Below, piece by piece: positions 1 through 64,000 of a stretch of 64,000 nt of DNA. The notes beneath the pieces are model-generated. The model had not been told where the DNA came from, did no database searches, and saw nothing but the letters and a program-made list of their open reading frames with translations. Position numbers and translations under genes: made by a program. The DNA is from Amaurobius ferox (Eukaryota > Arthropoda > Arachnida > Araneae > Amaurobiidae). Each line of letters begins with the position of its first letter. Position 1 is the stretch's first letter. Where the stretch lies: the NCBI GenBank assembly GCA_951213105.1, contig OX578136.1, positions 75,447,230 through 75,511,229 on the forward strand, read 5' to 3'.

Positions 1-948
1 CACCAATTTGGCGACTTTTTTAAATGCTGCCAAATTAACGAAAATGTTGCCAAATTGATAAAAATGATGTTAAATCAATAAAAATTACGACTAATTGACG
101 AAAATTTAATATCTTGGAAAGAATATAAAAATCTACTATGAGAATAATCCATTTTTCATTCCGTAAAGTTTGGCAAAATTTTGGGAACAAATTTGTCTGA
201 ATATCTTCAGCTTGCTGACTTTTTAATTGTAGCCAAATTGACGAAAATGTCACCCAATTGATTAAAATTCGCCAAATTGATGAAACCGATGCTAAATCAA
301 TGAAATGACGATGGAAGTTTAATATCTTGGAAAGAACATAAGAGTAGACTATAAGAATAACCCATTTCTCTGTCCGTCCATCCGTAACGTTAGGTGAGAA
401 ATTTAGCGGGACGTCGCCAATTTTGCAACTATTTAAAATGTTGCCAAAGTGACAAAAATGTTGCCAAATTGATAAAATTGAAGCCAAATGGGAATTGATG
501 TTTCGCAAATTCTGATTTCCGTTCTATGACGGGCATGCCTTCTAGTATATAGGAAATGCTCTTCTCTCCGTTTATCTGTAACACTTGATGCATTTGGCGA
601 TATTTCGCCCCAGATTGACGAAAATATCATTAAAATTGCAAAAAGGACGCCAAATTAATGAAAAGGATGCTTAATTGAAGCATTAATTATTGAAATATTT
701 TAATATATGTACTATATTGCTTATTGAGGATGCTATCAATATTGATAATTGTTTATTTAAAGTTGTGCGAAATATAAGTCTATTGGGTACTTTGAAATAG
801 TTTTACATGTTGTCATCTGGAACATTGCCAAATGTACAATTCAATGTTATAAACACAGTATCGTGGATCTTATACATTATTGTTTGACTGTAAAAGGAGT
901 AAATTCATTTCATTATATAAGAAAAGTCATGTTCTGCCCACATCAGAC
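1..948 (+). mobile_element. H1-family hairpin element, cut by window start
   Basis: The internal part (repeated phrases about 'tttggcgac' and 'ttgccaaattgac') and the non-hairpin end (gtaaattcatt ... ctgcccacatcaga) match the H1 copies at 29794-30675 and 63034-63991. The hairpin end lies before the window. Open frames here are short and not conserved between copies, so no coding role is inferred. Confidence 0.75.
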
Positions 949-2221
949 ATTTTACTCCACCCATTATGGAAGAATTTAACCAAAATGCTAAATTTATGGA
1001 ATTGTCAGGTTTCAATTTGAGAATTTGAATCCAGCAAGCTTTAATATTGAGGAATTAAATGAATTCTAACTTTAGAAGGTGGCTTTGACATTGCCAGGGT
1101 TTTTTAACTGAGAAACATTAAACCTAGAATGTCACTCTCCATTTTTTGCTCAAACTTAGTCCACCAGAAAGCTGGCAGAGAGTACATAGACTCAGTAGGG
1201 TTGTTTATTGCTTATGCTGTGAAAGCAAAGATTTTCAGGACATGTGGTTTTAAAATGTCTTACCTGTTCCAGAATCTCAACCATAGTTTTAAAAACTGCC
1301 AAGATGGCTACGAAGTGTTTGAAGTGGGCTGAGGATAACTTAACATGTGATTGCAATCGACCACCTACTAGAAAGGCAAAGTGTGTGCATTGCTAAGTGG
1401 ACCACCAGATCAGCTTCCGACAATGTCCTAAGAACGCATAGAACAGAGAAAAGACATCAATGCAGCAAGCCACATATGCCTAACCATTACAAACTGGAAT
1501 TATTCCATAGAGGCAAAAACTAATGGGTTCAAACCTTCAGGTGTCCCCAGGTACAACGTCCCACAGAGATCAAAAGAAAAAACCCTCGCACCACCCAAAA
1601 TGGTGCCCTGACAGGTTAAAAAAATATGTCACCTAACCCACAGGATGATGATACTAAATCTAAGGTTACTAGACTAAGGCAATTTCATATTAGACAGAAA
1701 GCTGAACAGGGGAAGTAGGACATTCTATTAGAAAGAGGGAGGTAAGAGGTACGCGCGAGGAAGGTAAACCGTGCTACTGAGTGAAGTGCTAGGAAAAACA
1801 AATAAAAACACCGTAGAACAAACTAAAAATACCCAAACCGCGGCGGAGGAAACTCTAGATAAAATGCTAGTAGTAGAGGAAACTGAAGACGGAATTACTG
1901 AGAATTCAGAAGATCAATGAACGGGATCCTTTAGGTTGTCAAAGAATTCCCCAGAAAGTTCCATGTTAATGAAATAAAATAAATGGCGGCATAACTCTCC
2001 GCAGTGTTATAAGAAAAAGCTGACCCTATGTCGATGTGCTTTGAGGTAATCAAAATCATAGCTAAATTCTAAGAAAATTGCGAATCAATTACCTACCATG
2101 TACAGGTCTAACAAAGATGCCCGTGAAATATTATGTTGGAATGCAAACGGCATATCTCCTAGCGTAAAAGAACTTTGGTATTTTCTAAATGCAAACGATG
2201 TCGACACCCCACTTATTCAAG

Positions 2222-2339
2222 GCCAACGGCCGTACCGTGCTGAAAACACCGGTTCTCGTTAGATCACCGAAGTCAAGCAGCATCGGGCGCGGTTAGTACT
2301 TGGTGGGTGACCACCTCGGAACGCCGCGTGCTGTTGGCC
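2222..2339 (+). rRNA. 5S rRNA-derived SINE head (not a genuine 5S gene)
   Basis: About 118 nt that align end to end with animal 5S rRNA: the 5' end gccaacgg pairs with the 3' end gctgttggc (helix I), and the middle contains gatcaccgaagtcaagcag and ggttagtactt, the internal control region bound by TFIIIA/TFIIIC. It differs from the copy at 8592-8709 at several sites and lies inside a target-site-bounded SINE, so it is a retroposed derivative. Confidence 0.85.
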
Positions 2340-2609
2340 ATCTCGGGTGCGGTATCCCCGTGGTTTGCGCGCTAGATTTGCACGCTGCCACATATGCCGC
2401 CGTGTTCATGCGGAGTACGATCACGTTAAACATGTGGGTCCGTAAGTCCTTCCGAGAGGTTGGTGGTAGGGGAAGGAGGGTACGGTCCCTGTGGATGCCT
2501 CCCCCACTGGGTTCCGGTCTAAATTGGGTGGCACTTCCCGGCCGTCCATACAGTTACCTTACACCTTTCTGGTAGGTCGGACGGTCTGGGTCATCAACAT
2601 CAACATCAA
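2222..2609 (+). mobile_element. Composite 5S rRNA/tRNA SINE, copy 1
   Basis: A 388-bp retroposed unit: a complete 5S rRNA-like head (2222-2339), a short linker, a tRNA-like A-box region (about 2345-2380) lacking the B box, a body shared with all other SINEs in the window, and a tail of about three (ATCAAC) units. The target-site duplication is direct: ccccacttattca at 2207-2219 and 2610-2622, in LINE DNA. It therefore moved as one unit, with 5S as its true 5' end. Open frames across it recur in other copies only because the SINE sequence recurs. Confidence 0.9.
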
Positions 2610-3080
2610 CCCCACTTATTCAGGAAACTAAAATTAAAGAAAATAAATATCTAGATATTGCAAACAACAATTGTTACTAAAACTATAGCAATTCTAACGT
2701 GATTGTAGGGCGATCCAAAGAAGAACAGCGGTATATATAAATAGAAGTATTCCCTGCGATGTAATTAAAAACTTAAATCTGCAGTGTATGGAAAATATTA
2801 GTATTAAAATAAAAATTGAAGATCTTGACCCTTTAGTGATAACTCCTATATTCTCCTACCTATGTTAGGCATCTTAAAAACTATAATGCAAATGCAGTGC
2901 ATACTTTTCGAACACGATATTATGATGCAATAGGACTCTTAGTTTCTTTACAAAGGTACATCGTTATTTACAGAGGTAAGTGGAGTGCGAAAAACAGCGT
3001 ATTCACAATTTCAAGAATGTTGACGTATAAGAAATGTTGGTCTCTGATAATGGCATCTTTGGGAAATTAATTCTATTGTT

Positions 3081-3464
3081 TTCTACCGTACCGGTCTTTG
3101 GGATAATGCCAAATTTTGTAATTATTAGTAAAACTGTGGATTAGCATTCACCAATTGGAGAGTAAATTATTTCATGCATATATTACCATCTTGGAATTCT
3201 ACGATTTACCAGTCATCATTTTCTGAAAAATGTGCATACAAAACAATAGGGCATTATCCCAAAAACCGGTATGGTCTTGAATTTGGCGACTTTTCTGGTC
3301 CCCGATGTTGAGATAGTTGCCATAGTATCCAACCAACTCGCCAGGTTACCATGATTATGAAGAGTTAAAGAGTTACCAAGGTCTCAACATAGCACTCCTC
3401 TTATCGCCGATTTGGCGCGATAAAAATAAAAACTACCGTACAGGTAGGTCTCTGGGATTTAGCC
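3081..3464. repeat. Inverted repeat set at a local inversion beside zinc-finger gene A
   Basis: Three related motifs: taccgtaccgg..ttgggataatgcc at 3084-3110, its reverse complement at about 3250-3277, and a weaker direct copy at about 3434-3464. The 51 bp at 3111-3162 are the exact reverse complement of 27170-27220 in the paralogous duplication, while DNA on the far side (from about 3467) is collinear. This fits an inversion between terminal repeats of a small DNA element. Its superfamily is not recognised. Confidence 0.5.
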
Positions 3465-3912
3465 TAAAAGTTAATTTAAAAATTCTTATTGCTATACACA
3501 TTTTTTATACTAAAAATAAAAGAATTTTGGGACCAAATCACATTTTAACCACACAAGTCAGTAAAGAATTAATTGATTTCGCCCCTGAGAAAATATCTAT
3601 ACAATTGTTAAACATTAAAATAAAAGATAGTAGAAAACAAAAATTAGATTTTATTGATATTGGGAAGATAAACATCCTTAAATTGATCATTACAATTCAT
3701 ATTGGTGCTTGCAGACAATTTCTAAATATAACAGAATATGAAATTTCGTCAAAATTAAAATACGATTACATTCCACATTTCATAGTAAAAAATAAAATAA
3801 GAAACAATAAAGCTATGTTCCGAAACAGTACATTGTCGTCCAAATGGACTCATTCATCAGCTGGCAAGTTTTCGGCTTCTGTTTCTGGATCATTAATGTA
3901 AGAGGGATTTTT

Positions 3913-5448
3913 TTATGTAACTTTTTCCAATAAAGAAGCATTTACTTTCTTAGCATGTGATGCAATAGAAATATGTGTTTGATATGGTATAGTTCCTGTA
4001 AATTTCTTGTTACAAATTTCACACGACGATTGTTTAATTACTTGTGGAATATTAGATTTCAAGGAAAACTCGGCACGATTCATCAAAGAAAATTTGTTAA
4101 ATAAATGAGCATTTACTTTTTTAGTATGTGATGAACTCGAAAGATGAGAGTCATATGGTATGAGTCCAGAAAATTTTTTATTGCAAATCTCACAAGACAT
4201 CTGTTTATCCCTATCGGTAGTATCATTTCCCGTTTTTAATTCTGGGTGAATTATTACATCACCTTTGGCATACCTGAGCTTCAACTTTAAGTTAATGACA
4301 GTGACGTGTTTTTTGTGCACTTTACTAACCATATGTTGGTCATAAGGAATCGGTCCGGAAAATGCTTTATCGCATATCCAACATTTAAAAATTTCCACTT
4401 GAACTGCTGGATTTTCTGCAGGAATGACCTTAACCCCCTTGTTAAATAAATGAGCATTTACTTTTTTAGTGTGTGATGAACTCGAAAGATGAGAGTCATA
4501 TGGTATGAGTCCAGAAAATTTTTTATTGCAAATCTCACAAGACATCTGCTTATCCCTTCCGGTAATATCATTTTCCGTTTTTAATTCTGGGTGAATTATT
4601 ACATCACCTTTGGCATACCTGAGCTTCAGCTTTAAGTTAATGACAGTGACGCTTTTTCTGTGCACTTTACTAATCATATGTTGGTCATAAGGAATCGGTC
4701 CGGAAAATGCTTTATCGCATATCCAACATTTAAACATTTTCACATGAACTTCTGGATTTTCTGCAGGAATGAGCTTAACCCCCTTGTTAAATAAATGAGC
4801 ATTTGCTTTATTAGTATGTGATGAACTCGAAAGATGCGAATTATATGGTATGAGTCCAGAAAATTTTTTATTGCATATCTCACAAGACATCTGCTTATCC
4901 CTTTCAGTAGTATCATTTTCCGTTTTTAATTCTGGGTGAGTTATTGCATCACCTTTGGCATCTCTGAGCTTCAGCTTTAAGTTAATGACAGTGGCGTTTT
5001 TTCTGTGCACTTTACTAATCATATGTTTGTCATAAGGAATCGGTCCGGAAAATACTTTATCGCATATCCAACATTTAAACATTTCCACTTGAACTTTTGG
5101 ATTTTCTGCTGGAATGACCTTAACACGAATATTCTTTTTGTGACCTGTACTGTAAATATGATCCATGTAACACTGTGGTTCATTAAACAGTTTACCACAA
5201 ATTTTACATTCAGCATATTGAAGCATTTTCATTGAAGATTGACCGGAACTGTTTGAGGCAGTCCCAACCTTCATTTGACCATCTAGGGAATTTTCTGTAT
5301 GAGGACCATTCTGTTCACTATCTTCATTTTCGTAACTTGACTTCACTCTCTTAGCAACTTGATCAGTTTCAGATATATTACCTAATAGTTTGCGCTTAGG
5401 TGAAATGTATTCTTCATTTTCAGTTTCTGAAATCTTATCTGCAGTCAT
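3913..5448 (-). CDS. Zinc-finger protein A, eight U1/JAZ-like C2H2 fingers
   Basis: Intronless frame of 511 codons from the first in-frame ATG (5446-5448); a TAA lies in frame just upstream. Eight fingers fit C-x2-C-x12-H-x5-H, the spacing of U1-like/JAZ (ZNF346, ZNF385) fingers that bind double-stranded RNA or act in nuclear RNA binding. The first starts at residue 81 and is followed by alternating CWICDK..HMISKVH and CEICNKKF..HLSSSSH fingers. An acidic/basic N-terminus carries NLS-like SPKRK (16-20) and KRVK (33-36). A 345-bp two-finger module is repeated three times. The paralog at 27599-28501 has one module. Relative to it, a TCA-to-TAA change ends this protein about 20 residues early. 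The host function is unknown; RNA or DNA binding is an inference from the finger type. Confidence 0.75.
   Translation of the reverse strand: MTADKISETENEEYISPKRKLLGNISETDQVAKRVKSSYENEDSEQNGPHTENSLDGQMKVGTASNSSGQSSMKMLQYAECKICGKLFNEPQCYMDHIYSTGHKKNIRVKVIPAENPKVQVEMFKCWICDKVFSGPIPYDKHMISKVHRKNATVINLKLKLRDAKGDAITHPELKTENDTTERDKQMSCEICNKKFSGLIPYNSHLSSSSHTNKANAHLFNKGVKLIPAENPEVHVKMFKCWICDKAFSGPIPYDQHMISKVHRKSVTVINLKLKLRYAKGDVIIHPELKTENDITGRDKQMSCEICNKKFSGLIPYDSHLSSSSHTKKVNAHLFNKGVKVIPAENPAVQVEIFKCWICDKAFSGPIPYDQHMVSKVHKKHVTVINLKLKLRYAKGDVIIHPELKTGNDTTDRDKQMSCEICNKKFSGLIPYDSHLSSSSHTKKVNAHLFNKFSLMNRAEFSLKSNIPQVIKQSSCEICNKKFTGTIPYQTHISIASHAKKVNASLLEKVT
4090..5124 (-). repeat. Three tandem 345-bp two-finger modules inside zinc-finger gene A
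   Basis: Each 115-codon unit runs from a V-K-x-I-P-A-E-N-P motif through one CWICDK finger and one CEICNKKF finger. Unit boundaries are marked by the phrase taaccccctt at 4431-4440 and 4776-4785, exactly 345 bp apart. Units differ by few substitutions and no frame-breaking indels, so the expansion is recent or homogenised. Confidence 0.9.
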
Positions 5449-6026
5449 ATTTTCTTGAATAGTAACGCTTTTCAATGCGTTTTACACTTGAGCGTTATCG
5501 TATTCAAGAATTTAATAAAAGTTAAATAATATGAGATGTATACTGGATGATCAATGATTTGGAAACGGAAAATTGATAGAAATTAGAACTAATCGATCTA
5601 AATCCGAGCGCACTAGAGTTGAGTTGTTGCAAACCTGAATTGAAAATTGAGAAATTGTGATTTAACTGATCTATAGGTGACGCTGATGTTAGACAACAAA
5701 CAAAGGCCGCGTGCAAAATTCAGCATGAAAGCGTGAATAGATTGTTACCGTTTTCCAATGAATTTTCATCTTGATTATAGAAGATAGTTTCAATTATATT
5801 TTTAATAGTGTAATTTTCTTAATTATTAAAAGCTCGCCAAACAGTTGGACGTGGTATTTTGCTAACTGAGCTGTGTTGACCATCTTTTCCATTGACAATT
5901 CACATGACATATAGGTGACGCTGATGCTAGACAACAAACAAAAGGGGCTTAGCATAAGGACATGAATAGATTGTTACGGTAATGATTTTTCATCCTGAAT
6001 AGAGTAACTAATATCCAATTATTTTT
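5449..6026. other. 5' flank of zinc-finger gene A, shared with gene B
   Basis: About 550 bp upstream of the gene (minus sense) match 28502-28853 and then, after an H1 insertion there, 30676-30900. It may contain the promoter or an upstream non-coding exon, but no TATA box, splice site or other element can be assigned confidently. Confidence 0.6.
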
Positions 6027-6842
6027 ACTTTCCCTGCAATACATCGTAATGTATAGGGAAAGTATTGGAATCATGTCGAAAATCGCAACTCGAGTTTTCG
6101 ACGGATCTACACGTTTCGAGACCTCTAAAATACGAAAAAACTATTTTTAGCGTCTGTGTGTGTGTCTGTGTGTCTGTGTGTCTGTCTGTCTGTGTGTCTG
6201 TGTGTCTGTGTGTCTGTCTGTGTGTCTGTCTGTGTGTCTGTCTGTCTGTCTGTGCAGATTTTGTATCCACTCTAACTAAAAAACTAATTGACCGAATTTC
6301 ATAAAATTTGGTAGGTAAGTCACTTGTGCACGAATCTTGTGCTGATTAGTTTTTGGTATGATTCGGGTTAAAAGAACCCGCCTTTTTTGCGAAATGGCCC
6401 TCAAAAGCTTGTATCCACTCTAACTGAAAAACTAATGGACCGAATTTCACAAAATTTGACAGATAAGTCGCTTGTAGGCCACCCTGGTGCTGATTAGATT
6501 TTGGTACAATTCGAAAAAAAATAACCTGCCTTTTTTTGCAAAATGGCCCGCAAATATCATCAAAATCTAAACTTAAGAACTACGTATGCTCAAATATAGC
6601 CATTAAATGCTTGTTTAATACATAATTTTTAGCGGAGAAAAGAATAAGACCAACCCCATTACACTAGATCTAGCCGTTCTCGAGATATTTTAGTTTTTCG
6701 TATTTTTCCTACACCTTTTTTGAAAATAAGTCCAGTTTTCAAATGAGAACGAAAATTGAATTAAAAGTGAAATAAATTTAATTAAAATAAAGAGAACGTG
6801 GATATAAGTCTGCAGGGAAAGTCATGTGCTGCCCACATCAGA
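6027..6842 (-). mobile_element. H1-family hairpin element, complete, first of a tandem pair
   Basis: Plus-strand left end is the hairpin actttccctgcaatac...gggaaagt; the right end is agggaaagtcatgtgctgcc...catcaga. The stem sequence actttccc recurs about 20 nt inside the other end, giving an asymmetric terminal inverted repeat. A GT/GTCT microsatellite (6155-6252) sits just inside the hairpin end. With the next copy it interrupts zinc-finger flank A; the empty site in copy B (about 30895-30905) is an uninterrupted run of seven T. Strand follows Helentron convention with the hairpin as 3' end. Confidence 0.8.
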
Positions 6843-6847
6843 TTTTT

Positions 6848-7606
6848 ACTTTCCCTGCAATACATGGTAATGCATAGGGAAAGTTTTGGAATCATACCAA
6901 AAATCACAACTCGAGTTTTCGACGGATCTACACGTTTCGAGACCTCTAGAATACGAAAAAAACATTTTTAGCGTGACATCTGTGTGTGTGTCTGTGTGTC
7001 TGTCTGTCTGTCTGTGCAGATTTTGTATCCACTCTAACTAAAAAACCAATAGACCGAATTTCACAAAATTTGGTAGGTAAGTTACTTGTGGGCGAGTCTG
7101 GTGCTGATTAGTTTTGGGGACGATTCGGGATAAAAGAACCCCCCTTTTTTGCGAAATGGCCCGCAAAAGTTTGTATCCACTCTAGCTGAAAAACTAATGG
7201 AGCGAATTTCACAAAATTCGGTAGATGAGTCACTTATAGGTCACCCTGGTGCTGATTAGATTTTGGTACGATTCGGAAAAAAATAACCTGCCCTTTTTTG
7301 CAAAATGGCCCGCAAAAATTGTCAAAATCTGAACTAAAAAGCTACGTATGCTCAAATATATCCATTAAATACTTCTTTAATACGTAATTTTTAACGAAGA
7401 AAAGAATAAGACCAACGCCATTACACTAGGACTAGCCGTTCTCGAGATATATTAGTTTTTTTCGTATTTTCTCCACGCCACCTTTGAAAATAAGTCCAGT
7501 TATCAAATGAGAACGAAAATTGAATCAAAAGTGAATTAAATTTAATTAAAATAAAGAGAACGTGGATATAAGTCTGCAGGGAAAGTCATGTGCTGCCCAC
7601 ATCAGA
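6848..7606 (-). mobile_element. H1-family hairpin element, complete, second of a tandem pair
   Basis: Starts with the same hairpin only five T residues after the first copy and ends in the same catcaga terminus at 7606, followed by seven T and then the host flank. A shorter GT/GTCT array is at 6980-7016. Both copies point the same way, as expected for head-to-tail rolling-circle products or two insertions into the same T run. Confidence 0.8.
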
Positions 7607-8573
7607 TTTTTTTATATTAGTGTCAGACTACTGCAGCCTTCTAACATTCTAAAATATGCAAATTGGCTGACTCTATGGAAGCGGCGAATTAGGCATACCA
7701 AATATAATACAATTACATTTGTTCAAGAATGCGAATATAAACTCATATATGTACATATAAATGTAAGAAAAATTATAAAATTAACATAAAATAATCGGCT
7801 CATAATATCAATTCAGGGATTTTAAGAATTCATGTTGACCATATCTAGTCATTACTCATAGAAATATGAAATTTAGTATGTTGTCATGTTTTGCGGTATA
7901 TTTTAGTTTCATTCATATGGATGAACTAGTTTTGGGGAATAACTCGAGAATAGCAGCAGCTATAACGTCCAAATTCAGTAAGTAGTTTCTTTTTATTGTA
8001 TATGTTATTTTTGTGATGTTTTTTTCTGTTCAACCATGTTTGTATATCCGTTTTCTTGTAGATGCCTTTGAAATGTTTTCTTGTAGGTGCTTTTAGAATG
8101 TACATTATGATAAGGAGAATTGTCAATTGCAGGACACTTTTCTTGATGGGCTTTCATTCCAGTTGACGAAATACTTGAAAAAGCTTGTTTCTCAGATTGA
8201 ATTGTGGGGAATGATGGGAATACAACTATGTTGGGTAAATAAATACAGAATATCAAATCACAGATCAAAACTAAACTGATTAATAGAATAGACGATCTAA
8301 GATTTGGCGTAGCTGTAAAAGAATAAAAATTTATCCAAATCTGCCGCTATTAATAAGGCGAAAATAAATTTAGATTATTTATTTTTTTTTTAATTTAAAA
8401 TATATTTGTATCCTGTCGGGTATGCATTTAGGGTGAAATTTTCTGAAAATTTCAAATCCGTTTAAATTTTGGTTCTATCTTTAATAGTTTTAAAAATAGA
8501 AAGTTTGACTGCAAAAAAATAAATAAATTATTACTTTTGCATAAACGATTGCGGTTCCCTGCATAGGTTTTCC
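7607..8573. other. Intergenic; first part shared with 30905-31260
   Basis: 7607-7945 matches the flank of duplication B and has no convincing coding sequence. From about 7945 to 8270 there is an unmatched stretch with an 87-codon minus-strand frame (8005-8268) showing a hydrophobic N-terminus and some Cys/His residues but no recognisable domain. 8270-8573 is AT-rich with nothing identifiable. Confidence 0.5.
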
Positions 8574-8591
8574 ACACGACGATTTCTCGCA

Positions 8592-8709
8592 GCCAACGGC
8601 ACTACCGTGCTGAAAATACCGGTTCTCGTTAGATCACCGAAGTCAAGCAGCATCGGGCGCGGTTAGTACTTGGGTGAGTGACCACCTGGGAACACCGCGT
8701 GCTGTTGGC
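8592..8709 (+). rRNA. 5S rRNA-derived SINE head (not a genuine 5S gene)
   Basis: Full-length 5S-like sequence with paired ends (gccaacggc / gctgttggc) and the internal control region agtcaagcagcatcggg ... ggttagtacttgggtgagtg. By eye it is closer to functional arthropod 5S than copy 1. No terminator T-run follows; transcription would read into the tRNA-like part and SINE body. Confidence 0.85.
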
Positions 8710-8980
8710 ACATTTTGGACGCGGTAGCCCGGTGGTTTGCGCGCTGGATTTGCACGCTGCCGCAACTACCGCCGTGTTCATGCGGAGTACGATCACGCTA
8801 AACATGTGGGTCCGTAAGTCCTTCCGAGAGGTTGGTGGTAGGGGAAGGAGAGTACTGTCCGTGTGGATGCCTCCCCCACTGGCTTCCGGTCTAAATTGGG
8901 TGGCACTTCCCGGCCGTCTAAACGGTTACCTTACACCTTTCTGGTAAGTCGGACAGTCTGGGTCTCAACAACAACAACAA
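8592..8980 (+). mobile_element. Composite 5S rRNA/tRNA SINE, copy 2
   Basis: Same layout as 2222-2609: 5S head (8592-8709), linker, A-box segment tagcccggtgg without B box, shared SINE body and a (CAA)n tail. The target-site duplication acacgacgatttctcg (about 16 bp) is seen at 8574-8589 and 8980-8995. Two independent insertions with the same 5' end show that the 5S portion is a fixed part of the element. Confidence 0.92.
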
Positions 8981-9392
8981 CACGACGATTTCTCGTTAAG
9001 ATCAAGCCAACTAGTTTTGCCATGTACGGGGGGGGGAGGGGGATACAAATATTTCACTCTTACCACTATATGAAAAAACATTTAAATTTTACCATAAATT
9101 TGTTTATTTAATCTTTCCATTTGTTTTGTAGTTGAAATATTAAATAATTCTGGCTGAATTTTTTTTATTAACTCTTGTGATGCTTTATTTCTTTTGGCGG
9201 AAGAATAAATTTCGTACCTTCTACTCCACTACAGTTAAGTACATGTAGATCGTCAAGTATAGATCTGTGCTAACCGTCTAAACTGTCAAAGCCAAATATG
9301 TATGATAATGCCACATTAGGAGTTTTAGACTATATAAAATTGTAAAACAAATATTTTGAAATCCCTATAGTTATCAGTGATGTAAAGTAAAA

Positions 9393-12316
9393 AATATGAT
9401 GTAGCCAGCACATGACTTTCCTTATAATAATGCAATGAATTTTCTTCCTTCACAGTGAAAAAAATGATGAATAAGATCCACTGCACAGTATTTTAAACAT
9501 TCAATTGTATATTTGGCGCTTTTACGGATGACAACATGTAAAATTATTTCGAAACAACCAATTAATTTATATTTCACGCAAATCTAAATTAACAATTATC
9601 GATATTGATAACATCCTCAATAAGCAATAGAATCCATATATTAAAATATTTAAATAATAATTTAATAATAATTAATAATTTAATAATTAATTAATTCATC
9701 AATATGATGTCAGTTTCGTTAACTTGCGTCATTTTTGCAATTTTGATGACATTTTCGTCAAGTTCGCTAAATGTATTGTCAAATGTAACAGACAAACGAA
9801 GAGACGAACATTTTCTGTGTACTTGATGGTATGCTCGTCATATGACGTAATTCAAGATTTTCAAAATATTACCTCACATTTAGCGATATCATCAAATAGG
9901 CGATATTTTCTTCAATTTGACAATATTTAAATAAGAAAGATCAATCATGCATAAAGAATTGATTATGAAACACTCTCCAACTGCAATGCGATTTTATTTA
10001 AATATCTCTAGAATGCGATACATTCAGCGCTGATATTTTTAAAATTATCACAATACTACAATTTATTATATTTGGAAACGTCATCAAAATTAAATGAGCT
10101 TTATTCAAATAATGTCAACGAAATATAAATCGCCTGGCTCTCTATATAAAAGCAGTGAAAATTTCATTCATAAACCTTTTTATATTCCTTTTATTCAGCG
10201 GCGATATTTTTAAAATTATCACGATACTACAATAATTTATTTTACTTAAAAACTTAAAATCATGGTGGTAAAAGTACTGTATAACTCCATGCTTAAAATT
10301 TCATCGAAAAAGGAAATGAAATCGTCTGCTTCTCTATGCAAAATCAATGAATGTTTCGTTTATATCAGCTATATTGTAGACTCCAGAGCTAAATAATTTT
10401 GCGTTAAAGAAATTCAGCAATTCTTATACAACTCATCTTACATCTTGATCTGTTTATATTCTCTATACGTGAAAATCAGACTTCGTTGTAGAAATAGTCA
10501 AAGTTTGATGATCATTTAAACGCCAAAATATTATAATTGCGTTGTCGCGGTATACGGATGCACAGAAAAAAAATAAATAAAGCGGTTTTAGGAAGGATGC
10601 GACACTAAATATAAATTAAAAAGACTTTAAAAATCACGATTTTGACACTAGATGAATAGCATTAAACATTTAAACTCAAATATATTATAATTGAGCTGTT
10701 TCAGAATATAAATGCACAGAAATTAAGCAAAAATAAAGCGGTTTTAGGACGGATGCAACACTAAATATAAATTAAAAAGAACTTTAAAAATCACGATTTT
10801 GACACAAGATGGATGCCATATTCCATTTTGAAGTGGGTCACGTGATCTCTTCATATGATTGGGTGTAATTATAATTTTAATTTTAAAAACTACCAAATAT
10901 ATTTTGCTGAAATTTTTTAAAAATTTTTATGGGATAATTTGAATATTTCCTAAAACTTTCGAAGCAATTTGTGAATTTTAAATTTGCTTAAAAATGTGTG
11001 AAAAATTAGGCCCCATCGGGTTCAATGTATTTCATTTTTTCAACCCGGGTTCAATCCAAAACTAATTGGGTGATGTTATTCATTTATATTCCCATAGGTC
11101 CCACAGACCGTTTGAACAACGTACTAAAATTTCATTTTGATAAAGTCATTTTTAGGGCAGTTATTGTGTAAACGGACAGACAGACAGAATAAACAAAGTC
11201 ATAAACACTTTCAACTATGTTGTAAAGTGTTAAAAAGCGACACACAGCCAAATTCGTCGTCAAACTTTTCGCCAAGAGTTACTGACGAACGGAAAAATGG
11301 GTTATTCTTATAGTAGATTCTTATATTTGTTCCATAATTATAATTAATCGTCATTTTAATTGATTTACCGTCATTTTCATCAATTTGGCGATACTTTTAT
11401 CAATTTGACAACATTTTGTCAATGTGTCAACGTTAAAATAAGTCGTCTAGTTGGCGATATTTCACTGTATTTTTCGCCAACATTTCGCAAAGCGTTACGG
11501 AAGGAGTTTTCACCAATTACTCGTCACTATCATTGATTTAGCTTCATTTTTATCAATTTGGTGAGATTTCTGTAAATTTGGCTGCATTTAAAAAAAATCG
11601 AAGTTTTCGATATTCTGATAAATTAGTCACCAAAACTTCACCAAACGCTATGAACGGAGAAATAGGTTAGTCTTTTCTGTAGTGCATAAATGACCATTAA
11701 CGAATTGGTAGACTTCAAGATACATAACTATTGCCCAAAGTATTATTTCTCTTGAAGGGAACGAACTAGATCCATAAGAATGATATTAACAAATTTATCG
11801 TATAATTTCACATATGAAAAGTGAATATATTTTACAATTGTTAATACTTTTTTTAATTTTATGTGATTTTTTTGATAACTTAATGTGAAAAATGTGAAAT
11901 ATCTCAAGAACGGTTTATGCTAGCGTCCCAAAGTTTGTGTCAATCGTTTTCTAGTGTAAAATTACATGAGAAATGATTATTTACGCAACATTAAAGGTTA
12001 TAATTTTTTGATGAATTTTTCAAAATTTCATTCGAAAATTTGGGAGTCTTTCGGACATTCGATTGCGTTTAAAAACAATAAGCTTCCAGTATTCATTGAT
12101 GGTAATTTTTGTGCCAAATTTCGTTCGAACCATCGCTTCATTCGTTCGTGAGATATCGACTGCATAGATTCACTGACACACACAAACATTACCCCCAAAA
12201 CATTCGATTCGTGTTCAGAAATGCTTGAAATGTGCTCTCCCGTTGAAAACTCGAATTCGAATTTTTGACCTCGTCACAATACTTTCCTTATACTTGTATA
12301 CTCGTATAAGGAAAGT
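9393..12316 (+). mobile_element. H1-family element with an H2 element nested inside
   Basis: Left end is a degraded form of the catgactttcc terminus (about 9403-9420); the right end is the hairpin actttccttatac...gtataaggaaagt at about 12284-12316. The internal 'gcgatattt...caatttg' motifs are interrupted from 9933 to 11232 by an H2 copy and resume afterwards (ccgtcattttcatcaatttggcg at about 11340-11380). It is one of the longest H1 copies here; no transposase is recognisable. Confidence 0.75.
9933..11232 (+). mobile_element. H2-family hairpin element nested in H1
   Basis: Starts with agaaagatcaatcatgcata and ends with the hairpin aacactttcaactatgttgtaaagtgtt. The stem aacacttt also occurs about 40 nt inside the opposite end (gaaacactctcc), again an asymmetric inverted repeat. 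A short GACA array lies next to the hairpin (11172-11190). No protein-coding potential is seen. Confidence 0.8.
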
Positions 12317-12524
12317 AAAAATGATGATTTCAAAGAATGATACTAGCGACATCCGACTGTGATCATCTCGCCTGTTTGGCTGGGTTTGTTGGCTTGTCTT
12401 GCATTGAAGAAGGATATTCAAACGTATCCTTGAAACAGATGTATGCTGCATTCTTTATTAATGTGTGCTTAATTACGTTGGCTAAGTTTTTCCTTATCAT
12501 TTGCACAATGTGTTTTTACTTTTT
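12317..12524. other. Unique spacer
   Basis: About 200 bp between an H1 hairpin end and an H2 hairpin end, with nothing recognisable. Confidence 0.5.
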
Positions 12525-12568
12525 AACACTTTACAACAAAGTTGAAAAGTGTTTATGACTTTGTTGAT

Positions 12569-12602
<34 letters not shown>

Positions 12603-13838
12603 CGTTAGCACGATAACTGCCGTAAAAATGACTTGAACAAAATGAAATTTTAGTATGTTGTTCAGAAGGTCTGTAGGACCAATGGGAATAGAAATGAATA
12701 ATATCACCCAATTAGTTTTGGATTGAACCCGGGTTGAAAAAATGAAATACATTGAGCCCTATGGGACCTAATTTTTCAAACATTTTTTAAGCGGATTTAA
12801 AATTCACAAATTGCTTCGAAAATTTTAGGTAATATTCAAATTGCTCCATAAAATATATAAAAAAAAATCAGCGAAATATATTCAGTAGTTTTTTAAATAA
12901 AAATTAAAATAATAATAACACTTCTTATATGAAGCGATCACGTGACCATGATATGAAAAGATCAAGTGACCCACTTCAAAATGATATATGGCATCCATCT
13001 TGTCTCAAAATCGTGATTTTTAAAGTTCTTTTTAATTCATATTGAGTGTTGTATTCGTCATAAAACCACTCTATTTTTGCTTAAATTCTGTGCATCTACA
13101 TACTGAAACAGCGCAATTACAATATATTTGATTTTAAATGCTCATCCAAATTTGATTATTTCTACAACGAAGCCTATTTTTCCCCTATGTAAAATGTAAA
13201 CAGCAAAATATGTAGAATGAGTTGTATTAGAATTGCTGTATTTCTTTAACACAAAATCATTTAGTCCATGGAGTCTGCTGGAGTCTGATATGAATGAAAT
13301 ATTCATTGATTTTACAAAGAGAAGGACGATTTTTTTCGATGAAGTTTTATGCATAGAGTTTAATTACTTTTAGCTCCATGGTATTAATTTTTAAATAAAA
13401 TAAATTATTATAGTATTGTGATGAATGACATGAATGGGAAATTATTTATGAATGAAATGCTGCTTTTATAGAGAGAGCCAGGCGTGTTATTTTTTCGATG
13501 ACGTCATTTGAATGAATTTCAGTTGTTTTAGATGAAGTTTTCAAATATAATAAATTATCGTAGTATTATGATAATTCTAAAATTATTACCGAGGAATGTA
13601 TCACATTTTAGAGATGTTTAAACCAGGCAATTTATATTTCAATGCCGTCATTTGAATGAAGTTCATTTTTTTCGATTAAGGTTTAAGTTTTCAAACATAA
13701 TAAATTAATGTAGTATTGTGATAAGTTTTAAAATATTACCGAGGAATGTATTGCATTTCAGACATGTTTAAATAAAATTGCATTGAAGTTGGAAAGTGTT
13801 TCATAATCAATGCTTTAAGCATGATTGATCTTTCTTGC
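12525..13838 (-). mobile_element. H2-family hairpin element, near complete
   Basis: The hairpin aacactttacaacaaagttgaaaagtgtt opens the plus-strand left end, followed by a GTCT microsatellite (12570-12601) and a body shared with 16210-17517 and 58025-59329. It ends in gcatgattgatctttcttg at 13838, the reverse complement of the H2 start. Confidence 0.82.
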
Positions 13839-14337
13839 TATTTATTGAACTTTGGTTTCTGTTTTAATTATGCCATTGAAGAAATATTGAAAAAAAAAAT
13901 TCTCAGTAAAATACACCCATTTCTCCGATTGTTCACTCATTTTTGTGACGATAGAACGGATCATGCAGATTTGATTCTATGTAAAACAAAAAGTAAAATT
14001 AACTGAGTTGACTTTTCAATTTGCTGGAAACAGTTTCAGTAAGGAAAGCCCCTTATGACGTCTAAAAAGCGAATTAAACTAATTAGCAGTTGCTGAAACA
14101 TATTTAGTGCGCTTTATTGAAAAATTTGAGTTTGACTTCGATTCTGTGCATTACAAAGTATTCACATGGGCATAATTTCTTCGGTATTACAGAGAGAAAT
14201 TTAATAAAACTAAAAATAAATAACTTAGTTAATTGAAAATCAAATTAGTTTAAAGCGAATGAAGCAAAGCAGGGAAAGAAGTCTGAAAAAATTTAGATTA
14301 AAATTGATTAATTATTTTTTTTCCCAAAGGAAAATAA
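13839..14337. other. Unique AT-rich DNA
   Basis: About 500 bp without a recognisable gene, repeat or RNA. Confidence 0.45.
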
Positions 14338-14440
14338 TCTGATGTGGGCAGCACATAACTTTCCCTACCTAATTCTATGAATTTACTTCATTCACAGCGA
14401 AATAATAATGTACAAGATCCACGCACTATAATTTTGATCG
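14338..14440 (+). mobile_element. H1-family end fragment
   Basis: Only the non-hairpin terminus remains: tctgatgtgggcagcacata, then the conserved 'atgaatttactt' and 'aagatccac' phrases shared by all H1 copies. Confidence 0.7.
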
Positions 14441-14707
14441 GGTTTCATTGTGAAGTACGCCCTCCATTCCGGGGCCATTATGATATATGTAGATTTCTTA
14501 AAGATTGGTTGGATTGGATTGCATTGATTTCACCATGGCTTCGGGAGAAAAACATACTTGAGGTTTGGGCTTAGGCCCAGCAGCCAGCATTACCTCTAAT
14601 GATCCCCAAAACTCCTTACATTCCACTGGGGACCGTCTATCCCAAATCTAAACCAAAGCCGACAAAATCAAAGAATCAGACAAAGAATCAGGAAGACCAT
14701 ATAAATC
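14441..14707. other. Unique spacer, less AT-rich
   Basis: No match elsewhere in the window. It contains a short palindrome (gggcttaggccc) and open frames without recognisable domains. Confidence 0.4.
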
Positions 14708-15001
14708 ACAAACGAGAAAGATCAATAATGTATAAAGCATTGATTATGAAATACTTTCCAACTTCAATGCAATTTTATTTAAACATCTTTAAAACATCTT
14801 TATAATACATTCCTATGGTGATATTTTTAAAATCACAATACTACATTAATTTATTATATTTGAAAACTTAAAACTTCATCGAAAAAAAAAATGAACTTCA
14901 TTCAAATGACGGCATTGAAATATAAATCGCCTGGTTTAAACATCTCTAAAATGCGATACATTCCTCGGTAATATTTTTTAAATTAGCATAATACTAAAAT
15001 A
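14708..15001 (+). mobile_element. H2-family 5' fragment
   Basis: Begins like other H2 copies (tcacaa..gagaaagatcaataatg) and stops where a Helitron starts at 15003; the rest of the H2 element is not found after the Helitron. Confidence 0.65.
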
Positions 15002-15002
15002 A

Positions 15003-15655
15003 TCTATATATATAAAGAAAGGTATGTATGTATATATGTATGCATGTTTGCATGTATGATTCAACATCACGGGAGAACGGCTAAACCGAATCTAATGAAA
15101 TTCGGTGGGTAGCTTTGAAATAGCCTTCCATAAATTTAGTCCCAGTTTCGAATTTCTAAATCCATAGGGGTTGTCGAGATATTGACGGAAAACGAAACTT
15201 TTACCTATGAGTTCTACTCTCTAACTCCGTGATTCCCAACGAAAAATGTTGGAAATCGTTGGTTTTAACGTGAAAGTCAATTAAATCTCTGTTTTGTGGG
15301 AGTTTATTGAACTTTTGTCACTATTGTATTAGTCACTTTTGAAAATCGCAGGTTTGAAATATCAATTTAAATGGAAACTAACACCATGGTTTATTTCTCA
15401 CAGGCTTACTCAACAACGAAAAGTATTAAGAAATCACAAGAAAGATCAATCATGCATAAAGCATTGATTATCAGTTTTGTGGGAGTTTGTTGAACGTATT
15501 AGTCACTTTTGAAAATCACAGGTTTGAAATATGAAATTAAATAGAAACTCTGATTTATTTGTCACAAACTTACTCAACAACGAAAAGTATTGAGAAATAA
15601 AAATGGTTATTTAATTATCAGCAATTTATGAGGAAGATTCCTTCTTATACCTTCT
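15003..15655 (+). mobile_element. Helitron, 5' portion
   Basis: Starts TCTATATATATAAAG directly after host A, followed by a GTATG-rich stretch and the family phrase catcacgggagaacggcta. It breaks off where a second, similar copy begins near 15656. At 15432-15472 it contains a 41-bp fragment of the H2 start, showing an H2 insertion later mostly lost. Confidence 0.65.
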
Positions 15656-17739
15656 TCTGTATATATAACGAAGAAAAGTATGTATGTATGTATGATCCAA
15701 CATCACGGGAGAACGGCTGAACCGAATCTGATGAAATTTGGTGTTGAATTTGGTGAATTTTGCTTAAAATAGCTCCACTTAAAATTTAGTCTACGTTTCG
15801 AGTTTCTACAATCAGTGGTTCCCGAGATATTAGTGAAAAACAAAACTTTCGTTTGTCTCATCATCACAGGAGAACGGCTAAACTTAATTTAATGAAATAT
15901 GGTGGGTAACTTTGAAGTAGACACCCACAAATTTAGTCCAAGTTTCGAGTTTCTAAGACCAGGGGTTGTCTAGATATCAATGGAAACGAAACTTTCTCCT
16001 AGGAGTTCTACTCTCTAACTCCATGATTCCCATGAAGATTGGAAATAGTTGGCTCAAAACGTGAAAATCAATTAAATCTCTGAGTTTTGTGGGAGTTTAT
16101 TGAACGTATTAGTCACTTTTGAAAATCGCAGATTTGAAATATGAATTTAAATGGAAACTGTCACCATGGTTTATCACAGGCTTACTCAACAACGAAAAGT
16201 ATTAAGAAATCACAAGAAAGATCAATCATGCATGAAGCATTGATTATGAAACACTTTACAACTTTAATTTTATCTAAACATCTCTAAAATGCGATATATT
16301 CAGCGTTAATATATCCCAATACTGCAATAATTAATTATATTTGAAAATTTAAAACATCGAAAAAAAACGAACTTCATTCAAATGACGTCATCGAAATATA
16401 AATCGCTTGGGTCTCTGTGTAAAAGCAGTAAATGTTTCATTGATACATTTTTATTTCATTCATCACAGTACTACAATAATTTATTTTACTTAAAAACTTA
16501 AAACCATGGAGGCCAGAGTAATTTAACTCTATGCATAAAACTTCATCGAAGAAGTCTGTCATTATATCGTCTGCTTCTCTGTGTAATATCAATGAATGTT
16601 TTATTCATATCATCTATATTGCAAACTCCTGAGCAAAACAATTTTGCGTTAAAGAAATTCAGTAATTCTTATACAACTCATCGTACAGCCTAATCAGTTT
16701 ACATTCTCCATAAGCAAAATTAGGTTTCGTTATAGAAATAATCAAAGTTTGATGATCATTTAAACTCAAATATATTGTAATTGTGTTGTTTCAGAATATA
16801 GATGCACAGAAATTAAGCAAAACTAAAGAGGTTTTAGGACGGATACAACGCTAAATTTAAATTAAAAAATCTTTAAAAATCACAATTTTGACACAATATG
16901 GATGGTATTGATAATTTGAACTCAAATATATTGTAATTGTGCTGTTTCAGAATACAGATGCACAGAAATTAAGCAAAAATAAAACGGTTTTAGGACGGAT
17001 ACCACACAAAATATAAATTGAAAATAATTTTAAAAATCACGATTTCGGCACAAGATGGATGCCATATTTTATTTTGAAGTGGGTCACGTGATCTCTTCAT
17101 ATAATGGTCACGCGATCTCGTCATATAAAGGATTTAATTATTATTTTAATTGTTATTTAAAAAATCTACCGAATACATTTTGCTGAACATTTTTTTACAT
17201 ATTTTATGGGATAATTTGAATATTTCCTAAAACTTTCAAAACAATTTGTGAATTTTAAAATCGCTTAAAAATGTTTGAAAAGTTAGGTCCCATAGGGATC
17301 AATGTATTTCATTTTTTCAACTCGGGTTCAATCTCAAACTAAAGGGTGATATTATTCATTTATATTCTGATAGGTCCCGCAGGCCGTCTGAACAACATAC
17401 TAAAATTTCATTTTGATTAAGTCATCTTTACGGCAGTTATCGTGTTAACGGACAGACAGACAGACAAACAGAATAAGCAAAGTAATAAACACTTTCCAAC
17501 TATGTTGCAAAGTGTTAAAAATGGTTATTTAATTATTGGCATTTTATGAGGAAGATTCTTTCTTATGCAGCTATGACTTGTATAATGCAATGATTTTTTT
17601 TTCTTACATAATGCAACGAATTTGCATCTTTCATAGTGAAGAAACAATGTATAAGATTCGCGACCCTATATGTTCTGGTGTAATTTTTATCACAGTTTTG
17701 CATGGTAAATCCCGAGAAACGCCGGGTAATTGCTGCTAG
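15656..17739 (+). mobile_element. Helitron (non-autonomous) with nested H2
   Basis: The second copy starts tatataacgaagaaaagtatg and contains the same 'gagaacggctgaaccgaat' body. It is interrupted at 16210-17517 by H2 and ends in a small hairpin (cccgagaaacgccggg) followed by CTAG at 17736-17739 and host T. TC start, hairpin, CTAG end and A/T target are the canonical Helitron signature. No Rep/helicase frame is present. Confidence 0.72.
16210..17517 (+). mobile_element. H2-family hairpin element nested in a Helitron
   Basis: Complete from agaaagatcaatcatgcatg to the hairpin end gttgcaaagtgtt. The GACA array is at 17452-17467. Helitron sequence aaatggttatttaatta resumes right after it, matching the uninterrupted neighbour at 15600-15616. 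Confidence 0.82.
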
Positions 17740-17760
17740 TATTTAATATAACCTAAATGT

Positions 17761-18048
17761 TGTTGTTGTTGAAACCCAGACCGTCCGACCTACCAGAAAG
17801 GTTTAAGGTAACTGTTTGGACGGTTGGGAAGTGCCACCCAATTTAGACCGGAACCCAGTGGGGGAGGCATTCACAGGGACCGTACCCTCCTTCCCCTACC
17901 ACCAACCTCTCGGAAGGACTTTCGGACCCACATGTTTAACGTGATCGTACTCCGCATGAACACGGCGGCAGTTTTGGCAGTGGCTGGAATCGAACCCGGG
18001 CCTACCGAGTGCAACTCCAGCGCGCTAACCAATGGGCTACCGCGCCCC
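17761..18048 (-). mobile_element. tRNA-derived SINE with intact A and B boxes
   Basis: Minus strand: head gggcgcggtagcccattgg (A box, complement of 18029-18039), then ggttcgattcc (B box, complement of 17986-17996), the shared SINE body and a (CAA)n tail. Target-site duplication taacctaaatgt at 17749-17760 and 18049-18060. There is no 5S part. The body is nearly the same as in the 5S composites, making it the best model of the pre-fusion element. Confidence 0.88.
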
Positions 18049-19267
18049 TAACCTAAATGTTGTAGAAAACTTGATCTCATCAAGGATTGCGCAGGAATGA
18101 ATAAAAATGTCAAGCTCCTTAGTTTAAAGGCGTGAGCAGTCGCATTATAAAGCGGTCCGTACTTCCAGACTTTAATTAGTTCGAAGCGCATGGGTATGAT
18201 CTGATAAGTAACCTCATTTTTTGAGATGAGAGGAATACCAGTATACCAGGAGAAAACGCGTTATAATGTCAATAGATGGCGTTAGTAGTCAAAAATAAAA
18301 GGGTGCGTAAATCAGTGCAGATCCGCTAGGATGACTATAATATTTGAAGGCATATTTGGCTAAAAAAATTATAATTAACCAACGGATGGGTTTATGAATT
18401 TTTTCTGGAGTGGTCTGTGATATATTTAGGAGCTGCTGTTAAAATATAAACATTGGATGGCATTTCAAATTTTGCAAATCTTAATATAAAAATCTGAAAG
18501 ATTTCAAAAGCACTTAAAGTATATATATATATTTAAAGGTTCAATAAAATTTGTTTATTGGTCGTAAGGACGCCATTCAAAATTTGTTTACAGAAAATTT
18601 TTCGATTTTTTCTACGGTGTTAAGATAGAAACACTGTGATAATATTTTAGGTCGTTAAGGAATCGGTTTGTGTAAATATCGGTCTAAATAAGGGTAAAAT
18701 ATAAAATAACTAAAAAACTAATAAAAAAAAAAAGAAAAAGCTGAGGTGCACCTGTGTACTTCAAGAAGTACCTGTGTAGCAAATTTTATGGTCGTACGAC
18801 ACTCAGATTTCTCGCTATAAATTGCACACACAAACATCTTCCTTTAATACTTAAGACGATGCAGGGAAAGTAATATACTATGCATGCAGAGAAAGTTATA
18901 ATATACTTTGTATGTAGGGCAAGAAGTAATATCCCATGTACGTATGTAGGGGAAGTGTACTATGTATATAGGGGAAATACAAAATGATGAAATCTTTCAA
19001 TAAATAGAATTTCTTAGCAACACCATTAATAGCAAAACCTCTTTATACATTACACATTCATTTCTTTTCGTTGTGCATCAAAAATGTCTCCTCGAAATAA
19101 GTTTTTGAGCGCTGTTTTACAAATAATGTACCACTCTCTCGAATATTCTCATTTGCAAATGCAAAAATAGCAATTTATTCTGCAAATAAGACAAAGTTCT
19201 TCATTTTTTCCTTTCCGGACAAATAATGATGAATGCCTTGGATTTCTAATCTACTTATACGTCAAAA

Positions 19268-19554
19268 TAGATACTGTTACAATTATAAGGAAAAAAATAA
19301 TTCAATGATGACATATGATGAGGATGGAGGAGAGGAGAGTTACTAGAAGGCTTTTGGAGGGAAACCCAGGAAAGTCAAGATCCCGAGGAAGACCTAGGGT
19401 CAGATGGAAGGAGCAGGTAGAGGAGGATTTGAAATTGCTTGGTATTAGCAATTAATTATAAGAGGAAAGCGGCCAATAGAAAGGAATGGTCAAAAATCTT
19501 AAAGGATGTCAAGGCCCTAAAAGGGCTGTAGTACCATGATGATGATGATGATGA
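19268..19554 (+). pseudogene. RTE-like LINE 3' end, retroposed
   Basis: Absent from copy B and flanked by the 13-bp duplication ttatacgtcaaaa (19255-19267 and 19555-19567). Its translation includes GRPRVRWKEQVEEDL, typical of the extreme C-terminus of LINE reverse transcriptases, and it ends in a (GAT)n tail. The clade call (RTE-like) rests on this motif and the trinucleotide tail and is uncertain. Confidence 0.75.
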
Positions 19555-20399
19555 TTATACGTCAAAAACTATTAGAAGCTCTCTAATTAAGTTAAAATGT
19601 TGGATATTGAGAGCTTTATTTCCAGTGTTCAGCTATAGAATAATTAAGCACTAAACATGTGGGAAATTTTTACTTCGATATCAAAAATTTCAGCCTTCTT
19701 ATTTTTCAAAATTCACTTTTATATTTGTCCTAAAAAAGTAACTAATAAATAATTATCAAATTTCTGTTGTGAATCCTCTCCCAAACCATAATTTTTTTTC
19801 TAGTTTACTGATATAGCAATTCAAACTGATACAGCAAGTTTTATACATAGCGTGCTACTTGTCATCAATAAACCTTTTAATCCAGTGGTTCCTAAAGTGG
19901 AGCCGGCAAACTGTAAATGGGTCCTCGAATTATATAAACAGTATATGGTATAACTAATACGATTTTTAAAATATCCTGGTCTTCTAATTAAAAATTATTG
20001 AAAAGTCTTTAAATTAATACGAAATCAATCAGCTAAGTTGCAACCATGGTTAAAAATTATTTTTGGTGCATTTTAACAATCCGGAAGGAGTTAAAGGGTA
20101 TGTGCGGCACAATGTTTTGTTTTAAAGACAACTATATGTCCTATTTCAATTTATGGTGTCCAGGTGATCGCATTTAAAAAACGTTACTAAGAAGTTTAAA
20201 AGTTTGGAAATCGCTATTCTAATGTATTCTGAAGTAGAACTTATTTTGTAAAAAAAAAATTGATAATTTCATATATGCGACTAAAAAGTTGACATTTACT
20301 TAAAACAGAATACATAATGCTTTAATGAAAGTAACCATATAGCATCTTTACAATGAACATAACTGTTGTTTGTGAGAATACACATTCCTTGTACTTTCT

Positions 20400-20790
20400 T
20401 AGTAGGAACAAACATATGAAAATTAGACTACTTTCGTAAAAGCAGACATAAAAATCAGACTGCTTTACCAGAAGCAGATATATGAAAATTAGACTGTTTT
20501 CAAATAGACACATGAAAATAAGACTGCGTTTATGGAAGCAGATATCTGAAAATTAGACTTTTCTAATAGAAGAAGACATTTGAAAATTAGACTGCTTTAT
20601 GGAAGCTGATATATGAAAAATTAGACTGCTTCCAAAGTTATGCCTTATGAAAGCAGATATATGCAAAATCGGACTTCTTCCAAAATAAGAATGATTTTTT
20701 GGATTCTGCTTTCAAAATCATACTGCTGTTTTGAAAGCAGATATATGAAAATTAGACTGCTTTCACATGTCTGCTTCTATCAAGGAAGTG
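20400..20790. repeat. Minisatellite, copy A
   Basis: Degenerate units of about 30-45 bp built on 'agcagatatatgaaaattag' plus 'actgcttt'. The same array lies at 36200-36625 in copy B with a different unit order and number. Confidence 0.8.
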
Positions 20791-21498
20791 CAATCAAATT
20801 TGTATACAGTATCTTTATTATTTCTTGGAAATATGTTATTTTGGATTGTTGTTTTGGTTTTCTTTCTTTTTTAAAGTAACTAAATGAAATGTACAACAGT
20901 TCGATTCTGTAAAGTGGCGCAAAGCCTTTTTCATGAACTGAAGGACAAAAGCAATTTTAAGCGTCAAGTTCAAGAACGTTTCACATATTATGTTATTAGA
21001 AATTTCTATGTCACTAGGTTAGATGTGATGAAATTACGATTTTAATATACAATCGTACGTAATTATGAAATAATTCAACTTTTGGATCGAGCGATCACTA
21101 TTGTAGAACTAATAAATTCTTGTCAGTTGTAAGATGACATTAATTTGTTTCTTCATGACATTAATTTGTTTCTTGATGACATAAGATACATAAGATGACA
21201 TTAATTTGTTTTTCGATGACATGAGATGACAATAATTTTTTTTTAGAAAGTTCAAGGTGTGGAAAGGAAAATTGTTCTATGGAACATTTAATGCTACTTC
21301 GAGTTATAAATACCTCTTTCGTACTAGAATGTTGAATCTCGATCGAGTCAGAGAAACTGGATCGACGAATGATTACATGGAATAGAACGAGATCGAGTTC
21401 GATCAACTGATTAACACCTCCTAGGGTTCACCCGAAAGACTCTAGGAAGTGTTGGTTCGATTTCCTTCTAGGAGGTGTTGGTTCGATTTCCTATCCGA

Positions 21499-21785
21499 GG
21501 CAGGATAGCCCAGTGGTTAAGGTACGGGGATTGCACTCGGACGGCTTGAGTTCGATTCGCGGCACTTTGCAATCTATTCCCGTGTTTACGCGGAGTATAG
21601 GCACGTTAAATCTGTGGGTTCGAAAGTCCTTTACGGAGGTTGGTGGCAGAGAAAACAGAATATGGTACCTGAGATGTTGCCCCCACTGGGTTTTGGTTTA
21701 AATTGGGTGGCACTGCCTCGGTCATCCAAACAGATATCTTACACTTTCGACTTTTTTTAAGTTAGACGGTCTGGTCGAAAAGAAA
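21499..21785 (+). mobile_element. tRNA-derived SINE, second subfamily
   Basis: Head ggcaggatagcccagtggtt (A box) and gagttcgattcg (B box) followed by the same body as the other SINEs (ggttggtggcag, cccccactgggtt, taaattgggtggcac) and a GAAAAGAAA tail. The orthologous copy is at 43791-44065, so it was inserted before the segmental duplication. Clear target duplications are no longer visible. Confidence 0.8.
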
Positions 21786-23371
21786 AACAAATCTCTTTCG
21801 AAATTTTCGATCCAAGTTGGAATATCACCATCTTGCAGTTTATCCCGTTCTTTCCGCCGATTTTGTTCCTCTGGCTCGATTAGGATCCAAATTTCCAGTG
21901 AGAATAAGGTATTATGCTAAAAATTCGGTTTATGAAATTTAAAATGTATTGAAAATAGAAATTTTGAACAAAGCCTCGAAAATCTTCGAATTATAGAAAC
22001 ATTTAATTTATAGAAGTTCAAGTTAAGGAAGTTATATTTGATTTAAGTATACACTTATGTTTAAACCATTGGTATAAAACGTTTTAAGGGTATATGTGTA
22101 ATTGCTTAAAACTAAAATTTTGAAGGAAAAATATGTATATGAAATGCATGTTTTCTATTAAACCCTTTTTTTAGACAATTACTAATTGTTCTTAGTTTTT
22201 GTTCAAAAATATGTTTCTTTTTAAATCTTCAAAATATATATAGGTCGCTTAGTGAGGAAAGCAGTATGTTCTACAGTATGAGATGTCCATTTAATAACAT
22301 ATAGAATGCGAAAAAAATAACGTTAAATTATGTTTTTAATCTCAAAATTAACTTTTCTTTCCTCCTAGAAATAAACAAACAATTAATAGTGCCTGGATTT
22401 TTTTTAGCTCTTTATAAAATAAAAAAAAATACTATATGCAAGTCGTCAGACGATAATGGATTTAAAGTCAAACAATTTTTCTCTCTTCTGAGTTTTTCTT
22501 TTTAACTTTTACAACTGAAGTGAAAGTATTTCATGATAACAATCTTTACCATATTATTTTTCTCTTTCCAAGAAAAAATAGTTAAAGTTTCGGCTTTCCT
22601 TGAAGATATGGATGCATTAAGATAAAATCAAATAATAAAAATTTTTGTAGATAATGAGTTTAAAGTTAGGATACACGCTTTTCTATCTCGTCCTAATGGT
22701 GTTAAAGATTTTCTTCAACTTTCCTAATTTAAGTAGACAAAGTAATATAAGAGGATTATTCATTTTTGTAGAATAGTAATAAAACATAAATTTGATGGCA
22801 TCAATAACTTTTTAAGACGTTAAAACTGTTTAACGTTTTCAAAGGAATATTGAGAAAATAATTACATTTCATTGAAAATATGCTAAGTTATATAGTCGAT
22901 ATATCTAACCGTTATATTAATTAAAACCAGAATTTTGTTGCATTAGTTGCCATCATAAGAGCCTTAGTTGAGGTATTCTTCTGAAATCGGAGTGTTACGA
23001 AATATGTAAACAGTTTGAATGCTCATAACACAAATTCCTGAATACGTGCTTTTTATTTTTTTTTCAGGAGGTATTTGGTGTTTTCACTAAAATTAAATTA
23101 AATGTCTATCTTAGAATTTCTGAACGTTTCTTGTTTATCAATTATATTTCAAGTTCTAATTTAAGAATATTTGTGAAAATATTAGTCGTATTTTTTAGAA
23201 ATTCCCATCTGGTGAGAATAAAAACTATTATTCCTTAACACGGGATTATTTTTTCATATTTAAAACTTTTCGTAATCAAATGGAATTTTCTTTATTGTTT
23301 GCATTGATTGTCTTGGAATTTTAGTCAATTTGATATTCTGCGCAGAAATATGTATATTCTAAGATAAAAAA
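21786..23371. other. Non-coding part of duplication copy A
   Basis: AT-rich, collinear with 44066-45320, 46528-46728 and 48970-49184. No frame, RNA or repeat of its own could be supported. Confidence 0.6.
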
Positions 23372-23657
23372 TCTGATGTGGGCAACACATGATTTTCCTT
23401 ATATAATGCAATAATGAATTTATTCATTTTACAGTAAAAAAATAATGTATAGATCCACGGTACTGTGTTTATAACGTTTAATTGTACATTTAGCGATTTT
23501 TCGGATGACAATATGTAATACTATTTCAAGTACTCAATTAATTTATACTTCACACAACTCAAAATTAGTAATTATCAATATTGAGAGCATCCTCAATAAA
23601 CGATATAGTTTATATATTAAAATATTTTCATAATTACTTCATCAATTAGGCGTCATC
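23372..23657 (+). mobile_element. H1-family end, truncated
   Basis: tctgatgtgggcaacacatg and about 285 bp of the H1 body, same site as 49185 in copy B, so it predates the duplication. It is cut off at 23657 by LINE sequence. Confidence 0.8.
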
Positions 23658-23940
23658 GACATAGGGCAGAAAAAGCTGACCGTATGCCGATGTGCTTTGA
23701 GGTAATCAAAATCATAGCCAAACACTTAAAATATTACGAACAATTACCTATTATGTATAGGTCTAAAAGAGATGTTCTTGAAATATTATGTTGGAATGCA
23801 TACGGCATATCTCATAAAGTAAACGAACTTAGGTTCTTTCTAAATGCAAACGATCTCGACACCCTTCTTATTCAGGAAACTAGAATTAAAGAAAATAAAT
23901 ATCTAGATATTGCAAACAACAATTATTATCAAATAAAGTC
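23658..23940 (+). pseudogene. Jockey-like LINE endonuclease fragment
   Basis: Same DNA as 2018-2700 but without the SINE. The longest frame starts at 23684 and shows the endonuclease start ILCWNAYGISHKVNELR and LLIQETRIKENK. About 90 residues survive, out of a usual ORF2 of about 900. It is joined to an H2 end at 23941. Nothing suggests activity. Confidence 0.75.
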
Positions 23941-24016
23941 ATTTTTATGACAGTTACGGACAGACAGACAGAATGAACAAAGTCATAAACACTTTTCAAC
24001 TATGTTGTAAAGTGTT
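23941..24016 (+). mobile_element. H2-family hairpin end fragment
   Basis: GACAGACAGACA array and the terminal hairpin aacacttttcaactatgttgtaaagtgtt; the rest of H2 is missing. Confidence 0.75.
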
Positions 24017-24499
24017 AAAAATGCGAAAATGTAAATAAACATCATATCCGTAAAGAAATATAGTGGAAATTCATTCATTTAGAGAATTTGAAAACACATA
24101 GGTATTGAAAATTTTCTGGACAATTATCGATAATCGTATCGCTTTTTCGGGAAATTATTAAAAATTGCAACGATTAATCGGAATCGTTCATCTTTAAAAA
24201 ATTTCCGGATTCTAGATTTCGATTTTTAGGCGTCCAGATTTACGGCTTTCCACTGTATTCAATATATTATGCACGTAGAATAAAAAGAAAAACGATTCAG
24301 AAAAATTCGAAAGTTAATTATTTAGTTTTAATATCATGGCATATTCTTTAATTTTTTCTACAAAATCTCTTATGTATTGCACTTACACTTATGTATCGCA
24401 AATCCCATCATAATCGAACACCAAAGATATATAACCAGTAAGCACGCATATACAGTATGCAATGTGTTTTTTCTCTCTGTGTAACTACTGGAAATATTT
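24017..24499. other. Unique AT-rich DNA
   Basis: No feature can be supported. Confidence 0.45.
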
Positions 24500-26616
24500 G
24501 ACGTTAAGTAATTTAACACCTATCCACTGTTTCATAATAATAGATTAATTTTTCTGGCTTTTAAAGCCAAGTATTCGGTTTTTATTGCAGAATCTGAAGT
24601 AATATCAAAGTATATTTTTAAGTTATCCAGTAGATCGACTTTTTTGGGCGTTGCATATTTTGGTATAATAATTTCAATAGATGAAAAACATTTTGTCATT
24701 TTCATCAAATCGGATTTGTAATTGTGAACTTAGTTCATCCAAACATGGTAAAAATATCGCACGTCTGTAGTACTGTTCTGGTGTATCAAATATGGATGAT
24801 TATCTCGAGCCTCAAGCAACAAGAGAGAGCAACCGCGAATGAAAATTTTTACTCATTATAACAGATGCTGCTTTAAATGTTTCAGTGAAATAACTGTCAA
24901 AGGATTTGTTTCTTATATCTTGCAGTTTTTGCGTAACACTTTTTGCATAATTTAAAGCCGACGATAGATCGTGAGATGGATTTTGAAGATAAAGTGACAA
25001 AGGCAAAGTAAAACTAAGAAGCTTTTCGCATACCAAAAGAGAAACTAAAAATGAGCCTTTTTCAATTGCTGAAAGTAAGAGTTTTGCAGCAGTTGAAACA
25101 CTTTTATTTGATTCGGTTATTTCTTGTAAACTAGGAACAATTGCGTCGAATAATTCGACGAAAGCAGTAATCGCTTCTTGTCTTTCCACAAATCGTGTTT
25201 CACATAATTTACCTTTTCTACTGTCTGGAAGAAAATAGTTAATGTTATTTTTTAAAATATTGCCTGCATAAGTATTATTTCGAGATAAATTGCATATTTC
25301 GCTGATAGTACCATTGCAATTTCTAATAAATGGAATTGATAGAGATAACGGCAAAGCAAGATTCAAACGATGATTGGCACAATGAACGTACACAGCTTTA
25401 GGATAAATTTCTTTTAAATTTGCCTGAACGCCATTCATTTTTCCTCTCATATTGGCCGTTCCATCATAACCTTGCCCGACAAGTTTGTTCATGTCAAGTC
25501 CTAGATGTTGGCACTGATTTAAAACAGTGTTGGGCAGTCCTTTTGCAGATAAATCGAACACTGGAACGAAGGTCAAAAAATGATCGCATAATATATTATT
25601 TACGTTCACATACCTAACACACAATGAAAATTGTTCAACACCAGAGATAATTAAGGTTTCGTTAGCTAAACTACCCTGAATTGTCGACTTCGTCGACAAT
25701 GCTTTTCTGAATGATATTTTCACAAATTTCAAGTATTTCGTTTTGAATAATAGGACTAACGTAGGATGCATTTTTTTTTTTAAATTTAATATATGTTGTT
25801 TTAATGTTTCATCTCCCAAATTTGCGCTGAAGCGTAACAGAGTGCGAAAATTTCCATCATTATTTTCCGGTCTTCCTAAAATTAGAGGACCACGGATCTT
25901 CATCCCCACGAATTGCAATTTTTTGTTGTCCACAAAAAATTAGCGACTGAATTATTGGCATTGCAGCAGCTCTATTTTTTTCACTTTCTTTTTTGCGATT
26001 ACTATCAATTATTTTCGCAATATGTATTTTCTCTCTTGCCATACTTGAAAAATTATTAGCTACAATTTCACATTTTTTGTGATAAGATGCACTTTGATGC
26101 TCATTAAACTATTGAATCGCATCTTTCCATTTTATGAAAGGATTAGTAACAAGAGAGCCAATATTTTGATGTGATCCTTTCTCAACAGCTTCTCCACAAA
26201 AAAATACACAATATTTACAAAATGATCATCATAAATTTTGGAATATGCCAGCCATCTTCATTTTTTTAACCAATGATGCTGAAATCTTAAACTATTTTTA
26301 CTAATTTCACGCACAGGGAATATGTGACTTTCAGTAGGAACGAATATGTTGTTTAAGAACTACATTCTTAATTCTTGTGTATCGCAATTCGATGAAAAAT
26401 TTCATTTGCTATGTCTCCGATATCCTTAACGGTTTGCGAACAGTCAAAATTGTTAGCTGGTGATGTGCTGCCAGCTTCATTTGAAGGATCTGAAGTGACG
26501 AATTTCTTCAACGACAGGAATTTCCTTTCTTTTACTGCTGCTAGAACAGGGCGTATCGTCCTGACACGATGTTCCACATATCGGCTTGAAAAACTATCAA
26601 TTCGGGTTCGTTTCAT
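24500..26616 (-). pseudogene. hAT transposase relic (ZMYM1/P52rIPK type)
   Basis: A decayed transposase in several frames. The N-terminus starts at a true ATG (26616) with MKRTRIDSF and continues to about 26368. A TTF-type zinc-finger region in shifted frames follows (about 26340-26040, with FVEKL and HQSASYHKK-like phrases), then the best-preserved core at 24812-25933. Past 24812 a further frame shows YYRRAIFLPCLDEL, a phrase found before the dimerisation region of this family, then decays. Stops and shifts break it at least four times. No terminal inverted repeats could be paired around it, although a MITE with the expected hAT ends lies at 31418-31655. Confidence 0.75.
24812..25933 (-). 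pseudogene. hAT transposase core segment
   Basis: A 373-codon open stretch opening without an ATG, so it is an internal piece. Recognisable motifs: GVEQFSLCVRYV (about 98-109), GQGYDGTANMRG (153-164, containing the second catalytic Asp), HCANHRLNLAL (184-194) and ETRFVERQEA. The first catalytic position, normally Asp in a 'DET' motif, reads ANET (Asn 91), so the enzyme would be inactive even if the frame were whole. The C-terminal catalytic Glu region is outside this frame. Confidence 0.8.
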
Positions 26617-27169
26617 GATTAATTATGTAACTAATATTGGACTTATATAATTAATGTTGCACTTATCAAATGCGAATATATAAACTTATTGCATTTACAC
26701 TAATGTCGAATACTAAATTGATACTGGATTACAATTGAACGAGAAAACACGAGAGCACAGTAATTGATGCAATTTTCAAGTAATATTACAAACCGCGATT
26801 CAAATCCGATGCTTGCCATCTAGTGGTCAATTTTTGAAACAGTTTGGCAAGGAAATAGTGTTAGGAATTGCTCATTTTTTTAATTTAACGTATCGAAAAT
26901 ACAGTCATGAGTGATTCAAATATAATTTGGTGTGTCTCTAGAACTTATTATTGTATGCCACAGCACAGTCAAAGGCCACACTGCAAAAATGCACAGGTAT
27001 AATGAAAAAAATATTAAAAAAATTATGATTACGCAAGTAAAACTAGGGAAAGATTGAATAATTTTTCTTTGAGAAGAACGCATGTCAGAAACACTAAAAA
27101 ATATAGGCAATGCATATGCTGCAAATTTCATTTTGGTGTCCGGACGCCCTCTATGAATACGCCCTTGAC
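26617..27169. other. Unique DNA upstream of the hAT relic
   Basis: Probably includes the untranslated 5' part and end of the hAT element, but no terminal repeat could be confirmed. No other feature is seen. Confidence 0.4.
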
Positions 27170-27598
27170 TCTCCAATTGGTGAATGCTAATCCACAGTTT
27201 TACTAATAATTACAAAATTTAATTTAAAAATGCTTATTGCTATACACATATTTTATACTAAAAATAATATCATTTTAAGATTAAATCACATCTTAACTAC
27301 ACAAGTCAGTAAAGAATTAATTGATTTCGTCCATGAGAAAATGTCTATACAATTGTGAAACATTCAAATAAAAGATAGTAGAAAAGAAAAATGAGATTTT
27401 AATGATATCGAGAAAATAAATATTTTAAACTGATCATTACAATTCATATTGATGTTTGCAGACAATTTCTAAATATAACAGAATAAGCAATTTCGTCAAA
27501 AGTAAAATACGATTACATTCCATAGTAAGAAATAAAATAAGAAACACACACAGAGTAAAGCTATGCCCCCAAACAGTACATTGTCGTCAAAATTGGGC
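27170..27598. repeat. 3' flank of zinc-finger gene B, shared with gene A
   Basis: Collinear with about 3467-3912, except that the first 51 bp are inverted in A. A 124-codon plus frame in the A flank has stops here, so it is not coding. Confidence 0.75.
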
Positions 27599-28501
27599 TC
27601 ATTCATCAGCTGGCAAGTCTTCGGCTTCTGTTTCTGGATCATTAATGCAAGGGGGATGTTTTGATGTAACTTTTTCCAATAAAGAGGCATTTACTTTCTT
27701 AGCATGTGCTGCACTAGAAATATGTATTTGATATGGTATAGGTCCTGTAAATTTCTTGTCACAAATTTCACACGACCATTGTTTAATTACTTGTAGAGTA
27801 TTAGATTTCAGGGGTAACTCGGCCAGATTCATCAAAGAAAATTGGCTAAATGAATAAATCTTTAATTTATTAGTATGTGATGAACTCGAAAGATGCGAAT
27901 CATATGGTATGAGTCCAGAAAATCTTTTATTGCAAATCTCACAAGACATCTCCTTATTTCTTTCGGTAGTATCATTTTCCGTTTTTAATTCTGGGTGAAT
28001 TGTTACATCACCTTTGGCAGCTCTGAGCTTCAGCTTTAGGTTAATGACCTTGACGTTTTTTCTGTGCACTTTACTAGTCATATGTTGGTCATAAGGAATC
28101 GGTCCGGAACATGCTTTATCGCATATCCTACATGTAAACATTTCCTGTTGAACTTCTGGATTTTCTGCACGAATGGCTCTAACACGAATCTTCTTTTTGT
28201 GACTAGTACTGAAAATATGAGACAGGTGACACTGTGGTCCATTAAACCGTTTATCACAAATTTTACATTCAGCATATATCTTCATTGAAGATTGACCGGA
28301 ACTGTTTGAAGCAGTCCCAACCTTCATTTGACCATGTGGTAAATTTTCTACATGAGGACTATTTTGTTCACTATCTTCATTTCCATAACTTGACTTCACT
28401 CTCTTAGCAACTTGATCGGTTTTAGACTCAGTACCTGATAGTCTGCGCTTAAGCGAGATGGATCCTTCACTTCCAGTTTCTGAATTTTTATCTGCAGTCA
28501 T
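27599..28501 (-). CDS. Zinc-finger protein B, four U1/JAZ-like C2H2 fingers
   Basis: Intronless 300-codon frame starting at ATG 28501 (MTADKNSETGSEG); an in-frame TGA lies just upstream, as in gene A. Four C-x2-C-x12-H-x5-H fingers: CKICDKRFNG, CRICDKACSG, CEICNKRFSG and CEICDKKFTG. NLS-like LKRR and KRVK lie in the N-terminal 40 residues. The C-terminus is intact to DLPADE, about 20 residues beyond gene A. The second finger has Cys in place of the usual Phe (KACSG), which may weaken folding. It holds one two-finger module against three in gene A. Both paralogs have kept open frames despite many substitutions. Function unknown; nucleic-acid binding is inferred from the family. Confidence 0.75.
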   Translation of the reverse strand: MTADKNSETGSEGSISLKRRLSGTESKTDQVAKRVKSSYGNEDSEQNSPHVENLPHGQMKVGTASNSSGQSSMKIYAECKICDKRFNGPQCHLSHIFSTSHKKKIRVRAIRAENPEVQQEMFTCRICDKACSGPIPYDQHMTSKVHRKNVKVINLKLKLRAAKGDVTIHPELKTENDTTERNKEMSCEICNKRFSGLIPYDSHLSSSSHTNKLKIYSFSQFSLMNLAELPLKSNTLQVIKQWSCEICDKKFTGPIPYQIHISSAAHAKKVNASLLEKVTSKHPPCINDPETEAEDLPADE

Positions 28502-28853
28502 ATTTTCTTGAATAGTAACGCTTTTCAATGCGTTTCACACTTGAGCGTCATTGTATTCGATAATTTAATAAAAGTTAAATAAAATGAGATGTGTATTAGA
28601 TGATCAATAATTTTGAAATGAGAATTGATAGCAATTAGAACTGATCGATCTAATCTCGAGCGGACTAGAGTTGAGTTGTTGAAAACCAGAATTGAAAATA
28701 GAGAATTTGGGATTTAACTGACTTATAGGTGACGCTGATGCTGGACATCAAATAAAGACCGCGTGCAAAGTTAGCATGAAAGCGTGAATAGATTGTTGCA
28801 GTTTTCAATTAATTTTGATCCTGATTATAGAAGCTAATTTCCGATTATTTTTT
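28502..28853. repeat. 5' flank of zinc-finger gene B
   Basis: Matches 5449-5810 upstream of gene A and continues, after the H1 insertions, at 30676. No promoter motif is assignable. Confidence 0.7.
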
Positions 28854-29041
28854 ACTTTCCTTATATACAATAATGTATAAGGAAAGTATTGTGACGGGTC
28901 GAAAATTAGAATTCGAGTTTTCGACGGAAGAGCACGTTTCAAGCATCCCTGATCACGAATCGAACATTTTTGAGGTGATGTCTGTGTGTGTGTGAAAGTA
29001 TGTGTGTGTGTGTGTGAAAGTATGTGTGTGTGTGTGTGAAA

Positions 29042-29098
<57 letters not shown>

Positions 29099-29793
29099 AG
29101 TGAGCCTGTGGAGACAACTGGCGAACGAATGGACTGATTCGACAGAAATTTGGTACATAAATCACAATCCGTAAACACTGGAAGCCTATTGTTTTTAAAC
29201 GCAATCGGATGTTCAAAACCCACCCTAAATTTTCGAGTGGAATTTTGAAAAAATCATCAAAAGGTCAGAACCTCTATTAAAGTTACGCAAATAGACATTT
29301 CTTTTGTAATTTTTCATTAGAAAACGATTGACATAAATTTTAGAAAGCTAGTCTGAACCGTTCTCGAGATATTGCACATTAAAAAAATATCAAAAAATCA
29401 TATAAAATAAAAAAAATATTACCTATTGAGAAACATGTCCATTTTTCATATGTAATATCATGCGATAAATTGGGTGACATCATTCTCGTGGATCTAGCTC
29501 GTTCCATTCATGAAAAAATGTATTTTGAATAATACTTTTGTATTTGAACGTCAGTAGTCATTTATTTGCTGTAAGAATAACTTATTTCTCCGTAAATAAC
29601 GCTTGGCGAGATTTTGGCGAATAATTTGGTGAAATGCCGCCAACTTGCCGACTTTTTAATATGTTGCTAAATTAACGAAAAACTCGCTAAATTGATAAAA
29701 ATGACGCGAAATCAATGAAAATGACGACTGACTGACGAAAATTCAATATCTTGGAACGAATTTAAGTATCTACTATAAGAATAACCTATTTTT
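28854..29793 (-). mobile_element. H1-family element lacking one end, tandem to the next
   Basis: Begins with the hairpin actttccttatatac...gtataaggaaagt, then a large TG array. It is cut at 'ataacctattttt', about 100 bp short of the catcaga end, exactly where the next hairpin starts. Confidence 0.78.
28982..29098. repeat. (TG)n microsatellite with TGTGTGTGAAAGTA higher-order units
   Basis: Three units of TG tract plus AAAGTA followed by about 50 bp of pure TG. It lies at the position where every H1 copy has a TG or GTCT array. Confidence 0.9.
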
Positions 29794-30675
29794 ACTTTCC
29801 TTATATACATAATGTATAAGGAAAGTATTGTGAAGGGGTCGAAAATTCGAATTCGAGTTTTTGACGGAAGAACACGTTTCAAGCATCCCTGAGCATGAAT
29901 CAAACATTTTGGAGGTGATGTCTGTGTGTGTTGTGTGTGTGTGTCAGTGAGTCTGTGGAGACGATATCTCACGAACGGAGCAATTCGAATGACATTTGGT
30001 ACAAGTGAACACTGGAAGCCTATTATTTTTATTCGTAATCGGATGTTCAGAACCCCTCTAAATTTTCGAGGGAAATTTTGAAAAAATCATCAAAAAATCA
30101 AAACCTTTACTAAAGTTACGCAAATAGACATTTCTTATGTAATTTTTTCTTAGAAAACGATTGACATAAACTTTAGAAAGCTAGCATGAACCGTTCTCGA
30201 GATATTGCACATTTTAAAAATAAATTTATCAAAAAATCTCATAAATTAAAATAAAATATTAACTGTTGAGAAACATGTTCATTTTTCATATGTAATATCA
30301 TACGATAAATTTGGTGACATCATTTTCGTGGATCTAGCTCGTTCCATTGATGAGAAAAATACTTTGTGTAATACTTTTGTATTTGAACGCCAATAGTCAT
30401 TTATCTGCTATAAGAATAACTTATTTCTCCATCCATAACGCTTGGCGAGATTTTGACGACGAATTTGGTGGAATGTCGCCAAGTTGGCAACTTTTTAAAT
30501 GTTGCCAAATTAACGAAAATCTCTCCAAATGGATAAAAATGACGAGTAATTGTCGAAAATTCAATATCTTTGAAAGAATATAAGTATCTACTATAAGAAA
30601 AACCTATATTTTTTACTGTAAAAGTAGTAAATTCATTGCATTATATAAGGAAAGTCATGTGCTGCCCACATCAGA
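29794..30675 (-). mobile_element. H1-family element, complete
   Basis: Hairpin at the plus-strand left end, short TG array (29922-29943), body, and the terminus ataaggaaagtcatgtgctg..catcaga at 30675. A T-run and then the duplicated flank agtgtaattttcttaatta follow; the uninterrupted flank is at about 5805-5830. Confidence 0.82.
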
Positions 30676-31263
30676 TTTTTTTAGTGTAATTTTCTTAATT
30701 ATCAATATCTCTCCAAACGGTTGGACGTAGTATTTTGCCAATTGTGAGCTGCATTCGCCATTTTTTCCATTGATTATTCACATTGATTATTCACATGTTA
30801 GACAACAAATAAAAACCGTGTGCAAACTTAGCATAAGCGCATTAATTGATTATTACCGTAATGATTTTTCATCCTGAATAGAGTAGCTAATATCCAATTA
30901 TTTTTTTATATTAGTGTCAGAAAACCGGAGTACTCTAAAATATGCAAATTGGCTGACTGTATGAAAGCAGCGAGTTATGCATACCAAATATAATACAATC
31001 ACAATTGCTTAAGAATGCGAATATAAACTCATGTATGTACATATAAAATTAAGAAAAACTGTAAAACTCACATAAATTAATCAACTCATAATGTCAGTTC
31101 AAGGATTTTTAAAATTCATGTTGACCATATTTATTCATTACTCATAGAAATATGAAATTTTGTATGTTGTTCTATTTTGTGGTATATTTTAGTTTCATTT
31201 TGAACCTTATCTGGCTAGCCCTTTCTGATGCTCCATGTGGATGTACTAGTTTTGGGGAGTAAC
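30676..31263. repeat. Distal 5' flank of zinc-finger gene B
   Basis: Collinear with 5812-6026 and 7607-7945 in copy A and preserves the empty site for the A-specific H1 pair. No gene is seen. Confidence 0.75.
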
Positions 31264-31345
31264 TCGAGTACCGTCGAAACTCGTGGAAAACTCTAATTCG
31301 AATTTTCGACCCCATCATAATACTTTCCTTATAAATTATACGTAT
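31264..31345 (+). mobile_element. H1-family hairpin-end remnant
   Basis: aactctaattcgaattttcg..tactttccttata, the minus-type hairpin end with a broken stem. Confidence 0.55.
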
Positions 31346-31417
31346 ATAAATTAAACAATACATCGCAAGAGTAAAACTATGCAAGAGCAAAAACTACGAG
31401 AATCACAATTGACCATT

Positions 31418-31655
31418 CAGTGGCGGCTCGTTAGGTGACGGAGGTGAAGCAATATACTTCAAAGTTATCGGTTGAATAGATAATTATTATTATTATTTGG
31501 CGAATTTTCAGACTCGTTTGGCTAATTTTAGATAATATTTGATAACAGTTGTCCCAGTTGCGCGATGTGTGTATATGATGTTCGTTATCGAGAAGAAGGG
31601 AGACTTCCGCCACTGAATCTACTTCACCCATCCCCGAAAACACGAGTCGCCACTG
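31418..31655. mobile_element. hAT-type MITE
   Basis: 238 bp with inverted ends cagtggcggctcgttaggtg and cagtggcgactcgtgttttc (complement of the right end). The CAGTGGCG start is typical of hAT elements. Matching 8-bp target duplications could not be made out. The short frame across it is not coding. Confidence 0.7.
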
Positions 31656-31799
31656 CCGTATATTCAATACACCACTCATGAGGGCGCGAAACTCGCTGAC
31701 CGTCTCACCCTATCCCAAAATATCCTCTTCCCTAAACAAAATGAGTCTGGTACATATCTCCCGCACGTTTCGACCTCGAGTTGGGTGCGAAGACTGCTA
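31656..31799. other. Unique spacer
   Basis: Nothing recognisable. Confidence 0.4.
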
Positions 31800-32546
31800 G
31801 ATTTGTTCAAAAAAATCAAAGATATGCGTCGGATAAAAATTTATAATTAATCAACGGATGAGTTTGAGATTATTTTTTTTCTGGAGTGGTCTGCGATATT
31901 TTAAGCAGCTGTTGAAAAAGATGAATATTGGATGGCTTGTAAAGTTTATTGTAAAGAAGAAAATAATATATGTATGTTTGTATGTATATATGCATGTATG
32001 TATGATCCAACATCACGGGAGTACAACTGAACCGAATTTGATGAAATTTGGCGGGTAGTTTTGAAATAGTCCCACTTAAAATTCAGTCTTTGTTTCTAGT
32101 TTCTAACGGCAGGAGTTGTCGCGATATTAATGAAAAACAAAACATTCGCTTATCTCATCATCACGAGAGAACAGCTGCACCGAATTTAATGAAATATTGT
32201 GTGTAGATTTGAAATTGCCCCGCATAAATTTAGTCCAAGTTTCGAGTTTCTATGACCAGAGGTTGTCGAGATATTAATGGAAACCGAAACCTTTTAATAG
32301 GAGTTCTACTCTCTAACTCCATGATTCCAAACGGAAAAGGTTGGAAATCGTTGGTTTAAAACGTGAAAGTCATTTAAATCTCTGGGTTTTGTGGGAGTTT
32401 ATTGAACGTATTAGTCACCTTTGAAAATCGCAGGTTTGAAATATGAATTTAAATGGAAACTGTATCACCGTGGTTTATTTTCACAGGCTTACTCAATAAA
32501 TTTTATTAATTTGAATAATAAATAAATAAATACAAAAATATCTATC

Positions 32547-32600
32547 CATATATATATATATATATATATATCCATATATATATCTATATATTTATATATC

Positions 32601-32650
<50 letters not shown>
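32547..32650. repeat. (TA)n microsatellite, interrupted
   Basis: Two TA tracts separated by 'tctatatatttatatatctatgtg'-type interruptions. Confidence 0.9.
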
Positions 32651-32657
<7 letters not shown>

Positions 32658-33010
32658 TAAAGGATTATAATCGAAAATAATGCATAAACTACTGTATGTA
32701 CAAAAAAAACCCATCTCTAGCATATCTTGTTACAAATGAGTAACTATAGGCCAAGACTAAGGATAAAGAGAGAAGGTAACATATCACTACAATGGAAAGG
32801 GGGATGAGAAGAATATTAGGATTCAAAAATCACAATTAAAAGTATATAAAAATAAATAAAAATAAAACTCGGCAAAAATGAGAATAGGCAATAACAATCA
32901 GCTTAAGATAAGAGATTAAGAATAGATAACAATCAATTGAAACCCCACAAAAAATGGCGGTTAGTTCGAAATTGCATTCTCATCAGGACAGCCATACAAT
33001 TCGAATTAAA

Positions 33011-33016
<6 letters not shown>

Positions 33017-33061
<45 letters not shown>
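33017..33061. repeat. (TA)n microsatellite
   Basis: About 22 perfect TA repeats inside the Helitron remnant. Confidence 0.95.
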
Positions 33062-33067
<6 letters not shown>

Positions 33068-35134
33068 AAAAGTATGTATGTATGATCCATTTTTTTTCTT
33101 ACATAATGCAATGAATTTACTTCCTTTACAGTGAAAAAACAAATATTTAGATCTTATATGTTCCTGTGTAAATTTTATCAGATTTTTGCATCGTAAATAC
33201 CGAGTAACGGCGGCTGTTCTCTGCTAGTCGTCATATAAAAGTGGAAGAGGTTTAAAATGCAAGAAAAGTATATTTTTTTGATCTTTCCAATCGTGTCAAG
33301 ATGGAATCTCTGTGATAACATTTTAGTTCGTTTAGGAATCGATTTGTGTAAATATCGGCTTAAATTGGGATAAAACATAAAGTAACTGAAAAATTAATTT
33401 AAACTAAAACTAAATAAAGCTGAGGTGCAGCTATTAGTGTCTTGAAGTACCTGTGTATAAAATTTTACCCAATAAAATAAAGATGGCCAAACTCCTTAGT
33501 TTAAAGGCGTGAGCAGTCGCGTTTTAAAACGGTCCATATTTCTAGATTTCAATTAGTTCGAAGCGTATGTGCATGATCTGATAAGGAACCTTATTTTTCG
33601 AGCTGAGAGAAATATCACTATACTTCGGGAAAACGCACTATAATGTCAATAGATGGCGTTAGTAGTCAAAAATAAAAGGGCCCGCAAATCAGTGTAGCCC
33701 TGTTAGGAAGACTGTAATATGTGAAGACATCGTTGGTTTAAAAAAATTTAATTAATCAACGGATGGGGTTATGAATTTTTTTCTGGAGTGGCCTGTGATA
33801 TATTTAGGAGCTGCTGATAAAATATAAGCGTTGGATGACATGTCAAACTTTGTAAATAATAATATAAAAATCTGAAAGTTTTCAAACGCATTTAAAGTAT
33901 AAATATTTTTAAAAATTCAATAAAATTTGTTTATGGATCGTAGGGATTGTTTGAAAGATAATTTTTCGATCTTTCCCATGGAGTCAAGGTAGAAACACTG
34001 TGATAATATTTTAGCTCGCTAAGGAATCGGATTGTGTAAATAGCGGCCTAAATCGGACTAAAATATAAAATAACTAAGAAAACTAATTTAAAATAAAAAA
34101 ATAAATAAAACTGAGGCGCACCTGTGTAAGTCAAGAAATACTTATCTACTGAATTTCATGGTCGTACGACGCTTAGATTTCTCGCTATAAATTGAGACGA
34201 TGATGAATTGAGAAGATTGATATAATCGAGAAGAATTGAAAGAAGATGTAGGGATAGTAATATACTATGCATGCAGAGAAAGTTATAATATACTATGTAT
34301 GTAGGGAAAGAAGTAATATCCCATGTACGTATGTAGGGGAAGTGTATTATGTATATAGGGGAAATATAAAATGTTAGAATCTTTTGACAAATAGAATTTC
34401 TTAGCAACACCGTTAATAGCAAAACCTCTTTATACATTATACATTCATTTCTTTTCGTTGTGCATCAAAAATGTCTCTTCGAAATACGTTTTTGAGCGCT
34501 GTTTTATAAATAATGCACCACTCTCTCGAACATTCCCATTTGCAAATGCAAAAAAGCAATTTATGCTGCAAATAAGACAAAATTCTTCATTTCTTCCTTT
34601 TCGGACAAATAATGATGAATGCCTTGGATTTATAATCTATTTATACGTTAAAAACTATTAGAAGCTCTCTAATTAAGCTAAAAGGTTGGATTTTTAGAGC
34701 TTTATTTCCAGTGTTCTGCTATAGAATAATTAAATACTAAACATGTGGGAAATTTTTGCTTCGATATCAGAAATTTTAATCTTCTTATTTTTCAAAATTT
34801 ACTTTTATATTTGTCCTAAATGAAGTAAATAAAAAATAATCATCAAATTTCTGTTGTGAATCCTCTCCCAAATCATAATTTCTTTCTAGTTGACTGATAT
34901 AGCAATTCAAACTGATATAGTAAATTTTATACATAGCGTGCTACTTGTCATCAATAAACCTTCTAATCCAGCGGTTCTCAAAGTGGAGCCGGCAAAGTGT
35001 AAGTGGGTCCTCGAATTATATAAACAGTATATAGTATAACTAATATGATTTTTGAAATATCCTGGTCTTCTAATTAAAAATTATTGAAAAGTCTTTCAAA
35101 GTAATACGAAATCAATCAGCTATGATGCAACAGT

Positions 35135-35828
35135 AGTTATAAAATGGGGGTTGAGGGCCACTTTGCGGAGGCGGAGCAGTGCGGAGCATCCTCCGGGAGG
35201 AGGGTTCCTCTTTGGGGAGGGAGTTTCCCTCACTTGGGAGGAAGGTTCCTCTTTTGGGAGGGAGTTTGGTGAGGTGGTGCAGCACCGGATGCCTCTCGGA
35301 GGGTCTTTAGACCAATGTATCCCCCCTCGCCCCAGGAGGAATGTTCCTCTTTTGGGAGGATGTCTCTCGGAGGGTCTTTAGACTAACGTATTGTGAAAGA
35401 GGCCTCGGAGGGATGACACATAGCTTCGGAGGGCCGGAGTGCATTGCACAAAGAGGTGTCGCAATCGTGTTGAGAGGGGAGGACCTCGGAAGGATGACCT
35501 TTGAACGGAGGGACTTGTGAACAAGATGCTGCAATAAGCGATTGATAACCTTGGAGATGACCTTTGACAAGAGCTCTTAGCACACATCCTTCCTCTCTGC
35601 TCCTCCCAAGACATCCTCCCATAAGAGGAACCTTCCTCCTGGGGGGAGGGGGATACATTGGTCTAAAGACCCTCCGAGAGGCATCCAATGCTGCACCATC
35701 TCACCAAACTCCCTCCCAAAAGAGGAACTTTCCACCCAAGTGAGGGTAACTTCCTCCCCAAAGAGGAACCTTTCTCCCGGAGGATGCTCCGCCTCCGCAA
35801 AGTGGCCCTCAACCCTCATTTTATAACT
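35135..35828. mobile_element. GC-rich foldback element with 228-bp inverted arms
   Basis: Arms 35135-35362 and 35601-35828 are near-perfect reverse complements (start agttataaaatg, then ttgagggccactttgcgg). The element is absent at the matching point of copy A (about 20045). It is much richer in G+C than its surroundings and carries internal repeats of 'ggttcctcttttggga'. Similar frames appear on both strands because of the arms. A small target duplication around 'tgcaac' is possible. Foldback/MULE-like or a long-arm MITE; superfamily not assigned. Confidence 0.8.
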
Positions 35829-36253
35829 ATTTGCAACCATGGTTAAAAATTATTTTTGGTGCATTTCAACGAACCGAAAGGAGATAATGTGCATGTGCGG
35901 CGTAATATCTTAAAGACCACTGTACGGCTTATTTCAATTTATGATGGCCAGGTGATCGCAGTTAAAAAACGTTACTAAGGGATTTAAAAGTTTAGAAACC
36001 TCTATTCTAATGTATTCTGAAGTAGAACTTATTTTGTAAAAAAAAAAAGATAATTTCATATACGCGACTAAAAAGTTGACATTTACTTAAAACAGAATAC
36101 ATAAGAAATGTTTTAATGACAGTAAACATATAGTATCTTTACAATGAACATAACTGCTGTTTGTGAGAATACAAATTCTTTGTACTTCTTAGTGGAAGCA
36201 AACATATGAAAATTAAACTATTTTCGTAAAAGCAGACATGAAAATCAGACTGT

Positions 36254-36330
36254 CTTCTGAATTTCATGTCTGGATTTCATGGTTTATCGTCTGACGATAA
36301 ACCATGAAATCCAGACATGAAATTCAGAAG
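36254..36330. repeat. Perfect palindrome, 38-bp arms, 1-nt spacer
   Basis: Left arm 36254-36291 and right arm 36293-36330 are exact reverse complements around a single T. Copy A lacks it: its minisatellite runs straight through the corresponding point (about 20460). Confidence 0.92.
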
Positions 36331-36625
36331 CAGATATATGAAAATTAGACTGCTTTCATAGAAGCAGACATATGAAAATTAGACTGCTTTTATGGATGCA
36401 GATATATGAAAATTAGACTGCTGTAATAGAAGCAAGCTGACATATGAAAATTAGACTGCTGTAATAGAAGCAAGCTGACATATGAAAATTAGACTGCTTT
36501 ATGGAAGCTGATATATGAAAAATTAGACTGCTTCCAAAATTAGAATACTGTTTTGGATTCTGCTTTCAAAATTATACTGCTGTTTTGAAAGCAGATATAT
36601 GAAAATTAGACTGCTTTCATATGTC
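36331..36625. repeat. Minisatellite, copy B
   Basis: Units based on 'gcagatatatgaaaattaga' plus 'ctgcttt', counterpart of 20400-20790; includes a recent exact doubling of 'agaagcaagctgacatatg' units at 36429-36485. Confidence 0.85.
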
Positions 36626-37218
36626 TGCTTCGATCAAGGAAGTGCAATCAAATTTGTATACAGTATCTTTATTATTTCTGGGATGTTATTTTGGATTGTT
36701 GTTTTGGTTTTCTTTCTTTTTTAAAGTAACCAAATGAAATGTACAACAGTTCGATTCTGTAAAGTGGCGCAAAGCCTTTTTCATGAACTGAAGGACAAAA
36801 ATTTTAAGCGTCAAGTTCATGAACGTTTCCCATATTATGTTATTATAAATTTCTATGTCACTAGGTTAGATGTGATGAAATTACGAGTTCAATATACAAT
36901 CGTACGTAATTATGAAATAATTCAACTTTTGGAACGAGCGATCACTATTGTAGAACTAATAAATTCTTGTCAGTTGTAAGATGACATTAATTTGTTTCTT
37001 TATGACATTAATTTGTTTCTTGATGACATAAGATACATAAGATGACATTAATTTGTTTCTTTATGACATTAATTTGTTTCTTGATGACATAAGATATATA
37101 AGATGACATTAATTTGTTTTTCGATGACACGAGATAACAATAATTTTGTTTAGAAAGTTCGAGGTGTGGAAATGAAAATTATTCTATGAAACATTTAACG
37201 CTACTTCAAGTTATGTAT

Positions 37219-37784
37219 TGCACCTTAGTAGCGTTGTAGTGCCGGGGAGCACTCAAAGAACAGCAGATAAAATTAAAAAACAAAACAAAAAGAAAATTAA
37301 TTAATGTTTAAAAATGTATTAAAAACATTTTAAAAATGTATAAAAAGAAATATGTACAATTATATACAAATAGGAAGATGTAATTTCATATTCATTTTAA
37401 GTATTGGCTGGCTCTCAGCCGAACTTAGGTTCGTGAGCTGCAGAAGGAGAAGCGAGTAGCGCCGTCGAATTCTAAAATCGAACTTCTCTTTCGAAAAAGG
37501 GTTTTTCTCTCCTCCCTCCGTTGGCAGGTCAGAGTTCACGGCTCTCGGGGGCGGTTCCATCAGTCCGAAAATTGAAACGCAGTCCCAAGATTCCCTTTCC
37601 CGGTGTCATGTACCACAACCTCCAGCATCACAGCTGTGAAAATCTAAACCTTCTTTTATGCATGAATTTGGTCGACAATGGGCGTGTGGATGAGTAAAGT
37701 ATATTTGCCTCTCATGGCAGTTTTCGTAAGCACAAGCAGTTTTTTTTCGAAACCAATCAAAAGAGCTAGTAACAGTACGTTACA
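37219..37784 (-). repeat. 3' LTR of the gypsy-like element
   Basis: 566 bp; minus-strand ends TGTAACGTACTG and GGTGCA. About 140 bp of AT-rich sequence (37265-37408) is absent from the other LTR. Confidence 0.85.
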
Positions 37785-37799
37785 GCTTCCCCCCCAGAA
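37785..37799 (-). other. Polypurine tract
   Basis: Minus strand ttctgggggggaagc directly before the 3' LTR, as expected for the plus-strand primer in reverse transcription. Confidence 0.75.
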
Positions 37800-38159
37800 A
37801 ACTTTTATATCCAGTAAGGGAGAGGAAAGATGAAATAGCACTTCTTCTACGGCTTGTAGTTTATGAAAACATAATTATATTACACATGAGTAAAAACATC
37901 AGCATTCTAAAAGTACCATGATTATACAATAAGGCTAGTGACTAAGTACATTGCACCAACCTACACAACTATGCTAATTAACCTGGACACACATCAGAAA
38001 CATTTAGCTTATATTTACACTTAAAGAAGCAGCAAGTTTCAATACAATACCATAACTAACAAAAAAAAAATCATTAAGGAACATAAGTGAATAATATGAT
38101 GTTAAGGATAAGAAATAAAAGTATAACCTAAAATATCAAAATATGTAAGACGTTTGCCC

Positions 38160-38600
38160 CTTATATGACAGCTGTTCTAATTACTTTCTTTAACCAATGA
38201 TAATTTATACAAGGTGGAGGATCTGTACCAGGTGCCTTCACGATTATCATGGCGACGTATACTCCGATTCTCCAATTTGAATTACGTGAAATTCTAGCAC
38301 TTTTTGAATTTCAGTCTTTAAAATTTCATTTTGCCGTTGCGAAGACCTATACGGCCTAGACCTGACAGGTTTGTTACTAACGAGCTCAATATCATGCTCG
38401 ACTAAATCTGTCTTACCCGGTTCATTTGAAAAGGTCTTGCTATACCTAGTCAAAGGGTTTTGTAGCTGATCGATTTGTTGGCGATCTAATCTCTCGATCA
38501 AATTACCTTTCTCAACTATGTCCGAAAAGTCGTTAATGCCGGAATTTGAATCTAAATAAGGAAAATCCACATCATTGTTTATTAACTCCTCCCGATTATC
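38160..38600 (-). pseudogene. Reverse transcriptase N-terminal fragment
   Basis: Open stretch 38247-38570 ends with VRSRPYRSSQRQNEILK and GESEYTSP, the lead-in to the RT fingers of gypsy elements. The reading continues in another frame for about 30 codons (APGTDPPPC), so one frameshift lies at about 38245. The rest of the polymerase, including the YxDD active site, and RNase H are deleted. It lies downstream of integrase sequence. Confidence 0.78.
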
Positions 38601-38601
38601 T

Positions 38602-38883
38602 TCACAAGAAATTTATTACTTCAGGTCTATTGTGATATGGTTTTAATATATTAACATGATCAATTTGAGATCTCTCTTTCTTCCCTGTTAGTTTAACTAT
38701 GTAATTTGTTTCCGAGACTTTTTTTTCAATTACACACGACCCAAACCATTGGACTCCCAATTCTTTACATTTTTTCCACCGATTGACCAATTCACAAACA
38801 TAAGTTGTTAAAGTTGTTACGGGATTGCCTTCCTTCTTAGAAGCAACCCAGTGTTCATAATTTAGAGTTTCAGGTGTTTTCAA
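38602..38883 (-). pseudogene. Integrase C-terminal fragment
   Basis: Frame-shifted relative to the gag-protease frame. It ends in VKLTGKKERSQIDHVNILK, resembling the post-integrase GPY/F-like tail of gypsy polyproteins. It joins almost directly (38880/38883) to the integrase N-terminal piece, so the catalytic DDE core was deleted between them. Confidence 0.65.
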
Positions 38884-39818
38884 GATTTTCCCTTCATTCT
38901 AAAGAACAGACCATTCCCCACAACATACTCAAACTTGGAGTTCGCCCCGGACTCTTCCAAAGCTATCCGATAAATCTCTTTTAGTGTCTGACACGCCTTC
39001 TGTATATCCGAAAATTCATGTGGTGCAATGTCCAGCAACGGAAGCCCCTTTGTTCCGTATATGGTCCCTTCATTCACGGGGGGTAATACGATGGGGTCCA
39101 TCGTATTTTTAGTTAAATGGGGGGACCGAAAGCTCTCGTCTTCTGTTTCATTATCCTGCGGCCCTACATCCGATGTTTGTTTATTTTGTTTTTCCAACTT
39201 CCTCGACCTAGTTTCTACTGCACAAAGCATTTCAGGCTGGAGTGCCTTACAACATTTTTTGTCTTTTAGCAAAGCAGCGGTTCTATTTCCCAATAAATAT
39301 CGATGTGAATCTAATTTCTGGGCAAAAACGGCGACTTTTGTCTTAATATTCCCAAATTCTCCGTTTATTTCTACTGTAGCTAAGGGTAAACACGTACAAT
39401 TCTCATCTAATGGCTGTTTAACAAACACAACCTCTCCTGTTAATATTTCAGGTGTGATATATTTACGATACACGAGATCTATATTTAACCCTGTATCTCG
39501 GAGTATTGTCATTTTATGTCCATTTACATACGCCTCACTCATATAAGGGGATGACCAACCTTCCTCCGTTTTATCACTTTGAATATGATTTATTGTTAAA
39601 ACCTCCGGAATTTTTCTTTTCAGTTTAGGACATTGCGGTCTCAGGTGATTTAAATTTCCACACTCGAAGCAACGAGTTTCCTTACGTTTATCGAAGAACT
39701 CATTTTTTTCATTACTCTGTTTTCCCGCACGTTGTTTATCCTCCGGATAATTACGTCTCCTATCTCTCTCATTACGAAATTCCTCAATTTTCCTTTCTTC
39801 GTAAAATTCAGTTTTCAT
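38880..39818 (-). pseudogene. gag zinc knuckle, protease and integrase N-terminus
   Basis: 312 codons in the same frame as gag. CFECGNLNHLRPQCPK is a CCHC knuckle (C-x2-C-x4-H-x4-C). A retropepsin-like segment follows with active site LRDTGLNID in place of the usual D-T/S-G-A/C, and downstream LLGNRTAALL. The C-terminal part (DIQKACQTLKEIYR, VGNGLFFR) is the stretch that precedes the integrase zinc-binding domain in elements with integrase-first order. The ATG at 39818 is internal to the polyprotein. Confidence 0.78.
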
Positions 39819-40643
39819 GGGTTTCTTTAGAACCCTCCGGACATTATTAAAATCGTCTAATTTATCAGCTAAATCAGATGCGGAAGTGAATTTTGTCCAA
39901 TGGTCTAAAAAGTGGTCCCGAGCCTCGCTACTAGCTCTACGTTTTTACTGATTGGTGATCATTAAATCTTTTAACTTCTCAAAACTATCAATTTCTAAAC
40001 CCTCTAGCCATTCCTCAAAAAAATTTTTTAACTCAAAAACAAAATCCTTCCACTTGCTATCTGATCGTCTTTGATATTGCGTAAATTTAACTCTAAATTT
40101 CTCGGGGCTTAGTTTAAACCTTTGTAATAATATTTTCTTAACAAAATTGTAGTCTTCAGTTTTCTCTTCGGACTCTCTCATAATGATCTGAATAATATCG
40201 GTGGGCAGAAGTGTCATCAAATGCGAAACCCAATCTGACTTTTCAATACCAACTCGCTTTGCTTGCCTTTCAAACATGACCAAGTACAAGCTAATATCAA
40301 TTAAATTGGGGTCAAATTTTGGACTAATTTTTGCAAGTCTAACTGAATTTTTTTATTTCCCTTTTCTGAATTCCTTGTTTTTTCTACAGTTGAATTCCAT
40401 TTCCGCTTTGCGATTTTCTGCGACTGTCTTTTCACGTCTAATTTTTGCTTCTAACTCTTTTTTCTCTACACGAGTTTTAACAATAGTCTCAAGAAGAACT
40501 TTAACAGATTCTTCTTCATAGTTATCACTTTTAGTAATTATTGCTTTTAAATGCACTACCTTTAAATCTGAAGAGGCAGTTTCTCCTAACTCAGATACCA
40601 ATGAGAACAAATCCTCTTTCTTAGCCTTACCCAAAAACGACAT
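39819..40643 (-). pseudogene. gag polyprotein with two in-frame stops
   Basis: Starts at ATG 40643 (MSFLGKAKKEDLFSL) with a charged coiled-coil-like stretch (KTRVEKKELEAKIRREK). A capsid-like region follows (WVSHLMTLLPTDIIQIIM, LLQRFKLSPEKFRVKF, WKDFVFELKNFFEEWL). The pieces 40643-40353, 40289-39945 and 39818-38880 share one frame. TAA at about 40350 and TAA at about 39942 interrupt it. It looks like the SCAN-related gag of arachnid gypsy elements (family resemblance from memory). Confidence 0.78.
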
Positions 40644-41319
40644 TTTCCCCCCTTTCAATTTAACAAATTGATACAAAATAAACAACTTCTACGTTGTGCA
40701 CACTGATTTAATACAATTAGAATTAAACAACAAATGGCAATTGTATCAACAATTCGGCAGTATTGAAACTTTTAATGCTATTTTAAACTAAAACACCTTT
40801 CCTAATGAACTACAGCTTCAATTATTATACATGAATTATATTAACTTTAAAATCATTAAATTTTAATCATTCAATACAACTCTACTCTTCACAAATTAAT
40901 AACCAAAGCATAGCAAAATTCTTATCCTTTAAAATTTTAAGATTTTAATATTTAAGAGATGTACGTTAAATTAAACTAAAACTGACAATATGCTCAACAT
41001 TTCTATAAAATTTAACTACTGTCACTGTCTTTTGTAAAATCAAGATACTCACCCCTTTTGAAAAAGTTGACCTCCACTATCTTTTGAAAGGCAAGAATTT
41101 TTTCAATGAATCTTGATGAAAAGTTCACACACTACACACAATTAGGATCAGCGCCCAAGGAAAAACTGGAACCAGATGCTCCCACTTTTTAGAAGAATGG
41201 ATTTCTTCTATTCACAACACCGAACGCGCACAAAACTAATGTCCGGCACAGAAGTAAGCTCTTTTCCACAGGACTCTGGAGCGGGTGCTTCCAACACAGA
41301 GGACGGATGTCTTCTCTTC
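40644..41319 (-). other. Leader of the LTR element, upper part
   Basis: AT-rich untranslated region between gag and the leader minisatellite; no frame of note. Confidence 0.5.
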
Positions 41320-41805
41320 ACAACTCTGATCGGGATCTGATGATCCAAAGAAGGACTGCTGTCCCAAAATAGAAACAGGAGCAGATGTCCTTCTTAGCAA
41401 GGGATCTGGCGATCCAACACAGGAACTGATATTCAAAATAAAAACAGGAACAGATGTCCTTTCTTAGCAAGGGATCTGGCGATCCAACACAGGAACTGAT
41501 GTCCAAAATAAAAACAGGAACAGATGTCCTTTCTTATCAAGGGATCTGGAGATCCAACACAGGACAGATGTCCACTTTAGCATAGGATCCTGGCGATCCA
41601 ATTCAGGACAGATGTCCACTTCAGCATAGGATCCTGGCGATCCAATTCAGGACAGATGTCCACTTTAGCATAGGATCCTGGCGATCCAATTCAGGGCAGA
41701 TGTCCACTTTAGCATAGGATCCTGGCGATCTAATTCAGGACAGATGTCCACTTTAGCATAGAATCTTGGCGATCCAATTCAGGACAGATGTCCACTTAGC
41801 ATAGG
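41320..41805. repeat. Leader minisatellite of the LTR element
   Basis: Two related arrays: about 70-bp units (agcaagggatctggcgatcc ... cagatgtcctttctt) from about 41395 to 41575, then about five 44-bp units (agcataggatcctggcgatc ... caggacagatgtccacttt) to about 41800. Confidence 0.85.
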
Positions 41806-41914
41806 AACAGTTGTTCCACACGGATCATGGCGATCCCGTTCAGCGCAACTGGGCTTACGCTCTGGTCAGTCGATTTCCGAAGACCGTCCACTTCCACAGC
41901 TCAAAACATATTGT

Positions 41915-41928
41915 CACCGCTGCCACCA
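41915..41928 (-). other. Primer binding site, complementary to tRNA-Leu
   Basis: Minus strand tggtggcagcggtg, 12 nt from the 5' LTR. It is the exact complement of the 3' end caccgctgccacca of common metazoan tRNA-Leu (established sequence knowledge). Confidence 0.75.
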
Positions 41929-41940
41929 TTTTTAATATGC

Positions 41941-43623
41941 TGTACCGTAGTAGCGTTGTAGTGCCGAGGAGCACTCTAGGAATAACAGATAAATTTTTTA
42001 AAATAAACTTTAATGGTTCGTGAGCTGCAGAAGGAGAAGCGACTAGTGCCGTCGAATTCTAAAATCGAACTCCTCTTTCCAAAAAGGGTTTTTCTCTTTT
42101 CCCTCCGTTGGCAGGTCAGAGTTCACGGCTCTCGGGGGTGGTTCCATCCACAGAATACTATATTCAGAAGGTTCACTCCCATAGAATCCTATGGCAACAT
42201 TTTTAACATGGGATGCCGCATAGACACTAGAGCTCGTGAGTTGGACCAACTGAACTACGATGCGTCTGCCAGATTTGGCGCGTTATCGCTCGCTTGGCGA
42301 TTTTTTTTTTAAAACGGGAGGGGAACAAAATGTTGAGGACTGTACTTTTATAATTTTTGAAACTATAGAAATGATCAGGATTTAAAAATACAATAATCTG
42401 CAACATAAATATATTCATTAGTTTAAGTAAATTTAAATAAACATAGTTATATATTTAATTCAAATAATCATAAAATAGATTAAAAAATAGACACATTGCA
42501 TTGTCTCACTATAAAACATAATGCATAAAAAATTACAAGCTAACATACTCAAAAGACTGAAATATTATATAATATTTCCAGTCTAAAAAGTATACTAACG
42601 TGTTGATTGTTAATTACTTGATCTTTAATTTGTTCTGGGATACTGATAATGGACTTTTTTTTAAATATAAAAATATTCATATAGTAAATATAAAACTTAC
42701 ATAAATGCACTATCGAAGTTGCGGAACTCAATCATTAATTACCCGAGGGGGGGGGGGGTGAATTTTCAAGCATAAGGCACTTAATAAAAATTTGACATAA
42801 ATATATACACATACAATATCACATTCAACTAAGAAAAAGCTATCCAAATATCAATTATTTCACATTTTATAAAAACACGAAAAATATTTTTTAACTAATT
42901 ATACCACTACCTCTTAAAATTTTGTCTAATCCGACAGTAATAACACAGCACTAATTTCGTATGATGAACACATGTTTACTTATATGAACACGTGTATACT
43001 TATGAACACGTGCGTACTTATAATGAACACGTACGTATGTAGGATGGTGATAACTAAAATCATTTCAATTTTAAGAAAAATAAATTACATACCCTGTAAC
43101 GCAACCAGTTTTCCTTTATCAATCCATTTCTATGAAATGATCTAAACACTTAACAAATAATCCTTTTTCACGTTACTCAAACCACGCTAGTCTGTTGTTC
43201 TAAGTTTTAGACGAGCGAAATAGGGTTATAACATTGAAAATCGTCTTGGATTCAAACCAGACCATCGCCAAGCGCTCAGACCAAACCAGACCATCGCCAA
43301 GAGCGCGCCAACCCTTGTTTTGGTCTATCTCTAATGGCCGCCGCGAAAACGAAACTATCGAGAGTGGCAGGTCTGTATAATATTAGTCTGTGGTTCCATC
43401 AGTCCGAAAAATGAAACGCCGTCCCAAGATTCCCTTTCCCGGTGTCATGTACCACAACCTCCAGCACCACAGCTGTGAAAATCTAAACCTTCTCTTATAC
43501 ATGAATTTGGTCGACACTAGGCGTGTGGATGAGTAAAGTATATTTGCCTCTCATGGCAGTTTTCGTAAGCACAAGCAGTTTTTTTTCGAAGCCATTCAAA
43601 AGAGCTAGTAACAGTACGTTACA
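41941..43623 (-). repeat. 5' LTR of the gypsy-like element, carrying a DNA transposon
   Basis: Same ends as the 3' LTR (TGTAAC.. and ..GGTACA on the minus strand). It is enlarged by the 1244-bp insertion at 42149-43392; without it and its duplicated 8 bp it is about 431 bp. Confidence 0.85.
42149..43392. mobile_element. Non-autonomous DNA transposon with 8-bp target duplication
   Basis: Exact 8-bp duplication gttccatc at 42141-42148 and 43393-43400. Inverted ends CACAGAATACTATATT and CACAGACTAATATTATAC. A subterminal pair GGCGCG..CGCTTGGCGAT (left, about 42280-42302) and its complement (right, about 43300-43318). The intact LTR at 37219 lacks it. The 8-bp duplication fits the hAT or P superfamily; the CACAG start does not decide. 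There is no transposase frame. A run of 11 G lies at about 42748. Confidence 0.85.
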
Positions 43624-43790
43624 GTATATACCTCGGTCGTACTAGAAAGTTGAATCTCGACCTTGTCAAAGAAACCGGATAGTCGAATGAATACATGGAA
43701 TAGGACGAGATCGAGTTCGATCAACTGATCAACACCTCCTAGAGTCCTCCCCAAAGACTCTAGGAGGTCTTGGTTCGATTTCCTTCTGCG

Positions 43791-44065
43791 GAGTGGGATA
43801 GCTCAGTGTTTAAAGTACGGGAATTGCACTCGGAGAAACTGAGTTCGATTCCCGGTATTTCCCAATCTATCCCCATATCTAAGCGGAGTAAGGGCACATT
43901 AAATGAGGGGGTTCGAACGTCCATTCGAGAGGTTGGTGGCAGGGGAAGCAGGGTACGGTCCTTGGGATGTTGTTCCCACTGGGTTCCGGTCTAAATTGGG
44001 TGGCACTGCCCCGGCTGTTCTAACAGATATCTTACACCTTCGAGTAGGCCGGCCGGTCTGGTCGA
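43791..44065 (+). mobile_element. tRNA-derived SINE, second subfamily (copy B)
   Basis: Head gggatagctcagtgtttaaa and gagttcgattcccgg, body and GAAAAGAAAG tail as in 21499-21785; the same insertion inherited by the duplication. Confidence 0.8.
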
Positions 44066-45296
44066 AAAGAAAGAAAATATATCTTTCGAAATTTTCGATC
44101 CAAGTTGGAATATCAGCATCTTTGAGTTTTGTTGAGATGTCGATGTTTCAACTTTGATTCATATTTTTGAATCAACTTTGCAAAAGGGAATTAAATTCTA
44201 TCTCATTGTTTCGGCCGATCTTGTTCCCCTGTCTCGATTCTAGGATCCAAATTTCCAGTGAGAATAAGGTATTATGGTAAAAATTCGATGTGAAAAAATT
44301 CGGCTTATGAAATGAAAAATATATGGAAAAATATAATTTTATGTAAAAATAGAAAGCGTCGAAAATCTTCGAACTATAGAAACATTTAATTTATAAAAGT
44401 TCAAGTTATGGAAGTTATATTTGATTTAAGTATATGCTACACTTATGTTTAAACCATTAGTTTAAAACTTTTTACGGGCATATGTGTAACTGCCTAAAAT
44501 TAAAATTTTGAAAAAAAAAAATATGTATACGAAATGCATGTTTTCTATTAAAGACTTTTTTCGAGTATTGCTAATCGTTCTTAGTTTCTGTTTAAAAATA
44601 TATTTTATTTAAAATCTTCAAAATATTTATCGGTCGCTTGGTGGGGAAAGCAGTGTATTCTACAGTATGAGGATGTCCATTTAATAACATATAGAATGCG
44701 AAAAAACAAAGTTAAATTATTTTTTTAATCTCAAAATTATCTTTTATTTCCTTTTAGAAATGCACAAGCAATTAATATTACCCGGATTTTTTTTTTTTAT
44801 CTCTTTATAAAATAAAAAAATACTATATGCAAGTCGTCAGACGATAATGGATTTAAAGTTAAACAACTTTCTCAACTTTTCTCTCGTCTGAGTTTTTCTC
44901 TTTTTAACTTTTATAACTGAAGTGAAAGTATTTCACGATAACATATTATTTTTCTCTTTCTAAGAAAAAATAGTTCAATTTTCGGCTTTCCTAGAAGATA
45001 TAGATGCATTAAGATAGAATCAAATAATAAAAATTTTTGTAGATAATGAGTTTAAAGTTAGGTTACACGCTTTTCTATCTCGTCCTAATGGTATTACAGA
45101 TTTTCTTCTACTTTCTTAATTCAAGCAGACAAAGTAATATAAGAGGATTATTTATTTTTGTAGAATAGTAATAGAACATAAAGTTGATGGCTGATCAAAA
45201 ATGGATGATCAAAAACTTTTTAAGACGTTAAAACTGTATAACGTTTTAAAAGGAATATTACTTAAATAATTACGTTTCATTGAAAATATTATGCTA

Positions 45297-45489
45297 AGTT
45301 ATATAGTCCATATATTTGAACGTTATAATAATTAAAACTAGTATTTTACTGCATTGAACCAATGGTTTGAGTTCAGGTCAACCAAATATCCATAGTCAAC
45401 CATATAGTCCTAATATTTAAACGTTATAATAATCAAAACTAGCATTTTGCTGCATTGAACCAATGGTTTGAGTTCAGGTCAACCAAATA
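45297..45489. repeat. Tandem duplication of about 100 bp
   Basis: atatagtc..atttgaacgttataataa to gttcaggtcaaccaaatat occurs twice in a row; copy A has one diverged unit (about 22893). Confidence 0.8.
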
Positions 45490-45701
45490 TAGAGATGGGT
45501 GAATACTTGATTACCTCGAACAGTATGTACAGTACACGCATTCGAGATGTCAAATATAACATTGCTAGAAGATATTCGCAACCTTGAATATGGCATCATA
45601 GTAAACGCATTTAATAGAATTTATAGAAGCTATATTCGCATGATCTTCACACCAGATACAGAATTTTCACAGCAGACGATATGTGTAGAGGATAACATGG
45701 C

Positions 45702-45881
45702 TTCTTCTTCTTCTTCTTCGAGTCAGACTGTCCAACCTTCCGGAAGGTGTAAGGTATCTGTTTGGACTGTAGGGAAGTTCCATCCAATTTAGACCGGAAC
45801 CCAGTGAAAGAGAGATTCTCAGGGACCGTGCCATCCTTCCCTTACTACCAACCAACCTCTAGGAAGGACTTACGAATCCAC

Positions 45882-45930
<49 letters not shown>

Positions 45931-45962
45931 GAGAGAGGAGAGAGAGGAGAGAAAAGAGAGAG

Positions 45963-46017
<55 letters not shown>

Positions 46018-46254
46018 TTCTTATTCTTCTTCGAGTCAGACTGTCCAACCTTCCGGAAGGTGTAAGGTATCTGTTTGAATTGTAGGGAAGTTCCACCCAA
46101 TTTAGACCGTAACCCAGTAAAGGAGGGATTCTCAGGGACCGTACCATCCTTCCCTTACTACCAACCAACCTCTAGGAAGGACTTACGAATCCACATGAGA
46201 GAGAGAGAGAAAAAAAAGGGAGAGAGGAGAGAGGAGAGAGGAGAGAGAAAGAGA

Positions 46255-46288
<34 letters not shown>

Positions 46289-46302
46289 AAGAGAGAGAGA
46301 GA
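45702..46302 (-). repeat. Two tandem units of SINE 3' end plus GA array
   Basis: Each unit has a (TTC)n tail, the last about 170 bp of the SINE body (minus strand), and a GA/GAGAA array (45888-46014 and 46197-46302). The SINE stops at the same base (catgtggattcg on the minus strand) in both, so the block was duplicated as a unit. The long Arg/Glu and Ser/Leu frames are repeat translations. Confidence 0.85.
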
Positions 46303-46729
46303 GATGGGAATATAATTCGGGTCGTTCGAGTTCTAATCACTGGCCTGTCCTCCCCCTAGACTTTCTTGAATGATTAGTACAATTATTTGGAAGTAGAAGT
46401 AATTATTTTACAGCTAAATTGAGTATCAAATATCAGCCATGTAACATGCGCGCGCCATTGAAATAGCATAGACAGATGATAATTAATTGAACCGACTGGA
46501 GTCAAAATGGGGGTTACATCAGCCAGCATATAGGAGCCTCAGTTGAGGTATTCTTCTGAAATCGGAGCGTTACGAAAACTGTAAACAGTTTGGATGCTTA
46601 TAACACAAATCCCTGAATACGTACTTTTTCTTTTTCTTTCAGCAGGTATTTGGTATTTTCATTAAAATCAAATTAAATGTTTATTTTGGAATTTCTCAAC
46701 CTTCCGAGTTTATCATTTATATTTCAAAC

Positions 46730-48969
46730 TAGCAGCATACCCGTTCTTCGTACGGAGTATATAATATAAAGAAATTTATAATTCGCAATCATGTGCAAAT
46801 TCTGTTAAAATATTAACTTTATTGCTCATAAAGAGAAGTTTAAGAATATCTGTTCTCACTATGCAAAATTATATTCACGGGCAGAACTGAAGAATAAAAC
46901 ATCCTGGCCCCTTTTGTAAGTAAATTTACAAAAAAAAAAGGAATTGAATCAATATATGCAACCCCGTACTACTTATATTGTCGCAGATAAGAAAATATGT
47001 CAGTGTGTTAGTAGAAGCTTACCCGTATAAAAATATGAGTCTCAAAAATATTTGCCAAATTAAAAAAGATAATTAATACCAGAAGGTCGTAACTAATTCC
47101 AATATATGCCAATATATATCAAAATATATGCCAATATACCTGTACTACTTATATTCTCGTAGATTAGAAGATATACCCATGCATTTGTAGAAGATTACTC
47201 GTACAACGTACTATATATGAGTTTCAACAATTTTCGTCATAATAAAACAATTCCATATTAATTTGAAAATATCAATAATCTCTGAATCAACAGTCCCCGA
47301 AAATACCAATAATAATGATATTTAAATCTGAAGACCGTAATTGATATTATCCAGTCAAAAATGAAATGGCAATGAAATTTATTTTATATACATATTTTTA
47401 TTATTCAAATCGGAAAAGATTTAATAAAAATCGTATGCCGCATAACATATTGGGTCCGTTACTAAGCGACATGATATCATTTGCTTCAAGTAAATTGATA
47501 GAAATCATATCATCTGACTAATGCAATCTCCATGGAAGATTTGGCGACATTTTCGTCAGTTTAGCGATAACTTAAAAAATTGCCAAATTTATCGCCAAGT
47601 GGGACTGTCGAACTGATAGTCCCATTTTGCGACAAATTGACGAAACATCATCACAATACTATCCCCTAACAAAACACAATTAATTTCATTTATTAAGCGC
47701 GATTTTATCAATTTCATGATATTTTTATGGATTTAAAAATATTTTTACCAATTTGGTGATATTAAAAAAATTCCTTAAATGTGTTACTAAGTAGGATAGA
47801 TGGACTGACCGACAAATTCTACAGAAACATCATTTCAGTACTCTATTCTAAAAAAATAAATTTAATTTCATTGATTTGGGCCATTTTTATCAATTTGGAG
47901 ACATTTCCACTAATTTGATAAAGTTTAAGAAAAGTTACCAAGTTATTTAGAGATATTCCGCTAAATTCGTAGCTCTGAATTTGCAGATCTGAAGAATAAA
48001 ATATCCTGATCCCGTTTGTATATACTAAATGAAAACACTAAAATTGCATTAGAAGATACATACACCCGTTCTACTCTTTTTCTGCTTCAACAGTCGGCTA
48101 AATGAATTTATTGGGTAAACACAATATATGAGTTTATTAGCTAAACACAATATATGAGCTTGAAACCTCTTTGCTTAAATAAATGAAAGTGATGTACGCA
48201 GTCCGCAATATATATAATTAAAATAACAATCAAACCGTTCATTTATAAAATATATTTTTACATCCATTTATTTATTATACAAATAGAAAAAATAATAATA
48301 AATATTACCAACACATTTAATTTCATTCCATTGCCGAACAACATGATATAAGATAGAATCTTCCTCATAAAATGTGAAATTAAATAGCCATTTTGATTTC
48401 TTTATACTTTTCATCGTTGAGTAAAAATTTGTGAAAGATGAACCATGGAGGTAGATTTTTCCATTTAAATTCATGTTTCAAACAATTCATGCTTTCCTAA
48501 AGTGGCTAATTAATGCAAAAATCCTGCACCAAACTTGGAAATAAAGTTTTATTTCATTTTGGCGTTTTAAACAAACGATTTTCATCCTTTCCGTTTGGAT
48601 AAACCACGGAGTTGGAGAGTAGATCTCCTATGAAAAAGTTCCGTTTTTCATAAATATCTCGACAACCCCTGATCTTAGAAACTCGAAACTTGGACAAAAT
48701 TTATGGGGGGCTATTTCAAGGCTATCCACAAAATTTCATTAAATTCGGTTCAGCCGTTTTCCCGTGATGAGGAGACAAACAAAAATTTCGTTTTTTACTA
48801 ATATCTCGAGAACCACTGATCGTAAAAACTCAAAACACGGTCTAAATTTTAAGTGGGGCTATTTCTAGGCTACCCACAAAATTTCATCGAATTCGGTTCA
48901 GCCGTTCTCCCGTGATGATGGGACAAACAGACAGACAGACAGACAGATTTTCATTTTTATTTATATAGA
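46730..48969 (-). mobile_element. Helitron (non-autonomous), 2.24 kb
   Basis: Minus-strand 5' end TCTATATAAATAAAAATG after host A, then a GTCT array, 'gagaacggctgaaccgaat' body, and 3' hairpin (ccgtacgaagaacgg) with gtatgctgCTAG before host T. Copy A has the matching site uninterrupted at about 23137-23150 (atttcaagttctaattt), without target duplication. This is the canonical Helitron signature. Internal motifs resembling H1 (gatttggcgacattttcg) at about 47540-47940 suggest an embedded H1 piece. No helicase frame. Confidence 0.85.
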
Positions 48970-49184
48970 TTATAATTTAAGGATATTTGTGAAAATATTA
49001 GTCTTATTTTTTAGTAATTCCGATCTGGTGAGAATAAAAACAATTATTCCTTAGCGTGGGATTATTTTTTCATATTTAAAATTTTTCGTAATCAAATGGG
49101 AATTTTTTTATTGTTTAGCATTGTCTTGGAATTTTAGTCAATTTGATATTCTGCGCGGAAATATTTATATTCTAAGGTAAAAAA

Positions 49185-50849
49185 TCTGATGTGGGCAACA
49201 CATGACTTTCCTTATATAATCCAATAATGAATTTATTTCTTTTACAGTAAAGAAATAATATATAAGATCCACGGTACTGTGGACATAGTACCGGATGACA
49301 ACATGTACACGGCACCGGATGCCAACATGTAAAACTATTTCAAAGTACCCAATTAACTTATATTTCACACAACTCTAAATTAGCAATTATCAATATTGAC
49401 AGCATCTTAAATAAACTATATAGTTCATATATTAGAATACTTTAATAATTAATTCATCAATTAGGAGTAATTTTCATTAACTTTGACGATATTTTCGTCA
49501 ATCTGGGGTGAAATCTCGCCTAGATGGCGATATCTCGCTAGATTATTCACCAAGTTCCTAAATGTATCGCCAAGTCTTACATATAAACGGTGAGAAGACT
49601 ATTATTTACTAGAAGGTACGCTCGCCACACGACGAAAATCAGAATTTGCGATACATTACTTCTCATATTGCGACATTTTTATCAATTTGGCGACATTTTT
49701 GTCACTTTGGTGAGATTTAAAAAGTCGCCAAGTCGACGACGTCACGCTAAATTTCTCGCTAACCGTAACGGACGGACGGACGGAGAAATGGGTTATTTTT
49801 ATAGTCTATTCTTATGTTCTTTCCAAGATATTGGGACTTTCATCAATTAGTCGTCATTTTATTGATTTAGCATCAGTTTCATCAATTTGGTTAATTTTTA
49901 TTATTTGAGTGACATTTTCGTCAATTTGGCAACATTTAAAAAGTCATCAAGTTAGAGATATTGCAAAAAATTTCTCACCAAAATTTTAGCCAAAAGTTAT
50001 GGACGGAAAAATAAATTATTCATATAGTAGATTCTTATATTATTTCCAAGATATTGAAATTTCGTCAAATTATCGTCATTTTAATTGATTTAGCGTCATT
50101 TCTTTTATCAGTTTGGCAACTTTTTCGTTAATTTGGCAATGTTTAAAAAGTTGCCAATTTGGCGCCATTCAACCAAATTCGTCGCCAATATTTCGCAAGC
50201 GTTATGGATGGAGAAATAAGTTATTCTTATAGCAGATGAATGACTATTGGCATCCAACTACAAAAGTATTACCCAAAGTATCTTTTCTCATGAATGGAAT
50301 AAGCTAGATACACGAGAATGATGCCACCAAATTTATCCTATGATATTACATATGAAAAGTGAACATATTTCACAATAGCTAATATTTGTTTTTATTTTAT
50401 GTGTTTTTCTGATAAATTTGTATGAAAAATGTGCAATATCACGAGAACGGTGCATGCTAGCGTTCTAAAGTTTATGTCAATCGTTTTCTAATGAAAAATT
50501 ACATAAAAAATGACTATTTGCGTAACTTTATGAAAGGTTTCGATTTTTGATTATTTTTTCAAAATTTCACTCGAAAATTTAGTGGGATTCTGAACATTTG
50601 ATTGCGTATAAAAACAATAAGCTTCCAGTATTCACGGATTGCAATTTTTGTACCAAATTTTGTTCGAATCGCTCCATTCGTTCGTCAGATATCGTCTCCA
50701 AACACACACACACACACACAGACATCACCTCAAAAACGTTTGATTCGTGTTTAGGGATGCTTGAAACGTGCTCTCCCGTCGAAAACTCAATTTCGAATTT
50801 TCGACCCCTTCACAATACTTTCCTTATATATTAAACTTATAAGGAAAGT
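49185..50849 (+). mobile_element. H1-family element, complete, 1.67 kb
   Basis: From tctgatgtgggcaacacatg to the hairpin actttccttatat..ataaggaaagt at 50849, with a CA array (50703-50720) next to the hairpin end. Its left part is shared with copy A (23372). The longest, least-disturbed H1 copy and the best reference for the family. Confidence 0.85.
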
Positions 50850-52214
<1,365 letters not shown>

Positions 52215-52297
52215 TCTTACATATTATTTTTCGACTGTAAAAGGAGTAAATTCATTGCATAATATAAGGAAGGTCAAGTGCTGCCCACATCAGATTT
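52215..52297 (-). mobile_element. H1-family end fragment
   Basis: gactgtaaaaggagtaaatt ... gtgctgcccacatcaga, the last 80 bp only. Confidence 0.75.
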
Positions 52298-53917
52298 TTG
52301 TAGTTGCCACTTAAATTGAATAAATAAATAAATAAAATAAATAACAATCATTATCAGAATAACTAAAAAAAAAAAAAAAAAGGAGATGCATTATTCAGAT
52401 TTCACATCAAAGTAATTATTTTAAAATATTTCATGATTGAACTTTCTTTTCTCAAGCAGGTAACAGCTGAATGATAGATAAATTGGCTAAATTTTGCTTG
52501 TCTTATAATATAAACTGTTAATATAAACTGTTTTGATACTAATAAAATTCATAGCGTTGTTCAACTAATCAATTTCTCTCATGTGCTATATCAAGATTGT
52601 TTCGGGAATTGTTATTGCTTTCCACAGGAAATAAAGATATGAAATTCCTAAAATTCGAATAATTCAAGTTTTAATCATGGGAATTACTCAAAATTTAGTT
52701 GCGTTTTAGGTTTGCACATCATGCATTTAAAATGAAATAATTAAATTTGATTACGGTGCATTCGTTTTTGAGTTATCTTCTTGAGTTATCGTCTTGAATT
52801 ATCACCTCCTAACACACCACATTTCTTTCCCACTTGTCTCTAAAAACTAAGAAATTGACATTTATAGAGATAAAGTTCTGCATTAGATATTGTGAACGTT
52901 ACAGCATTTAGTTTGCTGTTAATGCGTGGTATATATGAGAATTGATAGACATCAATTCTGTAACTGATAGACTAAAAATTATTCATGTAAAAGTATTCGG
53001 ATAATCCCCAAAATGCAATTGCAATCTAAATAGAATAACGGATATCCAGTTTTCCCATGTAGAATATTGCAAAAAGCGTTAGATTTTGAGCATGGCTCTT
53101 GATAGAATATTTTAGAAATAATTGGATAGGTTTTGTGATAAAAATATGTAAGATCCACTCAATTTCAAAATAGTGTCTGTATTTTACAACCCATCTTTCA
53201 GCACTAGTCAAAATATATTACCCCCTCCCTTCCATGAAAAAAGATACTATAGATAATGCAGTCTGTTCTTCATCAGTAAAGTTATCTAACTTATTGGGAA
53301 AATTTAGTTCCAGGGCATTAATTAAAGCCATCTGGCACCAGTCGGTTGGGAAAATGACTGAAAACATTTCCAACACGCCTAAATTTTCAAAATTGATTCG
53401 CTAGAACCAGAGATACAGGCACTGGAGATGATCTAGTCGCTTTCGTCCTGGCATGCGCTCCTGGGACAGATTCGCACCAGCATGAAACGGAAGTTTGAAG
53501 ACGTAATTACTTTCGTAACGCAATTTTGTTTGCATGAAGGAGATTGGAGTCGCGTGAGATTTTTAGTAGAAGAAATTTCACTTGCAAAAGGTTGGGAACC
53601 ACTGCATCATAAAGAAATATTCGGAAAAAGAACTTAAATGGAGAAAGAAGGAGTTCCAAATTGTGAGAGAAAAGCTTCAGAGCGAATTCATTGTTGAAAG
53701 GAGCTGTTGCGAGACTATCAGTTTAAGACAAAAGGATTATTAGATGAATGGCTTTGTTCATAGAAGAACATGGTCTCTCTAGCGAGCTCGAACAGCTGGT
53801 CTTTTATCAAAATACGAATGTTTGAAGATGCACCTGTTATAAATGTAATATAGTGGAATTGTGATGGGATATTGAAGGATTTGTCATTTAGACGGCCCAT
53901 TCAACACAACTTTTATC
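52298..53917. other. Unique DNA
   Basis: AT-rich with a poly(A) stretch at 52366-52381. A less AT-rich interval (53330-53700) has no frame or repeat I could identify. Confidence 0.4.
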
Positions 53918-54182
53918 GCCTCCTGTTCAATAAATAGTAGTAATTTTGGATATTTCTAAAACTAGGATGCATATACAGTTTTTATCGCTTCTAGTTCAAT
54001 AAATTAGGTGTAAATTTGGATATTTCTAGAAATAATATCCATATACAATTTTTACCACCTCCTGTTCAATAAATTAGTTGTAATTTCGAATATTTTTAGA
54101 AATAAGATCCATATATATCTGTTACCACCTCCAGTTTAATAAATTAGTTGTAATTTTAGATATTTACAGAAATAGGATATAG
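53918..54182. repeat. Tandem repeat, four units of about 70 bp
   Basis: Units share 'cacctcctgttcaataaatt' , 'ttggatatttctagaaata' and 'gatccatatac'. Confidence 0.85.
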
Positions 54183-54239
54183 GTTTCCCTAGAATGTTAC
54201 ATAAGGAAATAAACTAGCCAAATACCCGTTGAAAATCAA

Positions 54240-55070
54240 TGGTCTCACAGTAAATAAACCTCAAACAAGGTGAACTTTTGAATGATTTAATTTTTCAGTG
54301 GATCTTTCGAACTGTTTACCTGCAAACCAAATTTCAAGTTTCATATTAACTTAAGAGTTGGAATTTCTCATTTTTTTTACCAATCGAACATGTTGGTGTG
54401 ATTCACCCCTAAAATACCCAGTATTGCAAGACAGTCACATTTTGTTTTCTTTTCCCACCTTAGGATTTATATTGTAATCAGTATTCAAGTTTCTATAATA
54501 CTCCTAACTGCTTTTTCCAAATAGTTCACTTTTCGAATGTTTCGGCCTGGAGCACCCCTTCTGAAATTTAAATGTTAGAATAATTCGATTTTTTCAGTAT
54601 ATGTTACTGAAATATTCATCTATGCGCCAAATTTCAGGTCTTTATCTTACTTAAAAAAAGCCGTTTTCATATTTAGAAAATCGAACACTTTGGTGAGCAG
54701 CATTCCTAACCTAAAGTAGCAAGTATTGGAAAATTTAAATTGCACACTATCTTCCTTTCGAACGACCTACACTTTTACCAAATTTATATTCTTTATTTTA
54801 TCTCAAAGTGTGTTTTATTCTTTTATCATTTTACCTTTCGAACATTTTGGTGTAGCGCACCCTCTCTACTGAATATTTTTGAAAATTCGATTTTACCCTG
54901 GAGTGTTATCGAACGATTGACCCGTATATCAAATTGCAAGTTTCTATCTATTCGGCAAGTGTTTGAAAAGGGGTGACAGACGGTCACTTTGGAAGTTATA
55001 TGTATAAATATATGGAACAAAAGGTCCCACTGGAATTTTTTATTCATTTATATTCTATATTTTTAGGTCG
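54240..55070. repeat. Degenerate dispersed repeat, about four units
   Basis: Phrases of the type 'atcgaacattttggtg', 'caaatttcaagtttct' and 'agtgtttgaaaaggggtgac' recur with heavy decay. Similar wording is common in old arthropod repeats; the family is unknown. Confidence 0.5.
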
Positions 55071-55253
55071 ACTTATATCGAAACTTTTATAATAATTATC
55101 CGAATAATAACAGTTTCTTTATAGGAACTTTTTTTGTCAAGTAATCAATTTTTTAAGTTCCATTAAAAGTTTCTTTTGAAAATGGCAACAGGTCAATGAA
55201 ATGGATAAATTATATGCATTTTAACTGATTGGCGTGATTGCATACCGTTTTCA

Positions 55254-55855
55254 CTTTTCCTACAATACATGGCAATGTATAGGGAAAGGATCGGAAACAT
55301 GGTGAAAATCGCGAATCGAGTTATCGACGGATCTACACGTTTAGGAGAACTCTAGAACACACAAAAACTATTTTTAGCGTGACGTCTGTATGTGTCTGTC
55401 TGTGCAATGTATATATCCACTCTAACTGGAAAACTAATATAGCAGATTTCGCAAAATTTCTAGTTAAGTCACTTGTGGGTCACCCTGACACTGATGAGAT
55501 TTTCGCACAATTTGGAAAAAGAGAACCTGCCTTTTTGCAAAATGGCCTGCAATATTTGCCTATTCGTCGAAATCTAAAATAGGACGACGGAAAGAAAAAG
55601 ACCAACCCCATAACTCTATGACTAACCTCTCAGGAAGATATTTCAGCTTTTGCGCATGTTTGACACGCCGCCTTTAAAAATACGTCGAGTCTTCAAACGA
55701 AAACGAAAAGTGAATCAAAATTGCAAATTCAGTGTAATTTTAAATAATTAGTTGTGTTCATCTGTTCAATTAAACTCTATTTAATGAATTATGAAAGAAA
55801 GAAAGAGAAAATGAATGTAATACTGTAGGGAAAGTCATGTGCTGCTCCCATTAGA
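55254..55855 (-). mobile_element. H1-family element, short type
   Basis: Starts with a decayed hairpin (acttttcctacaatac..gtatagggaaag) and ends gtagggaaagtcatgtgctg..cattaga. Short GTCT array at 55383-55404. Closest to 6027-7606. Confidence 0.78.
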
Positions 55856-56821
55856 ATTTTATGTTCATAATGAAGTCTCAATATTACTGTTTAAAGTAGG
55901 AGGCTTTCTTCTTCAGGACATGAAGACGGAAAAGCCACACTAACAAAGGGAAGCAGGCGTCTGCCAATAAATTGTTTCATCACGTTCTATTGAAGGCTTT
56001 TCAATAGAACTTTCATCTGAGGGCTTTTCAAATTTAAAAGATTTTTTCAAAATTCATTGTATATTAAAGTAAATATGTGTTCACTACGTTTGTATCTACT
56101 CGCATGTAATTTAAAAGAAAATTCGCAGCAAAATCTCTGCCGTGCTATTGTCAAAGAAGGAAGGTAATATTGATATTATTTTTAAAGATATTTATCTGAC
56201 ATAATTTAAGCTATTTATCTGACATAATTTAAGCTATTTATCTGACATACATTAAGCTATGATGTTATATTAGAGTATAATACTATATTTGAAGCTGTTT
56301 ACCGGTTATTGAATTTCATGCTTTAAAGTTTTACTTCATTTAGAAGTTGAAGCAAACAAGATTTTCAGCGGAAAATGTAATTTCAAAGCACTTTCATTTC
56401 AACCTTTTGCGTTCAAATAGAAGTTCTTTTGTGAGAAAAGCATGGAAAGTAAAACCGGCAGGCTATAATATGCTATAGGGAAAGTCAAAGTACAAAACAT
56501 TCTGCGTTAAAATGAAACGATTTAATCTAAAAGGAAATAAAAAAGAAAATACCGTCTTCTATTCTTTTCGTATGGCAGATGGGAAAGTGATGTGTATTTT
56601 ATAGAAAGAGGAAAATCATTAAGCCACCATAACTACTTTTACGGAAACTGTTAGCGTATTCCATTAAAGTAACTGCAAACAGAGTTTTCCTTTGAAGGAA
56701 TGATGTATTTTGATTTTTTGATGGATTTGGCAAAACATTCGTGTAGCTTGTTTTAGAAGTGTATACAAAAAGAACTTTACTAACTAAAACAAATATCATC
56801 CCCCAATATATTAAAAAATAA
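55856..56821. other. Unique DNA
   Basis: No supported gene. An acceptor-like tcttcttcag (55908-55917) precedes 25 open codons, and a second possible short exon lies at about 56129-56164; neither is convincing alone. Confidence 0.35.
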
Positions 56822-57510
56822 TCTGATGTAGGAGACACATGACTTCCCTATAAATGGCTTCACTTCTTTTACAACGAAATAATAGTGTACAAAATTCATG
56901 TCACAATGTTTTTGGCATTGAACTAACATTGAAACTTACATTGAACTAACATTGGACTAACATTGAACTAACATTGGACTAACATTGAACTAACATTGAA
57001 GTAAATTGAAATTGGGCATTTTTGGCAACTTATTAGTCCAAAAATAGTTACCAATTCATACTCAGGTGTAAGATACCCATCAAAATGCAATTGTCATTTA
57101 ATTTATATCTCATGAAATAAATTCCTGTTGGCGAATTCTTTGGCGCAGAATACAAAACTATTTCAAAAAGTATTATTTTCCCTTTTGAATGAAACGAAGT
57201 TGATCCGCAAGAATTATATTAATCGATTTGTTACATAATATAGCATATGGAAAATTAACACATTGGACGATATTTACTACTTTTGTAGTTTTAAGTGATT
57301 TTATTTTTTGATAAATTCATTTAAAAAACATACAATAATAATTGTAAAACGTACTCGTGAAATAAATGACTGTTGGCGAATTCTTTGCCTTCAAAATACA
57401 AACCTGGTATATAAAGTGTTTCCCCTGTGAATAGAATCAACTGGAAACGCCAGAAGGCAGTTAGCATTATATTACATGCTAAAGGGAACACATTGGATGA
57501 CACTTACTAC
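56822..57510 (+). mobile_element. H1-family element, degenerate
   Basis: Begins tctgatgtaggagacacatg. The body resembles 11700-11860 of another H1 copy. Contains an 11-bp tandem repeat (cattgRactaa, about six units) at 56939-57000. The hairpin end is lost. Confidence 0.65.
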
Positions 57511-57515
57511 TTTTG

Positions 57516-58020
57516 AACCCTTTACAATATAGTGGTAAAGTGTTTATGACTTTGTTCATTCTGTCTGTCTGTCTGTTAGCACGATAATTGCCGTAAAAAT
57601 GACTTTAATCAAAATGAAATTTTAGCATGTTGTTCAGACGATCTGTGGGATCTATGGGAATATAAATGAATAATATCACCCAATTAGTTTTGGATTGAAC
57701 CTGGGTTGAAAAAATGAAGTACACTGAACCCTATGAGACCTAATTTTTCAAACATTTTTAAACGAAGTTAAAATTCATAAATTGCTTTGAAAATTACAGT
57801 AAATATGCAAATTATCTCATAAAAATATGATAAAAATGTCAGCAAAATATATTCGGTAGTTTTTTAAACAAAAATTAAAATAATAATTACACCCATATCA
57901 TATGAAGAGATCACATCATCCACTTCAAAATCAAATATAGCATCCATCTTGTGACAAAATCGTGATTTTTAAAGTTCTTTTTAATTTATATTTAGTGTTG
58001 TATCCGTCCTACAACCGCTT
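57516..58020 (-). mobile_element. H2-family element, partial, tandem to the next
   Basis: Decayed hairpin (ccctttacaatatagtggtaaagtg), GTCT array, and the first 500 bp of H2, stopping at 'caaccgcttta' where the next hairpin begins. Confidence 0.75.
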
Positions 58021-58024
58021 TATT

Positions 58025-59329
58025 AACACTTTACAAAAAAGTTGAAAAGTGTTTATGACTTTGTTCATTCATTCTGTCTGTCTGTCTGTCTGCCCGTTAG
58101 CACTATAACTGTCGTAAAAATGACTTTATCAAAATGAAATTTTAGTATGTTGTTCAGACGGTCTGTGGGACCTATGGGAATATAAATGCATAATATTACC
58201 CAATTAGTTTTGGATTGAACCCGGGTTTAAAAAATGAAATACATTGAACCCTATGGGACCTAATTTTTCAAACGTTTTTTAAGCGGATTTAAAATTCACA
58301 AATTGCTTCGAAAGTTTTAGAAAATATTCAAGTTATCCCATAAAATATATAAAAAAAATTTCAGCAAAATATATTCAGTAGTTTTTTAAATAAAAATTAA
58401 AATAATTATTACACCTTTTATATGAAGAGATCACGTGACCATTATATGAAAATATCACGTGACCCACTTCAAAATAAAATATGGCATCCATCTTGTATCA
58501 AAATCGTGATTTTTTATTCTTTTCAATTCATATTTAGTGTTGTATCCGTCCTAAAACCGCTTTATTTCTGTTTAAATTTTGTGCATCCAAATACTGAAAC
58601 AACGCAATAGAATATATTTGAGTTTAAATGAGCATCCAAATTTTATTATTTCCACAACGAAGCCTACTTTTCACTTATGGAAAATGTAAACAGCAAAATA
58701 TGTAGAATGAGTTGTATAAGAATTGCTGCATTTCTTTAACGTAAAATTATTTAGTTCATGGAGTCTGCAATATAGCTGATATGAATGAAATATTCATTGA
58801 TTTTACAGAGAGAAGGACGATTTTTTTCGATGAAGTTTTAAGAATAAAGTTTAATTACTTGTACCTCCATGGTCTTAAGTTTTTAAATAAAATAAATTAT
58901 TATAGTATTGTGATGAATGAAATGAATGGAAAAATGTTTATGAATGAAATGCTGCCTTTCCAGAGAGAGCCAGGGGTGTTATATTTCGATGACATCATTT
59001 AAATGAATTTCAGTTGTTTTCGATGAAGTTTTCAAATATAATAAATTATTGTAGTATTATGATAATTTTAAAAATATTGCCGAGGAATGTATCGCATTTT
59101 AGAGATGTTTAAACCAGGCAATTTATATTTCAATGCCGTCATTTGAATGAAGTTCATTTTTTCGATGAAATTTTAAGTTTTCAAATATAATAAACTATTG
59201 TAGTATTGTGATAATTTTTAAAATATTATCGAGGAATGTATCGCATTATAGAGATATTTAAATAAAATTGAATTGAGGTTGGAAAGTGTTTCATAATCAA
59301 TGCTTTATGCATGATTGATCTATCTGTGA
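58025..59329 (-). mobile_element. H2-family element, complete
   Basis: Hairpin aacactttacaaaaaagttgaaaagtgtt, GTCT array (58074-58090), full body, end gcatgattgatctatc. Confidence 0.82.
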
Positions 59330-59650
59330 TTGGTTGTGTTGATTGATTGTGTTTATTTTGATGAAATACTTGGACTTGAAGAAAAGTTTTATCGAAATGA
59401 ACAATTCATTGTGTAGGCCTAGGGCATTGTCCACGTGTAAATCTTTAATGCTTGGATTTTATTTGATTTTCTATTATCGATTCCTCTCCATTGCTGTTTG
59501 TCTTCAGCTTGATGACTAGGGGTTTGCATTTCATTTTCCACTTGATTGAAGATTCTCTGTTTGATACTTTTTTATTTGTTAGGCATGTTTTAATGTTGGG
59601 TGTTTTGAGTTGCAACTTCTCTCTATTCTATCATTGGATTTTCAAACTGT

Positions 59651-59819
59651 TTTTCTCAATTTAACTAATTACTGACATTATTGATTTGTTCATTATTCAT
59701 TTTAAGCATTATATATATATATATATATAATTAAGCATTATATATATATATATATATATAATGCCTAAAATGAATAATGAACAAATCAATAATGTCAGTA
59801 ATTAGTTAAATTGAGAAAA
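59651..59819. repeat. Inverted repeat, 60-bp arms around TA tracts
   Basis: 59651-59710 and 59760-59819 are reverse complements with one mismatch (agcatt / aatgcc). The 49-bp spacer is two (TA)n tracts separated by attaagcat. Confidence 0.92.
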
Positions 59820-59908
59820 AAAATTGATGTTTTATTAATAACCGGATCTATCCTCATATTTTTTTGCCGACCGGCCATTTTTCTTAATCCGTTTTTGGTG
59901 ATGAGGAG

Positions 59909-59915
59909 TGTGGGT

Positions 59916-59949
<34 letters not shown>

Positions 59950-59958
59950 GGGGGGGGG
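59909..59958. repeat. (GT)n followed by (G)n
   Basis: About 18 GT repeats running into a run of 11 G. Confidence 0.95.
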
Positions 59959-61476
59959 TGAAAGATGTGGCAACATTTCTGGAGGTTTCAAATTCTCTAC
60001 TACAAGTTATAAAAACTTCTTGAATACCTTTTCAGAAAAAATACATGCAATAATAAACACAGCTAAAATGTTGCAAAAATAAGGCATAGTAAGCAGGCGA
60101 GGTGTACGTTTAAAAAATCTTTAGATTTCTTACTTCAATGCGAACAAGCGACGAGCTGAACGCTAAATGAGAGAAAGACTATGCTGTGCAGGCGGCAATA
60201 TGGCTTGATGACAGCACAGAAGACGAAAGAGAAGTAAAATCAGAAAAATCAAATAAAATGTGGAGTATATGAACTCAAATCGCGGAGAAGAAAAGGAGAG
60301 AGACATAGAAAAGATAGCTAAATGGGGTCATGCTGTATCTCAAAAGAAGGAAATCCAAATATTTTCGAAGAAACCTATATCTGCTTACTACAACTAATTT
60401 GCTTAGCATTTTGCGTTGTGATTTAGTTTATTATTGCTTGTGCCAGGGACGCGCATACAAATATTTATCACGGCCTCCTCCATGTTTGATTTCCAACCTC
60501 CTTCTGAATTTACCATGTTTTCTGCCCTCTCTCTATTACAAGAGAGTCACCAGTTTCGAGTGGTGTCTGTCCCTTCTATGTGCAGCAATGCTTGTAAGAA
60601 AGTCACGTTCTATGCTTAGAAACATGCATTTTAAACTTATTCACGTGTATTTATGTAATTCAATTTCCTTTAAATAAAACATCTTAAACATTATAAATGA
60701 AAAATAATATTTTCTGTTATAATTGTTTTGTTACAATATTAAATTCTTAAAATAAATAGACGACTTACATTATCAACACCCACGGAAAACTTTGGTCACA
60801 GTATTGTATTTTCATTAAGAGAAATAAATTACATTTATAGGTCATAGTTTGAACTGTAGATGGCAGCACTAAATTTGAAAATCAGCTCTTGAATAAATGG
60901 TAAACTTCTTGGAATAAACTTAAATCCTACAAACCTGTTTTAGACTGTTTATGAGGCACAAAATGTAAATGCTGCGGGCTGCCATATACAACAAACTTTT
61001 TTCCAATAGTTGTGGATTTCGAAAGAAAAAAAAAAAAAGAAAGGGGGTGGGGGAGGGTGAAATTGGTCATTTGATTAATCTGCTAGAAGTCAATTATTTA
61101 ACGACCAGGTAAGAAGTTTTAACAAAATCAATTTTTTACAGATTTTTTTCCTATGTTATATGTTTAAAATGTAATGTAATTTTAGTTTTCCATATTTTAG
61201 ATGCAATTAATATATTTTTCTTATAAAGTTGTGTTTTAGTGACGGTTAAATTATTTTGTATATTTTTATTTTACACTATAAAAGTTTTATAAAAGACCCT
61301 AGAATTCACTTTTGTCCAAGGGCCCTAAAAGTCATAAAACTCCCATTGCAGATAATAGCATACATCGATCGGTTTCATGTTTACTATTATGCATAGAATA
61401 GTCAGCACAGAATAGCCGATATCTAAAACCATAGTCAGCATAGAATAGCTGATATCTACAACCAGGGCCCATGTAC

Positions 61477-61730
61477 GGGGTGCGGTAGCCCTGTGGTTTG
61501 CGTGCTGGATTTGCACGCTGCCCCAACTGCCGACGTGTTCATGCGGAGTACGATCACGTTAAACATGTGGATCCGTAAGTCCTTCCGAGAGGTTGGTGGT
61601 AGGGGAAGGAGGGTACGGTCCCTGTGGACGCCTCTCCCACTGGGTTCCGGTCTAAATTGGGTGGCATTTCCCGGCCGTCCAAACAGTTACCTCTCTGGTA
61701 GGTCGGACGGTCTGGGTCTCAACAACAACA
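61477..61730 (+). mobile_element. tRNA-type SINE without B box and without 5S head
   Basis: Starts ggggtgcggtagccctgtgg, then lacks the same roughly 27 nt B-box segment as the 5S composites. Shared body and (CAA)n tail. Flanked by accagggcc[c/t]atg repeats (61461-61473 and 61731-61743), an imperfect target duplication. Its 5' end falls at the start of the tRNA part, not inside it. Confidence 0.82.
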
Positions 61731-61744
61731 ACCAGGGCCTATGA

Positions 61745-63033
61745 TACAAATTGTTGACCCCATCTCAAATATTTATAACGGGCTCCAATCAATATTACTT
61801 TTAATGTTTTCTCCCTCTAGATATACATATATATTGGAGGTACGGGATTTTCTACTGGAGTCTGAGCTCTCCCACTCGAGTGATGTCTGCCTCCCCCCTG
61901 ATATGGGCGCCCCTGCTGCAACACAGAGCCGTAGTTACGCAGGGGTCAGAGGGGGACTAAACCCTCCCAAGAGGTATACTCAGCCCCCCTGATAAAAATA
62001 TTAAATATTTAGTAGTGATAGGAAGTTTCATCAAACATGTCAACCAATTTTTGCATAAATTTTTTTTTATGCCGACAAAAACATTGCACCTGTTGCAATA
62101 AGTGCAATGTTTCTGCGGCGATTTCAAACGCTGGCAGAATTTGAAATTCGCACGTTATTCTTCAAACGCATTTCCGTTTACGACAAACGCGAACAACTAC
62201 AGTTCACTGACACGCATTGTCTTGAAAACCCTTCACTGCGGATTTGCTTCTTCCTTTTCACATCTCGCGTCGCATGTGCCTCTACGCGACGGTAAAATAG
62301 TTCCCCTCTTCTCCAATCAGGGTTGGAGATATCAGCACAGGCTCTGAAATTTTTGATCCTACCTTGTATAATATATATCGTAATTTTAAGAGCCTTTCGG
62401 AAAACTGGCAAGTTCAATCATACCAAGATAGCCGGCTTCAAATATCTACAGAATTTAGTTCAGATTAAGTGAGGCTGTGTATTTTAAGTTTTGGGAAACG
62501 TCTTCTACAGGCAGGTTTTGTGACGATGAACCTGCTATGGTATTCTCGTGTAGCTTGAGCTAAATTTTAGACATTTGAAGGCTGTTACGTGGTAGGTAGG
62601 TGGTAGGTCTTTTTCCTTAAGTCTATGATTTCCTTTAAATTTCTTCTATTTTTCTTTTGGCAACAACTTCCTAACTGGGTCACGTGATACAACAATTTAT
62701 TGACAGACGATTTCCTGACTTTGCAGGTGCGGTTGCTATTTCTCAATATTCTGAAGAAGGAGGATCTATCTGTTTTGCTTTTGAAACCAATTGATTCTTC
62801 GAATCAACTTTTATGCTATTAATAAAGAACTATTTAAATTTTATACTGGCAATTTTACTTTCAAGATATTTTTATAATATTCTCAACCCTGAAATTCAAG
62901 CTGAATCACCTACTAGAACATACCGGCTCTTCAGTAGGGGCTCTCTGTTCCAAGTTCCTCTTCTAAATCCACTGTGTCTTCTAACAGTGTTCTCTAACTG
63001 ACTTTTCAGGTGCGGTTGCTGTTTCTCATTATT
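61745..63033. other. Unique DNA; possible exon ends
   Basis: No full gene. A duplicated acceptor-like phrase (ctgacttt[g/t]cag plus gtgcggttgct) occurs at 62715-62745 and 62998-63028. A GC-richer stretch at 61850-61990 resembles the subterminal DNA of a hAT element (cagagccgtagttacgcagg) but no partner end was found. An open frame at 62107-62295 has no known domain. Confidence 0.4.
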
Positions 63034-63164
63034 ACTTTCCTTATATACATAATGTATAAGGAAAGTATTGTGACGGGGTCGAAAATTTGAATTCGAGTTT
63101 TCAGCGGGAGAGCACGTTTGAAGCATCCCTGATCACAAATCAAACATTTTTGAGGTGATATCTG

Positions 63165-63197
<33 letters not shown>

Positions 63198-63991
63198 CAG
63201 TGAGTCTGTGGACACGATAACTGACGAACGAATAGACCGATTCGAATGAAATTTGGTACAAAAATCACAATCCGTAAACACTGGAAGCTTATTGTTTTTA
63301 TACGTAATCGAACGTTCAGAATCCCCCTAAAATTTCTAGTGAAATTTTAAAAAAATCGTCAAAAAATAAAAACCGTTAATATAGTTACGCAAATAGACAT
63401 TTCTTATGTAATGTTTCATTAGAAAACGATTGACATAAATTTCAGACCGCTAACATGAACCGTTCTCGAGATATTGCACATTTTTCAAAAAAAATATCAA
63501 AAAGTCATATAAAATAAAAAAAAATATTTCCTATTGGGAAACATGTTAACTTTTCATATGTAATGCCATGCGATAAATTGGGTGACATCATTCTCGTGCA
63601 TCTAGCTCGTTCCATTCATGTAAAAAGATACTTTGAGTAATACTTTCATATTTGAACACCAATAGTCATTTATCTGCTGTAAGAATAACTTATTTCTTCG
63701 TCCATAACGCTTGGCGAGATTTTGGCGACGAATTTGGTGGAATGTTGCCAATTTGGCGACTTTTTTAAATGTTGGTAAAATAACGAAAATCTCGCCATAT
63801 GGATAAAAATGACGGTAAACCAATGACGACTCATTGATGATGACGACATGGAAAATGACGACTTATTGACAAAAATTCAATATCTTGGAAAGAATATAAA
63901 TAACTACTATAAAATAATCTATTTTCTTTTACTGTAAAAGTAGTAAATTCATTGCATTATATAAGGAAAGTCATGTGCTGCCCACATCAGA
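63034..63991 (-). mobile_element. H1-family element, complete
   Basis: Hairpin actttccttatatac..gtataaggaaagt at the left, (GT)n at 63170-63197, body and terminus ataaggaaagtcatgtgctg..catcaga at 63991, then seven T. It sits within the second copy of the acceptor-like phrase. Confidence 0.85.
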
Positions 63992-64000
63992 TTTTTTTGA

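Follow-up and report, generated by a model that had tools for sequence, protein, structure and literature searches.

A tRNA-derived SINE of the spider Amaurobius ferox has probably (about three chances in four) gained a 5S rRNA promoter through a template jump, the resulting chimera having then shed its tRNA promoter and been spread by a LINE. The elements on which this reading is built were identified in the window, that is, the whole 64-kb stretch of DNA analysed, and in searches of the complete genome.

The 5S-headed copies in the window and in the genome

The SINE body is present in eight copies within the window and only two of them carry the 5S head, so that the body which the sequence-only reading had assigned to both is common to more elements than these. 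Both copies begin with the first base of a complete 5S rRNA, as that reading had stated; Rfam RF00001 (gathering score 38) is matched over model positions 1-120 in copy 1 (2222-2339, 100.4 bits) and in copy 2 (8592-8710, 99.2 bits). The copies (2222-2609 and 8592-8979) are 91.8% identical from end to end and each is bracketed by its own target duplication of 14-16 bp, also as claimed. In copy 1 the duplication is ACCCCACTTATTCA (2206-2219, the initial A being possibly tail-derived, and about 2609/2610-2622, read from the sequence) and in copy 2 it is ACACGACGATTTCTCG (8574-8589 and 8980-8995, both read from the sequence). Two bases separate the 5' duplication from the first base of the 5S in both cases.

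Both copies lie on the plus strand. Copy 1 comprises the full-length 5S-derived head (2222-2338, the Rfam end at 2339 including the first linker base), the linker CATCTC (2339-2344, by junction comparison; ACATTTC in older copies), a tRNA-derived remnant with box B deleted (2345-2389) and with a decayed A box, TATCCCCGTGG, at 2353-2363 (both by alignment with the parent), the body common to the 5S-less parent (2390-2536, boundaries approximate) and a 3' tail module followed by (CATCAA)n (2537-2609), the module recurring in other short SINE-like pieces. Copy 2 belongs to an older subfamily and is formed by the 5S head (8592-8709, Rfam end 8710), the linker ACATTTT (8710-8716, by junction comparison) and a tRNA remnant that lacks box B, followed by the body, the tail and (CAA)n (together 8717-8979). 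The earlier description, a tRNA-derived SINE headed by a full-length 5S, is confirmed, with two corrections: the tRNA segment keeps an A-box-like stretch and is a remnant lacking box B, and the CAA-rich tail is (CAA)n in copy 2 and (CATCAA)n in copy 1.

The remaining body copies have no 5S head. A parental SINE with a complete tRNA head is located by alignment at 17757-18049 (minus strand), with A box TAGCCCATTGG (18039-18029), B box GGTTCGATTCC (17996-17986) and duplications at 18063-18050 and 17763-17750. The copy at 61474-61729 (plus strand) has box-B deletion 1, starts at about the 5S/tRNA junction and is flanked by duplications at 61460-61473 and 61730-61743 with one mismatch; it is most simply a 5'-truncated chimera, the truncation being assumed. 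Two older relatives of the parent with a tRNA-like head and a GAAAAG-type tail are found at 43793-44066 and 21498-21790 (plus strand, limits by eye), and two old body-only copies, apparently a local duplicate, lie within CT-rich DNA at 45724-46197 (minus strand). The window also contains a hAT-like transposase ORF (24815-25939, minus strand), the named best matches of which are in aphids and orb-weaving spiders, among others; they make an arthropod host likely, though a transposon gene says little about its host. Points beyond the sequence-only reading are the survival of the parent, the loss of box B coupled to the 5S, the 5S-headed subfamily C and a second 5S-headed family, B.

The 5S-headed family is large and recently active. 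An exact 5S/tRNA junction pattern had 7,642 matches genome-wide, dispersed among the matches listed, and the reversed control pattern had none. The best 40 of 1,104 first-look candidates all span the element from 5S to tail with a printed identity of 100%, and 29 of the 30 fetched from them have a target-duplication score of at least 9. Among loci L001-L060, the same score was reached by 50 of the 54 5S-headed copies of full length (including copy 1 of the window as L003, and L025 and L029, which share flanks), against 31 of 378 re-paired flanks. Transposition as one unit, proposed from the two window copies, is supported by the 40 complete spans and by these duplications, which mostly start with ACA and are 10-17 bp long. 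With a full-length 5S-derived 5' end and dispersed copies bearing independent target duplications, the family has the features of a SINE3. A chance neighbourhood of the 5S and tRNA parts, or an assembly artefact, has in its favour only the identical near flanks of L025 and L029 and is refuted by the exact junctions, their dispersal and the independent duplications.

In the genome search with RF00001, the best 47 of 104,121 first-look candidates were all above the cut-off over model positions 1-120. Six 5S heads, one of them cut by the locus end, were identified within 90 kb of parent flanks, a density biased by the clustering of SINEs. The loose candidates and this density suggest a copy number of up to the order of 10^5, the number counted being that of the exact junctions. 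A body word had no match in the viral contigs scanned, and a tree of SINE bodies was star-shaped, with no single 5S clade resolved.

The parent, the junction and the loss of box B

The 5S-less parent persists beside the chimera and its young copies are near-identical. The 42 full-length copies without 5S all have box B and 41 of them have target duplications (control, 26 of 210), the window parent and L061 being one locus in this set. The tRNA origin of the head is judged by its A and B boxes, without Rfam or ARAGORN support: ARAGORN identified no tRNA in the window or in seven loci, and parents L061 and L063 had no Rfam tRNA match.

At the junction, 5S-GGC-ACATTTC|GGGCGCGGTAGCCC, the right side is formed by the first bases of the parent, so that the 5S and a short U-rich linker sit on the exact 5' end of the tRNA-SINE. 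The succession of 5S and the tRNA-like head of the parent is that of a 5S/tRNA chimera of the AmnSINE1 type, and the consensus comparison identified 5S-headed and tRNA-headed SINEs with common body and tail in one genome, as in HaSE3. This anatomy is consistent with a jump during target-primed reverse transcription, in which the enzyme, at the 5' end of the RNA of the tRNA-derived parent, would have passed to a 5S transcript at its U-rich 3' end, giving 5S, short linker and whole parent as the product. An origin at the DNA level, in which the SINE inserted immediately downstream of a 5S gene or pseudogene, the pair being later co-transcribed and retroposed, is improbable. Read-through of the 5S terminator could yield such an RNA and TTTT follows the 5S in subfamily C, but the join lies at the first bases of the parent, the linker has 6-7 nt, no target duplication separates the two parts, and families A and B have the same arrangement on different SINEs.

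Box B was identified in 52 of 61 5S-less copies and in none of the 67 5S-headed copies examined; the parent, and not the 5S-headed family, has the boxes of a tRNA-derived SINE (SINE2). Deletion 1 removed it in 62 of the 67, a different deletion 2 in three, and it is degraded in two. The tallies of 67 and 61 count the window copies twice (L003 and L061), and six of the parents included are neighbours within L025; when L003, L061 and L029 are left out, the tallies become 58 + 3 + 2 5S-headed copies and 51 box-B copies. The 67 also include the deletion-1 loci L009 and L080, in which the 5S was found on reading three copies first classed as 5S-less. The coupling of 5S gain and box-B loss is not absolute, since three exact matches genome-wide combine the 5S linker with an intact box B; L116, the one read, has a full 5S, and the three may represent either intermediate stages or recent exchanges of heads. 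The 8 5S-less copies that are degraded or truncated include at least one, the old copy L010:3317, in which box B is missing as well, and thus box B can be lost without the 5S.

Replacement of the tRNA-type promoter by the 5S type is likely, judging from the sequences, because box B was removed by two different deletions and decay of the tRNA remnant followed. When older chimeras are compared with young ones, the remnant changed in 6 of 54 sites and the body in 1 of 194 (p = 0.0005), and between older and young parents the tRNA head changed in 1 of 81 and the body in 3 of 194 (p = 1), in a post hoc test on consensus sequences of copies chosen as best matches, omitting L003, L029, the window parent row (identical to L061) and copies short of position 375 (5S) or 280 (parent). 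The 5S head of the young subfamily also changed, with three substitutions in 116 sites and a deletion near box C. The chimera would be transcribed by RNA polymerase III from the internal (type 1) promoter of the 5S. The tRNA (type 2) promoter would then be unnecessary, allowing box B to be lost by different deletions in two subfamilies and the remnant, box A included, to decay in the window lineage, as seen on the consensus sequences. Insertion, recorded by the duplications, would be the work of a putative LINE whose tail the SINE borrows.

It is quite improbable that the 5S is a passenger, with transcription from outside or from an unrecognised internal promoter and with box B lost by drift. 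Type 1 promoters of 5S are said, in the excerpts available of one source, to depend more on upstream signals, hence a retroposed 5S may be weak (PMC3272025), and the old 5S-less copy in L010 also lacks box B. Against this stand the young full-5S subfamily, with at least 40 near-identical dispersed copies and its own duplications in 29 of 30, and the distribution of box B (0/67 against 52/61).

Subfamily C, family B and the source of the 5S

Subfamily C is 5S-headed, has its own different box-B deletion and has the linker TCTTTTC, which resembles a Pol III U tail. Family B is a second 5S-headed SINE, formed on another tRNA, with both tRNA boxes kept and a sub-threshold Rfam tRNA match (24.5 bits against 29). 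An HDV-like ribozyme (RF02682) was matched in family B locus L037 with 24.4 bits, below the gathering score of 44 (E 0.8), and was absent from L051, the other of the two family B loci scanned. A home-made descriptor, written after seeing L037, identified the P1-P4 fold with the catalytic C in CxAA in four of seven full-length B copies and in none of four partial or 5S-less relatives; its background was two other matches in 724 kb and 2 of 3000 shuffles.

There is a real possibility that the 5S was captured a single time and that the A and C versions, the linkers, the box-B deletions and the 5S of B were derived by mutation and by head exchange between SINE RNAs. Families A and B agree in the linker, CATTTC, and in a CGTTAG stretch of their 5S, and the three copies that join a 5S linker to a young-type parent with box B resemble recent head exchanges. 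Against it, the 5S heads of A, B and C differ at several sites, C has TCTTTTC, and repeated capture of one kind of 5S transcript would equally give a common U-rich linker. More doubtful is that the 5S is a promoter cassette repeatedly taken up by at least two unrelated tRNA-SINEs (A/C and B), the old tRNA promoter having been dismantled by separate deletions in A and C and kept in B. In family B, one SINE would then hold two promoters, the 5S and a complete tRNA one, together with an HDV-like self-cleaving fold, a combination not found in the literature searched.

No host 5S gene was identified among the best 47 of the 104,121 RF00001 candidates as far as read (33, all SINE heads). The 30 loci fetched divided into 22 of family A, 7 of family B and one disrupted A copy (L031); the three further loci read were L111 (B), L112 and L113 (both A). 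A 5S-terminator pattern had 2,316 matches, in which overlaps may count twice, and a small majority of the 100 listed were of subfamily C type by eye, L114 and L115 being read; no 5S array was seen among the RF00001 or terminator matches listed. The linker may represent the 3' trailer that the 5S transcript brought with it at its capture. A partner LINE would be expected to end in GTCGGACGGTCTGGGTC(CAA)n. The tail had 162 matches, 23 of them without the body, being by eye other short tails or degraded copies, and no LINE was identified among them.

Comparison with known 5S-headed SINEs

The zebrafish SINE3 of Kapitonov and Jurka (2003) is said to use its 5S head as a Pol III promoter, and the spider family is likened to it in this head by description only. 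AmnSINE1, a DeuSINE of amniotes, was reportedly described by Nishihara et al. in 2006. The basic design of a 5S on a tRNA-SINE is already known in mammals and moths. The sequence-only reading had considered it perhaps undescribed, a view that falls on the partial texts of the AmnSINE1 (amniotes; PMC3234267) and HaSE3 (moth; PMC3272025) reports. New here is the detail, the 5S and U-rich linker on the exact 5' end of a surviving parent, with loss of box B.

In the excerpt available, AmnSINE1 comprises a 5S promoter, a tRNA-derived region, a Deu domain and a tail (PMC3234267). The order of 5S-derived promoter, tRNA-derived region, body and tail is the same here; unlike that ancient vertebrate element, the spider family has a surviving 5S-less parent with near-identical copies, and the loss of box B is directly comparable. 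HaSE3 of Helicoverpa armigera is 5S-headed and consists, in the part of the report available, of a 5S and the 246 bp 3' region of the tRNA-headed HaSE1 of the same genome, with 94% identity, its authors proposing template switching (PMC3272025). Both cases are arthropod genomes with 5S-headed and tRNA-headed SINEs. We read HaSE3, from its partial description, as a replacement of the tRNA head of HaSE1, whereas here the 5S was placed in front of an entire parent, whose tRNA head eroded later. Other 5S-headed SINEs of arthropods, likened by description only and from partial texts, are PxSE4 and PxSE5 of Plutella xylostella (PMC8010984) and SINE3-1_TC of Tribolium (PMC7245038, PMC3272025). As excerpted, PMC7245038 also reports vertebrate SINE3 families mobilised by CR1-clade LINEs, and the hagfish SINE1-1_EBu, with an RTE partner, in which a 7SL head has been joined to a tRNA-derived SINE family already present in that genome; the latter is alike in having a small-RNA head on a tRNA-derived SINE and differs in the RNA, 5S here and 7SL there.

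In this genome a likely promoter swap can be observed while the parent, the chimera and the decaying remnant are all still present. Since the three coexist, whether a captured 5S drives a SINE is directly testable on near-identical elements that differ mainly in the head.

5S-headed and 5S-less copies of family A

The two 5S-headed elements of the window belong to one SINE family, here family A, and are found at 2222-2609 (copy 1, young subfamily) and 8592-8979 (copy 2, older subfamily). Their placing by the sequence-only reading was borne out: Rfam identifies a full-length 5S rRNA at 2222-2339 and 8592-8710. Behind it both elements have the common body and end in a CAA-type tail, each flanked by a separate target-site duplication. 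They are 91.8% identical across their entire length. The SINE body occurs 8 times within the window and the 5S accompanies just these 2. Of the six 5S-less copies, that at 17757-18049 (-) bears a complete tRNA-like head (box A TAGCCCATTGG, box B GGTTCGATTCC) and is flanked by a separate duplication; two others, body-only copies at 45724-46197 (-), each entered via a long CT run, are apparently a local duplication.

In the 3.56 Gb assembly, copy 1 as query gave 1,104 first-look candidates; the 40 scored all extend over the full element, starting at 5S base 1 and reaching the tail, and their printed identity is 100%; three additional partial matches were neighbouring pieces. The exact junction pattern TGTTGGC-N(4-9)-GGGNGCGGTAGCCC, which misses the young subfamily of the window (TATCCCC) and subfamily C (CAGCCC), a 5S-headed variant with another box-B deletion, had 7,642 genome-wide matches and none for the reversed control. 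Full-length copies with duplications of their own, proposed earlier as a check on the element, were indeed recovered: the duplication score was 9 or more in 50 of 54 5S-headed copies (loci L001-L060) and in 31 of 378 re-paired control flanks.

The parent, a tRNA-headed SINE with the same body, gave 1,773 first-look candidates, with 40 scored at 98-100% identity. All 42 full-length parents among the retrieved loci lacked the 5S and contained box B, and target duplications were identified in 41 of them versus 26 of 210 controls. Mean distance from consensus was 0.16% in young (n=31) and 3.4% in older chimeras (n=27), and 0.49% in young (n=34) and 6.1% in older parents (n=7), the young values being low by selection since these sets are best matches. 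Both head types, 5S-headed and tRNA-headed, appear to have been recently active.

Serial insertion at one site was also observed, with adjacent SINE copies or tails spaced by an identical target duplication (L002, L022, L039, L056, L057, and likewise L065, L067, L071, L090 and others; maximum seven copies, in L022). At least three copies of the own duplication were present in 15 of 76 loci. Some of these are trivial cases: L027, for example, lies within a SINE tail. As a control, foreign duplications were looked for in 380 loci, and 9 contained at least one copy. A tail of about 60 bases (CCGGCCGTCCAAA..GTCGGACGGTCTGGGTC) is largely common to other short pieces, in the flanks of L002, L017, L022, L031, L032, L036 and L050. 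Other elements of the window were two open frames, related to each other, in which motifs resembling C2H2 zinc fingers were recognized by eye, at 3913-5481 (-), overlapping three 345-base tandem units, and 27599-28534 (-), and a hAT-like (DUF4371) open frame at 24815-25939 (-) with named best matches in Myzus, Aphis and Trichonephila.

The tRNA promoter behind the 5S head

The 128 body copies with a readable upstream side, from the window and retrieved loci, were classed, a few loci being counted twice. Box B was absent from all 67 5S-headed copies: 62 carry deletion 1 (28 bases, box B included), 3 the different deletion 2 of subfamily C, and the remaining 2 have decayed further. It was identified in 52 of 61 5S-less copies; the exceptions are 8 old, truncated or degraded copies, at least one of them (L010:3317) also lacking box B, and a single copy with deletion 1 (window 61474-61729, +). 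An exact genome-wide pattern joining the 5S end to a box-B-bearing parent had 8 matches: 4 without linker, 3 with the 5S linker before an intact parent head (full 5S confirmed in the one read), and a single copy bearing deletion 1 plus a later box-B-like motif.

In a post hoc comparison of subfamily consensus sequences, older and young chimeras differ at 6 of 54 sites of the tRNA-derived stretch, versus 1 of 194 for body plus tail (p = 0.0005). In the 5S they differ at 3 of 116 sites (p = 0.15 against the body). For older versus young parents, the corresponding figures are 1 of 81 in the tRNA-derived stretch and 3 of 194 in body plus tail (p = 1). Box A passes from TAGCCCAGTGG or TAGCCCATTGG in parents to TAGCCCGGTGG in the older and TATCCCCGTGG in the young chimera. 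The box-B counts, the rate comparison and the box A series together indicate, at the level of sequence, that the tRNA promoter is retained where the 5S is absent and dismantled where it is present.

The junction and a second 5S-headed SINE

In older chimeras the 5S end ..GTGCTGTTGGC is followed by ACATTTC in most copies and then by GGGCGCGGTAGCCC, the 5' end of the parent. The linker of subfamily C is TCTTTTC, whose TTTT (L114, L115, L071:1280) is a possible Pol III terminator within the element. Pol III transcripts terminate in a U run. As the U-rich linker resembles such an end, the simplest reading would be a template switch, the reverse transcriptase leaving the parent RNA at its 5' end and continuing at the 3' end of a 5S transcript. 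A genome search with RF00001 gave 104,121 first-look candidates, of which 47 were scored; no host 5S gene was found among the 33 of these that were read. In the extracts available, template switching is also proposed for HaSE3 by its authors (PMC3272025), and mammalian 5S/LINE-1 chimeras are described as typically truncated and antisense (PMC13174262).

Among 30 loci retrieved with RF00001, 7 have the 5S on a different SINE, family B. This family comprises the linker CATTT(C)A, a tRNA-like head of type II whose boxes match TGGCCGAACGG and GGTTCGAGTCC, its own body, differing from that of family A, and an A-rich tail. Of the 2,641 first-look candidates for this family, 40 were scored (95-100% identity), and the 5S end and linker were present in all 20 of their 5' ends fetched (14 flagged by a strict word test, 6 judged by eye). 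Identity falls to 74-85% in two relatives that lack the 5S. An HDV-type ribozyme-like core, GGGCGCA .. GGGGCAACGUC..GACGGCUAAG, lies in the body (L037:1729-1795, +, and relatives), with a weak match of 24.4 bits, under the Rfam cut-off of 44, in one of two loci scanned. A fold descriptor built by hand once the match was known fits 4 of the 7 full-length copies and 0 of the 4 relatives that are partial or lack the 5S; it matched twice elsewhere in 724 kb, and in 2 of 3000 shuffles. This HDV-like fold is a lead, not a finding.

Relation to known chimeric SINEs

The suggestion that a 5S plus tRNA chimera might be undescribed fails, AmnSINE1 (PMC3234267, PMC12015672) and HaSE3 (PMC3272025) being chimeras of this kind in the portions of these papers available; the family of Amaurobius ferox is thus another case of an established SINE type. 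Arthropod SINEs with a 5S head include, in the source portions available, PxSE4, PxSE5 and SINE3-1_TC. The literature searched, with one search mostly noise, held no report of the present 5S-headed family or of any chelicerate one. What is distinctive is a 5S head added rather than replacing, a surviving parent and the repeated loss of box B, and these make the family worth study.
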